From positions 514,697-578,696 of the forward strand of contig SCSM01000011.1 of NCBI GenBank assembly GCA_004322215.1: a DNA stretch of 64,000 nucleotides. Direction: 5' to 3'. This DNA is from Bacteroidota bacterium. GTDB taxonomy: Bacteria; Bacteroidota; Ignavibacteria; Kapaibacteriales; UBA2268. This document shows positions 1 to 64,000 of this stretch, piece after piece. The notes beneath the pieces are model-generated. The model searched no databases. It saw nothing but the letters and a program-made list of their open reading frames with translations, and was not told the origin of the DNA. The translations under genes were made by a program, and so were the position numbers. The first letter of the stretch is position 1, and each line of letters starts with the position of its first letter.

Positions 1-1927
1 ATCCCCTGGCAACGTTTGAAAGCCGGTCTGATGAAGTTCCTACCATCAATGCTCCTTCAAATAATAGATTTGGACTGTCCTTGTATTTAAATCCCTCCCC
101 CTGATTGTTATTCGGGTAATCATTATATCCGATATTACCTACGTTATTGAATGTAACCGTTAAATTATTTGCATTCATTGTTCTATAGGTAGGTCTGAAG
201 GTCATTTCAATATATTCGCTGTTGCAGTAACTCGTATCGTCATACATTCTAAATTCAAGAATCACTTTACTGTCCGAAGGTATATTATCCGGTACTATGA
301 AAACGATGGTATCTGTTAAATTCTTTACTTCAAGTGAAGCCATACTTCCACCAATAGCATTATCTTTAAGAATAATGAAATCGTTGTTTTTAATATTCAA
401 TCTTAACCAGCCATCATGAATAGGATTTAATACATTCAATAAGGTAAGATTTAATCTGATTGTATCTCCACGGTCAAATATATCATCATTATTATCAACC
501 GCTTCATAAGATTTTACCAGCACAGATTTCAGGTTTGTACTCGTAACTGCTTTAAATGCATTTACTCTTCCTGTACCTATTAATCCTGTTAAACCCGGAT
601 TCAATGTATCAATATTATCAGTTGTTTCCTTTATCTGCTGCATTATTTGAATTGGTTTATATTTAGGAAATTTCTCCTTTACGAGGGCTGCCACACCGCT
701 AACAACCGGTGTAGCCATCGAAGTGCCGCTTAAATACCCGTAACTATTGCCCGGTAGTGTGGAAAGAATATCTACTCCGGGTGCAGATACATCAATAGTG
801 TTATCAAAATTTGAAAAGCTTGCCTTTTTATCCTTAGTATCTACAGCAGCAACAGACAATACATTTTCATGGGATGAGGGATAAAAAGCAATGTTCCTGT
901 TGTCATTACCGGCTGCTGCAATAACAACAGAACCAAGCCCAACTGCCGCATCAATTATTTCCTGTTCAGCTTCTGATTTGCTTGAACTCCCCCATGAACA
1001 GTTTATAATATCTGCGCCCATCCCGGTAGCATACACAATCCCATCGTATCCATTCGTTACCGAAGTATTAAATGCCCCGTCAGGTGCTACTTTTACAGGA
1101 AGAAATTTAACTTTTTTTGCTACACCCGCAACTCCGATTCCGTTATTAACGACTGCAGCACATATCCCTGCAACATGAGTACCATGTTCGTTCCCTGGCA
1201 ATGGTTCATTGTCACCGAGGAAATTGTCATCACTGGAGAAATCCCATCCCCTCCAATCATCTATAAAACCGTTGCTGTCATCGTCAATATTATTTGTTTT
1301 TTTATCATTCCCCTGCCCATCAACACCGGTTTCACCTGAATTTATAAATAAATTTTTTGATAGGTCTTCGTGTAAATAATCAACACCGGTATCAATTATT
1401 CCTATTATTACAGTATTATTAGTATCGAGTGAATCCCATGCGTTAAATACCTTGATTTGGTCCAGATAAGATTCGAATTTCACCAGTGAATCGTTAGGGT
1501 TGTCAGTTATATGATGTTCATACAATGGTTCAGCATACTTGATTCCCGGGACAGCAGCTATTTTTTTAGAAACAATGACCGGATCTAATTCTGATTCATA
1601 TTTAACTATACAAATTTTAGAAATATTTTCAGGAATTGTATTTATTCGTGATTGTATCTGAGGTGCAATCTTTACAGACCTTTTTTGTAACAACATAATA
1701 TTTGAATTAGATATATATCCCCTGCTTATATTATGTCCTAATATTGGAATAAACTCTTCTATTTCACCCGACCTGTCAGATTTTATCCATTTTTCATAAC
1801 CGGGGAAATTATTCCTTAATTTTACTACAATTGTTTGACTTTCGTAATTACTTCCGTATGAAAGGTAACTGATTATGATAAGAAAAATTATCAAATATTT
1901 AACAGATGCCCGAATTTTTACCTCCAT
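1..1927 (-). CDS. Secreted subtilisin-like serine protease (S8), C-terminus beyond window
   Basis: The gene is open from an ATG at 1927 down to the window edge (642 codons), so its C-terminus is missing. The N-terminus has a basic, hydrophobic signal segment. The full S8 catalytic triad is visible: Asp179 in GIIDTGVD, His248 in HGTHVAG and Ser403 in GTSMATP, with the oxyanion-region AAGND in between. About 150 residues before Asp179 are probably an I9-like propeptide. After Ser403 there are beta-rich, CARDB-like segments. In this group such proteases often end in a T9SS sorting domain, which would lie outside the window. A strong AAGGGAG ribosome site sits 4 nt before the ATG. It is expected to act outside the cell or on the surface. 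Confidence 0.93.
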   Translation of the reverse strand, partial: MEVKIRASVKYLIIFLIIISYLSYGSNYESQTIVVKLRNNFPGYEKWIKSDRSGEIEEFIPILGHNISRGYISNSNIMLLQKRSVKIAPQIQSRINTIPENISKICIVKYESELDPVIVSKKIAAVPGIKYAEPLYEHHITDNPNDSLVKFESYLDQIKVFNAWDSLDTNNTVIIGIIDTGVDYLHEDLSKNLFINSGETGVDGQGNDKKTNNIDDDSNGFIDDWRGWDFSSDDNFLGDNEPLPGNEHGTHVAGICAAVVNNGIGVAGVAKKVKFLPVKVAPDGAFNTSVTNGYDGIVYATGMGADIINCSWGSSSKSEAEQEIIDAAVGLGSVVIAAAGNDNRNIAFYPSSHENVLSVAAVDTKDKKASFSNFDNTIDVSAPGVDILSTLPGNSYGYLSGTSMATPVVSGVAALVKEKFPKYKPIQIMQQIKETTDNIDTLNPGLTGLIGTGRVNAFKAVTSTNLKSVLVKSYEAVDNNDDIFDRGDTIRLNLTLLNVLNPIHDGWLRLNIKNNDFIILKDNAIGGSMASLEVKNLTDTIVFIVPDNIPSDSKVILEFRMYDDTSYCNSEYIEMTFRPTYRTMNANNLTVTFNNVGNIGYNDYPNNNQGEGFKYKDSPNLLFEGALMVGTSSDRLSNVARG

Positions 1928-2094
1928 AACTCCCTTTGAAATTCTTTTTTTCTAATAAACGATAAGTAAATATAATGATTTTATAAAAAAATTTTAATTT
2001 TTACAAATTAACAGGAAAAAATCAAACTTTTAATATATATATTTGAATTAAGAAGATTAGAAATTATTTTTTCACATTAGAAAATTTAATTTAT

Positions 2095-2343
2095 ATGAAA
2101 AAAACAGATGCCGAATTTAATCGCTTTCAGGAATTACTTCAAATGGTTAAAAACTTTGAAAATAACTTCCTTGAGTTTTACAAAAAAGGAAATAAATCTG
2201 CCGGTGTCAGGTTGAGAAAAAATATGCAGACCATCAGGGCTTTCGCTAAAAATGTAAGATTTGAAGTCCAGGATTTAAGAAAAAATAAAGGGCTTAATAA
2301 GAAAAAGAAAAAAAATAAAAACCAAATTTCTATATTTCAATAA
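2095..2343 (+). CDS. Histone H1-like (Hc1-type) nucleoid protein
   Basis: This 82-residue, Lys/Arg-rich protein has an amphipathic first helix (residues 1-30), then GNKSAGVRLRK near residue 36, and a poly-lysine tail. The GNKxAGxRxRK signature and the overall size match the Hc1/histone-H1-like family of Chlamydiae and Bacteroidota, which bind and compact DNA. The 167-bp AT-rich spacer upstream separates it from the divergent subtilase. It ends 1 nt before the convergent stop of the neighbouring hydrolase gene. The assignment rests on the motif and composition; no fold can be computed here. Confidence 0.72.
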   Translation: MKKTDAEFNRFQELLQMVKNFENNFLEFYKKGNKSAGVRLRKNMQTIRAFAKNVRFEVQDLRKNKGLNKKKKKNKNQISIFQ

Positions 2344-2344
2344 A

Positions 2345-3718
2345 TCATTTCACCGGTTTTCCAATTATCTTATTTGTACTTTTCCCATTAAGAAAAGATA
2401 TTATTATTGAATCGGGTTTACTCCCTTTTTTCCCCGAAAATTCCAACCACCATCCTACATCATCCATAATAAATCTATTTTGAGTTTGTGCCAGCAAAAA
2501 TGAATTTCCAATCGTATTATTCTTTAGCATCAACATACCATCATGAATTTTTATATCTGCAATTGCACTATCCTTGCCGAATTTGAAATGGTATTTTCCG
2601 ATAAATTTTTTCATTTCTTCATGTTTTAATTTCTGCTTTGATGAAGGTTGTTTGCTGACAGCAAGTTGGATTAATTTTGGCTTTTGTTTAATTCTACCGG
2701 TTTTAGATTTTATTACTAATTCCATGAATTTCATTCTATGGGAATCTGAAACAAATTTACCTCTGTACGTATCAGCCCTGAATACAAATACCATGTCTGC
2801 TTTGGGAAGTATATATATGAATTGTCCTCCTAAACCCGAAGCACAATAAGCACCGTACTCATGGAATGGTTTAGAAATCCACCATAATAATCCATAACCC
2901 GAAAAATTTGTACTTCCGTTAATTTCAGAGTATGGATGAATGCTCTCTTTAATCCAGGATTCCTTAATTATTTCTCTATCTTTCCATTTACCATTCCTCA
3001 GGTAAAGCAATCCGAATCTTGCCATATCTCTTGCAGACATTTTAAGTAGGTACGCAGGATATTTGGAACCACCTTCTTCAAAATTGTAAAATCCGTCCGA
3101 TAGCCGGTAATCTTCCATCTGGAGCGGTTCAGCCAATTGTTCTTTAATATCTTCAAAGATACTTTTCTTTGTTTCTTTTTCCAGAATTGAACCGAGTGTG
3201 TTATAGTCCCAGTTGTTATAGCACCAGAAATCCCCCGGTTTGTGACTTCCTCTTACAGGACGGTTTTTTTTCATGCTTTCGGTTTCGTTTGCAGCAGGTA
3301 TATAAACACCTGAACGTGCTTTCAGAAGGTCAATGATTTTTGCTTGCTTTTCGAGATTTGTCAATGAATCCTTTTCGTCAAATCCGATTTCTTCTAAGGT
3401 TTTATTTATATCAATCCGTCCGCTTTCGACATGAATTCCGAATAATGCGGACAATATTGATTTTCTTATAGAGTGAACAAGATACCTGCGGTTTACATCT
3501 CCATAAGATAACAGGACATTCCCTTCATATATAACCATTACAGCTGATGCATTCATTTGCTTATATAACTTCTTTGCATCTTTCAACTTATCCGATGACC
3601 AGCCGGCTTCTTCAGGTGTTTTATACATTAACCAATTATTCCCAGGGTAATCTGAATACAAATTTGTATTCTGTCCGAGGAACAGGTGAATTATCAGTAT
3701 GTAAATTATTTTTCTCAT
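2345..3718 (-). CDS. Secreted serine hydrolase of the beta-lactamase (class C)/esterase family
   Basis: This 457-residue protein has an N-terminal signal segment. Motifs of the beta-lactamase-related serine hydrolase family are present: SxxK at Ser83-Lys86 (SIRK), YxN at Tyr167-Asn169 in a YNNWDYNTLG context, and a SGLGGQ element near residues 294-299 in place of KTG/HGG. Residues 230-280 (DMARFGLLYLRNGKW, SGYGLLWW) are typical of this esterase-like group. The C-terminal ~100 residues form a small beta domain. Enzymes of this family range from esterases to D-aminopeptidases, so the substrate cannot be named. Its 3' end abuts the Hc1-like gene. Confidence 0.88.
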   Translation of the reverse strand: MRKIIYILIIHLFLGQNTNLYSDYPGNNWLMYKTPEEAGWSSDKLKDAKKLYKQMNASAVMVIYEGNVLLSYGDVNRRYLVHSIRKSILSALFGIHVESGRIDINKTLEEIGFDEKDSLTNLEKQAKIIDLLKARSGVYIPAANETESMKKNRPVRGSHKPGDFWCYNNWDYNTLGSILEKETKKSIFEDIKEQLAEPLQMEDYRLSDGFYNFEEGGSKYPAYLLKMSARDMARFGLLYLRNGKWKDREIIKESWIKESIHPYSEINGSTNFSGYGLLWWISKPFHEYGAYCASGLGGQFIYILPKADMVFVFRADTYRGKFVSDSHRMKFMELVIKSKTGRIKQKPKLIQLAVSKQPSSKQKLKHEEMKKFIGKYHFKFGKDSAIADIKIHDGMLMLKNNTIGNSFLLAQTQNRFIMDDVGWWLEFSGKKGSKPDSIIISFLNGKSTNKIIGKPVK

Positions 3719-3822
3719 TAAATATGTATTTTAGTTTTTCAAAAATACTTTAGAAATTGGTATCATAATATTTTTTTTCTAATTTGAATATAACTATATA
3801 ATACATTCAAAAAAGGAAATTT

Positions 3823-4818
3823 ATGATTGACAGGAGAGAATTTTTAAAAAACACAGGTTTAGTAACTTTAGGAACTATTGGACTTACAAAATCCGTATCA
3901 GCATTGATTCAGGAGGAAACTGCGGATACAGCTAAAACAAATCTTGATGAAGAATTAATTCCGGTTGTTATTTCTACATGGAAACATGGAATTCCTGCGA
4001 ATGAAGCTGCATGGAAAGTACTTGCTGTTAATGGGAAAGCTCTCGATGCAGTCGAACAAGGTGTACGAGTTCCTGAGGCAGACCCGAATGTTCAAAGTGT
4101 CGGATATGGAGGACTCCCCGATAGAGACGGATATGTAACCTTAGATGCCTGCATAATGGATGAAAAAGGAAATTGCGGCTCGGTCGCTTGCATTCAAAAC
4201 ATTAAGCACCCTATTTCTGTTGCAAGGTTGGTTATGGAAAAAACTCCCCACATAATGCTTGTTGGTGACGGGGCTTTAAAATTCGCTCTTGCTAATGGTT
4301 TCAAAAAAGAAAATCTCCTGACAAAAGAGGCAAAAGAAAAATGGCTTAAATGGAAAAAAGAATCTAATTACAATCCTAAAAAATCTAATGAACATGATAC
4401 TATCGGTATGCTTGCTATCGACAAAGCATGTAACATTTCAGGTGCATGCACTACAAGCGGATTAGCTTGGAAATATCACGGAAGAGTTGGCGATTCACCT
4501 ATTATCGGAGCAGGTATGTATATTGACAATGAAGTTGGGGGGGCAGCAGCAACAGGCAAAGGTGAAGCAGTAATCAAAATTGCCGGAAGTTTTCTTATTG
4601 TTGAATTAATGAGAAATGGAAAATCTCCTCAGGAAGCTTGTGAATTAGCTATCGAGAGAATTATTAAAAATCAGAGTGATTACAAGGATTTCCAGGTTGG
4701 CTTTATTGCACTCGACAAAAAAGGAAGATATGGAGCATACTCAATCAATAATGGATTCCAATTTGCTTTATATAGAAATAAACAAAATCAATTGCTCGAT
4801 TCCAAATCTTTTTTGTAA
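3823..4818 (+). CDS. Tat-exported N4-(beta-N-acetylglucosaminyl)-L-asparaginase (Ntn hydrolase)
   Basis: The protein has 331 residues. The N-terminus MIDRREFLKNTG is a twin-arginine signal followed by a hydrophobic stretch to about residue 28. The family hallmark HDTIGM places the autocatalytic nucleophile at Thr193, with GRVGDSPIIGAGMY and GGAAATGKGE downstream. In this family the precursor cleaves itself before the Thr to give alpha and beta chains, and the enzyme releases glycans or aspartate from Asn-linked sugars. Length and motif order are normal, so it should be active in the periplasm. A GGAAATTT ribosome site precedes the ATG. Confidence 0.92.
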   Translation: MIDRREFLKNTGLVTLGTIGLTKSVSALIQEETADTAKTNLDEELIPVVISTWKHGIPANEAAWKVLAVNGKALDAVEQGVRVPEADPNVQSVGYGGLPDRDGYVTLDACIMDEKGNCGSVACIQNIKHPISVARLVMEKTPHIMLVGDGALKFALANGFKKENLLTKEAKEKWLKWKKESNYNPKKSNEHDTIGMLAIDKACNISGACTTSGLAWKYHGRVGDSPIIGAGMYIDNEVGGAAATGKGEAVIKIAGSFLIVELMRNGKSPQEACELAIERIIKNQSDYKDFQVGFIALDKKGRYGAYSINNGFQFALYRNKQNQLLDSKSFL

Positions 4819-5148
4819 TTTATTATCTATCACAATTTTAAATTATTTAACTAAGTCCAAATAAATAATTAGCTTATATTAATAATAATTTGCCCTTTTT
4901 TTTTATTTTTATTCAATTTTTTATTAGATTTCGGTTTCACAGTATGAATATTTTTAATTGAGGTTTTGGCAAAATATTATTTAAGCGTCTTTTAAAATTA
5001 TTTTGTATTCAATAAAAAATTCTTTTTTATAGGATTCCCTTAACCGGTATTCCTACTGGTGATATTATTCTCATTTGTTATATATTATTGATTTATATGT
5101 AGATTACTAAGATAATTATTAGTTTTTTATACAATTAAAGAGATTCAA
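4819..5148. other. AT-rich intergenic region, no gene seen
   Basis: These 330 bp contain homopolymeric A/T runs and no open frame with a ribosome site. They probably hold the promoter of the following T9SS gene, but no box is convincing. Confidence 0.6.
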
Positions 5149-6522
5149 ATGAATAAGATGTTCACAATTTTATCTGTTTTTATTTTTAGTTTTTGTTCTT
5201 CTTTATCTCAGACAATTTCACCTGGTTACCTGCTGAATGAATCACTTGGTGGACTAAGATTGCAATCATTTAATAATGATTATAATTTTCCGGAACTTGT
5301 ACTTGGAATTACCGATTTAAACATTCCCGGAAATGCCGAATCATTGCAATTCTACACAAACTGGTCTGATTTGGAATTAAATGTTTTAACGCTTGAGTAT
5401 GACAGTGGTAACGATATTCTTCATGTATTTATAAACTCCCCGAGCGGTTCAAATTTTGTTCCTGATAAACCATTGGAAGAATATCACCTATATTATTTAA
5501 ACTTTTCTGAATCGCTGCCTGGGAAAGGAAAGCATTTTTCCGCTGAAGACATGGATTTTTTACATATAATAATTAATAACAATGATATTAATTGTTTGGT
5601 TTTATTATCAAATATAGTTTTAACTGATTCCCAGGGTAATCTGATTGCTTTAAACCTCGATTTCAGTGAATCGAATGAATGGTCTGTCAGCGATATTGAC
5701 CTTTCGGGTGACTTTAAGCTCGTGGCTAATTTGAAATTGAATGGTGAATTTGAGACTTCAAATTTAAGCAATGTAACGATTGATTTCGGACACAGAATTG
5801 TTAATCAACCGCCAGACTGTTCACAAGCTTACCCAAGTTCTATGATGTTATGGCCCCCCAATCATCAACTCGTTAATATTAAGATTTTAGGGATAACTGA
5901 CCCTGACTCCGACCCTGTAAACATTACAATTGATGGAATATACCAGGATGAGCCGGTAAATGAAAAGGGAGATGGCAACACTGAACCCGATGGTTTCGGA
6001 TTAGGAACTTCTATTGCAATGGTTCGCTCGGAACGTTCAGGGAAAGAAAATGGCAGAGTTTACCATATCTATTTCACAGCAACTGACCTAATCGGAAACA
6101 ATTGTTCAAGTGAGGTAAAAGTTGGTGTCCCGAAGAGCATGGGATTAAATGGTTATCCCAAAGATGATGGTCCCCTGTATAATTCTACAATTGCATTTTT
6201 AAATGAAGGAAATTTATTACTGGATAATGATGATTTTAATAAAATAACTATTTCAAATGGGGAATTATTATCCGAAGTTTTTCCTAATCCCGTTACTTCG
6301 GATGCTTCTATTGTTTTGAAAGGAAATTATAACCAATTCGTAAATGTTGATGTGTTAGATTTAATGGGTAACAGGTTATTTAACATTTTCAATGGAATAG
6401 TTAATGCGGAAGAGCAGCTTAATTTGAAAATAAAATTTTCTGATATAAAGGAAGGTATTTATTTCATTAGGGCTGCAGGCGAAGGAACAACATCTATAAA
6501 GAAGATTACCATAATCAAATAA
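5149..6522 (+). CDS. Secreted protein of unknown function with T9SS type A sorting domain
   Basis: This 457-residue protein has a signal peptide (residues 1-22). Its central part is not recognised, apart from a segment around residues 218-330 with a Cys pair (PPDCSQAYPS, LIGNNCSS) of the kind found in surface beta-sandwich repeats. The C-terminal ~85 residues start with SEVFPNPVTSDASIVLKG and run to GIYFIRAAGEGTTSIKKI, a standard T9SS type A sorting domain. It should therefore cross the outer membrane by the Por/T9SS route and be anchored or released. A clear intrinsic terminator follows the stop. Confidence 0.82.
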   Translation: MNKMFTILSVFIFSFCSSLSQTISPGYLLNESLGGLRLQSFNNDYNFPELVLGITDLNIPGNAESLQFYTNWSDLELNVLTLEYDSGNDILHVFINSPSGSNFVPDKPLEEYHLYYLNFSESLPGKGKHFSAEDMDFLHIIINNNDINCLVLLSNIVLTDSQGNLIALNLDFSESNEWSVSDIDLSGDFKLVANLKLNGEFETSNLSNVTIDFGHRIVNQPPDCSQAYPSSMMLWPPNHQLVNIKILGITDPDSDPVNITIDGIYQDEPVNEKGDGNTEPDGFGLGTSIAMVRSERSGKENGRVYHIYFTATDLIGNNCSSEVKVGVPKSMGLNGYPKDDGPLYNSTIAFLNEGNLLLDNDDFNKITISNGELLSEVFPNPVTSDASIVLKGNYNQFVNVDVLDLMGNRLFNIFNGIVNAEEQLNLKIKFSDIKEGIYFIRAAGEGTTSIKKITIIK

Positions 6523-6552
6523 TAATATATTAGTTTGAATAATATTAAAATA

Positions 6553-6579
6553 GGGGTATTAAAATACTCCTTTTTTTTT
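6553..6579 (+). terminator. Intrinsic terminator
   Basis: GGGGTATT and AATACTCC form an 8-bp stem (one G-U pair) with a minimal loop, followed by nine T residues. It lies 30 bp after the stop of the T9SS gene ending at 6522. Confidence 0.8.
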
Positions 6580-6667
6580 ATAAATTAATTTTTTAAATCA
6601 CAAAAACTTTACGTTTAAATCCCTTTTGATTAAGTTTGCTAATCTTATTTGAACAAATGGAGCTTAT

Positions 6668-9652
6668 ATGAGAATTTTAATAGTATTTGTTAGTTTTATT
6701 GTATTATCGGCTACGGTATTTGCCGAAAGAAATTATGTTATTTATGATTCAAAAACAGGTGAAAAACTTACTGTTTCCGAATTAGCCGAAAGAAGTTTAA
6801 AAAATGATATTATATTCTTTGGTGAATTTCATGATGACAGTTTATTGCATTTGATTCAAAAAAATCTACTTGCCGATATGTATGAAAAGGATGATGAAAT
6901 TGCAGTTTCAATGGAAATGTTTGAAAGAGATGTCCAAAAATATATTAATGATTACTTATCGAATAAAATTACTGAAGAGGATTTCCTAAAAAACTCGCGC
7001 CCCTGGGGTGATTACAAAGAATTTTACAAACCATTGGTTGAATTGGCAAAGAGCCACGAAGCACCTGTTATTGCTGCCAATATTCCGAGAAAATATGCTG
7101 CTGTTTATACGAGAGAAGGTTGGACCGGAATTCAGAAACTCCTTCCAAATGAGAGAACTCTTGTTGCTAAAGATTTGAATATTAGGGAAGACCAATATCA
7201 AAAAGAATTTTACAAGACAATGATGCAAAATATGGGAATGGATCCTATTGCAACTATGACTCCAAATGAAGAAAATACAATGTATCTTTATTATGGTGCT
7301 CAGTCGTTAAAAGATGAAACAATGGCTGAAAGCATCCTCGAACAATGGACAAAGGATGATGATTACAAGATAATTCATTTCAACGGTGATTTTCATTCGA
7401 ATAATTATCTCGGCACTGTCCAGAAGCTTCGAGACAGGAATAAAGAAGTAAAAATTGCCGTTATTTCGGCAACCTATCCTGATTCAGGTAAAGCTTTAGA
7501 ATTTGATAATTCTTTTAAATCTAAATGCGATTTTATGATTGTTCTCGATGAAAAACCGAAAGTTGATATTACACAGTCAATGATGGGTGGCCATCTTGCT
7601 CAGAATTATATTGCAGGACACAAAGTTGATTTAAAGCTCGACCCCCAAAATAAATATTTATCCGGTGTTGATGAAATCAAATTCTTCAATCCCATTGCAA
7701 AAAAGGCAAGCTTCAAGATTTTAAAAGACCTCGATTTGAAAATTACAAATGCTGAAACAGATGGTTTTAGTTATGATATAAAAATTGCTGCCGATGATAG
7801 TTTATACAAAGAAGTTACAATCACGTCAAAAGGGAAAGAAATTCCACTTATTAAAGTAAATTACTCCGGAAAAGTGTATTACTCGCCGAGTGTTACCTTG
7901 TTCAACCAAAAACATTCAAACACACCGGGTATTATTTCAAATGAAAAAAATGAAGGAATATATCTACCGGGGGGAAGCTGTTACCCGATAACAGGAAAGG
8001 ACATTGCAAATTTTGAGATGAACATTAGTGTTCCTCTTGATTTTACAATAGTCACAAGTGGCAATCAAGATCCCGAATCTTCTACAAAAGATTATCGAAC
8101 CTTTAATTTCAAATCCGAGCTGGCTCTTGATGACATGATAATTGTCGGTGGAAGATATTTAAGAAAAGATACCGTCTATGACGGAAAAGTATTTTCTCTT
8201 TACACATTCAATCCAAGTCCTGCAGCTGATTCGTATTTAAATGCTTCTATTGAATACTATAAACTGTATACCCCGTTGCTTGGTCCTTATCCCTTTAGTA
8301 ATTTCAGTATTGTAGAAAATTTCTTTGCTTCAGGTTTTGGTATGCCCGGATATACCCTGCTTTCAAACAAATTAATGGCATTACCCTGGATTGTTCTTGC
8401 GCCTGGCTCACTCGCTCATGAGTTTGTTCACAACTGGTGGGGCAACAGCGTTTATGTTGATTATGAACTCGGCAATTGGTGCGAAGCTCTTACAACATTC
8501 TGCAGTAATTACTATTACAATGTGCTGACAAAAAAAGATGACAAAGCTCTCGATTGGAGAAAAAAAGCTCTCTTATCGCTCGAATCATTGCCGGATAAAA
8601 GTAATTATCCCGTAATGAAATTCAAGTATCAAACTAATAATGATGACGCTGCTGTTGGCTATCAGAAAGGTGCTTTTATTTTTTATGAAATTTATAAACT
8701 GATAGGTGATGAAAGATTCTTCAATGCACTTAAGAATTTTTCTAAAAAGTATAAAGGTAAAAGAGCTCTCTGGTTTAGTTTGATGTCTGCTTTCGACGAG
8801 GTTGCCCAAAAAGATAGTCTGAAAATATCTGTTAGAAAAATTATGAGTCAATGGCTGAATGAGAAATATATTCCTACACTTAAATTGGAAAATGCTAAAT
8901 GCAGCAATGATTCACTTTACCTTGAAATTAGTCAGGATATAAATATATATACGAGTGTACCTGTAAAAATAAATACTTTTGCCGGTGAGCAATGGCACAA
9001 TTTCACTCTTACAGGTAAAGCGAATAATTTTGCTATTAAAACAAATTCAAAAGTAAAATCGGTATTTGTTGACCCCGATTACCAGGTTCTTCGTCATCTC
9101 AATAAATGGGAAATCCCTTTCAGCTTTGGAAGGATTCTTGCTGAAAAACCATTATTAATCCTGCCCTCAAAGAAATCGCCGGACTACGATGTTTCGGTAA
9201 AATTTGCAGAAATGGTAAAGGAAAGTGAATATGACATTGACTTCAAGTCTTCGGATGATTTCAAAAAAGATTCAAGCTGGATGGACAGGCATTTAATTGT
9301 TCTTGGTGATACAAAATCGAACCCATTCTTCAAGAATTTACAAAAGGTTTATCCCGAAAACATTACAATGAAAGACACAAATATTACTATTAATAAGCAG
9401 AAATATTCATCAAATGGAAATATTCTTCTATTAAATACCGGGCATCCCACAAATAAAAACAAGCTTATGTCAATCATATATTGTCAAAAAATGGAATCAC
9501 CCGAGCAATTCAGACGTTTATTCCATTACCTGAGTTATTCCATGGTTTTCCTCAGTAAAACCAGGATGGGCAGACCCGTTGCAGAAATGGAAATATTTCC
9601 AAACATAGAAGACAAGCAGGAATTGCAGTATTATTTTATGTGCGATAAATAA
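6668..9652 (+). CDS. Fusion of ChaN-like heme-binding domain with an M1-type metallopeptidase
   Basis: This 994-residue secreted protein has a signal peptide at residues 1-20. Residues ~25-300 match the ChaN/DUF399 family (FFGEFHDDSLLH, MEMFERDVQKY, RPWGDYKEFYKPLVELAK), whose members bind heme at the outer membrane. Residues ~330-790 resemble M1 aminopeptidases: the zinc motif HEFVH is at 584-588 and the third ligand Glu at 606 (NWCEALTTF). The spacing is 17 residues between the second His and this Glu, rather than the classical 18. The last ~160 residues form an extra alpha/beta domain. One protein could both bind heme and degrade hemoproteins, but this is inference. Heme receptor and HmuY-like genes lie 1.2 kb downstream. 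Confidence 0.85.
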   Translation: MRILIVFVSFIVLSATVFAERNYVIYDSKTGEKLTVSELAERSLKNDIIFFGEFHDDSLLHLIQKNLLADMYEKDDEIAVSMEMFERDVQKYINDYLSNKITEEDFLKNSRPWGDYKEFYKPLVELAKSHEAPVIAANIPRKYAAVYTREGWTGIQKLLPNERTLVAKDLNIREDQYQKEFYKTMMQNMGMDPIATMTPNEENTMYLYYGAQSLKDETMAESILEQWTKDDDYKIIHFNGDFHSNNYLGTVQKLRDRNKEVKIAVISATYPDSGKALEFDNSFKSKCDFMIVLDEKPKVDITQSMMGGHLAQNYIAGHKVDLKLDPQNKYLSGVDEIKFFNPIAKKASFKILKDLDLKITNAETDGFSYDIKIAADDSLYKEVTITSKGKEIPLIKVNYSGKVYYSPSVTLFNQKHSNTPGIISNEKNEGIYLPGGSCYPITGKDIANFEMNISVPLDFTIVTSGNQDPESSTKDYRTFNFKSELALDDMIIVGGRYLRKDTVYDGKVFSLYTFNPSPAADSYLNASIEYYKLYTPLLGPYPFSNFSIVENFFASGFGMPGYTLLSNKLMALPWIVLAPGSLAHEFVHNWWGNSVYVDYELGNWCEALTTFCSNYYYNVLTKKDDKALDWRKKALLSLESLPDKSNYPVMKFKYQTNNDDAAVGYQKGAFIFYEIYKLIGDERFFNALKNFSKKYKGKRALWFSLMSAFDEVAQKDSLKISVRKIMSQWLNEKYIPTLKLENAKCSNDSLYLEISQDINIYTSVPVKINTFAGEQWHNFTLTGKANNFAIKTNSKVKSVFVDPDYQVLRHLNKWEIPFSFGRILAEKPLLILPSKKSPDYDVSVKFAEMVKESEYDIDFKSSDDFKKDSSWMDRHLIVLGDTKSNPFFKNLQKVYPENITMKDTNITINKQKYSSNGNILLLNTGHPTNKNKLMSIIYCQKMESPEQFRRLFHYLSYSMVFLSKTRMGRPVAEMEIFPNIEDKQELQYYFMCDK

Positions 9653-9676
9653 AAACCAAAATAAAATATTGAAATA

Positions 9677-9914
9677 ATTATAGAACCTCATACTCTCAAG
9701 AGAGCTTCGGAAAGAGGTGATAATGAATCAGAAATTTTGGAAGTTATAAATAATGTTTTTTGAAATTCCAACAAGACATTACAGAATCGTTCTTGATATT
9801 GGCAAAAATAATAAAATCGTTAGTATTAAAATATTTGGAGCAATGGAAGTATTGAACCTGAATAATCTGTTGCCTATAAATTATTCTGATAATCGAAAAG
9901 AAGTTATGGTTTAA
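9677..9914 (+). pseudogene. Frameshifted DUF4258-like small gene remnant
   Basis: Two overlapping reading frames together give one small protein. The first reads IIEPHTLKRASERGDNESEI and ends at a TGA after a run of six T. The second, +1 shifted, continues FFEIPTRHYRIVLDIGKNNK to a TAA at 9914. The pattern of an ERG motif followed by a YRIV strand resembles DUF4258/BrnT-like toxins. There is no good start codon, and the shift falls in the T-run, so this looks like a decayed gene; a sequencing indel is also possible. Confidence 0.5.
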
Positions 9915-10079
9915 AATATAAAAATAGATTTATTATGAATAAATATTATTCGATTATTATCATTTTATTGTAATATAATTTAATTACACTCTTCTAAAAA
10001 TATAATTAGCATATACTAATTATCATTCGAACTCGTTATAACCTGAAAAATAATCTAAGAATATTAATCAAGGTGATAA

Positions 10080-10727
10080 ATGAAAATCGGTGTTTTAGGG
10101 TCAGGTATGGTTGGTAAAGTATTGGCACAAGGATTTGCAAACCATTCCTATGATGTTATGATTGGCAGCCGGGATAAAAAGAAACTTGAAGATTGGAAAT
10201 ATGAATCCGGGTTCAAAGGTCAAGTTGGTGATTTCCTTGATACTGCAAAATTTGGTGAAATCATCATTCTTTCAGTTAAAGGAGTAAAAGCAATTGAAGC
10301 AATTGATTTGTCAGGAATTGAAAATTTTAAAGGAAAAATTGTTATTGATACTACCAACCCAATTGATGATTCGACACCGCCTGAAAATGGTGTCATCAAA
10401 TTCTTCACTAACAATGAACAGTCATTAATGGAAAAACTGCAGTCTTATATTCCTGAAGCAAAATTTGTTAAGGCATTCAGCAGTGTCGGCGCTGCATTTA
10501 TGGTAAATCCTGATTTCGGAGGAATTAAACCTACTATGGTAATCTGCGGTAATGATGATAATTCTCGTAAAGAAGTATCAAATATATTGCTTAAATTCGG
10601 TTGGGAAGTAGAAGATATGGGCAAAGCCAATGCTGCCGGAACTATTGAAAACCTGTGTATTCTGTGGTGCATACCCGGTTTTCTAAGGAACGACTGGTCC
10701 CACGCTTTTAAAATATTAAGAAAATAA
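10080..10727 (+). CDS. NADPH-dependent F420 reductase-like oxidoreductase
   Basis: This 215-residue protein opens with a Rossmann motif (MKIGVLGSGMVG, residues 1-12) followed by a basic cluster after beta-2 (GSRDKKK) that would favour NADP(H). The GEIIILSVKG segment and the TNPIDD turn fit the family of NADP oxidoreductases with coenzyme F420-dependent and related members (PF03807). Many bacterial members do not use F420, so the acceptor is uncertain. It is a single-gene unit with an AAGGTGAT ribosome site. Confidence 0.8.
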   Translation: MKIGVLGSGMVGKVLAQGFANHSYDVMIGSRDKKKLEDWKYESGFKGQVGDFLDTAKFGEIIILSVKGVKAIEAIDLSGIENFKGKIVIDTTNPIDDSTPPENGVIKFFTNNEQSLMEKLQSYIPEAKFVKAFSSVGAAFMVNPDFGGIKPTMVICGNDDNSRKEVSNILLKFGWEVEDMGKANAAGTIENLCILWCIPGFLRNDWSHAFKILRK

Positions 10728-10881
10728 ATTTTAATAAGATATTTTAGTCCCTTTTTTATTTAATTTTGTATCCAAAGAAAGGTGTATTAATTAATTAATT
10801 GTTTTGTAAAATATTTTTTATTTAAATTAATGAAACACATCAATAAATTGAATAAAGGTAATTTTAGAGTGAGATTTGGTC

Positions 10882-13209
10882 GTGAGGAAGGCATTAGTAA
10901 TTTTTTGTGTATTGTTGTTTGAGTGTGTTTTACTTCAATCTGCAGATAATAAATATCATATAAGTGGAAAAGTTTTAAACCAAAAAAATGAAGCTATATC
11001 ATTTGTAACAGCAAGAATTATAGAGTTAAATCAAACTGTAGCCACAAATAGTAAAGGGTATTTCTATTTTAATGATATACCGGCAGGTAAATACAAACTT
11101 AGATTTTCACATATCAGTTATCATACTTTTGATTCATCAATTTATTTAAATAATAATTTAGATGAATTTCAAATCAATTTATCATTATCTGAGAAAAGAA
11201 CAGATGAGGTTGTTGTAACAAGTACCCGCACATACAAGCATCTCGAGAATCTTCCTATTCCGGCAGATGTAATTAGTAATAAAGATATTGAAAAACAGGG
11301 CATTTTAAAATTAGATGCTGCATTAAGTGAACAGCTTGGTTTGAATGTATTGAATAATCACGGAAGCGGAGTTCAATTGCAAGGTTTGGATGCTGATTAT
11401 ACTTTGATTCTGTTGAACGGAGAACCAGTTGCAGGAAGAACAGGTGGTATCCTTGATTTATCGAGATTTACACTTGGAAATGTCAGTCGTATTGAGGTAG
11501 TTCGTGGCCCTTCCTCATCATTATATGGCAGTAATGCTTTAGCTGGAGTAATTAACATAATAACAGAAAAACCATCAATACCACTTGGTTTAAAAACCTC
11601 TTTGCGCTATGGAAGTAACTCACTTCTCGATGCTACAGGTAATGTTCAATATGCTGATGATGGACATAAGCTCGGTATTGATTTTTTTATTAACAGGTAT
11701 TACACAAAAGGTTTTAATGTTAATAAAGAAACCAGTTTGGGGCAAACTTCTCCTAAAGTTGAAAGTTATACTTTCAACAGTAACATATTTTATAATTTTT
11801 CTGACAAGACACAATTGAATTTATCGGGAAGGTATAATTTTGATAACGATTGGAATCAATTTTCTCTCAGAGGAGCTAGTGATTCATCCCTTGTTGACAC
11901 CAAAGTCAGAAATGATGAGACAAACTTTTCGCTTAGATTAGACCATAAAATTTCTAACGATTTTGACATCGAAGCAAGAGCATACAGAACTTCTTTCGGC
12001 ACAAAAACCTATTCCAATTTTGCATCAACAGGAGCATTTTATTCGGATTATAATTTTTGGCAAGGTACTAATAAATTAGAAGTACAATCTAATATATCAA
12101 ATATATTTTATGCAAATACGATAACCACCGGGATTGGAGGCGAACTGGATAATGTCGAAGCCGGGCAAATTGCAAATGGAGGTCAAAAGGCAAATTTATT
12201 TTTCGGGTATTTACAGTATGATACTAATTTAGACAGCAGTATTAATGTAATTGGCAGTGTAAGATTTGATAGCCACAGTGATTACAAATCGCATTGGAGT
12301 CCAAAGCTTGCTATTTCCTATGAACCTCTCGACAACCTGACTTTAAGAGCTTGTGTGGGCGGCGGTTTCAAAGCCCCTGATTTTGAACAGCTTTATCTCG
12401 ACTGGACAAATCCATTTGCCGGTTATTCGGTTTTGGGCTCAGCTTATGTTGAAGAAGGTGTCCGAAAAATGCAGGCGGAGGGATTAATTGACACTATATT
12501 TATTCAACCGAAAAACATATCAAAGCTTTCACCCGAAAGCTCATACTCACTCGATTTCGGATTTAATTATTATTTTGACAGGTACCTTGAACTTAAGGCA
12601 AATGCTTTCAGAAACAATATTTCCGATATGATTGAATTTTTAAGAATCGGGATAAAAAAGAACGGGCAGAATCTGCATACATATACTAATTTTAATAGAA
12701 TCTATACTCAGGGTATCGAAGTCAAACTCAAATCTGAACCGATTTTTAACTTAATTTTTGAATTAAATTATCAATTTCTTCAGACAGCAGATGAAGACGT
12801 TCTTGATAATATAAGAAATAAGAAAATTTACAAAAGGGGTTCAACCGGCATTGACAGACCTGTTCAGGAAGTTGAGTATGGAGGTTTATTCTATAGGCCT
12901 GAACATTCCGGGGCAATTAAAATTCAATACAATTGGTCTGAAGAAAATGCAAATATTTCTTTAAGGGGACTGTTCAAAGGTAAATACGGATGGATTGACT
13001 TAAACGGGAATGGAATTCTCGATGATAAATCCGAGTATGCACCTTCAACTATAATTTGGAATCTCACTGCATCGAAAGAACTATTTTCTTTATTTACAGT
13101 GCAGCTTGGAATTGATAATATTCTCGGTTATAAAGATATAAGAATGTTGTCGGTTTCTCCGGGCACAACTTTTTACATAAACTTAACTTTTAATTTTAAC
13201 AATTTTTAA
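10882..13209 (+). CDS. TonB-dependent outer-membrane receptor, probably for heme
   Basis: About 775 residues. A signal segment is followed by a carboxypeptidase-regulatory-like beta domain (KVLNQKNEAISFVTAR, ~residues 30-110). Next comes a plug domain with LNGEPVAGRTGG and RIEVVRGPSSSLYGSNALAGVINI, then the 22-strand barrel ending in an aromatic Phe. The barrel has FKAPDFEQLY followed by a SPESS segment, which resembles the FRAP/NPxL block of heme receptors such as HmuR. I chose GTG at 10882, with GAGTGAG 8 nt upstream; a TTG at 10876 is the alternative. The HmuY-like gene follows 16 bp later, so the two form an operon for heme capture and import. Confidence 0.85.
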   Translation: MRKALVIFCVLLFECVLLQSADNKYHISGKVLNQKNEAISFVTARIIELNQTVATNSKGYFYFNDIPAGKYKLRFSHISYHTFDSSIYLNNNLDEFQINLSLSEKRTDEVVVTSTRTYKHLENLPIPADVISNKDIEKQGILKLDAALSEQLGLNVLNNHGSGVQLQGLDADYTLILLNGEPVAGRTGGILDLSRFTLGNVSRIEVVRGPSSSLYGSNALAGVINIITEKPSIPLGLKTSLRYGSNSLLDATGNVQYADDGHKLGIDFFINRYYTKGFNVNKETSLGQTSPKVESYTFNSNIFYNFSDKTQLNLSGRYNFDNDWNQFSLRGASDSSLVDTKVRNDETNFSLRLDHKISNDFDIEARAYRTSFGTKTYSNFASTGAFYSDYNFWQGTNKLEVQSNISNIFYANTITTGIGGELDNVEAGQIANGGQKANLFFGYLQYDTNLDSSINVIGSVRFDSHSDYKSHWSPKLAISYEPLDNLTLRACVGGGFKAPDFEQLYLDWTNPFAGYSVLGSAYVEEGVRKMQAEGLIDTIFIQPKNISKLSPESSYSLDFGFNYYFDRYLELKANAFRNNISDMIEFLRIGIKKNGQNLHTYTNFNRIYTQGIEVKLKSEPIFNLIFELNYQFLQTADEDVLDNIRNKKIYKRGSTGIDRPVQEVEYGGLFYRPEHSGAIKIQYNWSEENANISLRGLFKGKYGWIDLNGNGILDDKSEYAPSTIIWNLTASKELFSLFTVQLGIDNILGYKDIRMLSVSPGTTFYINLTFNFNNF

Positions 13210-13225
13210 TTTTTTGGAGTATTTT

Positions 13226-13828
13226 ATGAAAACACTACATATTATTATAATTTCGTTCCTTGCATTTACCCTTGTTGTATCCTGCAGTAAAGAAGTTACT
13301 GAACCAACTAACACAAATAATGCGAGAAGTACTACTATCAGCAATCTTCCGGCTGATACTGGAAAAACCGGGCATTTCACATTCTTCCGCTTAAGCGATA
13401 GCTCAATTGTCTCACTTGCTGATTCTAATACTACAAAATGGGACTTGGGATTTGCTTCTACAACAATCATAGTAAACAGCGGGGTCAGAGGACCGGGACA
13501 AGGTGCTGCTATCGTTATGAGACAAACTGATTTCAATTCCGTTACCGAAGCTCCAGAAACCGGCTGGGTAACCGAAACACAGTTAGCACCTCCTGCAATT
13601 CCGACCGGCTCCGATAATGGCTGGTATCATTATGAAGGTGCAACAATGACCATTACCCCGGTACCTGGTGTTGTGCTTCTAATCAGAACTGCTGACGGCA
13701 AATATGCAAAGATGCAGGTCATCAGCTATTATAAGGATGCACCCCAGGTTATTGACCCGAACGGACAAACCAGAATGTACACATTCAAATATGTATATCA
13801 ACCAGACGGAACTAAAAAGTTTCAGTAA
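13226..13828 (+). CDS. HmuY-like heme-binding lipoprotein
   Basis: The ATG at 13226 has TTGGAG 6 nt upstream and gives a 200-residue protein with a lipoprotein signal (LAFTLVVSC, lipidated Cys near residue 20). KWDLGFASTTIIVNSG and the C-terminal YAKMQVISYYKDA/YTFKYVYQ strands match the HmuY family, hemophore lipoproteins that take heme from host or environmental proteins and pass it to a TonB receptor. It follows the receptor gene by 16 bp. An in-frame TTG at 13214 is possible but lies inside the ribosome site. Confidence 0.85.
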   Translation: MKTLHIIIISFLAFTLVVSCSKEVTEPTNTNNARSTTISNLPADTGKTGHFTFFRLSDSSIVSLADSNTTKWDLGFASTTIIVNSGVRGPGQGAAIVMRQTDFNSVTEAPETGWVTETQLAPPAIPTGSDNGWYHYEGATMTITPVPGVVLLIRTADGKYAKMQVISYYKDAPQVIDPNGQTRMYTFKYVYQPDGTKKFQ

Positions 13829-13848
13829 ACTTTAATTTAAATAATAGT

Positions 13849-13887
13849 AAAAACCGGATATTAATAAAAAGATTTCCGGTTTTTTTA
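13849..13887 (+). terminator. Intrinsic terminator after the heme-uptake operon
   Basis: AAAACCGGA and TCCGGTTTT form a 9-bp stem around a loop of about 14 nt, and the stem runs into a T-tract. It closes the receptor/HmuY operon and lies just left of the transposon. Confidence 0.75.
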
Positions 13888-13900
13888 TGAAATATTAAAA

Positions 13901-13908
13901 TTAATTTT
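13901..13908. repeat. Target-site duplication, left copy
   Basis: TTAATTTT directly abuts the left inverted repeat and is repeated at 19713-19720 directly after the right one. Eight-bp duplications are characteristic of the IS1595 family. Confidence 0.85.
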
Positions 13909-13932
13909 CGCACATATATACCATTAGACATA
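13909..13932 (+). repeat. Left terminal inverted repeat of the cargo transposon
   Basis: These 24 bp are the exact reverse complement of 19689-19712. The outermost bases are CGCACATATA. The next subterminal words are also partly shared with the right end. Confidence 0.9.
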
Positions 13933-14082
13933 GATTATTTTCAACTTTATTTATGCTTGTATAGTATTATATTTCTCTGACAATTTGGCATAATATTTCC
14001 CAAATAAAAAATAATCTAACTGATTAATCGTAAAACAATTTAAGAAATATTTTTTTATTAAAAAAAAATAAAAGGGTGAAAT

Positions 14083-14280
14083 ATGAAAAATATTACTTTT
14101 GATTTAAATTGTAAATTTGACGGCTTTGGTAAACTTAAAAATTTTGAATCGGCTTGCTTGAAGAATTTGGAGGTAAATTCTCATAATTTATCATTTTTTA
14201 ATATTTTTAAACAATATAATAGATTAATGAAAGAAAACTCAAATAAAAATTATAAATTAAAATTTCCAGAATGGTTATAA
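14083..14280 (+). CDS. Small hypothetical protein inside the transposon
   Basis: A 65-residue Lys/Asn-rich product starting at an ATG with AAGGGTGA 5 nt upstream. No domain is recognised. It is the first open frame inside the left end of the transposon and stands alone on this strand. Composition alone does not prove it is a gene; the good ribosome site is the main support. Confidence 0.4.
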   Translation: MKNITFDLNCKFDGFGKLKNFESACLKNLEVNSHNLSFFNIFKQYNRLMKENSNKNYKLKFPEWL

Positions 14281-14391
14281 ACTACCTACTAATTATTTTA
14301 GATATAAAATATAATTCCTAATATATTTCTACTCTATATATTTCAACCACCTGATAAATTGACATAGAATAAATATAATAATTTCTTTATA

Positions 14392-14718
14392 TCATCTTTT
14401 GCCACAGAGATTGTGGTATTTAGAACGTAATTCGCTTTCAAGTTTCAATCTATTTTCTTTAGTATATTTTAACGTTGGCATTGGATAAATACAAACCCAA
14501 ATATTATTATTTAAACATTTTCTTTTCCAGCAATCAATTCTATCATGGTTATTAATTCTTTCCCCTAATTCACCTGATTGACCAACATCAATAACAGTCC
14601 AACTCTTATCTGAGTTCACACACAAAATAATATAAATAGCAGCTATATCTTTAAAATCAGCTTCTACAAGTGGAACACAATAACAATTAAGATTAGAAAT
14701 AGTAACATTTACTCCCAT
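14392..14718 (-). CDS. Small GIY-YIG-like fold protein
   Basis: About 108 residues. AAIYIILC (the GIY strand), then IDVGQSGELGERINNH (YIG-like strand plus Arg helix) and a late Glu in KLESELRSKY follow the order of GIY-YIG nuclease motifs in a reduced form. AGGAG lies 8 nt before the ATG at 14718; the ATG at 14724 is too close to it. It is transposon cargo and one of three such proteins within 5 kb. Nuclease activity is not certain because the canonical Tyr pair is incomplete. Confidence 0.6.
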   Translation of the reverse strand: MGVNVTISNLNCYCVPLVEADFKDIAAIYIILCVNSDKSWTVIDVGQSGELGERINNHDRIDCWKRKCLNNNIWVCIYPMPTLKYTKENRLKLESELRSKYHNLCGKR

Positions 14719-14754
14719 AATCATATCTCCTAATTAATAAAACGAATTATTTTT

Positions 14755-14967
14755 TTATTCTATGGTATTATTGGTTATTGTATAAGTATATCCATATCGC
14801 CATCCTGCACCGCCAGTGCCGCCAGTAGTATCGGGCATTTTAAGTGAAATTTCTTCCCAAGCACGAGCTTCTATTTCCCTCGAAAAACCTCTTTGCCACC
14901 AATCTGAGGGATTACCATGTTCCTGTTTGCGTCTTGCTGGGTCATCGGTTAAACCAACATATTTCAT
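14755..14967 (-). CDS. Short GIY-YIG-like protein (YVGLTDDPxRRKQEH type)
   Basis: This 70-residue product has MKYVGLTDDPARRKQEHGNP, the YIG-like half of a GIY-YIG fold with its Arg/His helix, then EIEARAWEE carrying the expected Glu, and GWRYGYTYTI at the end. It lacks the usual N-terminal GIY strand, although small family members are built this way. A GAGGT ribosome site precedes the ATG. It lies 30 bp upstream of, and on the same strand as, the 14392-14718 gene, so the two are probably co-transcribed. Confidence 0.65.
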   Translation of the reverse strand: MKYVGLTDDPARRKQEHGNPSDWWQRGFSREIEARAWEEISLKMPDTTGGTGGAGWRYGYTYTITNNTIE

Positions 14968-15170
14968 ATATTACCTCTTTAATGTAATTTTTATTCATTA
15001 CAAAGATAATAATATAATTTGATATAATCATATTATTTTTTTTAATGGCACTATAATTGCATATAATAATATTACTTTTATATCCAAATATTTTAATTCT
15101 TTTTTATCCTTTTTTGTATTTCAATAACTACTCTATAACAATATGTTATAATAATGACTTATAAACTATT

Positions 15171-15226
15171 AGTAATAATATCACCGATAAATTACGAATA
15201 GAAAATGGTAATAATATCGGTAATAA
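15171..15226. promoter_or_regulatory. Pair of 20-bp direct repeats upstream of the XRE/ImmA operon
   Basis: AGTAATAATATCACCGATAA (15171-15190) and GGTAATAATATCGGTAATAA (15207-15226) match at 15 of 20 positions and are 36 bp apart. They lie about 75 bp before the operon start and just upstream of its probable promoter. They are candidate operators for the XRE-type regulator of this operon. Confidence 0.45.
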
Positions 15227-15240
15227 AATATAGGAATATT

Positions 15241-15270
15241 TTTGTTTTTCGATTTTTTATATTATATTTG
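15241..15270 (+). promoter_or_regulatory. Bacteroidota-type promoter for the XRE/ImmA operon
   Basis: TTTG at 15241-15244 and TATATTTG at 15263-15270 are spaced like the -33 TTTG and -7 TAnnTTTG boxes recognised by the Bacteroidota primary sigma factor. The ATG is at 15303. Confidence 0.5.
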
Positions 15271-15302
15271 TATTGAATTTATTATATAAGAAAGGGAAAT
15301 TT

Positions 15303-15923
15303 ATGGAATTAATTGATAAACAAGATGCAATATTAATTTTAGACCCCTATATTGAAGGGATATTTCAATGTATGAAAGCCGCAATAAGTGATTATCAAAA
15401 ATTGTCTGCTGATTTTAAACTAAGTATGTGTGTTACAGCGAAGGCATGGATTATACGGCAAAGAGAAATATTTCATTTAAAAGAGAAGTATAATCAAGAA
15501 GAAAAAGATGATATAAAAATAGAAGTAGATGAAAATGGGTTGTTTATATTTAGGATAAAAAATGTATTAAATTTAAGATTTAATAAACTAAGTAAAAGTT
15601 ATAATATATCAAGTAAAACTACAAATCGTATCCGAGCATTTAAAAATCAAGAAGAATTATTTCCGGGCTTTAATCAAACTGGAGTTAATCTTGTCGCAGG
15701 TTATATACCCGACCCAGCATGGGAAAATTTTTCGTATTATATAAGTTGCCCGAATGGAGAAACAAATTCTTGGTATATGGAAATTGGGACTACCATACCA
15801 ACAACTATTGAGATACATAGACTGTCAGAATTAGATTTAACCGGAACTGAAGAGGAAATGAGCAATATCAAAATTAAATCAGATACACTAAAAAAGGTAA
15901 ATAATGAAGGAAATTTATTTTAA
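15303..15923 (+). CDS. Unknown partner of an XRE/ImmA-IrrE protein, possible toxin
   Basis: The ATG at 15303, with AAAGGGAAA upstream, gives about 206 residues. No catalytic motif is recognised. The N-terminal half is helical; the C-terminal half is beta-rich with conserved-looking WENFSYYISCPNG and NSWYMEIG segments. Its 3' end overlaps the next gene by 20 nt, which implies translational coupling. Two-gene units of an unknown protein plus an XRE/ImmA-IrrE protein occur as toxin-antitoxin-like defence systems; RosmerTA is one I recall with this layout. Function here is inferred from context only. Confidence 0.6.
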   Translation: MELIDKQDAILILDPYIEGIFQCMKAAISDYQKLSADFKLSMCVTAKAWIIRQREIFHLKEKYNQEEKDDIKIEVDENGLFIFRIKNVLNLRFNKLSKSYNISSKTTNRIRAFKNQEELFPGFNQTGVNLVAGYIPDPAWENFSYYISCPNGETNSWYMEIGTTIPTTIEIHRLSELDLTGTEEEMSNIKIKSDTLKKVNNEGNLF

Positions 15924-16947
15924 TCCTTATATGTTAATTTTAGCAAGAGAAAGTCGGGGAATTTCTCAATCTAACTTAGCAAAAGAATTAAAAATTTCAC
16001 AAGGTTTGATTTCTCAAATTGAATTAAAAATAAAATCCCCGTCCATAGAATTATTGACTAGAATATCAGAAAAACTAAATTACCCAATAAGTTTTTTTAG
16101 CATTGATTGGCGAATATATTCTGGATTTAGTTTTCATAGGAAAAGAAAAAGTTTAGGTTTGAGATTGTTAAATACAATTGATGCAAGAATAAATATTCAA
16201 TTAATTCATTTGGTGAAATTATTAAATTCTGTTGAAATAATCCATTATGACATACCATTTTATGATATAGATGAATTTGATTCAATTAAACTTATTGCTC
16301 AATCATTAAGAACGAAATGGAAAATCCCAAAGGGTCCAATAGACAATTTGGTTAAATTTGTTGAACAAAATGGTGCAATTGTAATACTTTTCGATTTTTA
16401 CAATGATAAAATTGATGGCTTAAGTATAAAAGTTGATAAATTACCTCCTGTGTTTTTCCTAAATAAGTTTTTATCGGGGGATAGATTAAGATTTACACTT
16501 GCACATGAATTAGGACATATTATAATGCACGATTCTCAAAAAAAGGATATTGAAAAAGAAGCACATAACTTTGCATCAGAATTCCTTATGCCTGAAGATG
16601 AGATTAAACACCAGCTTCAAAATATTAATTTAGATACTCTTTTTGATTTAAAACGTTATTGGAAAGTATCAGCACAAGCTCTTTTAGTGCGAGCCGAAAA
16701 ACTAAATACAATCAGCGAAAATAAGAAATCTTATCTTTGGGCTCAAATTAATAAATTTGGTTATAGGAAAAAAGAACCAATAGATATTATGGTAGAAACC
16801 CCAAGTACATTAAAATTATTAATTGATATGCACAATAAACAACTTGGATATTCAAATGAACAATTAAGTAAAATATTAAATATAAAATTAAATGAATTTG
16901 AAAGCATGTATCAATTTCAAAATAATAATTTAAAAATTATAAAATAA
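15904..16947 (+). CDS. XRE-family HTH regulator fused to ImmA/IrrE zinc peptidase
   Basis: This 347-residue protein has a Cro/C1-type HTH at residues 9-65 (LARESRGISQSNLAKELKIS, GLISQIE). A COG2856 peptidase follows, with the zinc motif HELGH at 201-205 and the likely third ligand Glu219 in EKEAHNFASEFLMP. In this family the peptidase cleaves or sequesters a repressor or toxin in response to stress. It overlaps the upstream unknown gene by 20 nt, so it is probably the antitoxin/regulator of that pair. The direct repeats at 15171-15226 may be its operators. It is carried inside the transposon. Confidence 0.88.
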   Translation: MKEIYFNPYMLILARESRGISQSNLAKELKISQGLISQIELKIKSPSIELLTRISEKLNYPISFFSIDWRIYSGFSFHRKRKSLGLRLLNTIDARINIQLIHLVKLLNSVEIIHYDIPFYDIDEFDSIKLIAQSLRTKWKIPKGPIDNLVKFVEQNGAIVILFDFYNDKIDGLSIKVDKLPPVFFLNKFLSGDRLRFTLAHELGHIIMHDSQKKDIEKEAHNFASEFLMPEDEIKHQLQNINLDTLFDLKRYWKVSAQALLVRAEKLNTISENKKSYLWAQINKFGYRKKEPIDIMVETPSTLKLLIDMHNKQLGYSNEQLSKILNIKLNEFESMYQFQNNNLKIIK

Positions 16948-16956
16948 TTAGAAGTA

Positions 16957-17925
16957 TTAACTATGATTTCTCTTCTTATATACAATCTTCTTCACATCAC
17001 CCTTCGGTTTCAGATTAACGAGGCATTTCTCGTCTGCAACGGCATTTTTGATTGTTTGAGCAAAGCCAATATCTGCCTTTCTCCGCTTGTTATATTTATA
17101 GCTATATTCTGCAAGATAGAACGGTAAATACTTCTTAGAGATTGCCCTGAAATTGCCTTTAATCCCATTTTTTAGTAAACTCCAAAAACCTTCAATAGTA
17201 TTTGTATGAATTGCACCTCTGGCAAATTCTTTCTGGTGGTCTATTGTCAAATGTTCTACTACCTCATCAAATCTTTTATAAGACTTGAACTCATCAGTTA
17301 TTAAAATTGCACCATCTTCTTTGACATATCTTTTAAACATTGCTAATAAATTTCTTGTAGTCAGCTTCTCAACTACCTTTGTGGTAACTTGTCCGCTTTG
17401 CCTTGCAACTATTCCGACAACAGGCACTTTCCTTGTACCCCTGCCACGCTTATTTTCAACCCGGCTTAATACCGGAGCATTATCAGGATATTTAATTGCT
17501 GGTTTACGAGGTTTCCCTCCCATATAAGCCTCATCCATTTCAACAATGCCATCAAGCATATCAGCTTGGTCAAGCATGGCACAACGTACCTTCATAGCAT
17601 TGAACCAAGCAGTTTTTTGAGTAATCCCTAATTGCCTTCCTAATTCTTTTGATGAAATTCCCATCTTTGAATTTACCATCAAGGCAATAAGTTGAAACCA
17701 AATCGGCAAAGGCATATTAGTATCTTCAAAAACAGAATCTACCAAGACGCTGAAAGACCGTCCACAATTATTGCATTGATAACGAAACTCATTTTTTCGG
17801 TCTGCAATATGTTCTTGCTCATTGCAATAGGGACAGGTAGGAAGTTTTCCCCATCTAATTTTTTCAAGATGTTCAATACATTTTCTTTGAGTATTGAATT
17901 TCTTATGCAGTTCAATAATATTCAT
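16957..17925 (-). CDS. IS1595-family (ISXO2-like) transposase
   Basis: This 322-residue protein has an N-terminal zinc ribbon (Cys31, Cys34, Cys51, Cys54 in CPYC and CNNC). An HTH region follows (GISSKELGRQLGITQKTAW), then a DDE-type catalytic core: Asp131 in VEMDEAYMGG, Asp211 in ITDEFKSY, and the Asn242/Glu245 block HTNTIEGFWSLLK. All are intact and the length is normal. No inverted repeats lie directly around this gene. The matching ends are the 24-bp repeats at 13909 and 19712, so this enzyme most likely moves the whole 5.8-kb unit. Confidence 0.95.
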   Translation of the reverse strand: MNIIELHKKFNTQRKCIEHLEKIRWGKLPTCPYCNEQEHIADRKNEFRYQCNNCGRSFSVLVDSVFEDTNMPLPIWFQLIALMVNSKMGISSKELGRQLGITQKTAWFNAMKVRCAMLDQADMLDGIVEMDEAYMGGKPRKPAIKYPDNAPVLSRVENKRGRGTRKVPVVGIVARQSGQVTTKVVEKLTTRNLLAMFKRYVKEDGAILITDEFKSYKRFDEVVEHLTIDHQKEFARGAIHTNTIEGFWSLLKNGIKGNFRAISKKYLPFYLAEYSYKYNKRRKADIGFAQTIKNAVADEKCLVNLKPKGDVKKIVYKKRNHS

Positions 17926-17995
17926 AAAATCACTTTTTATAATTTGACATAATAGTTATTTTCGTAAAAGTATTTTCTTTATTCTTGGATATATT

Positions 17996-18511
17996 ATGAA
18001 TTCAACCTTAAATGATTTATCAGGTAATAATTCTGACATCAGACAACAAGTAATAATTTCAAAATTAATCATTAGTATTAAACGGCAATTAGAAACTCTG
18101 CATAAGCATAAAACGATAGTAACTTCTGAATCTGATATACTTTTTTATAACAATACCAGAGAATTACAAAGAAGAAATGCTGATATAGTAATTTGGAAAT
18201 ATTCAGATGAAGAATTAAAAGGCATTATGAATCCTTTATTAATTATTGAATTGACTAATAATAAATTTCCTCAAGATATATTTAATACACATAATCAAGA
18301 TTTTATAAAAGCCAATGAATATTTAGATTATATTGAATCATTGAGAGAATATATTCTTTATAATTACGAGAATAAAGAAATAATTAAATTTTCAAAGAAC
18401 AGGAAAAAAGAATTTGACATTACTTATAATAATTTTCATTCAAATTATTTAGATAAAAATCTCAAACAATCTCTTGCTCTTGATTTTCCAGAACTAAATT
18501 ATGATGATTAA
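17996..18511 (+). CDS. Uma2-like PD-(D/E)XK fold protein
   Basis: The protein has 171 residues. NADIVIWKY (Asp63), NPLLIIELTNN (Glu85), then a DFIKANEYLDY helix and a LREYILYNYENKEI strand follow the layout of the Uma2/DUF820 branch of PD-(D/E)XK nuclease-like proteins. The usual Lys two residues after the Glu is replaced by Thr; Uma2 proteins often place their Lys in the next helix. It is transposon cargo, and its 3' end overlaps the convergent gene by 50 nt. DNA cleavage is plausible but unproven. Confidence 0.55.
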   Translation: MNSTLNDLSGNNSDIRQQVIISKLIISIKRQLETLHKHKTIVTSESDILFYNNTRELQRRNADIVIWKYSDEELKGIMNPLLIIELTNNKFPQDIFNTHNQDFIKANEYLDYIESLREYILYNYENKEIIKFSKNRKKEFDITYNNFHSNYLDKNLKQSLALDFPELNYDD

Positions 18512-18797
18512 TATTTTTAGGTCTGACTGTATCATTACCTTCAATATACATGAGTGTTTCATCAAAAATTAAACTTTTCAAATTTAATTGATAACCTGAA
18601 TAATTTATATTTGCATGAGGGTCTTCCAATATATCTTGGTCAAAACCTGAAACTGGGGAAAATCTACAAATTCCACCTTCTGGGAAACGAACCGAGATAG
18701 ACCATTTATTGACACTCACTAATTCAACTTGAAGTATTTCACCATAATTATCACCAAGCCCACGAATTTCGACTTTGGGACATATATTATTACTCAT
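18462..18797 (-). CDS. Hypothetical protein in transposon
   Basis: A 111-residue, beta-rich product (GEILQVELVSVNKWSISVRF) with no recognised family. The C-terminus overlaps the convergent Uma2-like gene by 50 nt, which is unusual for real neighbours, though protein-like composition runs along most of the frame. No ribosome site is visible; the region directly upstream has the ATTATGTCAA (reverse TTGACATAAT) word. DUF2442-like proteins have a similar length and strand pattern, but I cannot confirm that. Confidence 0.55.
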   Translation of the reverse strand: MSNNICPKVEIRGLGDNYGEILQVELVSVNKWSISVRFPEGGICRFSPVSGFDQDILEDPHANINYSGYQLNLKSLIFDETLMYIEGNDTVRPKNINHHNLVLENQEQEIV

Positions 18798-18815
18798 ATT
18801 TTAACTTTTTATAAT

Positions 18816-18844
18816 TTGACATAATTTATTAAATTTGATATATT
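18816..18844 (+). promoter_or_regulatory. Possible TTGACA/TATATT promoter
   Basis: TTGACA at 18816-18821 and TATATT at 18839-18844 are separated by exactly 17 bp, 25 bp before the ATG at 18869. The -35 is part of the recurrent TTGACATAAT word. This is a sigma70-like rather than Bacteroidota-like promoter, which would fit a foreign element. Confidence 0.45.
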
Positions 18845-18868
18845 AATTAATTAATAAATGGATGTTTT

Positions 18869-19201
18869 ATGTCTAAAAAAATTCGTTCAAAATGGAAACC
18901 TTATACCATAACTTATATCAAAGAACATGAATCAGATAATTTAGGTATATATGAAATCGCTAATCAGAATAAACAAACCTTAGATTATGGTCAAGGTAAA
19001 GTAAGGACAAGATTAATTGACCAGAATCCCAATAATGCCCACACAAATAAAGAGACTGTATGGACAGGCAAATTTTATCGTTCTCAATATACAAGAAGCA
19101 AATTGAGTTCAAAACAAAGAGAACGAGGTTTGCAAAAGAGATATAAAAAAGAACATAAAGGCAAATTGCCACCTAAAAATAAAAGATTAGGAGACTTATA
19201 A
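18869..19201 (+). CDS. GIY-YIG-like small basic protein
   Basis: The protein has 110 residues. LGIYEIANQNKQTLDYGQGKVRTRL contains the GIY strand and a YGQG strand followed by the Arg-rich helix. Further on, a SKQRERGLQKRYKKEHKGKLP helix carries the late Glu, as in small GIY-YIG family proteins. The C-terminus is strongly basic. It is the third GIY-YIG-like product in the transposon and the most complete. It overlaps the convergent gene at 19196 by 6 nt. Confidence 0.65.
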   Translation: MSKKIRSKWKPYTITYIKEHESDNLGIYEIANQNKQTLDYGQGKVRTRLIDQNPNNAHTNKETVWTGKFYRSQYTRSKLSSKQRERGLQKRYKKEHKGKLPPKNKRLGDL

Positions 19202-19450
19202 AAATTTGCTTTTAATTTCGGAAAGACATTCTAATAAAGAATTTCCTGATACACGAATATCATCATATATATCACCTTGACATAATTCCGCCTTATCCCA
19301 CATATTGACATAATATTTATTTTTAACTTTTCTTAAAAAGTAAATATCATATTTTTGTAAAATTGAACCCAATATAATAATAACAGAATCTTTATTACTA
19401 CCAATATTATTTTGAGTGTCTTGCTTTTTATTTTTACTTTTATTAGACAT
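19196..19450 (-). CDS. Small hypothetical protein in transposon
   Basis: 84 residues with a Lys/Asn/Gln-rich start (1-20) and a core YFLRKVKNKYYVNMWDKAELCQGD. Not recognised. A good ribosome site (AAAGGAAAA) precedes the ATG. Two exact copies of the recurrent TTGACATAAT word lie inside its coding sequence, 28 bp apart, and a third 47 bp upstream, so the DNA here may be selected for more than coding. Confidence 0.5.
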   Translation of the reverse strand: MSNKSKNKKQDTQNNIGSNKDSVIIILGSILQKYDIYFLRKVKNKYYVNMWDKAELCQGDIYDDIRVSGNSLLECLSEIKSKFL

Positions 19451-19688
19451 TTTGATTTTCCTTTTGAATAAATTTTCTTATATTTAATATTACAGATTGA
19501 CATAATAATCTCTATAAATTATTTTATAATTTATTATGGCGAACGATTTTTTTGTTTCTCTCTATTATTAAATAAAAAAGTGCCATAACTGACATTATGA
19601 CACCTTATTTTTTTATTATCAAATAAATTTGTTAAATTTAATTGATATATTGAGTAACTATACGATAATATTAGGCATAAAAAAATTT

Positions 19689-19712
19689 TATGTCTAATGG
19701 TATATATGTGCG
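19689..19712 (-). repeat. Right terminal inverted repeat of the cargo transposon
   Basis: Exact reverse complement of 13909-13932 over 24 bp; it ends ...ATATGTGCG directly before TTAATTTT. Confidence 0.9.
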
Positions 19713-19720
19713 TTAATTTT
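19713..19720. repeat. Target-site duplication, right copy
   Basis: TTAATTTT, identical to 13901-13908, directly after the right inverted repeat. Confidence 0.85.
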
Positions 19721-19789
19721 TATTTATTTTGGAAAATAATAACAAATAGTGTATTTTAGTATACATTATTTTGAATATTTTGTAAAATT

Positions 19790-21232
19790 ATGGCAAAGCG
19801 AAGTACATTAATATCAATTTCTGAAGATTTGATAATAAATAGGTTAAGATTTGAAAATCCCTGGTGGATATCTGGCAAAATTGATGATGTTATTAATAAT
19901 TACAAACGCCGACTCTATTTTAATTTGTTTTATCCGTTAGTAGAGGAAACATCTGTTAAACGTGCAGTGGTTCTAATGGGACCAAGGCGTGTTGGGAAAA
20001 CTGTCTTAATGTTACACACTATCCAGCATCTTCTTGAAATCGGTATTGGTAAAAATATAATATGTTATGTCAATATTGAGAATCCAGTTTATAATAATCT
20101 TGGTCTTGAAAAAATTTTTAGTGCAATTAGAAAAGCTACTTCACAAGATACTTTAAGTGGTTGGTTCATTTTTTTTGATGAAATACAATATTTAAAAGAT
20201 TGGGAAATTCATCTTAAAGTATTAGTAGATAGTTTTCCTAATTGCAAATTTATTGTCTCAGGTTCTGCCGCAGCTGCTCTAAAGATGAAAAGCACTGAAA
20301 GCGGAGCAGGAAGATTTACTGATTTTAAATTGCCTCCTTTAACATTTTGTGAATATATTTTTTTGAAAAATCTCGAAAGCCTGATAATTCCAACGGAAAT
20401 CGAATGGAAAAGCAATATATCAAAATTTTATAAGGCAATAGATATTAATGAATTAAATTTACATTTTATTAATTATATTAATTTTGGTGGCTATCCTGAA
20501 GTTATTTTTTCACCCGTCATTCAAACTAATCCTGGACAATACATTAGAAATGATATTATTGATAAAGTATTGTTGAGGGATTTACCAAGTATTTATGGAA
20601 TTCAGGATGTTCAGGAACTGAACTCATTATTTACTATGATAGCATATAATACTGGTAATGAAATATCACTCGATGACCTTAGTAAAGAAAGTGGAGTCGA
20701 AAAACACCTATTAAAAAAATATTTACAATATCTTGAATCTGCTTTTTTAATAAAAATAGTACACCGGGTTGATGAAAATTCAAAAAGATTTAAAAGAGCT
20801 AACAATTTTAAAGTCTACTTGATGAACTCATCTTTGAGAAGTGCATTATTCACACCGATTCAACCTACAGATGATTTAATGGGGCATTTAGTTGAAACTG
20901 CCATTTACTCCCAATGGATGCATAGAGAACGGTTTATTCCATATTATGCAAGATGGCACAAAGGTGAAGTCGATATGATTGATTTGAATGAAAAAAAAAT
21001 GAAGCCGGATTGGGCTTTGGAAATAAAATGGAGCAATCATTTTTTCAATAAACCCGGAGATTTAAAAAGTTTGATTAACTACTGCAGGAAAAACAATGTT
21101 AATTCTGCCTTAATTACCACAATTGATAAAGAAGGAATTATAAATATGAACGACTTAAAATTATATTTTGTTCCTGCTTCAACTTATGCTTATATTGTCG
21201 GAAAAAACACTTTCGATATGAAAATAGTTTGA
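19790..21232 (+). CDS. AAA ATPase with DUF4143 (AAA_14 family)
   Basis: The protein has 480 residues. Walker A is GPRRVGKT at residues 64-71; Walker B is WFIFFDEIQYLKDW, followed by a sensor FIVSGSAAAAL and the GRFTDFKLPPLTFCEY block typical of AAA_14. The C-terminal DUF4143 domain resembles a restriction-endonuclease-like fold (HKGEVDMIDLNE, ALEIKW). These proteins are common and of unknown role; some are thought to act with mobile elements or in stress. It is just outside the right end of the transposon, so it is likely host sequence. Confidence 0.9.
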   Translation: MAKRSTLISISEDLIINRLRFENPWWISGKIDDVINNYKRRLYFNLFYPLVEETSVKRAVVLMGPRRVGKTVLMLHTIQHLLEIGIGKNIICYVNIENPVYNNLGLEKIFSAIRKATSQDTLSGWFIFFDEIQYLKDWEIHLKVLVDSFPNCKFIVSGSAAAALKMKSTESGAGRFTDFKLPPLTFCEYIFLKNLESLIIPTEIEWKSNISKFYKAIDINELNLHFINYINFGGYPEVIFSPVIQTNPGQYIRNDIIDKVLLRDLPSIYGIQDVQELNSLFTMIAYNTGNEISLDDLSKESGVEKHLLKKYLQYLESAFLIKIVHRVDENSKRFKRANNFKVYLMNSSLRSALFTPIQPTDDLMGHLVETAIYSQWMHRERFIPYYARWHKGEVDMIDLNEKKMKPDWALEIKWSNHFFNKPGDLKSLINYCRKNNVNSALITTIDKEGIINMNDLKLYFVPASTYAYIVGKNTFDMKIV

Positions 21233-21272
21233 AAAATGAATTTCAGTATTTTTTATTTTTCTGGGGCTTTAA

Positions 21273-21812
21273 ATGAAAACTTTTTTATTAACCTTATTTT
21301 TAACTATTATATTACTTGCTTGTTCGGAATCTACCGACCCGGTTTACGACAATGATTTCGCAACCATAGACTCCCTCGATTTAAAATCCGCAATTGGTTT
21401 GGCAAATGAATGGAAATTTACAAGGTCTAAAATATCGAGTCATATTACTCCTAACGAACTGATAATAGAGTTCCCTGATGGAAGAAAAATTATTAAGACA
21501 ATTCCCCAAAATGAAAGATATGTTGCGATTGCTCCTTATGCCACAAAAACACATGATTGCAGTACACATTATCCCTCGAGCTGCGACGGTGAACTTAAAG
21601 AACAAAATTTCACTGTAACCGCAAAGGATACAAAAGGTAATTTATTATTTTCCGGGAATCAGACAACGATGAAAAACGGATTCTTCGAATTGTGGTTCCC
21701 CCGCAACTTGACTATAAACCTACATGTAGAATACAATTCACTTACTGCAGATGAAATAATCGGGACATTCGACAACAATAAAACCTGCATAACAACAGTG
21801 ATGTTGAAATAA
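21273..21812 (+). CDS. Small lipoprotein of unknown function
   Basis: 179 residues with a clear lipoprotein signal (LFLTIILLACSES, lipidated Cys17). The mature part is beta-rich with a Cys pair (THDCSTHYPSSCDG) and a late Cys (NNKTCITTV). No family is recognised. It starts 40 bp after the ATPase gene and has a GGGGCTTT ribosome region. It is likely anchored at the outer membrane. Confidence 0.7.
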   Translation: MKTFLLTLFLTIILLACSESTDPVYDNDFATIDSLDLKSAIGLANEWKFTRSKISSHITPNELIIEFPDGRKIIKTIPQNERYVAIAPYATKTHDCSTHYPSSCDGELKEQNFTVTAKDTKGNLLFSGNQTTMKNGFFELWFPRNLTINLHVEYNSLTADEIIGTFDNNKTCITTVMLK

Positions 21813-21948
21813 AGAACAAACCAAAATATAATTTAAAAGAATAATATTTGTAAAAATCCTTATTTTAGTTGAAAATTAGTTGGGACAATTAATTTTATTT
21901 GGTTCGTCTAAAAAACAGTTTTTTTCTTCATAATTTTCAGGGGTATTT

Positions 21949-22530
21949 ATGAATAAGTATTATTCTTATTTTTTTCTTACAGCTATGCTAATAATATTAG
22001 CTTCTTCTTCACTTATTTCATGTCCAGGTACAACATTCGGAGGCCGTTTCAATACTATTTTTCCTTTGGGTGAAGAATCCAAATATACAAAAACCAGTTT
22101 CGGTTTTGATTTGTACGGAGGTTATTCATTCCCTCATTGCCCATTCGAAACAGGTTTGAATATAAGGTATATAAACTGGAGTCCCAAAGATACTTATCCA
22201 GGCCAAACTGTCAGCAATACTTCATGGGACTTCAATGCATACTGCGATTATTTATGGGACGATGATGATGACTGCGACTTTGAACCCTATGGCGGTATCC
22301 AACTCGGCATTCATGATTGGTTCAGTTCATATACATATAATTATGATGGAAATACTCAGACATATAAAGCCAACGGTGGAAATCTTGCCTACGATTTGCA
22401 TATTGGGACATATTATGAATTAAACAAAAACATAAAACTCGACTTAAGATTGGATTATACCGGTTACACAACTAAACCAACCGCTCAAACAGGATTTGGA
22501 GTCGGATTGGGAGCAAAATATATATTTTAA
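21949..22530 (+). CDS. Small outer-membrane beta-barrel protein
   Basis: 193 residues with a signal peptide to about residue 25. Alternating aromatic/hydrophobic strands (FGFDLYGGYSF, FETGLNIRYINW, LDLRLDYTGYTT) end in the terminal aromatic strand GVGLGAKYIF, the pattern of 8-stranded OmpA/OmpW-like barrels. An acidic DDDDDCD loop lies at the middle. No specific role can be given. A GGGGTATTT ribosome site precedes the start. Confidence 0.75.
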   Translation: MNKYYSYFFLTAMLIILASSSLISCPGTTFGGRFNTIFPLGEESKYTKTSFGFDLYGGYSFPHCPFETGLNIRYINWSPKDTYPGQTVSNTSWDFNAYCDYLWDDDDDCDFEPYGGIQLGIHDWFSSYTYNYDGNTQTYKANGGNLAYDLHIGTYYELNKNIKLDLRLDYTGYTTKPTAQTGFGVGLGAKYIF

Positions 22531-22598
22531 TAATAGATTAAGGGACTGTATTAATTAATATTACTCTACAATGCCAAAAACATTTTATCTCAGAAAAA

Positions 22599-22633
22599 AA
22601 ATGGCAAGGTCAAACAAACAGCCTTGCCATTTT
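22599..22633. terminator. Bidirectional intrinsic terminator
   Basis: AATGGCAAGG and CCTTGCCATT form a perfect 10-bp stem with a 12-nt loop, flanked by A-run and T-run. It sits between convergent genes ending at 22530 and 22653 and can serve both. Confidence 0.85.
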
Positions 22634-22652
22634 ATGATTCATCGAATATTTA

Positions 22653-24584
22653 TTAATTCTTACTGAACTTTAAAATTTCATTATTGATTTTAATATAAAA
22701 TAAACCCGAATTCAACTTGCTTATATCAATCCTATTATTCGCATTGCTGCCACTCATCATAAGTTCTCCAACGAGTGAATAAATTGAAAATTCTTTTCCA
22801 ACATAATTTTCATTGCCGAAACGAATCTCATTATCTGCTGGATTGGGATAAAGCGTAAAATTATTATCTACTACCTCATCATCCAGACCAAGTATGTTTG
22901 GTCCAAGTGTCAATTCATCAATGTATAATGCGTTTCCAGCGGTTCCGGGTATCACAACTATTCTTAGTATTACATCCTTCGTTTTATAAGGTTCTAAAGA
23001 AACTTGTATAGGTTTATATTCTGTTGATGCAGGAATATACCAATTGCCATGTATACTAGGATTCCCTGTTTCTTCTGGGGTTATATTAGAAACATCTTCC
23101 CAATTAATCCCACAATCATCTGATAATTGAACCTTTATTTGTGGTTTTGTTCCTCCATAATTATCGTCAGAATATGCATAATAGAAACATAAGTAATGTT
23201 TATTTAATTTAGACAATTCTGCCTCGCCAAATATCATGTAAACTGGCAATCCAGAAACTCCGAAGATAGAATGCAAGGCAAATCTCAAAGCACCTAACGA
23301 GTTATCTGCACCACAACGGGGACTTGTTATTAAATAAACGTACGGATTCTGATATAAATCAAACATCATATTTTGGGGTACAGCATCATCGAAGTTAGCT
23401 GTAAATAATGAAAAAGCTTTCTGAGTAAATCCTATACCAGAAGCAAATTTAGTATCATTCCTAAAATTCATATCTTTCTGAGTATTACCATTTATATTTT
23501 TAAATCCTTCTATTATTAGACTATAAAGACCATGTGGTGAATACTGTATTTCTCCCCAATCAATTGTTGTTTTTTGATTTGGAGCCAAATTACCGGAAAA
23601 GCTTTTTAAAATTTTATTTCCACCAATTGACACTTCAATATCGAAGTTACTGATATTCTGTGCAGAATTATTCGTTACTTCAACTTTCGGGTTGATTGAT
23701 GAAATACAATAACTAGTCGGATATTCTGTTTTATCTTCAAATCCTAAATCAACCTTTAATGATGGATCGTACTCCACTTCTGTACCTGCACCTGAATATA
23801 TGTTGCTTTGTGTTTCAGATACAAATGCTACAACGTGTAAATTATATAATTCAATATCAAGATTATTTATATTTTGAGGTAATGTGGTAATATATTTCCT
23901 GTACTCATAATGGTCTTTTGTTGTAGTATCGATTGATTCACCAAATGAACCTCCGGAACTTATGGCCATTCTTAATACATGATTATGCCTGTATTTACCA
24001 TCAATATTCCAGTTTGTTGGATTATAATTTCCATAATCGGATTGAGGTCCTAATATATTATCCTGTGTTAAAAATACTGATAGATAATTCCTTAGCTCGG
24101 GACTGTTGCTTGTATAATAAATCTCAACTTCAGTGGTAAGCTCCCTTGTACTGAAATCAACATGTGATTTCACTGCAACATTAACAGGCGAGTTCTGATT
24201 CAAAATTCCACTTGCAATATTAGTCCATTCATCTCTATTTTTTGCCCAAGGTGTCGTACTTCTATTTACTGAACCTGCTGGATAGCCCTGAAGACCTGAT
24301 GCCCCATCAATCGGTGTACCTACTGTAGTTCTCAAATCCGGTTCTCCTGCGCCGGGCTTAGCATATCCCCCTGCATGTATATTAACGAGGAATACTCTTC
24401 CTGGATTATCTTCTACTAATTGATTTGCAATTTTATGTCCGTCAGGACAATATCCGCAATGTATCCCTGTGAATTCTTCGAGTATGACATTTCGCTTCTC
24501 GACCTGTGTGCTCACCCACTGCTGGGCATTTGCCTGGGAATATATTAAACCCAAGCAAAAAATAATCGTAAAAAACTTTTTCAT
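22653..24584 (-). CDS. Omp28-related secreted protein with T9SS sorting domain
   Basis: This 643-residue protein has a signal peptide (1-20). Residues ~30-260 match the Omp28-related family: VILEEFTGIHCGYCPDG, with a thioredoxin-like CGYC, then VFLVNIHAGGYA and GYPAGSVNR. The middle contains a CARDB-like beta domain and a MAM/jellyroll-like segment. The C-terminal ~75 residues (FTLYPNPADNEIRFG to GLFYIKINNEI) are a T9SS type A sorting domain. The CxxC may give redox or metal-binding activity, but its substrate is unknown. The product is probably cell-surface. Confidence 0.85.
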   Translation of the reverse strand: MKKFFTIIFCLGLIYSQANAQQWVSTQVEKRNVILEEFTGIHCGYCPDGHKIANQLVEDNPGRVFLVNIHAGGYAKPGAGEPDLRTTVGTPIDGASGLQGYPAGSVNRSTTPWAKNRDEWTNIASGILNQNSPVNVAVKSHVDFSTRELTTEVEIYYTSNSPELRNYLSVFLTQDNILGPQSDYGNYNPTNWNIDGKYRHNHVLRMAISSGGSFGESIDTTTKDHYEYRKYITTLPQNINNLDIELYNLHVVAFVSETQSNIYSGAGTEVEYDPSLKVDLGFEDKTEYPTSYCISSINPKVEVTNNSAQNISNFDIEVSIGGNKILKSFSGNLAPNQKTTIDWGEIQYSPHGLYSLIIEGFKNINGNTQKDMNFRNDTKFASGIGFTQKAFSLFTANFDDAVPQNMMFDLYQNPYVYLITSPRCGADNSLGALRFALHSIFGVSGLPVYMIFGEAELSKLNKHYLCFYYAYSDDNYGGTKPQIKVQLSDDCGINWEDVSNITPEETGNPSIHGNWYIPASTEYKPIQVSLEPYKTKDVILRIVVIPGTAGNALYIDELTLGPNILGLDDEVVDNNFTLYPNPADNEIRFGNENYVGKEFSIYSLVGELMMSGSNANNRIDISKLNSGLFYIKINNEILKFSKN

Positions 24585-24858
24585 AAAACTCCCTAAAAAG
24601 TTATATAAACATTAATTAATTTCATTTTTTAATTGTTTTAAAATGATTTCAATTATTTTTCAGTTGCTGAAGTATTTAAAATTTCAAGTATGTATATTTA
24701 AATTCAGGTTTTGTTCTTTTTTTAAATATTACTTTACCAAAATACTTAATTTTATATGTTAAAAATAATTAATTTCTTATAAGAAAAAAAATTATTATTA
24801 TAAATTAAAATCATTTTACATCATCAAATATATAAACGAAATAATCTTATGATTAATT

Positions 24859-26130
24859 TTACTCGATTTCCACATATAATTTCTTCCCTTTTGTTTCGGG
24901 AAAAGTCCAAATCCAAATACCCGTTAATATTGCAAACAGTGCTGCAAGACTAATACCGCCAGACAACCCGTATCTCACTGCCACTAAAGAGATTACAACA
25001 GGTGTAAAAAACTGAATTCCACGTGCGAGATTGAAAGCGGAACCCATCGCAGTACTTCGAATTTTTGTGGGGAACAATTCCGAAAACAAAGGTCCATACC
25101 CTCCAAACATTCCCGTACCAAATCCGACAAGAAACATGAAAATCAATATTACAAAAGGATTAACGGCGATTACATCCCACATCAATGTTATCATTACCAA
25201 GCCAACTGCCATAATGAATGAATAAATCGTATATGCCGGTCTTCTTCCTGTTTTGTCCGATACGAATCCAAATGTTGAATAACCGATTAATCCGCCAAGT
25301 TGAGTTACCAATAGCCACAGAGTTGACTTTGCTATTGGCATATTTCTTTGCTGATGCAGATAACCCGGCAGCCAGGAATAGGTAAACCAATAAGCCGACA
25401 TATCAAATATTGCCAGCACCAAAGCCAGGATGAATAGCTTTCTGTATTGCTTAGAGAATAATATTTTCAATTTATTTTCGGTTTCGGATTTCTTCCCATC
25501 ATCTTTTTTTAAAGATGCAATTTTCTTTCTTTCAGCCCACAAATCCGATTCGGGTAAACTTTTACGAATGAATATCACAATTATAGCAGGCAGAATAGAA
25601 ATGAAAAAACAAGCCCTCCATCCGATTACCGGTTCTATATATCCTCCAACAACCGCTGCAATAGCAATCCCAATCGGTGCTCCTGTCTGCATGAATGCTC
25701 CAAACCTTCCTCTCATTTTTGCTGGAAATGTTTCACCGATATAGGTCTGTCCAGTTGCCCATTCACCACCTACGCCAAGCCCCGTAATAATCCTGAAAAT
25801 AAGTAGTAATTCCAAACTCGGAGCTAATCCCGACAGAAAAGTACCGATGCTGTAAATCAGAATCGTCATTTGCAGGATTAATTTTCTGCCGAGTTTATCG
25901 CAAAGCCATCCGAATATTACACCACCTATGGCTGTTGCTGCAAGACAGGAACCAAGAATGAATGACAATTGCAAATCGCTGAGATGAAGTTCTTTGCCAA
26001 TCGGCATAAGCAGAAATGTAAATAGCATTAAGTCGTAAAAATCAAATACCCAGCCCGCCCAGCTCATAAATAGAATCTGATAGTGCTGTTTCCCGGGCTT
26101 TTCAGATTCATTAAGAAGAGTTGTCGTCAT
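24859..26130 (-). CDS. MFS transporter, probably organic-acid or sugar proton symporter
   Basis: 423 residues with 12 predicted membrane spans. Signatures are WVFDFYDLMLF in TM1, DKLGRKLIL after TM2, and GGEWATGQTYIGETFPAKMRGR around TM4-5. In the second half, SDKTGRRPAY and ELFPTKIRSTAMG repeat the same features. The layout is that of the sialate/lactate/aromatic-acid type symporters. The substrate cannot be decided. It is divergent from the TetR gene but has its own promoter region. Confidence 0.85.
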   Translation of the reverse strand: MTTTLLNESEKPGKQHYQILFMSWAGWVFDFYDLMLFTFLLMPIGKELHLSDLQLSFILGSCLAATAIGGVIFGWLCDKLGRKLILQMTILIYSIGTFLSGLAPSLELLLIFRIITGLGVGGEWATGQTYIGETFPAKMRGRFGAFMQTGAPIGIAIAAVVGGYIEPVIGWRACFFISILPAIIVIFIRKSLPESDLWAERKKIASLKKDDGKKSETENKLKILFSKQYRKLFILALVLAIFDMSAYWFTYSWLPGYLHQQRNMPIAKSTLWLLVTQLGGLIGYSTFGFVSDKTGRRPAYTIYSFIMAVGLVMITLMWDVIAVNPFVILIFMFLVGFGTGMFGGYGPLFSELFPTKIRSTAMGSAFNLARGIQFFTPVVISLVAVRYGLSGGISLAALFAILTGIWIWTFPETKGKKLYVEIE

Positions 26131-26350
26131 AAGAAATACTTTAAATTATTATGATATTGTAATCTTCTAAATTGAAATTCAATGTTCAATTTAATAAAGC
26201 TTTTGATAAAATCATAATTCAACAAACATAAAAAACACTTTATAGCTAGTAAAAAAATGGGAAGGCATATAAAAGCAATAATCGGAAATTGAGCCGGATA
26301 AATTATTTTGGTTAGAAATAGAAAATTTATTATTATTGCACTTTAAAACG

Positions 26351-26362
26351 GTTTGAGTCGAA
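26351..26362 (-). promoter_or_regulatory. Putative TetR operator near the tetR start
   Basis: On the minus strand this reads TTCGACTCAAAC, matching TTCGACCCAA (26971) and TTCGACTTTAATACG (27148) upstream of the RND gene. It ends 8 bp before the ATG at 26370. Confidence 0.4.
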
Positions 26363-26369
26363 AATATAA

Positions 26370-26954
26370 ATGACAAAAGAAGAAAAAATACGAAATGAAG
26401 TAATAACCGCAGCACAAGGTCTTTTCCAACAGTTCGGTTTTGACAAAACTACGATGGAAGATATTGCTAAATCTATGGGAAAAGGGAAAAGCACACTTTA
26501 TTATTATTATTCAAGTAAGGAAGAAATTTTAGATGAAGTAAAATATAAAGAAGTAAATGATATTTTTACAAAAGTTAAAGATTCTATTGATAAGGTAAAT
26601 TCAGCCGAAGGAAAGATGAGAGCTTACGTATTAACAATGTTTAAAGAAGTAAAAAAGAAAATTAATTTATATAAAATTGTTGCTGGCGAAATTCAAGAAA
26701 ATTATAGAATAATTCATGAATTAAGAAAAAATATTGATTCCATAGAAGTTAATATCTTGAGAGACATACTTGTTTTTGGAGCCAAAAACAAAGAATTTAA
26801 TATTAATGAAAAAGATGCAGAAGGAATGGCATATTTAATAGTTAGTTCTTTCAGAGGAATGGAAATAGACTTGCTGATTGAAAAAAAAATACCGAAATGG
26901 GAAAGCAGAGTGGAAATAATGTTAGATATTTTATTTAAAGGATTAATAAAATAA
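26370..26954 (+). CDS. TetR/AcrR-family transcriptional repressor
   Basis: 194 residues. The HTH is complete at residues 10-57: ITAAQGLFQQFGFDKTTMEDIAKSMGKGKSTLYYYYSSKEEIL. The C-terminal ligand-binding domain is helical and diverse. It is followed 247 bp later by an RND transporter, a LolA-like protein and a DUF1302-like protein on the same strand, the usual company of a lipid-export operon regulator. Matching TTCGAC words upstream of both tetR and the RND gene suggest autoregulation and control of the operon. Confidence 0.9.
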   Translation: MTKEEKIRNEVITAAQGLFQQFGFDKTTMEDIAKSMGKGKSTLYYYYSSKEEILDEVKYKEVNDIFTKVKDSIDKVNSAEGKMRAYVLTMFKEVKKKINLYKIVAGEIQENYRIIHELRKNIDSIEVNILRDILVFGAKNKEFNINEKDAEGMAYLIVSSFRGMEIDLLIEKKIPKWESRVEIMLDILFKGLIK

Positions 26955-26970
26955 AAATTTTTTTTAATAA

Positions 26971-27162
26971 TTCGACCCAAATACGAAATATGTTTTAATA
27001 TATAATATTATTACATCGTTGTAATGTGTCATTCCCGAGTATACGGGAATCAATAAATGATGTTGTATCAAAAGATTATCGCTTTTGTTGGAATGACATT
27101 CAATCTATACATTGTTGGAATTATTTAATAATGTTTTTTATAACAAATTCGACTTTAATACG
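26971..27162 (+). promoter_or_regulatory. Two TTCGAC operator-like words upstream of the RND operon
   Basis: TTCGACCCAAATACG starts at 26971 and TTCGACTTTAATACG spans 27148-27162; the second is followed by the palindrome AATACGTATT. They flank the spacer before the RND gene and match the word before tetR. Confidence 0.4.
27027..27098. repeat. Imperfect inverted-repeat element (TGTCATTCC ... GGAATGACA)
   Basis: TGTCATTCC (27027-27035) and GGAATGACA (27090-27098) bracket about 54 bp that include CCCG...CGGG. Such GTCATTCCCG palindromes are dispersed in many genomes. Only one copy was seen here. Confidence 0.5.
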
Positions 27163-27200
27163 TATTTAGTACAAATGTTCAATTATAAAATATACAAATT

Positions 27201-29453
27201 ATGAAAAATTTATTTCAACTGATTATCAAGCACAGAAAAGTAGTAATAGCAATTACACTCATTCTGACAGTCTTTTTTGGATACTTTATTAAGGATATTA
27301 AGGTTGACCCGGACGTATTGAATTCTCTACCTAAAAATGATAAAACAGCAACTTTATACAAACGAATCGGAAAGCAATATGGCGGGATTGATATAGTAAT
27401 GGTTGCAATCGAAACAAAAAATATATTTAATAAAGAAACGCTTGAACAAATCAAGCAGATTACCGATTCTATCAAAACTATTACGGAAATCGGTTCGGTT
27501 ACAAGTCTGACAGACGTTCTCGATATTAAATCAACAGCCGAGGGAATTGAAATAGGCAAATTGATTGATGAAAATAACTTGCCCCAAAGTCCGCAACAGC
27601 TTGTTAGTATGAAAAAATATATTTTCTCGAAAGATATGTATAAAGGTACCTTGATTTCGGAAGATGCCACAGCTACATTGATAATAGCTAAAATTATTGA
27701 CGGTTCAGATAAAGACCACGCTCTTACCATGATTAAATCAAAAATTGAAAAAATAAAACTACCGGATACTATAAAAATATTTTATGGAGGGCAGCCAACT
27801 GTAAACGCAGAATTTAGTAGAATGATATTTAAAGATATGTCTTTTCTTGGTCCTATTGCATTCTTAATGATTGCCCTAATAATTTTAATCAGTTTCAGGT
27901 CAGGAAAAAAATTAATATTCCCTCTTCTAACCGTTTTAATAGCGATAGTATGGACATTCGGAATTATTTCATTGCTTCATTACGAATTAACAATGATTAC
28001 GAGTATAATACCCGTCATTTTATTGGCTGTTGGCAGCGGTTGGCCCATACATATAATAAACAGATTAAATACTGAAACAGATTCCGACAGAAAAAGTGCA
28101 TTATATAAAGCCCTTAATTATGTGGCATTGCCTGTGTCTGTTGCTGCTGCTGCCGCAATGATTGGATTTTTGACATTTGTTTTCGGCTCATATCTGACAA
28201 TGATACAGCAATTCGGCTTTTTTTCCGCTCTCGGAATTTTCATTGCCTTACTCCTTTCATTAACATTTACTCCCGCTCTTATTTCTTCTTCGGATAAAAA
28301 AATAAAAGCAACTGAACCACAAATAAAACAGGTCAAGAAGACTTTTTTAGACTCTTTTTTAATAAATATTACCGATTTGATTTTGCACCGTCCGCTTCAT
28401 ATTATTATTCCATGGTCTTTAGTATTTATTATTTCTTTTATTGGTATTACAAAAATTGAGTTTAAATCGGATATGATAGAATATTTCAATAAAAATTCTG
28501 ATGTCAGAAAAAGTGATAGGATATTGCAGGAAAAATTTACCGGTTCTAAAGCTGTGTTCGTTTCGGTCAAAGGCGATGTACAATCGCCTGAAATGTTAAA
28601 TACAATGAAGAAAATACAACGTTTTATGGAAAAAAATCCGTATTTGAAAAAGACACAATCTGTTGCCGACCTTATTGAAGAAATGAACAACGCGATGGGC
28701 GAAGGGAAAAAGATTCCTAATGAAAAAGCAAAAATCGAGCAATTATGGTTCCTGCTCGAAGGGCAGGAAATAATGACTCAGCTTGTAAACGATTCGCTAA
28801 ATGAAGCATTGATACAAGCCAACTTTTCAACCGGCGATTTACATAAAACCATCCAGTTCATTAATGGCTTAAATCAATATATAAAACAATTCCGTTCTTA
28901 TGATATTGAAATAAGCGGAATGCCTATGATTGTTTTAAAACTTGATGAAAGTATTGTAAAAAGTCAGCAACGTAGTTTGTGTTTAGCCATATTTCTTGCT
29001 TTTATTTTAGTCACAATAGTTTTCAAATCTTTCAAAAAAGGTTTGTATTCTATTGTTCCCATGATTTCCAGTGTAATTGTTTTGTATGGCTTCATGAGCT
29101 GGGCTGGTATTCCTATAGATATTGCTACTGTATTGGTTGGAAGCATTGGTGTTGGGGTAGGAGATTATGTAATTCATATATTATCCGGCTTTAATTTTTA
29201 TTATAAAATTAATAATAACAATGATTTTGCATTAAAAGAAAGCTTGAAAATCAGCGGAAAAGCAGTAATAATTAATTCCATGTCGGTTTCAGCGGGATTT
29301 ATTGTATTAACGCTTTCAAACCTTGTTCCGCTAAAGGGCTTTGGAACAATAGTAACCGTTACATTATTAAGTTCGGCATTGGCAGCAATTACATTGCTTC
29401 CGATTATTATAAGATTTACACATAAAACAAAAATTAATAACCAAATTGCTTAA
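27201..29453 (+). CDS. RND-superfamily (MMPL/HpnN-like) transporter
   Basis: This 750-residue membrane protein has the two-fold RND layout: TM1, a periplasmic domain (residues 35-210), TM2-6 with a conserved sterol-sensing-like region, then TM7, a second periplasmic domain (420-600) and TM8-12 (VLVGSIGVGVGDYVIHIL). It has no CusA/AcrB-type length and fits the MMPL/HpnN branch that moves lipids or hopanoids. It heads a TetR-controlled set with a LolA-like lipoprotein carrier (18 bp later) and a DUF1302-like barrel, which points to lipid transfer to the outer membrane. Confidence 0.88.
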   Translation: MKNLFQLIIKHRKVVIAITLILTVFFGYFIKDIKVDPDVLNSLPKNDKTATLYKRIGKQYGGIDIVMVAIETKNIFNKETLEQIKQITDSIKTITEIGSVTSLTDVLDIKSTAEGIEIGKLIDENNLPQSPQQLVSMKKYIFSKDMYKGTLISEDATATLIIAKIIDGSDKDHALTMIKSKIEKIKLPDTIKIFYGGQPTVNAEFSRMIFKDMSFLGPIAFLMIALIILISFRSGKKLIFPLLTVLIAIVWTFGIISLLHYELTMITSIIPVILLAVGSGWPIHIINRLNTETDSDRKSALYKALNYVALPVSVAAAAAMIGFLTFVFGSYLTMIQQFGFFSALGIFIALLLSLTFTPALISSSDKKIKATEPQIKQVKKTFLDSFLINITDLILHRPLHIIIPWSLVFIISFIGITKIEFKSDMIEYFNKNSDVRKSDRILQEKFTGSKAVFVSVKGDVQSPEMLNTMKKIQRFMEKNPYLKKTQSVADLIEEMNNAMGEGKKIPNEKAKIEQLWFLLEGQEIMTQLVNDSLNEALIQANFSTGDLHKTIQFINGLNQYIKQFRSYDIEISGMPMIVLKLDESIVKSQQRSLCLAIFLAFILVTIVFKSFKKGLYSIVPMISSVIVLYGFMSWAGIPIDIATVLVGSIGVGVGDYVIHILSGFNFYYKINNNNDFALKESLKISGKAVIINSMSVSAGFIVLTLSNLVPLKGFGTIVTVTLLSSALAAITLLPIIIRFTHKTKINNQIA

Positions 29454-29471
29454 CAATTAAGAGGTGAGAAA

Positions 29472-30200
29472 ATGAAAAAGAAAAATTTATTAATAGCGGT
29501 TTTAGCTTTGACACTCAGTCTAAACTTGGTATATGCTCAAGATGCCGCTACCATTTTGAAAAAAATGGATGATGTAATGTTTTCATGTAAAGATATGACC
29601 GGAAAACAGAAAATTATTCTAATTGACAACTCAGGTAAGCAGGAAATCCGTGAAGCAACTATGCAGCAAAAAGGAACCGATAAACGCATGGTTCGATTTA
29701 CTTCTCCAGCATCGCAAGCTGGTATAGCCGTTTTATCACTACCCGACGATATTATGTATTTGTATTTACCGGCTTTTGGCAAGGAAAGAAGAATTGCATC
29801 GAGTGCAAAAAATCAAAATTTTGCAGGCACTGATTTTTCTTATGACGACATGGAATCAAAATCGTATTCAGACAAATATACTCCTAAACTGTTAAGAAAC
29901 GAAAATTTCGTATTTGTACTTGAATTAATTCCCAGGTTGTCATCTGACTATTCCAAAATCATATTATCAGTTAATAAGTATTATTATTACCCTGAAGTTA
30001 TGGAATATTACGATAAAGGAAATAATAAAATAAAAGTAGCAAAATATTCATTCAAAAAGGTAGGCAATTACTGGAATGCATCGGAGATTGAAATGTTCGA
30101 TTTGAAAAAGAATCATAAAACTATAATGAAAATGACTGATATAAGATATGACCAGGGGCTAACAGATAACGATTTTACGGTTAGAAAATTAAAGCAGTAA
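29472..30200 (+). CDS. Outer-membrane lipoprotein-sorting (LolA-like) protein
   Basis: 242 residues with a signal peptide (1-22). ILKKMDDVMFSCKDMTGKQKIILID, then MYLYLPAFGKERRIASSAKNQNFAGTDFSYDDM match the LolA-like family PF17131 found next to MMPL-type RND genes. The fold is a half-barrel that can carry an acyl chain through the periplasm. It starts 18 bp after the RND gene with an AGAGGTGAGA ribosome site, so they are co-transcribed. Confidence 0.88.
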   Translation: MKKKNLLIAVLALTLSLNLVYAQDAATILKKMDDVMFSCKDMTGKQKIILIDNSGKQEIREATMQQKGTDKRMVRFTSPASQAGIAVLSLPDDIMYLYLPAFGKERRIASSAKNQNFAGTDFSYDDMESKSYSDKYTPKLLRNENFVFVLELIPRLSSDYSKIILSVNKYYYYPEVMEYYDKGNNKIKVAKYSFKKVGNYWNASEIEMFDLKKNHKTIMKMTDIRYDQGLTDNDFTVRKLKQ

Positions 30201-30208
30201 TTAATTAT

Positions 30209-31612
30209 ATGAAACATCCAAATTTAATTTCGATTATGATTATACTTTTATTAACTTCAAGTATAGTCAAAGCACAAGATAGCTTAATTGAAGTGCAAAC
30301 CCCGGTTGAAAACAAACTGAAATTATCGGGAGAATTGTTAATTGATGAACGGTTCCTGCTCAAAGATAATAATGATTGGGCTTGGAACGAAAATCGTCTG
30401 TCCTTGAAACTTGAAAAACTAATAACAGACAATTCAAAATTCTATAGCGAAGTCTGGCTGCGGAATATCGGTTTGCCCAATCTAACAACTTCGGCAAATT
30501 TATATAATAAAGGAATCGTTGACCCATACAATTTGGAAATCAGGGAAGCTTATATTCAGATGTTTGGATTTCTTACAAATAACCTTGATTTAAAAATAGG
30601 GCGTCAACGAATTGCTTGGGGTACAGCCGATAAACTGAATCCTACAGACAATCTCAATCCTTATGACCTTGAAGACATTTTGGATTTTGGACGCCATCGT
30701 GGTTCTGATGCTATTAATATGAATTATTATTTTAGTTCTGATTTTTCATTACAGGGTGTTTTTATTCCTTTTTTCCAACCTGTTAATTTACCTGTCGGTA
30801 TTTTTGCTAATGCACTAAATCCTCCTATGAATTTACCACAGGGTATGGTTTTAAAAGGGACTTCAGATAATTTACTAATGCCTATGTTTAACTTGGAAGA
30901 AAGTTCCATCGCAGGTCTAAAATTTAAAGGTTCTGCCAGTGGCATTGATTTTTCTCTAAGTTACGTCTGGGGGCGCGATGGATTACCTATGGCTACAAGG
31001 AATACTTTTACACCCGTTGACACTCTGGGAGGTATAAATATCTATTCTCAACTTTCATTTATTAGAACTCATATTATCGGTGCTGATTTGGTTACAAGTA
31101 TTGAAGGCGTTGGATTATGGGCTGAGGCTGCCGTTTTTGCTCCGGAAAAGGACCTTATAATGACCAACGATTTATCTGCATTATATCCTTTATCACCTGT
31201 GGCTGTAACTAAGGATACTTTGCTTTTGGATAGAACTAAACCTTTTATTAAATTTATCATTGGCGGTGATTATAATTTTTGCGATGGCTCCTATCTTAAC
31301 ATACAATATTTACATGGATTTATTCACGAAAAAGGAAATGTCAATCTGAATGATTATTTCTTTATTCGGTATGAGCTCAAGTTTTTCAACGAAAAACTCA
31401 AAATTCCTATTGGCGGTGCCTTTATTGTAACCGACTGGAATAAAATAAAAGATAATTATGCTTTTGTCTTAATACCACAGGTTACGTACATCGCTACCGA
31501 TGATGTAGAAATAACACTGTCAACATCAATTTTCGATGGAAAAGGGGAAAATTTATTTGCAAAATTGAAAGATTACAATATGTTTATGTTTAAAATGAAA
31601 TATAGCTTTTAA
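30209..31612 (+). CDS. DUF1302-like outer-membrane beta-barrel protein
   Basis: 467 residues with a signal peptide. LKIGRQRIAWGTADKLNPTDNLNPYD and ILDFGRHRGSDAINMNYYF are hallmark DUF1302/porin-like strands, and the protein ends in an aromatic strand MFKMKYSF. It follows the LolA-like gene by 8 bp and is the last gene of the TetR/RND set. Its likely role is the outer-membrane receiver or channel of the exported lipid, inferred from operon context. Confidence 0.8.
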   Translation: MKHPNLISIMIILLLTSSIVKAQDSLIEVQTPVENKLKLSGELLIDERFLLKDNNDWAWNENRLSLKLEKLITDNSKFYSEVWLRNIGLPNLTTSANLYNKGIVDPYNLEIREAYIQMFGFLTNNLDLKIGRQRIAWGTADKLNPTDNLNPYDLEDILDFGRHRGSDAINMNYYFSSDFSLQGVFIPFFQPVNLPVGIFANALNPPMNLPQGMVLKGTSDNLLMPMFNLEESSIAGLKFKGSASGIDFSLSYVWGRDGLPMATRNTFTPVDTLGGINIYSQLSFIRTHIIGADLVTSIEGVGLWAEAAVFAPEKDLIMTNDLSALYPLSPVAVTKDTLLLDRTKPFIKFIIGGDYNFCDGSYLNIQYLHGFIHEKGNVNLNDYFFIRYELKFFNEKLKIPIGGAFIVTDWNKIKDNYAFVLIPQVTYIATDDVEITLSTSIFDGKGENLFAKLKDYNMFMFKMKYSF

Positions 31613-31658
31613 TTATTTAAAAAATTTAGTAATGAAAGTTCAATAAATATTAAAATAA

Positions 31659-31685
31659 CAAGGTCAGGTACAACACCTGACCTTG
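31659..31685. terminator. Strong hairpin terminator between convergent genes
   Basis: CAAGGTCAGGT and ACCTGACCTTG form a perfect 11-bp stem with a 5-nt loop. The right flank has only a short T-rich stretch. It closes the RND operon and the minus-strand gene ending at 31708. Confidence 0.75.
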
Positions 31686-31707
31686 ATGATTTTAACAAAA
31701 TAAATTT

Positions 31708-32268
31708 TTAGTGGAAATAAAGACTTGCACCTACTGCCGATGTAAACAAGCTCATAATATTTGTACTTTTGGTATAATCCGGTACATTCGGTATCTTTTC
31801 AGTTGACGATGCAATATTATAATCCAAACCTGCTTCGATATAAACTGCAAAATTCTTCGTTACGAACACTTGCCCGCCGAAAGCAAATGACACATCAATT
31901 GTGTTATAAGTGGTTTCATTCTCACCGCTTTTCTCTTTAGGTGGTATCATATATCCTACATAAAGTGTCAAATAAGGATTCACATCCCCTTTGCTTAAGA
32001 AATATGCACCATAAGCATTAATGCCGATAGTACTCTTCGAATCCCTGGTTTTATCACCGTCTTTTCCGCCTTCACTCGAATAGCCAACTCCAAGCCCAAC
32101 TTCAAAATTGTTCGACAAAGTATAAAGCATTGACAACTCACTCGCACCTGTGCCAAACTCTGTGTTCAGACCGAATACTCCTGGGGTTAACTGGGCTTTT
32201 GATTCGTTATAACAAAATAACATGATGACTGCAATTAATGCAGTAATTAGAATTGAGCATCTCTTCAT
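31708..32268 (-). CDS. Outer-membrane beta-barrel protein (OmpA/OmpW-like barrel)
   Basis: 186 residues with a signal peptide (1-25, ESKAQ). Alternating amphipathic strands (ASELSMLYTLSNNFEVGLGVGYS, NPYLTLYVGYM, VSFAFGGQVFVTKNFAVYIEAGLDYN) end in AVGASLYFH. The number of strands fits a small 8-stranded barrel. Function unknown. It is a single-gene unit. Confidence 0.75.
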   Translation of the reverse strand: MKRCSILITALIAVIMLFCYNESKAQLTPGVFGLNTEFGTGASELSMLYTLSNNFEVGLGVGYSSEGGKDGDKTRDSKSTIGINAYGAYFLSKGDVNPYLTLYVGYMIPPKEKSGENETTYNTIDVSFAFGGQVFVTKNFAVYIEAGLDYNIASSTEKIPNVPDYTKSTNIMSLFTSAVGASLYFH

Positions 32269-32419
32269 AATTACACCTTGATTAGATAAAACATAATGAA
32301 TTGTATTGCAAATATATTTAACTTAGATTAAAATTAATAATCTTTTTTGGCTTTAGCAGAAAAATAATTATCAAATTTTAATATATTATGTTTTACCTTA
32401 CTGGTTTTAACAATTCCTT

Positions 32420-32902
32420 TTAGGAATTATATGCTTTTCTTAATACTGTTAAATCCAATTTTGTCATCTTCAGCAATGCACCCATAACTTTTTGCGACTT
32501 CCTGGCGTCTCCGTTATTCAGTAATTTTGGCAATTCTACCGGTACAATCTGCCACGAAACTCCGAACTTATCCTGGAGCCAGCCGCACTGGTCGGTCCTT
32601 CCCCCCTCGGAAAGCTTATTCCAATAATAATCTATTTCATCCTGTGTATTGCAATTTACTACGAATGAAATCGCCGGTGTGAAATTGAATACCGGTCCAC
32701 CGTTCAGAGCTACGAAGTCCTGTCCCTCGAGCTGAAAACTTGCTGTCATCACTGCTCCCAATGGCATCCCCGATGCTTTAGCTCCCGCTTCATCGTAGCG
32801 TACAATAGCTCCGATTCTTGAATTTTTAAATATTGATGTATAGAAACTCACTGCCTCTTCGGCTTGTTTATCGAACCACAAAAATGGCGTTATTTTTTGC
32901 AT
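32420..32902 (-). CDS. VOC-family protein (PhnB/3-demethylubiquinone methyltransferase-like fold)
   Basis: 160 residues beginning ITPFLWFDKQAEEAVSFYTSIFKNS, with FVALNGGPVFNFTPAISFVV and GWLQDKFGVSWQIVP. These are the signatures of the PF06983 branch of the vicinal-oxygen-chelate fold, often mislabelled as methyltransferases. Members are metal-binding or resistance-type proteins of mostly unknown activity. The residues suggest a normal complete domain. Confidence 0.9.
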   Translation of the reverse strand: MQKITPFLWFDKQAEEAVSFYTSIFKNSRIGAIVRYDEAGAKASGMPLGAVMTASFQLEGQDFVALNGGPVFNFTPAISFVVNCNTQDEIDYYWNKLSEGGRTDQCGWLQDKFGVSWQIVPVELPKLLNNGDARKSQKVMGALLKMTKLDLTVLRKAYNS

Positions 32903-33032
32903 TTGAACGTCCTATTATTAATTGTACATAAAAATCCTTTTAGCTAAAACGAAATTTAAAAAAATTATTGCTTTATTGCAGAAAATTTGTGTTTGTTTTC
33001 TTTTGGTAAGAATTAATAAATGAAAAAAAGTA

Positions 33033-33055
33033 TAGCCGGCTGTTTATACCGGCTA
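33033..33055. terminator. Hairpin between VOC and helicase genes
   Basis: TAGCCGG and CCGGCTA form a 7-bp stem with a 9-nt loop. There is no long T-run in the helicase orientation, so it may be only a weak terminator for the helicase mRNA. Confidence 0.4.
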
Positions 33056-33079
33056 CACATACTATTATCTACTTATTTC

Positions 33080-34600
33080 TTATTTCTTTTTTCTTTTCCA
33101 GGGTTTATTCTCTTTTCTCTTGTGTTTACCCCTTATCTTTTTATCATTTCTATAATTTGGTGTGTTACTATAACTTTTGTCATTATTGCCACTACGGAAT
33201 TTACCGTTCCTCCTGCTCCCGCTTTTACCTTTCCTGCGATTGAAGTCCTCTTTCGGTGTTTCCTGGAATGAGTAATCATGGAAATTCATTGAATTGTCGA
33301 AACTTTCATTTTTTCCGTCGAGTGTAATTTTCAGCAATGCCGCTGCTATGTCCATCGTAACAAAATCACCGTCAACTAAAGATTCGATATAATTAATGAA
33401 CTTGCTCAGATGTCCTTTATCTATCGTTTCCGATATTATATTCTTTATTGATTCCAATCTTGATTCGTCGAGGTCATCTATGGTCGGAATCATCGAGCGC
33501 TTGACTTTGATTTCATTCGCTCTCTCAATTCTTCTCAGGTAATAAATTTCTTTGCCGACAACAAAAGTGAATGCAATTCCTGATTTTCCTGCTCTTCCCG
33601 TTCTGCCGATTCTGTGTATATAATCCTCGTCATCTCCCGGCAGGTCATAATTGAACACCGCTTCCACATCATTCACATCAATTCCTCTCGCCGCAACATC
33701 CGTTGCAACCAAAATCTCTGTTGAGCCGTTCCGGAAATTGCTCATAATGCGTTCCCTCTGGTTTTGATTCACCTCCCCATGCAATCCCTCTGCGAAATAT
33801 CCCCTCGATTTTAGTATCTCTACCAATGTATCAACCTTCTTTCTCGTATTGCAAAATACTAAAGCCAGCTTGATATTGTGCAGGTCCAGCAGTCGTGCCA
33901 ATGCCTCCGGTTTTGTCTTCTCATGCAATTCAAAATAAAATTGTTCTATTTTCGGGGTATCAATCTTTTTCAGAGTAACATCAATTTGCTTAGGATGATT
34001 CTGATGTCTTTTCATGATTCTCGTAATGTCTTCAGGCATCGTTGCCGAAAACATAATTGTCTGCCTTGTCTTTGGTGTTTTCGCAAGAATCAATTCAATA
34101 TCATCCTTGAAACCCATGTCTAACATTTCATCCGCTTCGTCGAGGACCACAAAACTGACATTATCCAACTTCATTGTACCACGTTTAATATGGTCTATCG
34201 TACGTCCGGGCGTGCCTATTACGATGTGCGGATTTTTTTTCAGTGCCTTCAACTGTCTGCCGATTTCCTGTCCTCCATAAATAGGCACAACAGAAATATT
34301 GCTTTTATATTTCATCAATTTCTGGAATTCATCGCTTACCTGTATCACCAGTTCCCTCGTTGGGCACATCACCACTGCCTGAATATGATTAGCACCGTTT
34401 TCAATATTTTCTATAATCGGGATGGCATAAGCGGCTGTCTTGCCTGTTCCTGTCTGTGCCTGACCTATAATGTCTTTTCCTTCCATCAGAGTCGGTATGG
34501 TTTCCGACTGAATATGTGTCGTCTCTTCGAAACCCATATCAACAACCGCCCGGAGCATTTCCCCCGATAAATTCAATTCTTCAAATTTTAATCTTTTCAA
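33080..34600 (-). CDS. deaD: DEAD-box ATP-dependent RNA helicase (DeaD/CsdA type)
   Basis: About 506 residues. All helicase motifs are present in order: AQTGTGKT, PTRELVIQV, TPGR, DEAD, SAT, ARGID and HRIGRTGR. The region after motif VI resembles a DbpA-type RNA-binding domain, then a long basic Arg/Gly/Lys tail (RRKGKSGSRRNGKF to KPWKRKKK). It unwinds structured RNA in ribosome assembly and cold adaptation. I chose TTG at 34600, with AAGG 6 nt upstream and first residues MKRLKFEELNLSG; the ATG at 34648 has no ribosome site and adds an unusual hydrophobic extension. A degenerate copy of its tail lies at 47.5 kb. Confidence 0.93.
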   Translation of the reverse strand: MKRLKFEELNLSGEMLRAVVDMGFEETTHIQSETIPTLMEGKDIIGQAQTGTGKTAAYAIPIIENIENGANHIQAVVMCPTRELVIQVSDEFQKLMKYKSNISVVPIYGGQEIGRQLKALKKNPHIVIGTPGRTIDHIKRGTMKLDNVSFVVLDEADEMLDMGFKDDIELILAKTPKTRQTIMFSATMPEDITRIMKRHQNHPKQIDVTLKKIDTPKIEQFYFELHEKTKPEALARLLDLHNIKLALVFCNTRKKVDTLVEILKSRGYFAEGLHGEVNQNQRERIMSNFRNGSTEILVATDVAARGIDVNDVEAVFNYDLPGDDEDYIHRIGRTGRAGKSGIAFTFVVGKEIYYLRRIERANEIKVKRSMIPTIDDLDESRLESIKNIISETIDKGHLSKFINYIESLVDGDFVTMDIAAALLKITLDGKNESFDNSMNFHDYSFQETPKEDFNRRKGKSGSRRNGKFRSGNNDKSYSNTPNYRNDKKIRGKHKRKENKPWKRKKK

Positions 34601-34723
34601 TTTTAACCTTAATATTATTTTAAATAAATCATTAAACCGGAACCACATTTATTTAAAATAACCCATTGAGCAGTTTGTGAAGCAGTAAAGAAACACACGG
34701 TTGCAAAAGTTATTTAGTAATTT

Positions 34724-34778
34724 GGCAGTTACAGCGTTCAATAAGACAACCAAGAGGGGAAAATGTTGTAATGTAATT
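34724..34778. repeat. Direct repeat left of the PIN module
   Basis: Imperfect ~55-bp direct repeat with 35648-35702. The two copies share GGGAAAATGTTGTAAT (34757-34772) exactly and scattered matches before it (GGCA.TTA.AGC). Confidence 0.6.
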
Positions 34779-34828
34779 ATTTGAGAAAAGAAAATGGGGA
34801 GGAATTGGAAACTAATGCTCTGAAATTC

Positions 34829-35245
34829 TTAGCTTAATGTTTTTATAAATTCTCCGGGAGTCATTACCGGAATTTTTGATGGCTTATAATCCTTCATGTT
34901 CCTCGTAATTATCAAATCCTGCCTGTTTTCCAGTGCTGTATAATATTGTATGGCATCCTCAAAATCTTTGAATGAATTATCATCCAGCGCACGGCTGATG
35001 ATTTTATCATCCACTGACATCACTTTAACCAGCGTTTTCAATTTTCTCAGTATTTCTCTTGTTGCCGCATTCGAATTGCTTTTTTGTACTATATAATAAG
35101 CAATTGCTATCGTTAACGACGACACAGCGGCTTCGACTTTTTTATTGTCTGCCAAAGAAAACAGGATTGCTGCCTCCTCGTAATATTGTTCCCTTTTAGC
35201 GAGCAGGTCAATGACAATATTCGTATCAACAAACAAGCGTTTCAT
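34829..35245 (-). CDS. PIN-domain toxin (VapC-like ribonuclease)
   Basis: 138 residues. The PIN core starts LFVDTNIVIDLL (Asp7). FKDFEDAIQYYTA supplies the Glu96/Asp97 pair and RQDLIITRNMKDYK the last acidic Asp110; together they form the Mg-binding pocket of VapC-type ribonucleases. The usual middle Glu is not obvious. The ATG overlaps the stop of the antitoxin gene by 4 nt, so the pair is translated together. It sits between two imperfect ~55-bp direct repeats. Confidence 0.88.
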   Translation of the reverse strand: MKRLFVDTNIVIDLLAKREQYYEEAAILFSLADNKKVEAAVSSLTIAIAYYIVQKSNSNAATREILRKLKTLVKVMSVDDKIISRALDDNSFKDFEDAIQYYTALENRQDLIITRNMKDYKPSKIPVMTPGEFIKTLS

Positions 35246-35487
35246 TTATATTTTTCGCTTATGTGTTTCCTGTAATCCTCTTTATAATCATAATCCCTGC
35301 CGGCTTTTGCGACGCCGCTTATGCTTTGAACGAGCGGAGTAATTTCAAAGGATCCGGCTCTTTTCCTTGTAATTGAATCTAAGTAGGACTCGACAAGCCG
35401 CGAAACACTAACTCTATTCTTACGGGCATATTTCTTTGTCCTCTGAATAACTGCTTCATCCAACCTTAATGTTAATTTAGTATTCAT
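35242..35487 (-). CDS. DUF6364-type antitoxin (ribbon-helix-helix)
   Basis: 81 residues. MNTKLTLRLDEAVIQRTKKYARKNRVSVSRLVESYLD is a ribbon-helix-helix DNA-binding domain of the DUF6364 kind, followed by a disordered tail ending HISEKYK that could thread into the PIN toxin. It precedes the toxin by a 4-nt overlap. It is probably the autorepressor of the pair. Confidence 0.85.
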   Translation of the reverse strand: MNTKLTLRLDEAVIQRTKKYARKNRVSVSRLVESYLDSITRKRAGSFEITPLVQSISGVAKAGRDYDYKEDYRKHISEKYK

Positions 35488-35888
35488 ATATCACCATTTC
35501 TATTGACGTACAAAAATAAACATATTGTACGTCAAAAAGAAATAAATCACCCAACTCTGAGGAAATTGGGTACGGCAAAGTGTGAATAAAGAGATTTTCA
35601 ATAATGGAATTATTAATTATTTGATTGCTAATTTTATTTACTTATTCGGCACTTATAGCCAAGCTTAAAACACCAAGCAGGGAAAATGTTGTAATAATAA
35701 TTCAAAATTGAAATAAATAAAATTTAATTTGTTATTGGTATAAAAATTAAGATAAAGAAAAATAATTAATTTGTATCTAAATGACAATAATTATATTTAT
35801 ATGTCCATATAGTTATATAATAGAATTTAATTTTTATTATATTTGTAAGTCTATAAAATGTATCTAAAAGAAAAATCATGTAGCATTT
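35488..35888. other. Spacer with repeat and promoter of the R-M pair
   Basis: The only clear content is the right copy of the direct repeat (35648-35702) and a Bacteroidota-like TATATTTG box at 35838-35845, 43 bp before the methylase start. No gene is seen. Confidence 0.55.
35648..35702. repeat. Direct repeat right of the PIN module
   Basis: Partner of 34724-34778. Shares GGGAAAATGTTGTAAT (35680-35695) exactly and CCAAG just before it. Confidence 0.6.
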
Positions 35889-38888
35889 ATGAGTGGAAAA
35901 TCAATACACAAGAATTTTTTATTAAAGGCAGGTTTTGATTTCACTAATGAATTACTACCTAAAGAAAATTTAAATCTAGAATCTATCCTTCTACAAAAAA
36001 AATTAATTGATAAAGTATTTTTCTTTAATTCCGAACAATCTGGGGCTTCATTTTATTTCATTGATTCAATCAATCTTAGTCAAACAGAAACGAATGAAAT
36101 TCATAGTTATATTTGGAATGAAAACCAAGCAAATATATATTTTATACCAAATGGAACGAATTTAGAACTAATTTTTGCCAAAACAAATCCAAAAAAGTCT
36201 AGATTAAAAATAGATACTTTCAATTGTACTGATTATGATTATAGAGAAATAGAAAAAATCAATAAAACACATTTTAAAAATGGATCAATTTGGCTAGCTT
36301 ATAATGAACTTTTTGATATAATAAAGAAAAATAAAATAACAGTTGATAGAGCATTAATAATTACATTAAAAAATTTAAGAATAAATCTAGAAAAGTTTTA
36401 CCTTAATGAAATCAAGAATATTGACAATAGAAATGAAATAATTCAAGCTCTAATAGATCGTACACTTTTTATTAAGTATTTAGAAGATAATCATATTATT
36501 AATTCTGATTTTTATAATCATTTTTTTAAAAATACTAATGCAAGTTATAAAAGGTTTCTTCATAATCGAGAAAAAAAGAATGTAAATAATCTTTTTAAAA
36601 AAATTAATAAGATATTCAATATTAATCTTTTTGAAAAACCTCAAATAGAAGAAAATTTCATTACAGATAAAGTATGTGATTTAATATTTGATACATTATC
36701 TGGAACAACATCTAATGATCAATTATCATTATTTGATTTTAAATTTAATATAATACCAATTGAATTTATTAGTCTTATATATGAGATATTTCTTGAAAAA
36801 GAGTCATCAAAAGAAGGTATTTTTTATACACCTGAGGGATTAGCTAATTTAGTTATTGAAAATACAATAACCAATGATATAGGAAAAGTATTAGACCCAG
36901 CTTGTGGATCAGGTGTATTTTTAATAAAAGCATATAGAAAACTATTGTCAAAAATAAAATTAAAACCTGATGATATATCAAATAAAATTGAAGAAAAGAA
37001 TAGAATATTAGCTGAAAATATATTTGGTATTGAAAAGAATGCTATAGCTAGAAGATTAACAATTTTTTCTTTATACTTGGAATTATTAAGAGAAATACCA
37101 CCAAAGGAAATTAATGAATTAGTGAAGAAGTGTTTGAAAAATGAAGATAGTTTTAGAATATTCCCAATAGATATTGAAAAAAATATTAAAAGAGCAAATA
37201 CTATCACAACCACAAATATTTTTTTAGATAAAAAGTTTGATTATATAATATGCAATCCTCCATGGAAAAGGATTTTAAAAGATGATGATGAGTATGAATA
37301 TTGGCAACAGAATAAAGACAATATTGATCATGAACAATTATCACATGCATTTATTTTAAGAATATATGAGTGGTTACATAATTCAACAAGAATTGGTTTT
37401 ATTTTAAATAGTTCTTCGTTTTTTAGTGATACTAACAAATTTCTTAAATTTTTATTGAATAATTATAAGATAAATAAATTATTCAATATGAAGAATTTGG
37501 ATAAACTATTTTATTCATCAACAGAATCATCGGTAATAGCAATATTTGAAAAAGTTGATCCGATTTCTAAATTAGCTGATAATATTTTTCAATATATTAC
37601 ACCACACAAGAGTTATCTTACAGATATTTTAGATATAATAAATATACAAAATGATGATATTATCAATGTTAAACAGATTTTATTAAAAGAAAATCCTGAA
37701 AAATTTAGAATTTCAACACTTAATAATATTATTGATTTAAATATAATTACAAAAATTGAAAATTCACAAATAAAATTGAAGGATTATATTAGTAAAGATT
37801 CTGAAGAATATGGCTATTATGGAATTGAAATTGCTGATAAAGAAAAAGTAATTAACGAATTTAAATTAGACATAAAAACATGGAATTTGAAAACACAAAG
37901 TGAAAAAAGACTATATTATAAAAAATATAAAGAAAAATATACAAGCAAAATTCAGACATTTGATTTTGAAATTCCATTTTATATTCCAGAAAATATTAAA
38001 CAATATTTTATTAATAAACCTGATTGCTATTGCAAAAAAGATAGGATTCATTTTAGAAGACCCAAAAAGGATAATCTATTTGAAAGTAATAAAATTCTAA
38101 TAACAAGAACTGGTATAAGTCTTAATGCTGCTCATTCTGATAAATTAATTTATTTTTCTTCTTCGATTATTTGCCTTAAACCAATTCAAAATTCAAATAT
38201 TAATATTTTATTAGCAATAATTAATTCAAAACTTATTAATTATTATATTAATGAAATTAAAAGAAAAAGGTCTGATGATTCTTTCCCCAAAATTAATATT
38301 GATGATATATTAGATTTACCGTTACCAAAAAATATTGAATTAGTTAACAATAAAATGCTTGATAGTTTAATAGAAATTCTTAAAGTTCCAAATTCTGATA
38401 AGAATAAAATAATGGTCAAATTAAATGAAATAATTTACAAATTATATGAGCTTACATATTATGAACGACAAAGAGTCGAGGATTATTTTATTGAAAATAA
38501 TAAAGAAGTAACGGAAAAAGAAATTATTGATTATTGTAATAAATTTACTGATATTTTTAGTAATTATATTAATAAAGGTTGTTCAATAATATCAGAATAT
38601 TATTTACCTCAGAATTTACCTCTTAAATTAATAGCTGTTAAATTTTCTATTTTAAGAGAAGGTATAATATCAATGATTAAAAAACCATCACCTAAAAAGG
38701 TTGTCAATTATTCAATAATGGAATTATTTAATAATTTAAAAACAACAAATATTATTTCTATAAGAGAAAGAGTTTACTCTTCAGATTCCATATATATTAT
38801 TAAGGACAATAAAAAAATTCATTGGTCAAAATCTAAAGCCTTTGAAGATGTAAATCAAGAATTAGAAAGACTTTTAAATGAAAATTAA
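35889..38888 (+). CDS. N6-adenine DNA methyltransferase (Eco57I-like), large restriction-modification subunit
   Basis: 999 residues, very AT-rich. The SAM-binding motif I is DPACGSGVFLIKA at residue 336, and the catalytic motif IV NPPW is at 456-459, as in adenine-N6 methylases of the Eco57I/type II-G group. The N-terminal ~330 residues and C-terminal ~400 residues would hold target recognition and any nuclease; no PD-(D/E)XK motif was spotted in the N-terminus. It overlaps the next gene by 11 nt. Base composition well below that of neighbours suggests transfer. Confidence 0.88.
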   Translation: MSGKSIHKNFLLKAGFDFTNELLPKENLNLESILLQKKLIDKVFFFNSEQSGASFYFIDSINLSQTETNEIHSYIWNENQANIYFIPNGTNLELIFAKTNPKKSRLKIDTFNCTDYDYREIEKINKTHFKNGSIWLAYNELFDIIKKNKITVDRALIITLKNLRINLEKFYLNEIKNIDNRNEIIQALIDRTLFIKYLEDNHIINSDFYNHFFKNTNASYKRFLHNREKKNVNNLFKKINKIFNINLFEKPQIEENFITDKVCDLIFDTLSGTTSNDQLSLFDFKFNIIPIEFISLIYEIFLEKESSKEGIFYTPEGLANLVIENTITNDIGKVLDPACGSGVFLIKAYRKLLSKIKLKPDDISNKIEEKNRILAENIFGIEKNAIARRLTIFSLYLELLREIPPKEINELVKKCLKNEDSFRIFPIDIEKNIKRANTITTTNIFLDKKFDYIICNPPWKRILKDDDEYEYWQQNKDNIDHEQLSHAFILRIYEWLHNSTRIGFILNSSSFFSDTNKFLKFLLNNYKINKLFNMKNLDKLFYSSTESSVIAIFEKVDPISKLADNIFQYITPHKSYLTDILDIINIQNDDIINVKQILLKENPEKFRISTLNNIIDLNIITKIENSQIKLKDYISKDSEEYGYYGIEIADKEKVINEFKLDIKTWNLKTQSEKRLYYKKYKEKYTSKIQTFDFEIPFYIPENIKQYFINKPDCYCKKDRIHFRRPKKDNLFESNKILITRTGISLNAAHSDKLIYFSSSIICLKPIQNSNINILLAIINSKLINYYINEIKRKRSDDSFPKINIDDILDLPLPKNIELVNNKMLDSLIEILKVPNSDKNKIMVKLNEIIYKLYELTYYERQRVEDYFIENNKEVTEKEIIDYCNKFTDIFSNYINKGCSIISEYYLPQNLPLKLIAVKFSILREGIISMIKKPSPKKVVNYSIMELFNNLKTTNIISIRERVYSSDSIYIIKDNKKIHWSKSKAFEDVNQELERLLNEN

Positions 38889-39651
38889 AAAGGTTAAAGA
38901 ATATACTTTTTTCAATTTACCTCAAAATGAAGATCATTATAATGAATTTATTCAAAATTTTCGTCATTTGTATATTAAAAATTGTATGAGTTTAACTGAT
39001 AATGATTGGTGCAATCAAATTTATTACTTTGTTTTTAAATTTTATAATGATAATGCTCAAATTATAAAGGATATTGAGAATTTAGATGAGAAAGCGATAA
39101 AAGGATTGATGAAAAACTGGCTAATGAATGATGAAGAGTTTAGTGATAAAGGCTTTATAATTAATAGAGAACCTTTATCAGAAAATACGTCTATTATTGG
39201 ATATGATGATATTAAATTTCAACATAGTTTTTGGAGAAATAAGTATTTTGTTTTTGAGTGTAAGATTTTAAACAATAGTACATCTAGTATAAATAATTAT
39301 ATTTATACAAAAATTCAAAGAAATGGAACCGTTGATGAAGATGGTGGTGTTTATAGATTTCTTATAAATAAATATGCAGCAAATTTATATTATGGTGGAT
39401 TAATTGGTTTTATTAAATCTGGTGATATATTTTCAATAATGGAAAGAATTAAAGAGCAAATAAAAGATTTAGTCATTACGTCTGATTCTGGTTTAAATTT
39501 CGGTCAAATAATAGACTCTAACCTTTTAGATTGTAAAATTGAAAATAATAATCGAACCTTTTATTCTAATCATTGTAGAATTGATAAATCACTTAATGTA
39601 ATAATTGAACCTATTAAATTGACTCACATATTTTTTGATTTTGTATATTAA
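38878..39651 (+). CDS. Putative PD-(D/E)XK restriction endonuclease partner
   Basis: 257 residues. Asp111 in GYDDIKFQHSFW followed by FVFECK (Glu127, Lys129) is a classical D...ExK nuclease motif. The following YRFLINKYAANLYYGGLIGFI stretch is of the type seen in small endonucleases next to adenine methylases. It overlaps the methylase by 11 nt. It most likely cuts unmodified DNA at the site the methylase protects, making the two genes a restriction-modification or related defence unit. No family name can be given from sequence alone. Confidence 0.6.
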   Translation: MKIKKVKEYTFFNLPQNEDHYNEFIQNFRHLYIKNCMSLTDNDWCNQIYYFVFKFYNDNAQIIKDIENLDEKAIKGLMKNWLMNDEEFSDKGFIINREPLSENTSIIGYDDIKFQHSFWRNKYFVFECKILNNSTSSINNYIYTKIQRNGTVDEDGGVYRFLINKYAANLYYGGLIGFIKSGDIFSIMERIKEQIKDLVITSDSGLNFGQIIDSNLLDCKIENNNRTFYSNHCRIDKSLNVIIEPIKLTHIFFDFVY

Positions 39652-39722
39652 TGTGAAGCTATATTATAAGAACCCTCAAAAATAATGAAATAACTCATTC
39701 CTTTTTCCTCAGAGTTAATATG

Positions 39723-39866
39723 CTATGTGAAATTAATGAAATTCCCCAATAATCCCAAATTCAAATCCATCCCCTCAATTACAAATTTCTTCCCGCCAAA
39801 AAAAATAATCCTGTCCATCTTGTAATCTTTTGAATCCTGTTTAGACAACTTGCCTCCCTGCATCAT
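39723..39866 (-). CDS. Possible small protein with a hairpin-embedded ribosome site
   Basis: A 47-codon frame (MMQGGKLSKQDSKDYKMDRI, then FGGKKFVIEGMDLNLG) with mixed, protein-like composition in a region otherwise noncoding. On the minus strand, a 9-bp hairpin (39872-39891) lies just upstream and its 3' arm ends in GGGG before the ATGATG, so the ribosome site would be in the stem. It could be a real small protein or a gene remnant. Confidence 0.3.
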   Translation of the reverse strand: MMQGGKLSKQDSKDYKMDRIIFFGGKKFVIEGMDLNLGLLGNFINFT

Positions 39867-40592
39867 AATAACCCCATGTTTTAACATGGGGGAAACACCC
39901 CCTCCACACTAAAGTATATTGTAAAAAAAATCCTCGTAATCCATTCAGTCAACTTAATCCTGGTTAACAAATTGCAATAAATTATATATCCACAATTCAA
40001 TATTCAAAATTCAAAACTTAAAATAAAAATCATTTTAAAACCGTTTTCTTGACTTATCATATCAACATCATTATTTTTATCCCGCTTGTTCTTTGAAAAC
40101 CCGGGTTCGTCAAATGTAGGGGCAATTCACGAATTGCCCGGTAGGGATTATTAATTCATTATAACCAGCATTCATAATTCAGAATTGTATTTTTTCGTGT
40201 GAGGTTACACAAAGTGGAAAAAATGGACACTTAAAAACCTGTACATTTCTTCCATATTTTCCATTTCTTCCACTTTAGGCTCCTTATAACCACAAAAAAG
40301 CATTCAGAATCCAACTTTCAGAATTGTTCAATCTTGTCCCCTATTGCCACCTTGGATTGGACATCATTAGGACAAAATGAGACAAAATAGGACAAAATAG
40401 GACAAATATTCCAAGTACGCAATCTTTTAACCCTTTACATTTCAATTTTATTCCCCTAAAGCAATAAAAAAAATAAAAAAAATAGGACAAAACCGGTCAT
40501 AACAGGACAAATATTCCCAAATCCCAATTCGTAATTAGTAATTCGTAATTAGTAATTAGTACTTCGTAATCCGCAATTCGTAATTAGTAATT
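39867..40592. repeat. Repeat-filled noncoding spacer
   Basis: No gene was found. Contents: palindrome CCCCATGTT/AACATGGGG (39872-39891); GGGCAATTC/GAATTGCCC inverted repeat (40120-40139); four tandem 10-bp units GACAAAATRG (40371-40410), with further GGACAAA words near 40484-40511; and a degenerate AATTCGTAATTAGT array (40525-40592). These are typical of decaying intergenic DNA. Confidence 0.55.
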
Positions 40593-40633
40593 AAAAAAGG
40601 GGAATCCCACTCTAAGCAGAATCCCCCTTTTAA
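40593..40633 (-). terminator. Terminator of the isocitrate dehydrogenase gene
   Basis: An AAAAGGGG/CCCCTTTT-type stem with a mismatch region and an ~11-nt loop lies right after the stop on the minus strand; flanking A/T runs serve as the U-tract. Confidence 0.6.
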
Positions 40634-40652
40634 ATAAAATAATATTTTTTTT

Positions 40653-42881
<2,229 letters not shown>

Positions 42882-43118
42882 TTAAAATCCTTTTATTTTG
42901 AAAAATCAAATTTTGTCACATTTTCTTGGTTTTTGCCAAAACCAGATAAAGAAATTAATAATCTTTGATGAAATAAATTAACCATTTTAAAAATTTAGCG
43001 AATGGACCATAAGTTTTTAATCATTAAAATTAACAAAATAAAATTATAGTATTAATCTTATATTTGATTTATTAAATGTTGTTAATCAATGTTTCATTCA
43101 TTTAAAAATGGAGTTATT

Positions 43119-43979
43119 ATGGAATTAGGAATTATCATAGGCGTAATAGTTCTAATATTTTTATTAAGCGGTATTAGGATTGTAAGACCAACATCCCGAG
43201 GTCTGACAGAAAGATTAGGTAAATACAATCGTTTTGCAAATCCTGGATTTAACTGGATTTTCCCTGTTATTGAAAAGATGTACAGAGTTAATATAACAGA
43301 AACAATGGTTAATGCTGAGCCGCAGGAAATCATTACAAACGATAATCTGAATGCGCGGGTAGATGCTCAGGTATATTTTAAGGTAAAAGCAGATGAAGAA
43401 AGTGTAAAAAATTCAATTTACAATGTGAATAATTACATGTACCAAATTGTCAATTTAGCCCGTACTACATTGAGAAATATAATCGGTACATTGACTTTGA
43501 AGTCTGCAAATAGCGAAAGAGGTAAAATAAATGCCGAGCTGCACAAAACACTCCTCGAAGAAACTCATAGCTGGGGTATTGAAATTGTCCGCACAGAATT
43601 AAAAGAAATTGACCCTCCTCCGGATGTACAGGAAACAATGAACAAGGTTGTGAAAGCAGAAAATGAGAAAGTGGCGGCAATTGATTTTGCATCAGCACGA
43701 GAGACAGTAGCTGATGGTGAAAAGAGGGCTAAAATTAAAGAAGCAGAAGGATATCGACAGGCAAAGATTTTACATGCCGAAGGTGAAGCCGCCGCAATAA
43801 AATTAGTGAACGAAGCGGCTGACCAATATTTTGTAGGTAATGCACAATTATTGAGGAAACTGGAAGCACTTGAATCTTCTCTTGCGAACAACGCAAAAAT
43901 TGTTATTCCTACAGGTTCGGAATTGGTGAATATTATAGGTGAAATGGCAGGAATCGTCCCATTAAAAGTAAATAAATAA
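43119..43979 (+). CDS. SPFH/band-7 membrane protein (QmcA/slipin-like)
   Basis: About 286 residues from the ATG at 43119, with GGAG 5 nt upstream. A single N-terminal membrane anchor (IIIGVIVLIFLLSGIRIV) is followed by RPTSRGLTERLGKYNRFANPGFNWIFP, the signature start of the band-7 domain, and a helical C-terminal half rich in Ala/Glu (EAEGYRQAKILHAEGEAAAIKLV). Such proteins form membrane-bound rings that regulate proteases or scaffold membrane domains. No NfeD partner gene is adjacent. Confidence 0.9.
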   Translation: MELGIIIGVIVLIFLLSGIRIVRPTSRGLTERLGKYNRFANPGFNWIFPVIEKMYRVNITETMVNAEPQEIITNDNLNARVDAQVYFKVKADEESVKNSIYNVNNYMYQIVNLARTTLRNIIGTLTLKSANSERGKINAELHKTLLEETHSWGIEIVRTELKEIDPPPDVQETMNKVVKAENEKVAAIDFASARETVADGEKRAKIKEAEGYRQAKILHAEGEAAAIKLVNEAADQYFVGNAQLLRKLEALESSLANNAKIVIPTGSELVNIIGEMAGIVPLKVNK

Positions 43980-44069
43980 GTTATTGGGATATAATTATCG
44001 TTAAAAAAATAAAATTTTTTATGCGCAAGAATATTTATATTAATAGTTATTATTAATATAATGGACGAA

Positions 44070-44225
44070 AGGAGGGGTATATTCGTCGAATACTATAATG
44101 TTTAGATTCTCATACCTGTAAGCAGGTCATTAAGTCTATCCTGTTTGGAATCTTTGGGTACAGACCTGATTTCTGAAATTAAACTTAACAGTCCTTCAGG
44201 TTATGCTGTTAGGAAGTGAACAATA
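44070..44225 (+). ncRNA. Candidate structured leader before the GT4/GH130 operon
   Basis: About 155 nt of distinctly higher GC than the surrounding spacer, ending 15 nt before the ATG at 44241. It holds a hairpin ACCTG TAAG CAGGT near 44115 and a longer pairing of CAGGTC (~44124) with GACCTG (~44164). It does not match a riboswitch I know. It may be a leader regulating the sugar operon. Confidence 0.35.
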
Positions 44226-44240
44226 TTAAAGATTAGATAA

Positions 44241-46547
44241 ATGAAGAAATCTGAAACAATAAATCGAATAACTAAAACTAATATTAAACGAATTGCATTC
44301 ATCGGAAATTACTTGCCGCGACAGTGCGGAATAGCAACGTTTACTACTGACTTGAGTGAAGCTATTGCAACTGAATTTCCGAATACAACTTGTATAGCAA
44401 TGCCTGTAAATGACATCGAGGAGGGGTATGATTATCCATCCCGTGTTAGATTTGAATTGACAGAAAAAGATATTGAGTCTTATCTAAGGGCATCTGATTT
44501 TTTGAATATAAACAATGTTGATATTGTTTGTCTTCAATTTGAATATGGTATTTTCGGTGGTAAAGCCGGCAGTCATATAATTGCACTTCTGAGAGAATTA
44601 AGGATGCCTATTGTTACAACATTACACACAATTCTCCGTGACCCAAATCCTGAACAAAGGTTAGTATTAGAAAAAATTGCGGAACTCTCTGAAAGATTAG
44701 TTGTAATGAGTGAGCGGGGTTCACAGTTTCTACAGGAAATATATAATGTATCACCTGATAAGATAGACCTGATTCACCATGGCATCCCGGATGTTCCATT
44801 TGTTGACCCGAGTTTTCATAAAGACTTGTTCGGTGTCGAAGGTAAAATCGTATTACTCAGCTTTGGATTGATGTCACCAAGTAAAGGAATTGAAAATGTA
44901 ATTTCTGCACTACCCAAAATATTAGAAAAATATCCTAATGTTGTATATATTGTTCTTGGAGAAACCCATCCTCATGTTAAACGGCATGAAGGTGAATCCT
45001 ACAGATTATCACTTCAATGGTTGGTGCAGGAAAAAGGAATCGAAAGTAATGTAATTTTCTATAATAGATTTGTCAGTCTTGAAGAACTTGTGCAATTTAT
45101 AGGTGCTGCTGATATATATATTACTCCCTATCTTAATGAGGCACAGATTACTTCCGGCACTTTAGCGTACACACTCGGAGCAGGCAAAGCAGTGATTTCG
45201 ACTCCATATTGGTATGCCGAAGAAATGCTTGCAGATGAACGTGGAGTGCTTGTACCATTTAGGGATTCGGATTCACTCTCAGAGCAGGTTATCAGGTTAT
45301 TGGACGACGAACAAAACCGTCATGCTATGCGTAAAAGGGCTTATATGTTTGGCAGGGAAATGATTTGGCCTAAGGCGGCACAACATTACATGGAGAGTTT
45401 TCTTAAAGCACGTATTGAGCGCATGCATTCTACAAAACTACCACTTCCTATTGTTAAGCCATTAGGTGAAAGATCCGGTGAACTCCCACCCCTCAAGCTT
45501 GACCACCTATTGAGAATGACCGATGATACCGGAATGTTACAACATTCGATTTTTACCGTGCCGAACTATGATGAGGGATATACTACAGATGATAACTCTC
45601 GTGCATTAATTGTAAGTATTCTTTTGGAGGCAATAATTGATGACGAACCAACAAACCTGGCTTCACGTTATCTTGCTTTCATTTTATTTGCATTCAATTC
45701 TGAAAACGGACACTTCAGAAATTTTCTTAATTATCAGCGGCAATGGTTAGAAATGAGCGGCTCGGATGACAGCCATGGCAGAACAATTTGGGCTTTAGGG
45801 ACTGTGTTGGGAAGATCAAAAACTCCTTCACTACAAAGTATTGCAGGACGTTTATTTGAACAAGCCTTACCCACTATTGTTGACATGAAAAGCCCGCGTG
45901 CCTGGTCATTTGCAATCATGGGCATTCACGAGTATTCACAACGTTATGCTGGAGATAGCAAGGTTAGCCATGTTCGATTGGAGTTGGCAGAACGGTTAAT
46001 GACATTGTATCAAAAAAATCGCACCGACAATTGGAAATGGTTCGAAAATAGTTTGAGTTATTGCAATGCCGCCTTATCACATGCTTTACTGATTTGCGGC
46101 AATTCGATTCCGAATAATGATATGACCAAAGTAGGACTAGAATCTCTCAGTTGGTTAGCTGACTTACAAAAGGCGGATTCACCGGGAGGACATTTTGTAT
46201 CGATCGGCTCTAATGGATTTTATAAAAAAGATGGTGTAAGGGCAAGATTTGACCAACAACCCGTTGAGGCACAAACAATGGTGTCTGCTTGTCTCGAAGC
46301 ATACAGGATAACAGGTGAAGACCATTGGCGTAAAGAAGCAAGTCGCGCCTTTGAATGGTTTCTGGGACGTAATGATTTGAACCTTTCAATATATGACCCC
46401 ATATCGGGTGGCTGCCGTGATGGTTTACATCCCGACCGTTTGAATGAAAATCAGGGAGCTGAATCAACTCTTGCATTTCTACAAGCATTACTTGAGCTTC
46501 GATTAAATGAAAATTCAATTTTAACAATGGAGACTGAATCTAAATGA
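44241..46547 (+). CDS. GT4-family glycosyltransferase with C-terminal alpha/alpha domain
   Basis: 768 residues. The N-terminal ~400 residues are a GT-B glycosyltransferase: IAFIGNYLPRQCGIATFTTDL, IGADIYITP-type region YITPYLNEAQITSGTLAYTLGAGKAVISTPYW with the donor-site Glu. The C-terminal ~350 residues (TDDTGMLQHSIFTVPNYDEGYTTDDNSRAL) look like an alpha/alpha-barrel glycosidase-like domain. The stop overlaps the start of the GH130 gene by 4 nt. Together they may make or recycle a beta-mannoside glycan. Confidence 0.85.
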   Translation: MKKSETINRITKTNIKRIAFIGNYLPRQCGIATFTTDLSEAIATEFPNTTCIAMPVNDIEEGYDYPSRVRFELTEKDIESYLRASDFLNINNVDIVCLQFEYGIFGGKAGSHIIALLRELRMPIVTTLHTILRDPNPEQRLVLEKIAELSERLVVMSERGSQFLQEIYNVSPDKIDLIHHGIPDVPFVDPSFHKDLFGVEGKIVLLSFGLMSPSKGIENVISALPKILEKYPNVVYIVLGETHPHVKRHEGESYRLSLQWLVQEKGIESNVIFYNRFVSLEELVQFIGAADIYITPYLNEAQITSGTLAYTLGAGKAVISTPYWYAEEMLADERGVLVPFRDSDSLSEQVIRLLDDEQNRHAMRKRAYMFGREMIWPKAAQHYMESFLKARIERMHSTKLPLPIVKPLGERSGELPPLKLDHLLRMTDDTGMLQHSIFTVPNYDEGYTTDDNSRALIVSILLEAIIDDEPTNLASRYLAFILFAFNSENGHFRNFLNYQRQWLEMSGSDDSHGRTIWALGTVLGRSKTPSLQSIAGRLFEQALPTIVDMKSPRAWSFAIMGIHEYSQRYAGDSKVSHVRLELAERLMTLYQKNRTDNWKWFENSLSYCNAALSHALLICGNSIPNNDMTKVGLESLSWLADLQKADSPGGHFVSIGSNGFYKKDGVRARFDQQPVEAQTMVSACLEAYRITGEDHWRKEASRAFEWFLGRNDLNLSIYDPISGGCRDGLHPDRLNENQGAESTLAFLQALLELRLNENSILTMETESK

Positions 46548-47482
46548 ACAATAAATATCCTGAACTTTTTAAACGTTATAAACAAAATCCAATACTTACT
46601 GCTGCTGACTGGACATATCCTGTTAACAGCGTTTTTAATCCGGGAGTTACTTTATTGCAAGACGGCACTACCCTGCTTTTATGCCGGGTTGAAGACAGGA
46701 ATGGACACTCACATCTCACCTCAGCACGTTCGGCTAATGGCATAGATGGTTGGATAATTGACGCAAAGCCAACTTTGATGCCGGACCCTGAAAATTTCCC
46801 TGAAGAAATATGGGGCATTGAAGACCCTCGAATTACATGGATTCCTGAATTGAAAAAGTATGCAGTCGTTTATACCGCTTACACTCGTGATGGACCGGGT
46901 GTAGCATTAGCATTTACAATTGATTTCCATAGATTTGAACGATATGGAATTATTATGCAGCCCGAAGATAAAGATGCGGCATTACTTCCACATTGTATAG
47001 GTGGCAATTGGGCTTTGATACATCGTCCGGTTAGTTCTGCCAGGGCACACATCTGGATATCCTATTCGCCTGACCTACGTCATTGGGGCAGCCACAAGCT
47101 GATTATGGAAGCAAGGCACGGTTCGTGGTGGGATGCAAATAAAATTGGACTGTCTCCCCCACTTATTGAAACTCCTAAAGGATGGCTTATGATTTACCAT
47201 GGAGTGAAACAAAATGCTGCAGGTTGTATTTACCGGCTGGGTCTCGCTTTATTCGATTTGAAAAAACCGGAACTTTGTCTCAAACGAAGCAATGAATGGA
47301 TGTTTGGACCACAAGAACCTTACGAAAAGGAAGGCGATGTTAACAAGGTTGTATTTCCCTGTGGTTATACAATTGCTTCTGACGGAGATACAATCAATTT
47401 ATATTATGGAGCAGCAGATATGAGTATAGCACTTGCTACAGGTAGTATTAAAGAATTATTGCTTTGGCTTGATAATCAGTAA
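46544..47482 (+). CDS. GH130 family beta-mannoside phosphorylase or hydrolase
   Basis: 312 residues with the five-bladed propeller pattern of GH130: FNPGVTLLQDGTTLLLCRVEDR, then GIEDPRITWIPE with the general-acid Asp, and a DANKIGLSPPLIETPKGWLMIYHG block. Family members phosphorolyse beta-1,4- or beta-1,2-mannosides, and some hydrolyse them. The gene starts inside the upstream GT4 gene by 4 nt, so synthesis and turnover of the same glycan are linked. Which linkage is used cannot be read from sequence. Confidence 0.88.
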   Translation: MNNKYPELFKRYKQNPILTAADWTYPVNSVFNPGVTLLQDGTTLLLCRVEDRNGHSHLTSARSANGIDGWIIDAKPTLMPDPENFPEEIWGIEDPRITWIPELKKYAVVYTAYTRDGPGVALAFTIDFHRFERYGIIMQPEDKDAALLPHCIGGNWALIHRPVSSARAHIWISYSPDLRHWGSHKLIMEARHGSWWDANKIGLSPPLIETPKGWLMIYHGVKQNAAGCIYRLGLALFDLKKPELCLKRSNEWMFGPQEPYEKEGDVNKVVFPCGYTIASDGDTINLYYGAADMSIALATGSIKELLLWLDNQ

Positions 47483-47544
47483 TAAAAATTTCTAAAAAAT
47501 ATTTATTATCGCTTGTTAAAACTGATTAAACAAACTATTAAATG

Positions 47545-47790
47545 CTATCTTTTTTTTCTTTTCCATGGTTTATTTTCTTTACTCTTTCGTTTGTCATGGC
47601 TCATTTTCCCGTTTCCGTAGTTCGATTTTTTGCTGTAATTTTTAACAATTGGGAAAGGATAGCATGAAGACATTTCAGGAGCTTAATCAATCTTTAACCA
47701 GTTAATAATATACTTATCCATTTATGTTCCTTTTATTTTGAAAAATCAAATTATATCCCACAAAATCGGTTTTTTTCAGAACCGGAAAAA
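47545..47790 (-). pseudogene. Chimeric relic: icd 5' end joined in frame to helicase 3' end
   Basis: On the minus strand, 47721 back to about 47640 reads MDKYIINWLKID(stop)APEMSSCYPFPIVKNY, a degraded copy of the start of the icd protein. The same frame then continues KKSNYGNGKM to KENKPWKRKKR and a TAG at 47545-47547, a degraded copy of the DEAD-box helicase tail. The upstream 70 bp also match icd promoter DNA, with 25 nt identical (47728-47752 and 42888-42912). It has an in-frame TAA at codon 13 and is not functional as a protein. Confidence 0.8.
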
Positions 47791-47895
47791 TAAATTATTG
47801 AACTTTAACTTAAAAATAATAAATTCATCTTATTCAATATTTTATTAAATTAATATACATTAAAATTCAAAATCGAAATAAATACAGGGAGTGTT

Positions 47896-50800
47896 ATGAA
47901 AAAAATTTATGTACTGCTTGTTATTTTTCTTTTAATTCAGGTTAATGCAAAATCTAAAACCTTCACTGATTTAACATCAAAAAAATCTACAACTAATTTC
48001 TTCATCGAAAATAAAGGGCAGTGGAATCCTGAAGTAAAATTTCTCGCTAAAATCAGAGGGATGAATTGCTGGATTACTGATTTCGGCATTGTCTATGACT
48101 TTTACAAGATTAAATATGATGAGTCTTTAGATATTGACAGCATGAGGCAAGCTGAACCCGGAGATTGGAGGGAAAAGCGTTATGAGAATGCAAGGCGTCA
48201 GGGACAAGTAGTAAAAATGAGCTTTGTAGATTGTTTGAATCAATCATCAACTGATAGATTAACACAACAGAATCAAGGTAATAATTCTCGTTACGAAGTG
48301 CTGGGTAAAGCTAAACTCGAAACTTATTATAATTACTTTATCGGAAGCGACTCAACTAAATGGGCAAGCTATGTTGGCTTGTATAAAGAAATAATCATTA
48401 AGAATGTATATGAAGGTATAGATTACCGACTATATTTTGATAATGGAATGCTAAGATATGATTTGATTATTCAGCCATTCGCAGATTTGGAAAAGATTAG
48501 AATGAAATACGAAGGACAGGATGGATTAGAAGTAAATGAGAATGGAGAATTAGTAATTAAGACTAGTATAGGAGATGTAAAAAATCAGAAAATATACGCT
48601 TATCAGAACATTCATCCAACAAATAATGAAACAGAAATTCCCGTTCGTTTTACTCAAAATGTAGATAATACAATAGGTTTCGTTACAAAAAATTATGATA
48701 AATCTCTTGCTCTAACAATTGACCCACTCATTTATTCTACTTTTATTGGAGGAATTGGTTCCGAAATTGAGAATGACATAAAAGTAAACAGTGCTGGAGA
48801 AGCTTTTGTTACCGGTTGGACACAATCAGCCGATTATCCTGTAACAGGCGGTGCTTATGATGTGAGTTTTAATGGTGGTTCAGATGTTTCTGTAAGCAAG
48901 CTCGACCCAATCGGTTCTTCTCCGATTTATTCTACTTTTATAGGAGGAACAAATAGCGATCTAGTAGAAAGCATTGCCATTGACGCCACTGGCGCGGCTT
49001 ATATAACCGGTTTCACAAATTCAAACAATTATCCTACAACAAGCGGAGCTTTTGACCAGAGTTTTAATGGGAATTATGATGTATTTGTAACCAAACTCAA
49101 CGCAAGCGGTTCTTCTCTGATTTATTCCACTTTTATCGGTGGGTCTTCAAGAGATGATGCGTATTGCATAACCGTTGATGGAACGGGTGCAGCTTATGTA
49201 ACAGGTCTTACAAGTTCCAACAATTATCCGACAACAACTGGAGCTTATGACGAGAGTTCTAATGGTGGAAACTCCGATATTTTTGTAACCAAACTAAATG
49301 CTAACGGTTCTTCTTTAAATTATTCTACTTACATAGGTGGAAATAATGATGAATTAGCAAATTGGATAACTTTAGACGGAACTGGTGCGGTATATGTAAC
49401 AGGTTGCACAAATTCATCTGCTTATCCAACGACAATCGGGGCTATTGACGAGAGCTATAATGGGGCTGAAGATGTTATTGTAACGAAGCTAAATGCTAAT
49501 GGTTCTTCTTTAATTTATTCTACTTTCATAGGTAGTACTTTAGATGAGGTAGCTAAAAACATAACTATAGACAACACAGGTGCGGCTTATATTACTGGCT
49601 GGACAGAATCTTTAACATATCCAACTTCATTGCTTGCTTACGATAAATCCCAAAATGGTGGACGCGATATTTTTGTCAGTAAACTTAATGCAAGCGGTTC
49701 AACTATGGAATATTCTACTTTTATTGGAGGAACTGCTTTTGATTATGCAAATAGTGTGATTACAGACATTACAGGTGCAGCATATATTACGGGCGATACA
49801 TATTCATCCGATTTTCCTGCAACACCTTATGCTTATGATGTGAGTTTTAATGGAGACAGAGATGTTATCGTTTCCAAACTCAATCCTTCTGGTACTGCAC
49901 TTTTATATTCCACATTTATTGGTGGAACCGGTTCTGAAAAAGCAGAGAGTATGGATTTAAACGAAACTGACATTGTTTATATTATTGGAAATACAACTTC
50001 ACCCGATTTCCCGATTGCTAACGCTTTTGATGGAAGTCATAATGGTAGTGATGATGCATTTGTTACAAAGTTGTCATTATCTCCTATGTCAATAAGAACA
50101 GGGTCAATCAACCCACGCTCTTATTGCGCCGGTTCCTCAATTTCCATTCCATTTACAATAGCCGGGATATTTTATTCAGAAAACAATTTTACTGCACAGC
50201 TATCCGATGAATCCGGTGACTTTTTGAATCCTGTAAATATAGGAACCTTATCCGGTACATCAATGGGAACAATAATTGCAACAATTCCGTTCGATATTCC
50301 TGAAGGATATAGTTACCGTGTTCGTGTAATAAGCAGTAATCCTGAAGTAATAGGAAGCGACAACGGAGATGATTTAAAAATTTATACTCTTCCTACTCCT
50401 CAAATTAATGATATACCTAATCCGGTCTGTGTTGGGAATACTTATGAGTATACGAGCTATTTATCAGGTGGTATAACAAATAAATGGGGAGCAGTCGGTG
50501 GTACAATTGTCGGAGAGGATAATGGAAGTAATGTTAATATACTTTGGGGTTCCGGTAGTTCAGGGACTGTAACGTTAGTACAAACTAATTTTTTGACCGG
50601 GTGCAAAGATTCTGTATTTCAAACAATAACAATAAACCCACTTCCTACACCTCAAATTACTAATGCACCAAATCCAGTCTGTGCCGGGAATTTATATATA
50701 TATACTTGTAACATCACCAATGATGTAACAAATAAATGGGAAGCTGTTGGTGGTACAATTGACGGTTTTGATGAAGAGCAATATGTAAATATTATTTGGG

Positions 50801-51855
50801 GTACTGACAGTTCAGGAATAGTAAAACTTATTCTAACAAACACAATAACAGGATGCAAAGATTCTGTATCTCAAACCATAGCAATATATGAAACCCCTGG
50901 CGCGGACATTTTGGGGAACAATCAGGTATGCCAGGGATACACTGAATATTATCATACGAACAACATTGTTAATGTTTCAAATTTATGGGAAGTAGAGAAT
51001 GGAACAATAATCAGTACGACATCTGCAGATACATTGAAAGTAGAATGGGGGTTGACAAGTAGCGGAACTGTTACTTTAATCAGAATTGATACTTTAACAA
51101 GTTGCTCTGACACTGCTGTTAAAGAAATTAAAATAAAATCAATTCCAATAGTAACATTTATTGCACCTGTTGTACAGGTATGTTTAAGTGATTCGGCAAT
51201 TATGCTCGATGGCGGCAATCCCATAGATGGAACATATTCCGGCAATGGAGTAATTAACGGTTGGTTTGACCCTCTTGAAGAAGGAGATTATGAAATTTTT
51301 TATACATATAAAGATGATGAAGGATGTTCGAGCACTGCTAAGGATACAATAAAAGTTTTGCCCAATCCTGATAAACCTACTATTACACGTGACCAAAGAA
51401 AATTAATTTCAAGCGTTGCATTTGCTTATCAATGGTATTGGGATTCAACATTGATACCTTCTGCAACTGAAAAAGAATTTACACCGACTGAAAAGGGATA
51501 TTATAAAGTTGAAATTACCGATGAAAATGGTTGTAAAAGTATTTCTGATAAATTTTACTATGGCCCTTTTGGCGTTAATGATGAGAAGGAAAAAGACTAC
51601 ATGCTTACTATTAAACCAAATCCTTTTTCTGAAACAACATCAATATTACTTGATGTAAAGAAATCAGGTTTCGTTAATCTTGTTATTACGAATTTATTAG
51701 GTAATAGCTTAACTGTAATCTGCAATAATAAGTATATAGAAGCTGGTCAACGTGTTTTTCAATTCAATAGTTATAGTTTATCCGCAGGAGTTTACTATTG
51801 CAAGTTAATAATCGGCAACTATTATGAGACTACCAAGATGGTGGTTATAAAATAA
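47896..51855 (+). CDS. Giant surface protein: SBBP beta-propeller, PKD-like repeats, T9SS domain
   Basis: 1319 residues with a signal peptide. The N-terminus (FFIENKGQWNPEVKFLAK) is the domain that usually precedes SBBP propellers. Seven YST[FY]IG[GS] repeats with ~65-residue period follow from about residue 278 to 720, consistent with a seven-bladed propeller. Next come three PKD-like repeats with a CxG(N/Y)xYxY pattern, and a T9SS type A sorting domain starting YMLTIKPNPFSETTS. It should be exported through T9SS as a surface adhesin or matrix protein; no enzyme motif was found. Confidence 0.88.
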   Translation: MKKIYVLLVIFLLIQVNAKSKTFTDLTSKKSTTNFFIENKGQWNPEVKFLAKIRGMNCWITDFGIVYDFYKIKYDESLDIDSMRQAEPGDWREKRYENARRQGQVVKMSFVDCLNQSSTDRLTQQNQGNNSRYEVLGKAKLETYYNYFIGSDSTKWASYVGLYKEIIIKNVYEGIDYRLYFDNGMLRYDLIIQPFADLEKIRMKYEGQDGLEVNENGELVIKTSIGDVKNQKIYAYQNIHPTNNETEIPVRFTQNVDNTIGFVTKNYDKSLALTIDPLIYSTFIGGIGSEIENDIKVNSAGEAFVTGWTQSADYPVTGGAYDVSFNGGSDVSVSKLDPIGSSPIYSTFIGGTNSDLVESIAIDATGAAYITGFTNSNNYPTTSGAFDQSFNGNYDVFVTKLNASGSSLIYSTFIGGSSRDDAYCITVDGTGAAYVTGLTSSNNYPTTTGAYDESSNGGNSDIFVTKLNANGSSLNYSTYIGGNNDELANWITLDGTGAVYVTGCTNSSAYPTTIGAIDESYNGAEDVIVTKLNANGSSLIYSTFIGSTLDEVAKNITIDNTGAAYITGWTESLTYPTSLLAYDKSQNGGRDIFVSKLNASGSTMEYSTFIGGTAFDYANSVITDITGAAYITGDTYSSDFPATPYAYDVSFNGDRDVIVSKLNPSGTALLYSTFIGGTGSEKAESMDLNETDIVYIIGNTTSPDFPIANAFDGSHNGSDDAFVTKLSLSPMSIRTGSINPRSYCAGSSISIPFTIAGIFYSENNFTAQLSDESGDFLNPVNIGTLSGTSMGTIIATIPFDIPEGYSYRVRVISSNPEVIGSDNGDDLKIYTLPTPQINDIPNPVCVGNTYEYTSYLSGGITNKWGAVGGTIVGEDNGSNVNILWGSGSSGTVTLVQTNFLTGCKDSVFQTITINPLPTPQITNAPNPVCAGNLYIYTCNITNDVTNKWEAVGGTIDGFDEEQYVNIIWGTDSSGIVKLILTNTITGCKDSVSQTIAIYETPGADILGNNQVCQGYTEYYHTNNIVNVSNLWEVENGTIISTTSADTLKVEWGLTSSGTVTLIRIDTLTSCSDTAVKEIKIKSIPIVTFIAPVVQVCLSDSAIMLDGGNPIDGTYSGNGVINGWFDPLEEGDYEIFYTYKDDEGCSSTAKDTIKVLPNPDKPTITRDQRKLISSVAFAYQWYWDSTLIPSATEKEFTPTEKGYYKVEITDENGCKSISDKFYYGPFGVNDEKEKDYMLTIKPNPFSETTSILLDVKKSGFVNLVITNLLGNSLTVICNNKYIEAGQRVFQFNSYSLSAGVYYCKLIIGNYYETTKMVVIK

Positions 51856-52044
51856 TTTACTTAAAAAAGAAAAATATTTTATCAATTGTAAGTAAATTTA
51901 AAGTGGTCGGGGACGAACTACATACTGTTAAAACTAAATGGAACCAAATGAAAGTAGATGAAACATCTATATTTTTTAATATAATGACTTACAAAATTAC
52001 TAAAACTACTCCATTCAAATAATTTTATTTGATATTACAATAAT

Positions 52045-52092
52045 TTGTCAAAAAAAGTGTCAAAAACATTTTATTTCAAATTATTTTTGACA
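52045..52092. promoter_or_regulatory. Three TGTCAAAAA boxes upstream of the integrase
   Basis: TTGTCAAAAA (52045), TGTCAAAAA (52058) and inverted TTTTTGACA (52084-52092) lie within 55 bp before the integrase ATG at 52100. They may be operator or integrase arm-type sites. Confidence 0.4.
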
Positions 52093-52099
52093 GAAATTT

Positions 52100-53362
52100 A
52101 TGAATACTTTTAAAATCAACTACTACCTTCAAACAGTTAAACATGACCGTGTTTACAGCTTCATTCTTATTTCAGTGGTATGGGACGGCAACCGGGTACG
52201 TACAACATTGAACTTAACGGTTGATCCAAAGTTGTGGAACAAAGAAAAGCAACGTGTCAAATCAAGTGCTATGAACCCACGCAAGACAAATGACATTCTG
52301 GATAAGCTTGTCTTTAAACTTAATGAGTATCATGATACCGTTAAGAGAGAAAAGAAGCGGTCTCCCACACCTGCCGATGTAAGACGAGCAATAAAAGCTA
52401 TTTTGCATGATAAACAAATCAAAGATCCAAAGCCAAAACCACAGAAAACATTTATGGAATATTTTGATGACTTTATCAAAGATTCTGAATCAGGTGACCG
52501 GCTGTCAAATGGAAACAAAGTCCAAATTAGCACGATACAGTCTTACGTAAGTGTCAAACACCATCTTGAAGATTACATTCAGGCCACAAAAGCTGTATTA
52601 ACATTTGAGGAAATTGATAATTTATTCTTTAACGGACTGACGAAGTTTCTAACAAACAAAAAGAGACTGTCGAATAATTCTCAGGGCAAAGTAATAAAAA
52701 CAATAAAAACTTTTATGCATGATGCTTTTCAGAGAGGGCTTCATACCAATTTAAAGTTCATCAAAGCTCTAAGGGTTAAGGATGAAGAAACCACAATGGT
52801 AGCTTTGACAGAAGATGAGCTTGTCAAGTTAGAAAATTTGAAGGGGCTGTCTCCAAGTAATGAGAAATGCAGAGATATGTTCTTGGTGCAAATATACACA
52901 GGACTTAGATACAGCGACCTTGCTAATCTGAAACCTGAGAACATTAATAGTAAAGAGAAAATTATTACACTTCAAACGATAAAAACTCAGGACAGACTGA
53001 CAATTCCATTGACAAGTAAGTTTGAGAAGATATTAGCTAAATATCCTGATAAACTTCCAGTCATTGCTAATCAAAAATACAATAATCATCTGAAAGAGAT
53101 TTGCAGGGCTGCTGAGATTAATAGTCCAATTCAGCTTGTACATAATGTTGGAGAAAAACGAATCGAAGAAACAAAACCTAAATATGAACTGATATCTTCG
53201 CATACGGCTCGCAGATCTTTTATAACGATTTCTCTAAAACGTGGCGTGATGCCTGAGATGGTACAACAAATTTCAGGTCACCGGAGTAGGAAGTCATTTC
53301 AGCGGTATGTGAAAGTGACATCACAGGAATCTGTCAAGGCTGTTGGTGATGTATGGGAATGA
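52100..53362 (+). CDS. Tyrosine recombinase (integrase) of the integrative element
   Basis: 420 residues with the Bacteroidota mobile-element layout: an arm-binding domain (1-95, VWDGNRVRTTLNLTVDPKLWN), a SAM-like core-binding domain (115-220) and the catalytic domain. The visible catalytic residues are Arg in YTGLRYSDLANL, the HTARRSF box (His, Arg), SGHRS His and the nucleophile Tyr in SFQRYVKVT. All key residues are intact. It is the first gene of the element and is preceded by TGTCAAAAA repeats. Confidence 0.95.
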   Translation: MNTFKINYYLQTVKHDRVYSFILISVVWDGNRVRTTLNLTVDPKLWNKEKQRVKSSAMNPRKTNDILDKLVFKLNEYHDTVKREKKRSPTPADVRRAIKAILHDKQIKDPKPKPQKTFMEYFDDFIKDSESGDRLSNGNKVQISTIQSYVSVKHHLEDYIQATKAVLTFEEIDNLFFNGLTKFLTNKKRLSNNSQGKVIKTIKTFMHDAFQRGLHTNLKFIKALRVKDEETTMVALTEDELVKLENLKGLSPSNEKCRDMFLVQIYTGLRYSDLANLKPENINSKEKIITLQTIKTQDRLTIPLTSKFEKILAKYPDKLPVIANQKYNNHLKEICRAAEINSPIQLVHNVGEKRIEETKPKYELISSHTARRSFITISLKRGVMPEMVQQISGHRSRKSFQRYVKVTSQESVKAVGDVWE

Positions 53363-53497
53363 TAATAAAACTGCTACTCAAATACTTCAACTAACTCCCA
53401 ACATTTAACAGGGAGAAATTTATTTACAATTCTATAATATTTATTTTTCCTTATCTAATTTCAAATTATTAGTATTACAATTATCATCAGATGATAA

Positions 53498-53830
53498 TTA
53501 TTGTTTAGCTAACAATTCATTTTGTTTATTTATAAGATTCTGAAGATGGGCTTTTTCTTTATTGAATTCCTGATTCAGTTTTTTTAATTGTGCTTTATTT
53601 TCTTTTATTTTCAATAATGATTTATCGAGTTCTCTTTTCTTTTGTCCAATCACTTCCACAATTAATTCTATAGTAGGTTTATTAGGGTATTGGAATTCTT
53701 TATCAAAGCTGAATTTTATTCCACATTGCTGATTCTTACATTTATACCTTTGCTTAGGACCGATATTCATTCTACCACTTTTAATAGCTATTCTTTTCGC
53801 ACATGCTGGGCATAAATAATATTCTTGCAT
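53498..53830 (-). CDS. Zinc-ribbon plus coiled-coil protein
   Basis: About 110 residues from the ATG at 53830 (AAAGGATAT upstream). Two CxxC-type pairs (YLCPACAKRI and YKCKNQQCGIKF) form a zinc ribbon; the C-terminal 50 residues are a Lys/Leu/Glu coiled coil. Members of this type occur in mobile elements as DNA-binding accessory proteins. It is transcribed toward the integrase and may regulate it, but this is not shown. Confidence 0.6.
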   Translation of the reverse strand: MQEYYLCPACAKRIAIKSGRMNIGPKQRYKCKNQQCGIKFSFDKEFQYPNKPTIELIVEVIGQKKRELDKSLLKIKENKAQLKKLNQEFNKEKAHLQNLINKQNELLAKQ

Positions 53831-54015
53831 GATATATCCTTTAGTAAAAAATACAATATAAATAATACACAATTAACTTGAATAATTCAAATATTAATTT
53901 GACAAATAAACCCACAAATGTAGTCGTGGAGTTATAAGTCATTTATTATCATGGATTTACAAAAAGATAAAGGTTCGACATACGTGAATAGGCTTTGAAT
54001 TAATTAAGGCATGTT

Positions 54016-54279
54016 ATGGAATGGTTTATTGAAAAATTTATTGAAATGGTAATCCCACATCTTAGAACTATTGTTAGAGAAGAATTTGATGAAGCTTTTA
54101 AGCAGTTATTGCCGCAAGAAAATAAGCAAGAGCATTATACACGAATTCAAACTCAACAGCTCTTAGGTGTATGCTCATCAACTCTGTGGAAATATGAGCG
54201 TTTGGGAATTCTTTGTCCGGTTAGACTTGGTCATAGAGTATACTATAAAAGTGAAGATATTAAAAAAGCAATGAAATAA
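54016..54279 (+). CDS. Excisionase-like HTH protein
   Basis: 87 residues. The C-terminal half (HYTRIQTQQLLGVCSSTLWKYERLGILCPVRLGHRVYYKSEDIKKAM) is a MerR/excisionase-like winged HTH of the HTH_17 family, with wing-tip YYK. The N-terminal helix (EWFIEKFIEMVIPHLRTIV) looks like a dimerisation segment. It lies between the integrase and the element's gene array, as excisionases often do. Confidence 0.75.
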   Translation: MEWFIEKFIEMVIPHLRTIVREEFDEAFKQLLPQENKQEHYTRIQTQQLLGVCSSTLWKYERLGILCPVRLGHRVYYKSEDIKKAMK

Positions 54280-54332
54280 TATGACTTATGAAATTAATTA
54301 ACGATTTATTTATATATAATGGAGGCTCAAAT

Positions 54333-55181
54333 ATGAGCAAAATCAAAAGAAACCGCAGAAATGCGGCACGCAAAGCCATTAGAAATTCCATGGCAGAAAA
54401 AATAACGGGTCAAAAAAAACCTATTTACTTTGTTTACACTTCTGTGTTGAAAGACAAAAGCATACAGGAAGTAATGATGCAATCAGCCAGGGCAGTTGAA
54501 CGTGGTCCCGCCGTAACTTCAACGCAAAAGAAAGCAGAGTTCAATCATCTAAAAGAAACTTACGGAGTGCTGTTAGTGATGAATAAGCAAGCTAATTATT
54601 TGTTTATTCCATTGTCAAAGCTCATGTCGAATAAGGGGGAAACAGATTCTGAACTCGAACTTTGGGCAACTGCCTTCTTAGAACTATCTTTATTCAAACA
54701 AGGTTGGGTTGCTCAGGATTTCACTTACGAATATGTGTCTCATTTAGTTAAAATAAGTGAGATTTTGTCTATTTATCCAGAATGGCTGGACAGTCTATGC
54801 ATTATGAATAATGATAATGCTGAACGTATCCTACCAGAAATCTTTGCGCTGCCACAGACTGAACGTAATCGGGCATTGGACGAATATTTTGAAAATGCAA
54901 AATCTCAATATAATCATGTTGAGATTGAACAACAAGAAAGATTAGAAAACAAAATGGTTGGTGATCATTATGGTATGTGGATTGACATTGCAGCTATCAA
55001 TGCTCTTGATGAGAATGAATATCCGATGGTGATATTAGATGCTTCCCGTGGACTGCTGCCTATCACACAAGCTGAAATTGAGAAATTCAAGGAATTTGCA
55101 AATTCAGGAATAAATGTTAAAAATTATATTGACCAATTATGGGCTGATAGGAAGTCCGTTAGTAATGAGGAAACATGTTAG
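54333..55181 (+). CDS. Unknown protein of the integrative element
   Basis: About 282 residues from the ATG at 54333, which has a strong GGAGG 7 nt upstream; the longer frame to 54288 lacks one. The N-terminus is Arg/Lys-rich (RNRRNAARKAIRNSMAEK), suggesting nucleic-acid binding; the rest is mixed alpha/beta with a YFVYTSVLKDKSIQEVMMQSARAV segment. No family is recognised. It starts the gene run that ends with the replication genes. Confidence 0.7.
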   Translation: MSKIKRNRRNAARKAIRNSMAEKITGQKKPIYFVYTSVLKDKSIQEVMMQSARAVERGPAVTSTQKKAEFNHLKETYGVLLVMNKQANYLFIPLSKLMSNKGETDSELELWATAFLELSLFKQGWVAQDFTYEYVSHLVKISEILSIYPEWLDSLCIMNNDNAERILPEIFALPQTERNRALDEYFENAKSQYNHVEIEQQERLENKMVGDHYGMWIDIAAINALDENEYPMVILDASRGLLPITQAEIEKFKEFANSGINVKNYIDQLWADRKSVSNEETC

Positions 55182-55243
55182 GCTACTTATTCCGGAACAA
55201 TGGATTTATGGAAAATGATTTACACTAATTTTTCTATCACACT

Positions 55244-55271
55244 CCCCCGGCTACATTGTCGGGGGCTTTTT
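55244..55271 (+). terminator. Junction hairpin 1
   Basis: CCCCCG (55244-55249) pairs with CGGGGG (55260-55265) over a 10-nt loop and is followed by CTTTTT. Only 13 nt separate its T-run from the ATG at 55285, too little for a promoter. Confidence 0.75.
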
Positions 55272-55284
55272 AAAAGGAGTATTT

Positions 55285-55800
55285 ATGAAAAAATTTACTA
55301 TTAAATTAACTGCATCTCAGTTTGATTTGTTCTGTTACTCTGGATTTCTTTTATACAAAAAGCTAACAAAAAAATTAAGCAATACGAATCCGAGTGATGA
55401 AGCCAATAACAATGATCATTCCCTTTCAAGGGTTTGCATGACCATGGGTGAAGCAATGTATTCAATCCATAATCAGTTAGAGAGAAGGGAATTCAAAGAT
55501 TATTGTGATGATGAAGCTGAATATTTATATCTGAAAAAAGAATTTTTCAAACAACCAAAAAAAATATCGAGGGTTTCTGAATTATTCCCTGAGAATCAAC
55601 TGAAATCAATCATACCAGCTAAAGATGATACAATGTCCGAATCAGTTGAGAGTAAGGATATAATTTCATCCCCAGTTACAATGCAATCAGAAAATCAAAT
55701 AAGTTATGAGCCGGGACCTGTCGTGGAAAAAATAATTAAGACTGATACAGATGAGAATGAAGTTTTTATTCAGAACAATGACGTTGTTAATGCTGAATGA
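55285..55800 (+). CDS. Unknown acidic protein of the integrative element
   Basis: 171 residues, acidic in its last third (SESVESKDII to ENEVFIQNNDV). The N-terminal ~90 residues are helical (KLTASQFDLFCYSGFLLYKKL, MTMGEAMYSIHNQLERREFKDY). Not recognised. The AAAAGGAG ribosome site lies just past the hairpin at 55244-55271, so translation starts right after a terminator-like structure. Confidence 0.65.
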   Translation: MKKFTIKLTASQFDLFCYSGFLLYKKLTKKLSNTNPSDEANNNDHSLSRVCMTMGEAMYSIHNQLERREFKDYCDDEAEYLYLKKEFFKQPKKISRVSELFPENQLKSIIPAKDDTMSESVESKDIISSPVTMQSENQISYEPGPVVEKIIKTDTDENEVFIQNNDVVNAE

Positions 55801-55814
55801 TAATGTTTAATCCA

Positions 55815-55843
55815 TGCCGGAGTTCACTCCAGCATTTTTTTTT
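55815..55843 (+). terminator. Junction hairpin 2
   Basis: TGCCGGAG and CTCCAGCA pair (one mismatch) around TTCA, with nine T residues after. The next ATG at 55855 is 12 nt after the T-run. Confidence 0.75.
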
Positions 55844-55854
55844 GAAAGGTTTTT

Positions 55855-56424
55855 ATGAGAAAAAAAGATGAAGCTTATTACCATGATTTATTGCGACGGG
55901 TAAAAGAATTACCGAATGGTGGTGATGCAGTTGCGTTTATAAATGAGCAAGATTTCTGCATTGGATTATATTCGTTAGAGGAAGTATTGTTTAACCCACC
56001 AACCCAATACATGAATAAAGTCATAGCTAATGATTGTGAATTAATAATTTTTTGGCAAACCCATGATTCGAAAGATGAGAAAATCTTTAAACAAGGTTGT
56101 GAACTGGAACATCAAATGCGATTAATACGTTTTAAATATCATTGTCACCCCAAATGGTGGCTGTTAGATTCAGATAGAGATTTAGTAGCAGTAGAACGTA
56201 TTCAGAAAGATTGGGGTAATATGTGGGAGTTTCTACCAATATTACTTCGGAGTGAATCTGAATATGAGCAACTCATGCAGAAAATAAAAATTGAAATAAA
56301 AAGGCAGGAAGAATTGGATAAACTGAAAGCTGAAAACCATGAAAAAGCATTGCAAGAATTATCTGATACTTGCTTAGAAGTTTTCGGGAAAGCAATAGAC
56401 AAAGATAAATTTTATCCTATATAA
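55855..56424 (+). CDS. Unknown protein of the integrative element
   Basis: 189 residues beginning MRKKDEAYYHDLLRRV. An AVAFINEQDFCIGLYSLEEVLF segment and a MRLIRFKYHCHPKWWLLDSDRDL stretch look like a mixed alpha/beta fold, then a Lys/Glu helix closes the protein. No family is recognised. It is preceded and followed by terminator-like hairpins. The GAAAGG ribosome site lies within 8 nt of the hairpin's T-run. Confidence 0.6.
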   Translation: MRKKDEAYYHDLLRRVKELPNGGDAVAFINEQDFCIGLYSLEEVLFNPPTQYMNKVIANDCELIIFWQTHDSKDEKIFKQGCELEHQMRLIRFKYHCHPKWWLLDSDRDLVAVERIQKDWGNMWEFLPILLRSESEYEQLMQKIKIEIKRQEELDKLKAENHEKALQELSDTCLEVFGKAIDKDKFYPI

Positions 56425-56433
56425 TTTTTTACA

Positions 56434-56464
56434 CCACCCGAATAATTCGGGTGGAAATATTTTT
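56434..56464 (+). terminator. Junction hairpin 3
   Basis: CCACCCGAA and TTCGGGTGG form a perfect 9-bp stem with TAA loop, followed by AAATATTTTT. It lies 23 nt before the ATG at 56488. Confidence 0.75.
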
Positions 56465-56487
56465 GAATATCATTTTAAGGAGAAAAT

Positions 56488-57066
56488 ATGATTATGAGAA
56501 TTAATAGAAAACATGTAGTACCGGACTTATCGTATGACAGTAAAATAAGTCATACACTTGCTTACACGAAACAAATGTTCGGTGATACAATGATACCAGT
56601 ATTCCGAAATGGAGATTATTCATTTGTACCACTTGATGATTTATCTGACTGGGAAAATAACGTTTTTCATAATACCATGCAAAAGTTTATTATACCTCCG
56701 CTACCGCTTTATGAAATATGCAGACGTTGTTATAATCTCATGTTATCAACACCTGCATCAGGTATAATACCGGAGAGATTAAAACCTCTGGAATATTTCG
56801 TTTATGATGAAGGCAAGAAAATACAAATCGAACGGATATTATTTGATAATAGGGCGAGGTTTGATAAATATATTCACAAAGAGAAAATCAATGGAAAGAT
56901 TGATTTGTACCTTGAGAAGGTACCAAGTCCAAAGCCGTCACGCATGATATTCAAATATAAAAAATCTTATGTGCGACCACTGTGGAATACTGATAGCGAA
57001 TTACCTGAAGCGAAGATGGTTGATAAAATGATTGATGAATCGAGGAAAATCATCATAATGCATTGA
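56488..57066 (+). CDS. Unknown protein of the integrative element
   Basis: 192 residues (MIMRINRKHVVPDLSYDS...). The C-terminus is basic and charged (KKSYVRPLWNTDSELPEAKM). No family recognised. The AAGGAG ribosome site lies between hairpin 3 and the start. In context it is one of the series of small genes each preceded by its own hairpin. Confidence 0.6.
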   Translation: MIMRINRKHVVPDLSYDSKISHTLAYTKQMFGDTMIPVFRNGDYSFVPLDDLSDWENNVFHNTMQKFIIPPLPLYEICRRCYNLMLSTPASGIIPERLKPLEYFVYDEGKKIQIERILFDNRARFDKYIHKEKINGKIDLYLEKVPSPKPSRMIFKYKKSYVRPLWNTDSELPEAKMVDKMIDESRKIIIMH

Positions 57067-57082
57067 TAATATCATGTACACT

Positions 57083-57105
57083 CCCCGGTCCTTCATGTAC
57101 CGGGG
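57083..57105 (+). terminator. Junction hairpin 4
   Basis: CCCCGGT and ACCGGGG form a 7-bp stem around a 9-nt loop. No T-run follows, so it may be an mRNA-processing or stability structure rather than a terminator. CATGTAC words flank it on both sides. Confidence 0.6.
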
Positions 57106-57167
57106 AACTTGTATGGCTATGAACAAATTTGAAACAATTTTTATTTATTATTTATAGGAGATTTTGT

Positions 57168-57380
57168 ATGTCTGAGAATAATACAGATTTTTTAGCAAAA
57201 GCAAACATGAAGAAAGTGCGAATTGAACAATTACCTGATATTGATGAGATATTGATTAATTATCAGAATATAATTCTGGACGATATTATTGATACTAATG
57301 ACCTAAGTGATGAAATGGTTTCGGAAATTGAATATTTACTTATTCAAGAGCTGTTAGTTAAGGATATTCTTGAAAATTAG
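57168..57380 (+). CDS. N-terminal part of a TAG-interrupted paralogous protein
   Basis: 70 residues (MSENNTDFLAKANMKKVRI... LLIQELLVKDILEN), start at the ATG 57168 with AGGAGA upstream. It ends with a TAG at 57378-57380. The same frame continues without another stop from 57381 to 57800. Alignment with the two other copies of the repeat puts the TAG where they have a conserved Trp. The two parts are therefore probably one gene broken by a TGG-to-TAG change, unless the codon is read through. Confidence 0.6.
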   Translation: MSENNTDFLAKANMKKVRIEQLPDIDEILINYQNIILDDIIDTNDLSDEMVSEIEYLLIQELLVKDILEN

Positions 57381-57392
57381 CAGGAAATTATT

Positions 57393-57800
57393 TTGTACTG
57401 TAATACAGAAGATTCAAAAGATGCACCGGATTACAAAAAGGGAATGATGGTCTTAGGTGCACAAATGAAGGCATTATATAATCGAGCTAAAGTAGTCTTG
57501 CTTGAATATACGGGACTGAATATAGATAATATACAATCTGTAAAAATAGAAGATAAAATTGAGAAAATGAAATTAGAGTATCTTATGTCTGTGGATGCAG
57601 GTGAGGAAAATGAATTTCCAGATAATTGGATGGTAATGGATATTACCATATTTAATTACTGGCATCGCATTATTGAGTTTTTAAAAAATGCTTATATCGA
57701 CGATAAACCAGAATACAAAGAGCAAATGATAGAAATAGGTGATGAAGTCGAAGCATTATTTAAACAACTTGAAGAAGTATTTAAGAGTATCCTTGACTAA
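57393..57800 (+). CDS. C-terminal part of the TAG-interrupted protein, with two repeat modules
   Basis: 135 residues in the same frame as 57168-57380. It contains YKKGMMVLGAQMKALYNRAKVVLLEY and later WHRIIEFL...EYKEQMIEIGDEVEALFKQLEEV, both copies of the module also found in 58241-58606. The TTG at 57393 has no ribosome site, so an independent start is unlikely. The function of the module is unknown. Confidence 0.55.
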   Translation: MYCNTEDSKDAPDYKKGMMVLGAQMKALYNRAKVVLLEYTGLNIDNIQSVKIEDKIEKMKLEYLMSVDAGEENEFPDNWMVMDITIFNYWHRIIEFLKNAYIDDKPEYKEQMIEIGDEVEALFKQLEEVFKSILD

Positions 57801-57823
57801 AATTTTTTTACGAAATTAAAATC

Positions 57824-57857
57824 ACTCCGACACTGATTATACCGGAGTATTTTATTA
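57824..57857 (+). terminator. Junction hairpin 5
   Basis: ACTCCG and CGGAGT pair over a 13-nt loop, followed by ATTTTATT. It lies 73 nt before the ATG at 57930. Confidence 0.6.
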
Positions 57858-57929
57858 GTTAAACAATTTACAATCTACGAAGGATGAGAGTAAAATTTTA
57901 ATAACTATTGTTATCAAGGAGTGAAAGTA

Positions 57930-58142
57930 ATGACAAAAGTAATATGTAATGAATGCGGATATATTGAGAATGAAAATTCGTTGGTATTTATTGAAGGAAC
58001 TTTTGATTATAATGGAGATTTCTTCCCTAAATATAATGGTGGAATGGACTATATTATATGTGGTGGATGCGGTGAATATCTTCACCCGGATTATGATGTT
58101 GAGTATGAAGATGAAAGTAATGAATCAACGATGATAAATTAA
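57930..58142 (+). CDS. Zinc-ribbon protein of the integrative element
   Basis: 70 residues. VICNECGYIE and YIICGGCGEYLHPDYD give two CxxC pairs, a zinc ribbon; the tail is acidic. The AAGGAG at 57916-57921 fits the ATG at 57930 with an 8-nt spacing; a GTG at 57921 overlaps that site. No family recognised beyond a zinc-ribbon protein. Hairpins precede and follow it. Confidence 0.65.
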   Translation: MTKVICNECGYIENENSLVFIEGTFDYNGDFFPKYNGGMDYIICGGCGEYLHPDYDVEYEDESNESTMIN

Positions 58143-58166
58143 TAATTAAAAGAAAAAAATTCTCAC

Positions 58167-58186
58167 ACTGGCATTCGATGCTCAGT
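58167..58186 (+). terminator. Junction hairpin 6
   Basis: ACTGGCAT pairs with ATGC/CAGT (one bulged T) around a TCG loop. A short T-rich stretch follows. The next ATG is at 58241. Confidence 0.5.
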
Positions 58187-58240
58187 TGGCTTTTATTAAA
58201 GTAAATAATTAATATTAATAACAAATTAAAGGAAATATTT

Positions 58241-58606
58241 ATGGCAAAGAAAAAAACAAGAGTGTTTACAAAGGTTAATTCCAAGAGGGATCAAATTGAA
58301 CAGAATTCATCTGATAAGGTTAACATTCCAATCGAGAAGGAAGAGCAACTTCTTGAAGAAATGAAAAAAGGAAAAGATCTGTTTGAAAACATGGTGATGA
58401 GATATGAAAGTGTGGTAATTGGGAAAAAAAGAATAATAGAACTTTTTGCTCATTGGGATGATATTATGGAGTTTTTACTTACACCACATAATGATGTAGA
58501 GCCGGTATACAACAAGCAAATGACAGAGATAGGTGAAGCTATGGCACCCTTATATTATCGAGCTAAAGAACTATTGACAAAATGGGGTGATATAAACTTT
58601 GATTAG
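58241..58606 (+). CDS. Unknown protein with one copy of the W-x2-I-x-EFL/YxxQMxEIG module
   Basis: 121 residues. A Lys-rich N-terminus and a helical middle are followed by AHWDDIMEFLLTPHNDVEPVYNKQMTEIGEAMAPLYYRAKELL, clearly related to the modules in 57168-57800. It keeps the Trp that is TAG in the other gene. An AAAGGAAAT ribosome site precedes the ATG. Function unknown. Confidence 0.65.
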   Translation: MAKKKTRVFTKVNSKRDQIEQNSSDKVNIPIEKEEQLLEEMKKGKDLFENMVMRYESVVIGKKRIIELFAHWDDIMEFLLTPHNDVEPVYNKQMTEIGEAMAPLYYRAKELLTKWGDINFD

Positions 58607-58618
58607 CGAAATTAATAC

Positions 58619-58650
58619 ACCGGTACAGTATCATGTACCGGTTGTTTTTA
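58619..58650 (+). terminator. Junction hairpin 7
   Basis: ACCGGTACA and TGTACCGGT form a perfect 9-bp stem around a 6-nt loop, followed by TGTTTTTA. It lies 27 nt before the ATG at 58677. Confidence 0.75.
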
Positions 58651-58676
58651 TAACAATTTTTTTATTGGAGAAAATT

Positions 58677-58823
58677 ATGGCAAAAGTAAGTAAAGATTCT
58701 GATAGAGAATTTAGTGAAGAAGAAATTAAATTCATTGATAATATAATAAACATTATAAGAATTCAATTATATCATGTCCAGAACGACCCACAAAATGCAA
58801 TTTGTGGTTTTTCCGAAGCATGA
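58677..58823 (+). CDS. Small protein of the integrative element
   Basis: 48 residues (MAKVSKDSDREFSEEEIKFI... PQNAICGFSEA), start at the ATG 58677 with TTGGAGA 9 nt upstream. It is predicted helical and amphipathic. No family recognised. It lies between hairpin 7 and the pseudoknot region. Confidence 0.6.
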   Translation: MAKVSKDSDREFSEEEIKFIDNIINIIRIQLYHVQNDPQNAICGFSEA

Positions 58824-58884
58824 TATAGTAAATACAGCTATTAAACAAATGTTTAATCTTAGATAATATATACAATAAGAAAAA

Positions 58885-58906
58885 AATTCGGGGTAGCTTC
58901 CGAATT
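58885..58906 (+). promoter_or_regulatory. Junction hairpin 8a, before the pseudoknot
   Basis: AATTCGG (58885-58891) and CCGAATT (58900-58906) form a perfect 7-bp stem with an 8-nt loop, directly upstream of the pseudoknot stems. Confidence 0.6.
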
Positions 58907-58908
58907 GA

Positions 58909-58964
58909 CTGGGTAGGGTTTATATGTGGTTCCCTCCCTACCCAGATGTTTATTCAAGGGAACC
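58909..58964 (+). promoter_or_regulatory. H-type RNA pseudoknot candidate upstream of the replication initiator
   Basis: Stem 1 is CTGGGTAGGG (58909-58918) with CCCTACCCAG (58936-58945), 10 perfect bp. Stem 2 is GGTTCCCT (58928-58935), in the loop of stem 1, with AGGGAACC (58957-58964) outside it, 8 perfect bp. The loops are 9, 0 and 11 nt, the geometry of an H-type pseudoknot. A second GGGAACC at 58977-58983 ends one base before the ATG at 58985 and can compete for the same GGTTCCC. The structure could switch translation of the initiator. Confidence 0.75.
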
Positions 58965-58984
58965 GAAAAGAGTAATGGGAACCA

Positions 58985-60076
58985 ATGAGAAGAAAAAAAC
59001 ATAATAATTTATCTGATTTTAGGTCAGAAAAATTCATCCGATGGGCTGAACAGACCACATCTCATTATGAAGTTCCTAATAGATATTGGTCAAAAGACTG
59101 GTATAGGTTAAAACCTACTTACAAAGCAATTTTCGATTTTCTAATTTCACAAGCAAAGTATAAACCAACTGAGAAACTTGGTATCGGGCAGTGTTCAATC
59201 GGAACAATTGAGTTATCAGTATTGTTCGATATACCACGTTCAACTTTAATAGACATACTTCATTTCCTTGAAAAAGAAGGTGAGATAACACTGGAACCAA
59301 CAAATAAATATACCATTGTTACAATTAACTACTTGACAGAAAATATTGACGTAAGTAGTAATGATTTGCTAAGTCCGTCATCAAAAACACAAAAACCCGT
59401 CATCAAAACACGAAAAAACCGTCATCAAAAAACAGTTGTTAGTGTTTCTGGTTCATTGACTTATGAGAGTGAAGCTGAAAATCTCCGTCATCAAAACACT
59501 GAAAACCCGTCATCAAAACACGAAATTTCCGACACACCTATATATGATATAATAGATGAAACAGATGAATTAGTCAAAAATGAATTTTTGTCTGATAATA
59601 ATATACTTTATAAAAAAGGAAAACATGATATGAGTTCAAAAACAAAAACTAAAGTTGCACCGCTTTTTGAAGAACAGATAGATATAAGTAATATCTCTGT
59701 TCAGATACCAAAAGAAAAGAAGCCAAACATACCTTTTATTATACTTAACATTTGGTGCGAAGAGTATCAGTTAAACCGGAGGTTAAAATATCCAGTTCAA
59801 AAGGGAAGAGACCTAAAAGGGTGCAAGTATTTATTACTTGAGTACCAAAAAGAAAGTCCTAATGCTACGTTAGATGATATAAGAGCTTACTTCCGTGACT
59901 TCTTTAAGAAAGTTCTTTCTATTGAAGATAACAAATATATCTATTTAAAAGCCGCACCAATGTTCATTTATTCTGAGCTTTCACAAATAAATATAATTTT
60001 AAGTAAGCATAAGCAATCGTATTCATCAGTTGGGCAAGCGGCAGGAACAGGGAACTATAATTTACCATTAAAATAA
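58985..60076 (+). CDS. Replication initiator (lambda O-like) with in-gene iterons
   Basis: 363 residues. Residues ~50-105 (FDFLISQAKY, CSIGTIELSVLFDIPRSTLIDILHFLEKEGEITL) are a winged helix, as in phage O-type initiators. A low-complexity Ser/Lys/His linker (~130-185) is encoded by 22-bp direct repeats. The C-terminal domain (IWCEEYQLNRRLKYPVQKGRDL to FFKKVLSIEDNKYIYLKAAPMF) probably contacts the helicase loader. The next gene, 10 bp later, is a DnaC-like ATPase, which is the lambda O/P arrangement. Its expression is probably controlled by the pseudoknot at 58909-58964. Confidence 0.75.
   Translation: MRRKKHNNLSDFRSEKFIRWAEQTTSHYEVPNRYWSKDWYRLKPTYKAIFDFLISQAKYKPTEKLGIGQCSIGTIELSVLFDIPRSTLIDILHFLEKEGEITLEPTNKYTIVTINYLTENIDVSSNDLLSPSSKTQKPVIKTRKNRHQKTVVSVSGSLTYESEAENLRHQNTENPSSKHEISDTPIYDIIDETDELVKNEFLSDNNILYKKGKHDMSSKTKTKVAPLFEEQIDISNISVQIPKEKKPNIPFIILNIWCEEYQLNRRLKYPVQKGRDLKGCKYLLLEYQKESPNATLDDIRAYFRDFFKKVLSIEDNKYIYLKAAPMFIYSELSQINIILSKHKQSYSSVGQAAGTGNYNLPLK
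59375..59528 (+). repeat. Array of 22-bp iterons, candidate replication origin
   Basis: CCGTCATCAAAA-type repeats start at 59375, 59397, 59419, 59485 and 59507, so all spacings are 22 bp or 66 bp (three periods). Since 22 is not a multiple of three, the repeats are read in three frames and encode different residues (SSKTQK, VIKTRK, RHQK). Selection is therefore on the DNA. An AT-rich stretch (59530-59620) follows, a possible unwinding element. This matches the lambda origin plan, in which iterons lie inside gene O. Confidence 0.85.
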
Positions 60077-60086
60077 AGGAGGAAAT

Positions 60087-60701
60087 ATGAAAATGATGGG
60101 AATAGTTGAGGACATTCGTAAACATGATATTGAGTGTTTATCAACAGATGAAATTGTTCTTATGATTGCAGAGCGGTTAGAACCAAAGTTTGAGATAAAT
60201 GATAACAACAGACAGTTCTATAATCAGTTAAAGTTTTACTTTACAAAAGATGTAAAGTTTAATGGAGACCTGAATAACGGACTACTCGTATTAGGTGGAT
60301 ACGGAACAGGTAAAACTTTGGCTTTGAAAATTTATCAAATATATAATTTGGCAGTAAAGAATAATAAATTCTTTCCAATCTTTGATACTGATGAAATAAT
60401 TGATTCATTCACAAAACAGGGACGACCAAGCATTGGCAAATACAACCCTGAATATGATATAGCAATTGATGAACTCGGTCAGGATACAGGCAAACATTAT
60501 TACTTCGGTTCAATTGACGATCCTGTTGATGTGTTGCTTGGGAGGAGATATAAGATGTTTAAGAATAATGGGATATTAACACACGGCACATCTAATCTGG
60601 ATGCTAACCAATTAAAAGAACGTTTCTCGGGCATGGTATATGACAGAATGTGCGAGATGTTTAATACAGTTCCGTTAGTAGGGGAATCTTGGAGAAGGTG
60701 A
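60087..60701 (+). CDS. DnaC-like helicase loader ATPase
   Basis: 204 residues. Walker A is GGYGTGKT (residues 70-77), Walker B is IAIDELGQ (Asp128, Glu129) and GILTHGTSNL is a sensor-1-like segment; an arginine-rich end (WRR) closes the protein. This is the DnaC/IstB family, which loads DnaB helicase at the origin. It starts 10 bp after the initiator gene with a strong GGAGG, so the two are co-translated like lambda O and P. Confidence 0.88.
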   Translation: MKMMGIVEDIRKHDIECLSTDEIVLMIAERLEPKFEINDNNRQFYNQLKFYFTKDVKFNGDLNNGLLVLGGYGTGKTLALKIYQIYNLAVKNNKFFPIFDTDEIIDSFTKQGRPSIGKYNPEYDIAIDELGQDTGKHYYFGSIDDPVDVLLGRRYKMFKNNGILTHGTSNLDANQLKERFSGMVYDRMCEMFNTVPLVGESWRR

Positions 60702-60760
60702 AAACTGATTGAATAATTGAATACGATAGTAATTTGTTTTATCAATAAATGAGGTTAATT

Positions 60761-61099
60761 ATGAGAGTTGAATTGATGAAAAGAAATAGGGATAGAATCA
60801 AATGTTATGGGACATTTAAAAATACAGGGACGAAAAGTGGATGGCAAGGTGAAATTTTACCTACAGTTCTTTTGACTGATATAAGAGATGAGCAAGGCAA
60901 TATACTTACTGACCATCTGTGGTTCAATTTGACAAAGCAATTTGAGAAGTTAGGTGAGATACCGGCAGGGACAAAATTAGAGTTCGAAGCAAGAGTTAAA
61001 GAATATTTCAAAGGCTATGTCAATCGTTGGAATGATATTGATGAAAGAAGGAACGACTACAAATTAAGTTATCCGACTAAGGTCAGAATTGTAAATTAA
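60761..61099 (+). CDS. OB-fold-like small protein of the replication module
   Basis: 112 residues from the ATG at 60761; the GAGG at 60752-60755 fits this start better than the ATG at 60749. KSGWQGEILPTVLLTDIRDEQ, DHLWFNLTKQF and GTKLEFEARVKEYFKGY have the strand pattern of OB-fold, SSB-like proteins seen next to phage or ICE replication genes. It may bind single-stranded DNA at the origin. Moderately confident in fold, not in function. Confidence 0.55.
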   Translation: MRVELMKRNRDRIKCYGTFKNTGTKSGWQGEILPTVLLTDIRDEQGNILTDHLWFNLTKQFEKLGEIPAGTKLEFEARVKEYFKGYVNRWNDIDERRNDYKLSYPTKVRIVN

Positions 61100-62158
61100 G
61101 AAACATAGAAAATTCTGTTTTCAGTCTATTTTAATTTAATTAAAAATAACATTACTGTTCGTCTGGTTGAACGAAAAGTGAAATTTGAAAGTGTCAGTTT
61201 AAAGAATTAAAGAAATGTTGTTTATAGACGAAATGGTGAAGTTTTAGTGAACATGGTATTGTAGAATATTATACTAAAATTTGAATTTGAGAAATTCCTG
61301 GATGTGTAAACGATGGCGGTTTTATAGGTACAAGAATTGAGATATTACATAGTAACGAGCCTTTTATTGATGGATCATCCAACAATTTCAAATGAAATTT
61401 AACTTAAATTTACTTTTCAAATCAAAGATGACATGATGTTGGAGTTAAAGGGCAACTTTTTTACTCGTATGTTTTACACTATCATTTCACTTCTAAATAC
61501 ACAATATTTCTATATACAGTTTTCATAGTTCAATTTTTCTGTTATAAGTATTTACATATAGTTCAAATACAATTTGACAATTTAAAAGTGTAATGGTGAA
61601 ATTCCATTTTGCGTTGAACCATTATACGATAACTACATTAGGCCAAATATTAGCTGCAATTACAGCCTTATTCCGTATTGGATTAGTTGTAACTTCAACT
61701 GGTATAAAAAGTATGGATTTCATTGAAGAATTAACAAAGAAAAACAGAATGATCAAGATAAAATTAAGTATTGTTCTCATTGCGGAAAAAACAAATAGAA
61801 ATAAATTCTTGTTTTATATTTAAAGATTTCATATTTTATTTTTAAATATTTATAAAAGTAGATGTGAAGTTTATTATATGTCATCAGAATTTTGATTTAC
61901 ATATATGTAAATGTTCCATATAGAAATATTATAGATGAACTGTAAATGATATTGAGTAAAGCAAGAGCTAATATTTGGTAATTGCCTGCATTGGCTAAAA
62001 AACGATATTAATAAATTTGATGAAGTAAGGGAAGCATTTTTTGTGGATGGTATGTGGTAATTGTGGAGATGAAATTGTTCAATAACTAATATTTAGTTAA
62101 CATGAATAATAAATAAAATCTTATTATAATAACACAATAATTATTAATGGAGGATAAA
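61100..62158. other. Decayed region with no intact gene
   Basis: Short frames with stops and shifts occur, for example one reading IPGCVNDGGFIGTRIEIL near 61300 and a CSHCGK zinc-finger-like fragment near 61775. A 76-codon frame at 61593-61823 lacks a ribosome site and is probably spurious. A perfect 18-bp palindrome (ATTTACATATATGTAAAT) is at 61895-61912. The stretch may contain the right end of the integrative element. Confidence 0.5.
61895..61912. repeat. Perfect 18-bp palindrome
   Basis: ATTTACATATATGTAAAT is its own reverse complement. It stands in noncoding DNA between the integrative element and a GH16-like gene; it may be an operator or part of an end site. Confidence 0.5.
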
Positions 62159-64000
62159 ATGAAAAGCATACTATTCTTTTTATTTTTAATTCTATCCTTT
62201 TGTATAGCCTATACACAAAATATTAAAGTCATTGAAATTACATCCCTGCCTGGATGGGAAGAAACTGCAGAACCTAATAAATGTATAATTAAAGGTCAAG
62301 TAAAGGGAATAGATACCGCAAAGTATTATATTTATGTTTATGTATATACTGATCAATGGTTTGAAAAAAGCGAATTTTTAGGATTTGAAACTGATTCAAC
62401 TTGGATTTATAAAATTTCTGGAGAAAATCAAACAATTTATTGCGTAGCAAGTTTCTTAGTTCCTAAATCTGATTCTATGCCTCATATTAAAGGTGATTCT
62501 ATTCTACCTGATTCAATCTTCAAAAAATATCAATATGATGTTAAAACAATTAAGCCAGGAACAAGAAAAATTGTATTTTCAGGTTTAAATTGGATTGTAA
62601 AAAAATATACAAATCACAAACATGGTCCGGGCGAAAATTATTTTTCTGATTCTGAAAACAATGTTTGGGTAGATAGTTCTGGTGACCTACACATGAAAAT
62701 TACAAAAAAAGACAATAGGTGGTATTGTGCTGAAATAAATGCAGATACTTCATTTGGTTATGGTACATATATTTTTTACATAAAAAGCAAGATGAAAGAA
62801 ATTGATTCAAATGTTGTTGTTGGTCTTTTTACTTATGATTTATGCCCATGTGAATATAATTATAAGTATTATAATAAAAATTATCCAAGTAGTTTTGATA
62901 TAAACCGAAATAGAGAAATTGATATAGAATTTTCAAAATCAGCTATGATACTTGGAAATAATGCACAATATGTAATACAACCTTGGCAAATCTCTGAAAA
63001 TATAGAAAGATTTAATTTATCAGAAGATTCAAGTTGTACATCACATCTTTTTTCTTGGGATAAAGATTTAATATATTTTAAAAGCTTTTATAGATTTAGT
63101 ATCGATAAATATTCTGGAACTCATCTCCATTTCCCATTTTATTATGTCGGGATCCATAACCCAAAACCTGGTTCTGAATGTCCAATGATTAACCTATGGC
63201 TTTTCGACGGAAAACCACCTGTTAAAGATATGGAAGTTGAAATCATTATAAGTAAGTTTGAATTTATTCCTTTAGATTCTATAAACTTTTCCAAGTCTAT
63301 TTCAATTTCAACTGCACCAAAGAAATATCTAAAGTATCTTATTTATGGTGATAGCTTATGCCATACAAGGAATGGTAAAGTTGACACCGATGATGAAGCT
63401 AAAGTAGCTGCCAGGGTTTGTAAAAAGGATGATAACAGAGAATTTTATCGAGATTTTTTAATTTATTTAGATAACAATGGATTCTATATGCCCTCACTTG
63501 ACTGCAATAGAATAAATGATTATAGGGAAAATCCACAATGTGAAGCAATCAAGCAAGTTGAAAAAAATATATGCGATGCATCTCTTCTTGTAAGCACTAT
63601 AGAATATAAAAAAGTGATATGTAAGTTATCCGAAATATATAATGATATTGAACCGAAAAATATTTATGTACTATTCTACTACTATGGTTCATCTAATAGA
63701 AACGAAGCAATCAACTTTCTAAAAGATAAAGGTTATTATAAAAGATTTGAAAATGATAGGGCAAAATTATTATGTTTTGAAATATTTGGTAAAACCTTTA
63801 ATGATGATTTAAATAAAGATATTATGAACTTAATTGATATTACCCGCTTTGAAGATTATGGATGGCTACTTGAAATAGAAAAAAATGATGAATTAATATT
63901 AAATGATTTAAAAAAAATAATTAACAACGATATTGTAAAATTAGCTTCAATAGTCTTTGAAAAACTTGATATTGTTGATTTAGTGAAACTAATTGAATTT
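62159..64000 (+). CDS. Secreted GH16-like protein, C-terminus beyond window
   Basis: An ATG at 62159 with GGAGG upstream opens a frame to the window edge (614 codons shown). A signal peptide (1-20) is followed by a beta-rich domain (20-135), then a GH16-like domain. REIDIEFS has the EIDIE catalytic motif (nucleophile Glu253, Asp255, acid/base Glu257), with preceding strands NYFSDSENNVWVDSSGDLHM and FGYGTYIFYIKSKM. GH16 enzymes cut beta-1,3/1,4-glucans and related polymers. The region after residue 400 is not recognised. Its link to the integrative element is unknown. Confidence 0.75.
   Translation, partial: MKSILFFLFLILSFCIAYTQNIKVIEITSLPGWEETAEPNKCIIKGQVKGIDTAKYYIYVYVYTDQWFEKSEFLGFETDSTWIYKISGENQTIYCVASFLVPKSDSMPHIKGDSILPDSIFKKYQYDVKTIKPGTRKIVFSGLNWIVKKYTNHKHGPGENYFSDSENNVWVDSSGDLHMKITKKDNRWYCAEINADTSFGYGTYIFYIKSKMKEIDSNVVVGLFTYDLCPCEYNYKYYNKNYPSSFDINRNREIDIEFSKSAMILGNNAQYVIQPWQISENIERFNLSEDSSCTSHLFSWDKDLIYFKSFYRFSIDKYSGTHLHFPFYYVGIHNPKPGSECPMINLWLFDGKPPVKDMEVEIIISKFEFIPLDSINFSKSISISTAPKKYLKYLIYGDSLCHTRNGKVDTDDEAKVAARVCKKDDNREFYRDFLIYLDNNGFYMPSLDCNRINDYRENPQCEAIKQVEKNICDASLLVSTIEYKKVICKLSEIYNDIEPKNIYVLFYYYGSSNRNEAINFLKDKGYYKRFENDRAKLLCFEIFGKTFNDDLNKDIMNLIDITRFEDYGWLLEIEKNDELILNDLKKIINNDIVKLASIVFEKLDIVDLVKLIEF

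Follow-up and report, generated by a model that had tools for sequence, protein, structure and literature searches.

How might the RNA in front of a replication initiator gene govern its translation? The question is raised by the leader at 58885-58985 of the stretch of DNA analysed here (64 kb in length, hereafter the window), in which a single word in a hairpin loop has two complementary copies downstream, the second of them at the start codon. The protein encoded directly after this leader has a confident predicted winged-helix domain at residues 31-120. A fold search of the PDB gave generic winged-helix proteins as the best matches, none below E 0.001, and the adjoining gene encodes a DnaC-like helicase loader, which shares 52% identity with the loader of a related element in genome G035 and 58% with that in G012. 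Because of the DnaD-like match (Table 1), the DnaC-like neighbour, the winged helix and the internal iteron-like repeats, the name initiator, which the protein had received in the initial annotation, appears to be sound. The iteron-like repeats are the probable origin. The G035 homologue also contains two blocks, at the equivalent place (L031, 10471-10647), with a 21-nt period and different letters, and the blocks lie ∼65 nt apart in both elements. The initiator and the helicase loader belong to an integrative element (52100-61099) that also carries a tyrosine integrase, a MerR-like excisionase candidate and small unknown genes. The integrases of this and the G035 element share 48% identity and the gene order is similar; no att sites or element ends were found using repeats of at least 16 nt.

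Architecture of the initiator leader

The leader begins with a 5′ hairpin, followed by a perfect stem-loop (stem 1) and two receivers for a word in the stem 1 loop (Table 1). The first proposal for this site was an H-type pseudoknot with stems of 10 and 8 bp and loops of 9, 0 and 11 nt, and direct reading reproduces this geometry: the loop pairs with downstream sequence and the two stems abut, as in H-type pseudoknots generally. It likewise bears out the second GGGAACC at 58977-58983, which ends one base 5′ of the ATG at 58985; the eighth pair of this copy is A58984 with T58927. As judged from the sequence, both alternative folds are H-type pseudoknots that retain stem 1 and share one strand. 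The initial annotation had described two mutually exclusive pairings, one of them covering the start. The exclusivity and the covering of the start now have strong support from homologues and from one unrelated leader, and what has to be amended is that the copy-2 fold is itself an H-type pseudoknot.

Table 1. Features of the window at the initiator leader and of the corresponding leader in genome G641
Feature	Position	Strand	Sequence	Remarks
Probable promoter	58842-58847, 58867-58872	+	TAAACA, TATATA	Read by eye; not called by the consensus scanner
5′ hairpin (P0)	58885-58906	+		7 bp, 8-nt loop; begins the leader and precedes the pseudoknot region
Stem 1	58909-58918 with 58936-58945	+	CTGGGTAGGG, CCCTACCCAG	10 perfect pairs, 17-nt loop; read directly
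Pseudoknot loop L1	58919-58927	+	TTTATATGT	9 nt; read directly
Loop word (S2 5′ strand)	58928-58935	+	GGTTCCCT	0-nt gap to stem 1
Pseudoknot loop L3	58946-58956	+	ATGTTTATTCA	11 nt; read directly
Receiver copy 1	58957-58964	+	AGGGAACC	8 pairs, −14.9 kcal/mol as duplex; pseudoknot 1, would leave start free
Receiver copy 2	58977-58984	+	GGGAACCA	8 pairs, −14.9 kcal/mol; pseudoknot 2, would cover ribosome site and start
Replication initiator (putative)	58985-60076	+		363 aa, winged helix; phrog_7498 DnaD-like helicase loader, E 9e-6 (weak)
Iteron-like repeats	59374-59530	+	CCGTCATCAAAAxCAC...	22-nt period, two blocks; inside initiator gene
DnaC-like helicase loader	60087-60701	+		PHROG DnaC-like loader, E 6e-9; strong GGAGG Shine-Dalgarno, −12.0 kcal/mol to the anti-Shine-Dalgarno
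G641 stem			GGGTACAGAG/CTCTGTACCC	Perfect 10 bp
G641 loop word			AGTCCTTTA	Abuts stem; pairing word GTCCTTTA
G641 first receiver			TAAAGGACT	9 bp
G641 second receiver			TAAAGGAC	8 bp; 4 nt upstream of ATG

The 5′ hairpin and stem 1 are the only strong hairpins predicted in the leader, and neither spans the start. Folding of the leader with RNAfold, a program that is blind to pseudoknots, returns z = −2.3. Promoter-like boxes were called by the scanner in the corresponding leaders of G012 (TAAACA-17-TATAAT) and G035 (TCGATA-18-TATACT), where the −10 box ends 13 nt 5′ of the hairpin. The TATATA box of the window ends ∼13 nt upstream of its own hairpin, and this similar spacing suggests that 58842-58872 is the probable promoter of an mRNA whose leader is ∼105 nt long. 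The loop of the 5′ hairpin (58890-58897) contains GGGGTAG, a partial repeat of the stem 1 5′ strand that might pair with the stem 1 3′ strand; no such loop repeat is present in G012 or G035.

The window contains no Rfam family above the gathering score. Both of its strands were scanned for the architecture itself, defined as a stem of at least 9 bp and a loop of 8-22 nt in which a 7-mer has its complement present twice within 60 nt, and the present site was the sole match. In 150 simulated 64-kb windows there were no matches with 7-mers and three with 6-mers, and when a perfect 9-bp stem was required, 151 Mb of simulated sequence yielded one match with 6-mers and none with 7-mers. The simulations exclude a chance origin of the two-copy structure.

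Conservation in related elements and a fourth leader

Within genomes of the order, close homologues of the initiator occur only in G035 (42% identity) and G012 (two segments, 38% and 29%), which belong to other genera of the same family (G012 to Kapaibacterium). Protein searches of viral contigs, phages, plasmids and genome contigs gave no relatives of the initiator; a helicase-loader profile had no match in viral contigs and, in genome contigs, matched the G012 record alone. The G012 initiator gene (L007, 1456-2151) has an in-frame stop inside a 63-nt repeat region and may be inactive or decaying, or else misassembled. More distant winged-helix genes (in G010, G026, G076, G077 and at a second G035 locus) have no such leader where checked.

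In both G012 and G035 the leader adjoins the initiator ATG. It opens with a 5′ hairpin, after which come a strong stem 1 (GCCGGATGGGAG.../...TCCGGC) with its loop word and then two receivers. The equivalents of the loop word are AGCTCTT in G012, AGCTCTTT in G035 and GTCCTTTA in a fourth leader, G641 (see below), each separated by 0 nt from stem 1. This junction, present in all four leaders, fits coaxially stacked H-type pseudoknots. The word AGCTCTT is shared by G012 and G035 and is unlike that of the window, and the receivers match it: the first is AAGAGC or AAAGAGT and the second is AAGAGCTA, which ends 1-2 nt 5′ of the ATG. The spacing from receiver to receiver in the three initiator leaders is 19, 18 and 16-17 nt.

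Covariation was counted on a structure-guided alignment of the three leaders that was placed by hand to suit the structure. When the 5′ hairpin, stem 1 and the copy-2 helix are combined, 96.3% of cells are paired, and both sides have changed in 10 pairs. None of 500 shuffles reached these values, and partners slid by 1-3 columns gave at most 57% and 2 pairs. For the structure with copy 1 the figures are 93.7% and 9 pairs. Taken separately over the same three leaders, stem 1 has 97% of cells paired (four pairs changed on both sides), the copy-2 helix 100% (four of eight pairs) and the copy-1 helix 91% (three pairs). The position and shape of the 5′ hairpin are kept in G012 and G035, with 90% of cells paired, two changes on both sides and one mismatch, in G035. 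Few unpaired positions are invariant among the three homologues. The initial annotation had itself named compensatory change in homologues as its check, and such changes are present in stem 1 and in both forms of stem 2. As read from three sequences, both pairings are conserved with compensatory changes. Since G012 and G035 share their word, the homologues contribute one independent change of word, to which the G641 leader adds another.

A covariance model made from the three leaders, which encodes stem 1 and letters and is blind to pseudoknots, was run on 294 genomes of the class. It returned the three leaders at E-values of 1e-15 to 1e-20 per genome, these being its own training sequences. 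Beyond them a single weak match fell below E = 0.01, in G641 (0.0037 per genome, where about one is expected by chance), and this E-value is not used here because the model partly favours receiver-like letters. The G641 leader has the same design with a third loop word (Table 1), and its copy 2 contains a true Shine-Dalgarno sequence, AAAGGA. The gene that follows (L045, 8638-9187; G641:C7) is unrelated to the initiator and is flanked by a tape-measure gene and a probable tail-tube gene on a 44.8-kb phage-like contig; neither this tail gene nor its neighbour has relatives in the collections beyond its own contig. A four-row alignment including G641 was left out of the counts, owing to misplacement by MAFFT, and its pairs were read row by row. 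None of the 29 other weak matches of the second model (22-29 bits) has the two-receiver design, one of them being a 6-bp stem with TTTCAA only, and the other loci scanned contain no comparable structure. The rate at which such a structure would occur at a start, extrapolated from the simulations, is well under one per gigabase. Given this rate and the absence of the design from the 29 other matches, the G641 leader is probably a real instance of it.

Several candidates were rejected. A match to the G012/G035 stem pattern in G436 falls within a TolC-like coding sequence, a G007 match falls within a glycosyltransferase-like coding sequence, matches in the IMG/VR contigs L042 and L043 have no receivers near a start, and L049, a long hairpin, has only one match, of 6 nt. 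L043, a 4.8-kb viral contig, contains at 3106-3132 a perfect palindrome (CCCGGATGGGAG...CTCCCATCCGGG) that is unrelated to the leader.

A proposed translational switch and its rivals

We propose that the initiator leader is a cis-acting translational switch built from one loop and two receivers, and put the probability of this reading at about two in three. Stem 1 would serve as a rigid stem-loop presenting a loop word of 7-8 nt, and the same complement would be offered by both receivers, copy 1 lying ∼20 nt upstream of the AUG and copy 2 in contact with the AUG as well as the ribosome site. Only one pseudoknot could exist at a time, each receiver using the same stem 1. Pairing with copy 2 would cover the ribosome site and turn translation off, while pairing with copy 1, the receiver transcribed first and hence able to pair first, would leave the ribosome site open and translation on, so that copy 1 would act as a decoy of the ribosome site. 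The outcome could be set by the order of folding or by a trans factor such as the initiator protein, an antisense RNA or ribosome traffic. We infer that the folds form in the RNA, that copy 2 represses and that the balance depends on folding order or such a factor.

In the window the only Shine-Dalgarno-like stretch of the initiator is weak (−5.6 kcal/mol) and includes the GGG of copy 2, and the anti-Shine-Dalgarno sequence of the host 16S rRNA is intact. The initiators have weak Shine-Dalgarno sequences in general, so that in three of the four leaders copy 2 is identified with the ribosome site chiefly by where it lies. Since it occupies this position in every leader, and in G641 matches the ribosome site by sequence as well, its pairing should repress translation. 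Simple estimates of the fold balance, from duplex energy, junction stacking and loop length, place the two folds within ∼4 kcal/mol of each other in all four leaders. Copy 1 is favoured by 3.4 kcal/mol in the window and by 2.3 kcal/mol in G641, copy 2 is favoured by 3.9 kcal/mol in G012, and the two are near equal in G035. This balance fits a switch with differing set points, the resting state of which is not conserved.

One version of this proposal, with a named trigger, is a protein-controlled operator, in which a protein of the element, perhaps the initiator itself, binds one pseudoknot and locks it, in the way that gp32, S4, S15 and L20 do on their own mRNAs. Such control is known for DNA-replication proteins (T4 gene 32, PMC3014915) and the gene controlled here encodes a predicted winged-helix, nucleic-acid-binding protein, but the unpaired loop sequence is not strongly conserved among the leaders and the G641 gene is a structural tail gene, and we consider this account unlikely. 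The strongest rival, antisense-RNA control of copy number in the style of IncI/IncB/IncFII plasmids, is rather unlikely as well. According to it, a minus-strand RNA running from the initiator gene to 58885 would kiss the stem 1 loop and block the pseudoknot, with the receivers tuning the response. On the minus strand a perfect terminator-like hairpin is present at 58906-58885 (AATTCGGAAGCTACCCCGAATT followed by TTTTTC), a promoter-like site, TTGACC-18-CATAAT, faces it from 59093-59064, and the loop word varies by element lineage as incompatibility determinants do (PMC10724649, which describes RNAI). Yet no terminator was called at the 5′ hairpin of G012 or G035, promoter-like sites barely exceed the shuffled expectation, a conserved leader peptide is absent and the G641 case involves no replication gene. 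As the terminator is missing in the relatives, it is at most a local addition in the window. Together, the terminator- and promoter-like sites would give an antisense RNA of ∼170 nt across the leader.

That the fold is incidental, and that stem 1 and the three GGGAACC/GGTTCCC words instead bind a repressor or the initiator in DNA, as an operator or part of the origin, is very unlikely. Operator repeats are frequent at the starts of replication genes and iteron-like repeats lie just downstream, but the words bear no relation to the iterons of the gene, the spacing of the receivers varies, the start-proximal copy holds its position relative to the ATG, stem 1 also has compensatory changes, and all four leaders place the word inside a strong stem's loop, 0 nt from that stem. 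Least probable is an ordinary hairpin, the terminator of the upstream gene, accompanied by chance matches. AATTTTA does follow stem 1 in G012 and G035, and strong intergenic hairpins are common; against this, a distinct terminator-like site lies upstream (58788-58812), the loops are 12-17 nt long, the simulations exclude chance, and both pairings are kept through compensatory changes, a conservation that already contradicts this reading. A metabolite riboswitch is also unlikely, hardly any unpaired position being conserved among the three homologues.

Relation to known systems and significance

In replication-control regions of the IncI/IncB type (repZ; IncI-alpha, IncB and IncL/M), a pseudoknot activates translation by opening a separate hairpin, and a leader peptide and an antisense RNA are needed. 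The present leader shares with these plasmid systems a stem-loop that pairs, through its loop, with downstream sequence close to where a replication gene starts, but it is without a separate inhibitory hairpin and without a conserved leader peptide, and signs of an antisense RNA are present in one of three leaders. Short upstream frames exist (in the window, MFIQGNRKE at 58946), none of them common to G012 or G035. The comparison with plasmid rep pseudoknots drawn in the initial annotation thus holds only as an analogy: neither a conserved leader peptide nor the separate hairpin is present, the antisense terminator is not conserved, and it is the start-proximal pseudoknot strand that forms the ribosome site. 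In riboswitches of the SAM-II and preQ1 types a hairpin loop pairs with the Shine-Dalgarno region around a conserved ligand pocket. The hiding of the Shine-Dalgarno region would be similar here, whereas the leaders conserve almost nothing outside the stems and the stem 2 words of different lineages bear no relation to one another.

Translation of T4 gene 32, the E. coli alpha operon (S4), rpsO (S15) and rpmI (L20) is likewise repressed by pseudoknots that lie within or ahead of the ribosome site (PMC3014915, PMC10931766), but each of these operators is a single protein-stabilised pseudoknot without a duplicated receiver. In the aapA3 toxin mRNA of Helicobacter pylori, metastable hairpins formed during transcription also hide the Shine-Dalgarno sequence, although these are simple hairpins with neither a pseudoknot nor a shared loop word (PMC6733600). 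The closest published idea is that of timP, from the type I toxin-antitoxin system timPR, the mRNA of which adopts mutually exclusive conformations 5′ of the start, a pseudoknot among them, that determine whether translation is initiated (PMC11228461). In timP only the active form is a pseudoknot, which joins two stem-loops upstream of the ribosome site, and control is exerted by the antitoxin sRNA (PMC11228461); in the present leader the two states would both be pseudoknots that use the same loop, and the ribosome site itself serves as one of the receivers. A limited search of the open-access literature gave no case in which the receiver is duplicated and two pseudoknots compete for a single loop. 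The leader is therefore best regarded as a putative translational-control pseudoknot of a known kind in which the duplicated receiver appears, within that search, to be new. Less probably, it might stand for a new class of RNA switch, in which one loop serves two pseudoknot-forming receivers and the distal receiver acts as a decoy for the ribosome site. Such a class would occur in mobile elements and phages before unrelated genes, with divergent words and geometry alone in common, and would be invisible to sequence-based families.

A review of 2010 considered T4 gene 32 to be possibly the only viral case of translational autoregulation by a pseudoknot (PMC3014915). The design described here is compact, with two competing pseudoknots and one shared strand in ∼75 nt (58909-58983); it is conserved by compensation before the initiator of an integrative element and is found again before a phage-like tail gene. 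Since the pairing words diverge completely, further examples could be sought by geometry rather than by sequence. To our knowledge no such system has been described in this branch of the phylum. If the proposed switch is correct, the leader would provide a simple model of translational control by folding order and would be a regulator of mobile-element replication in this branch.
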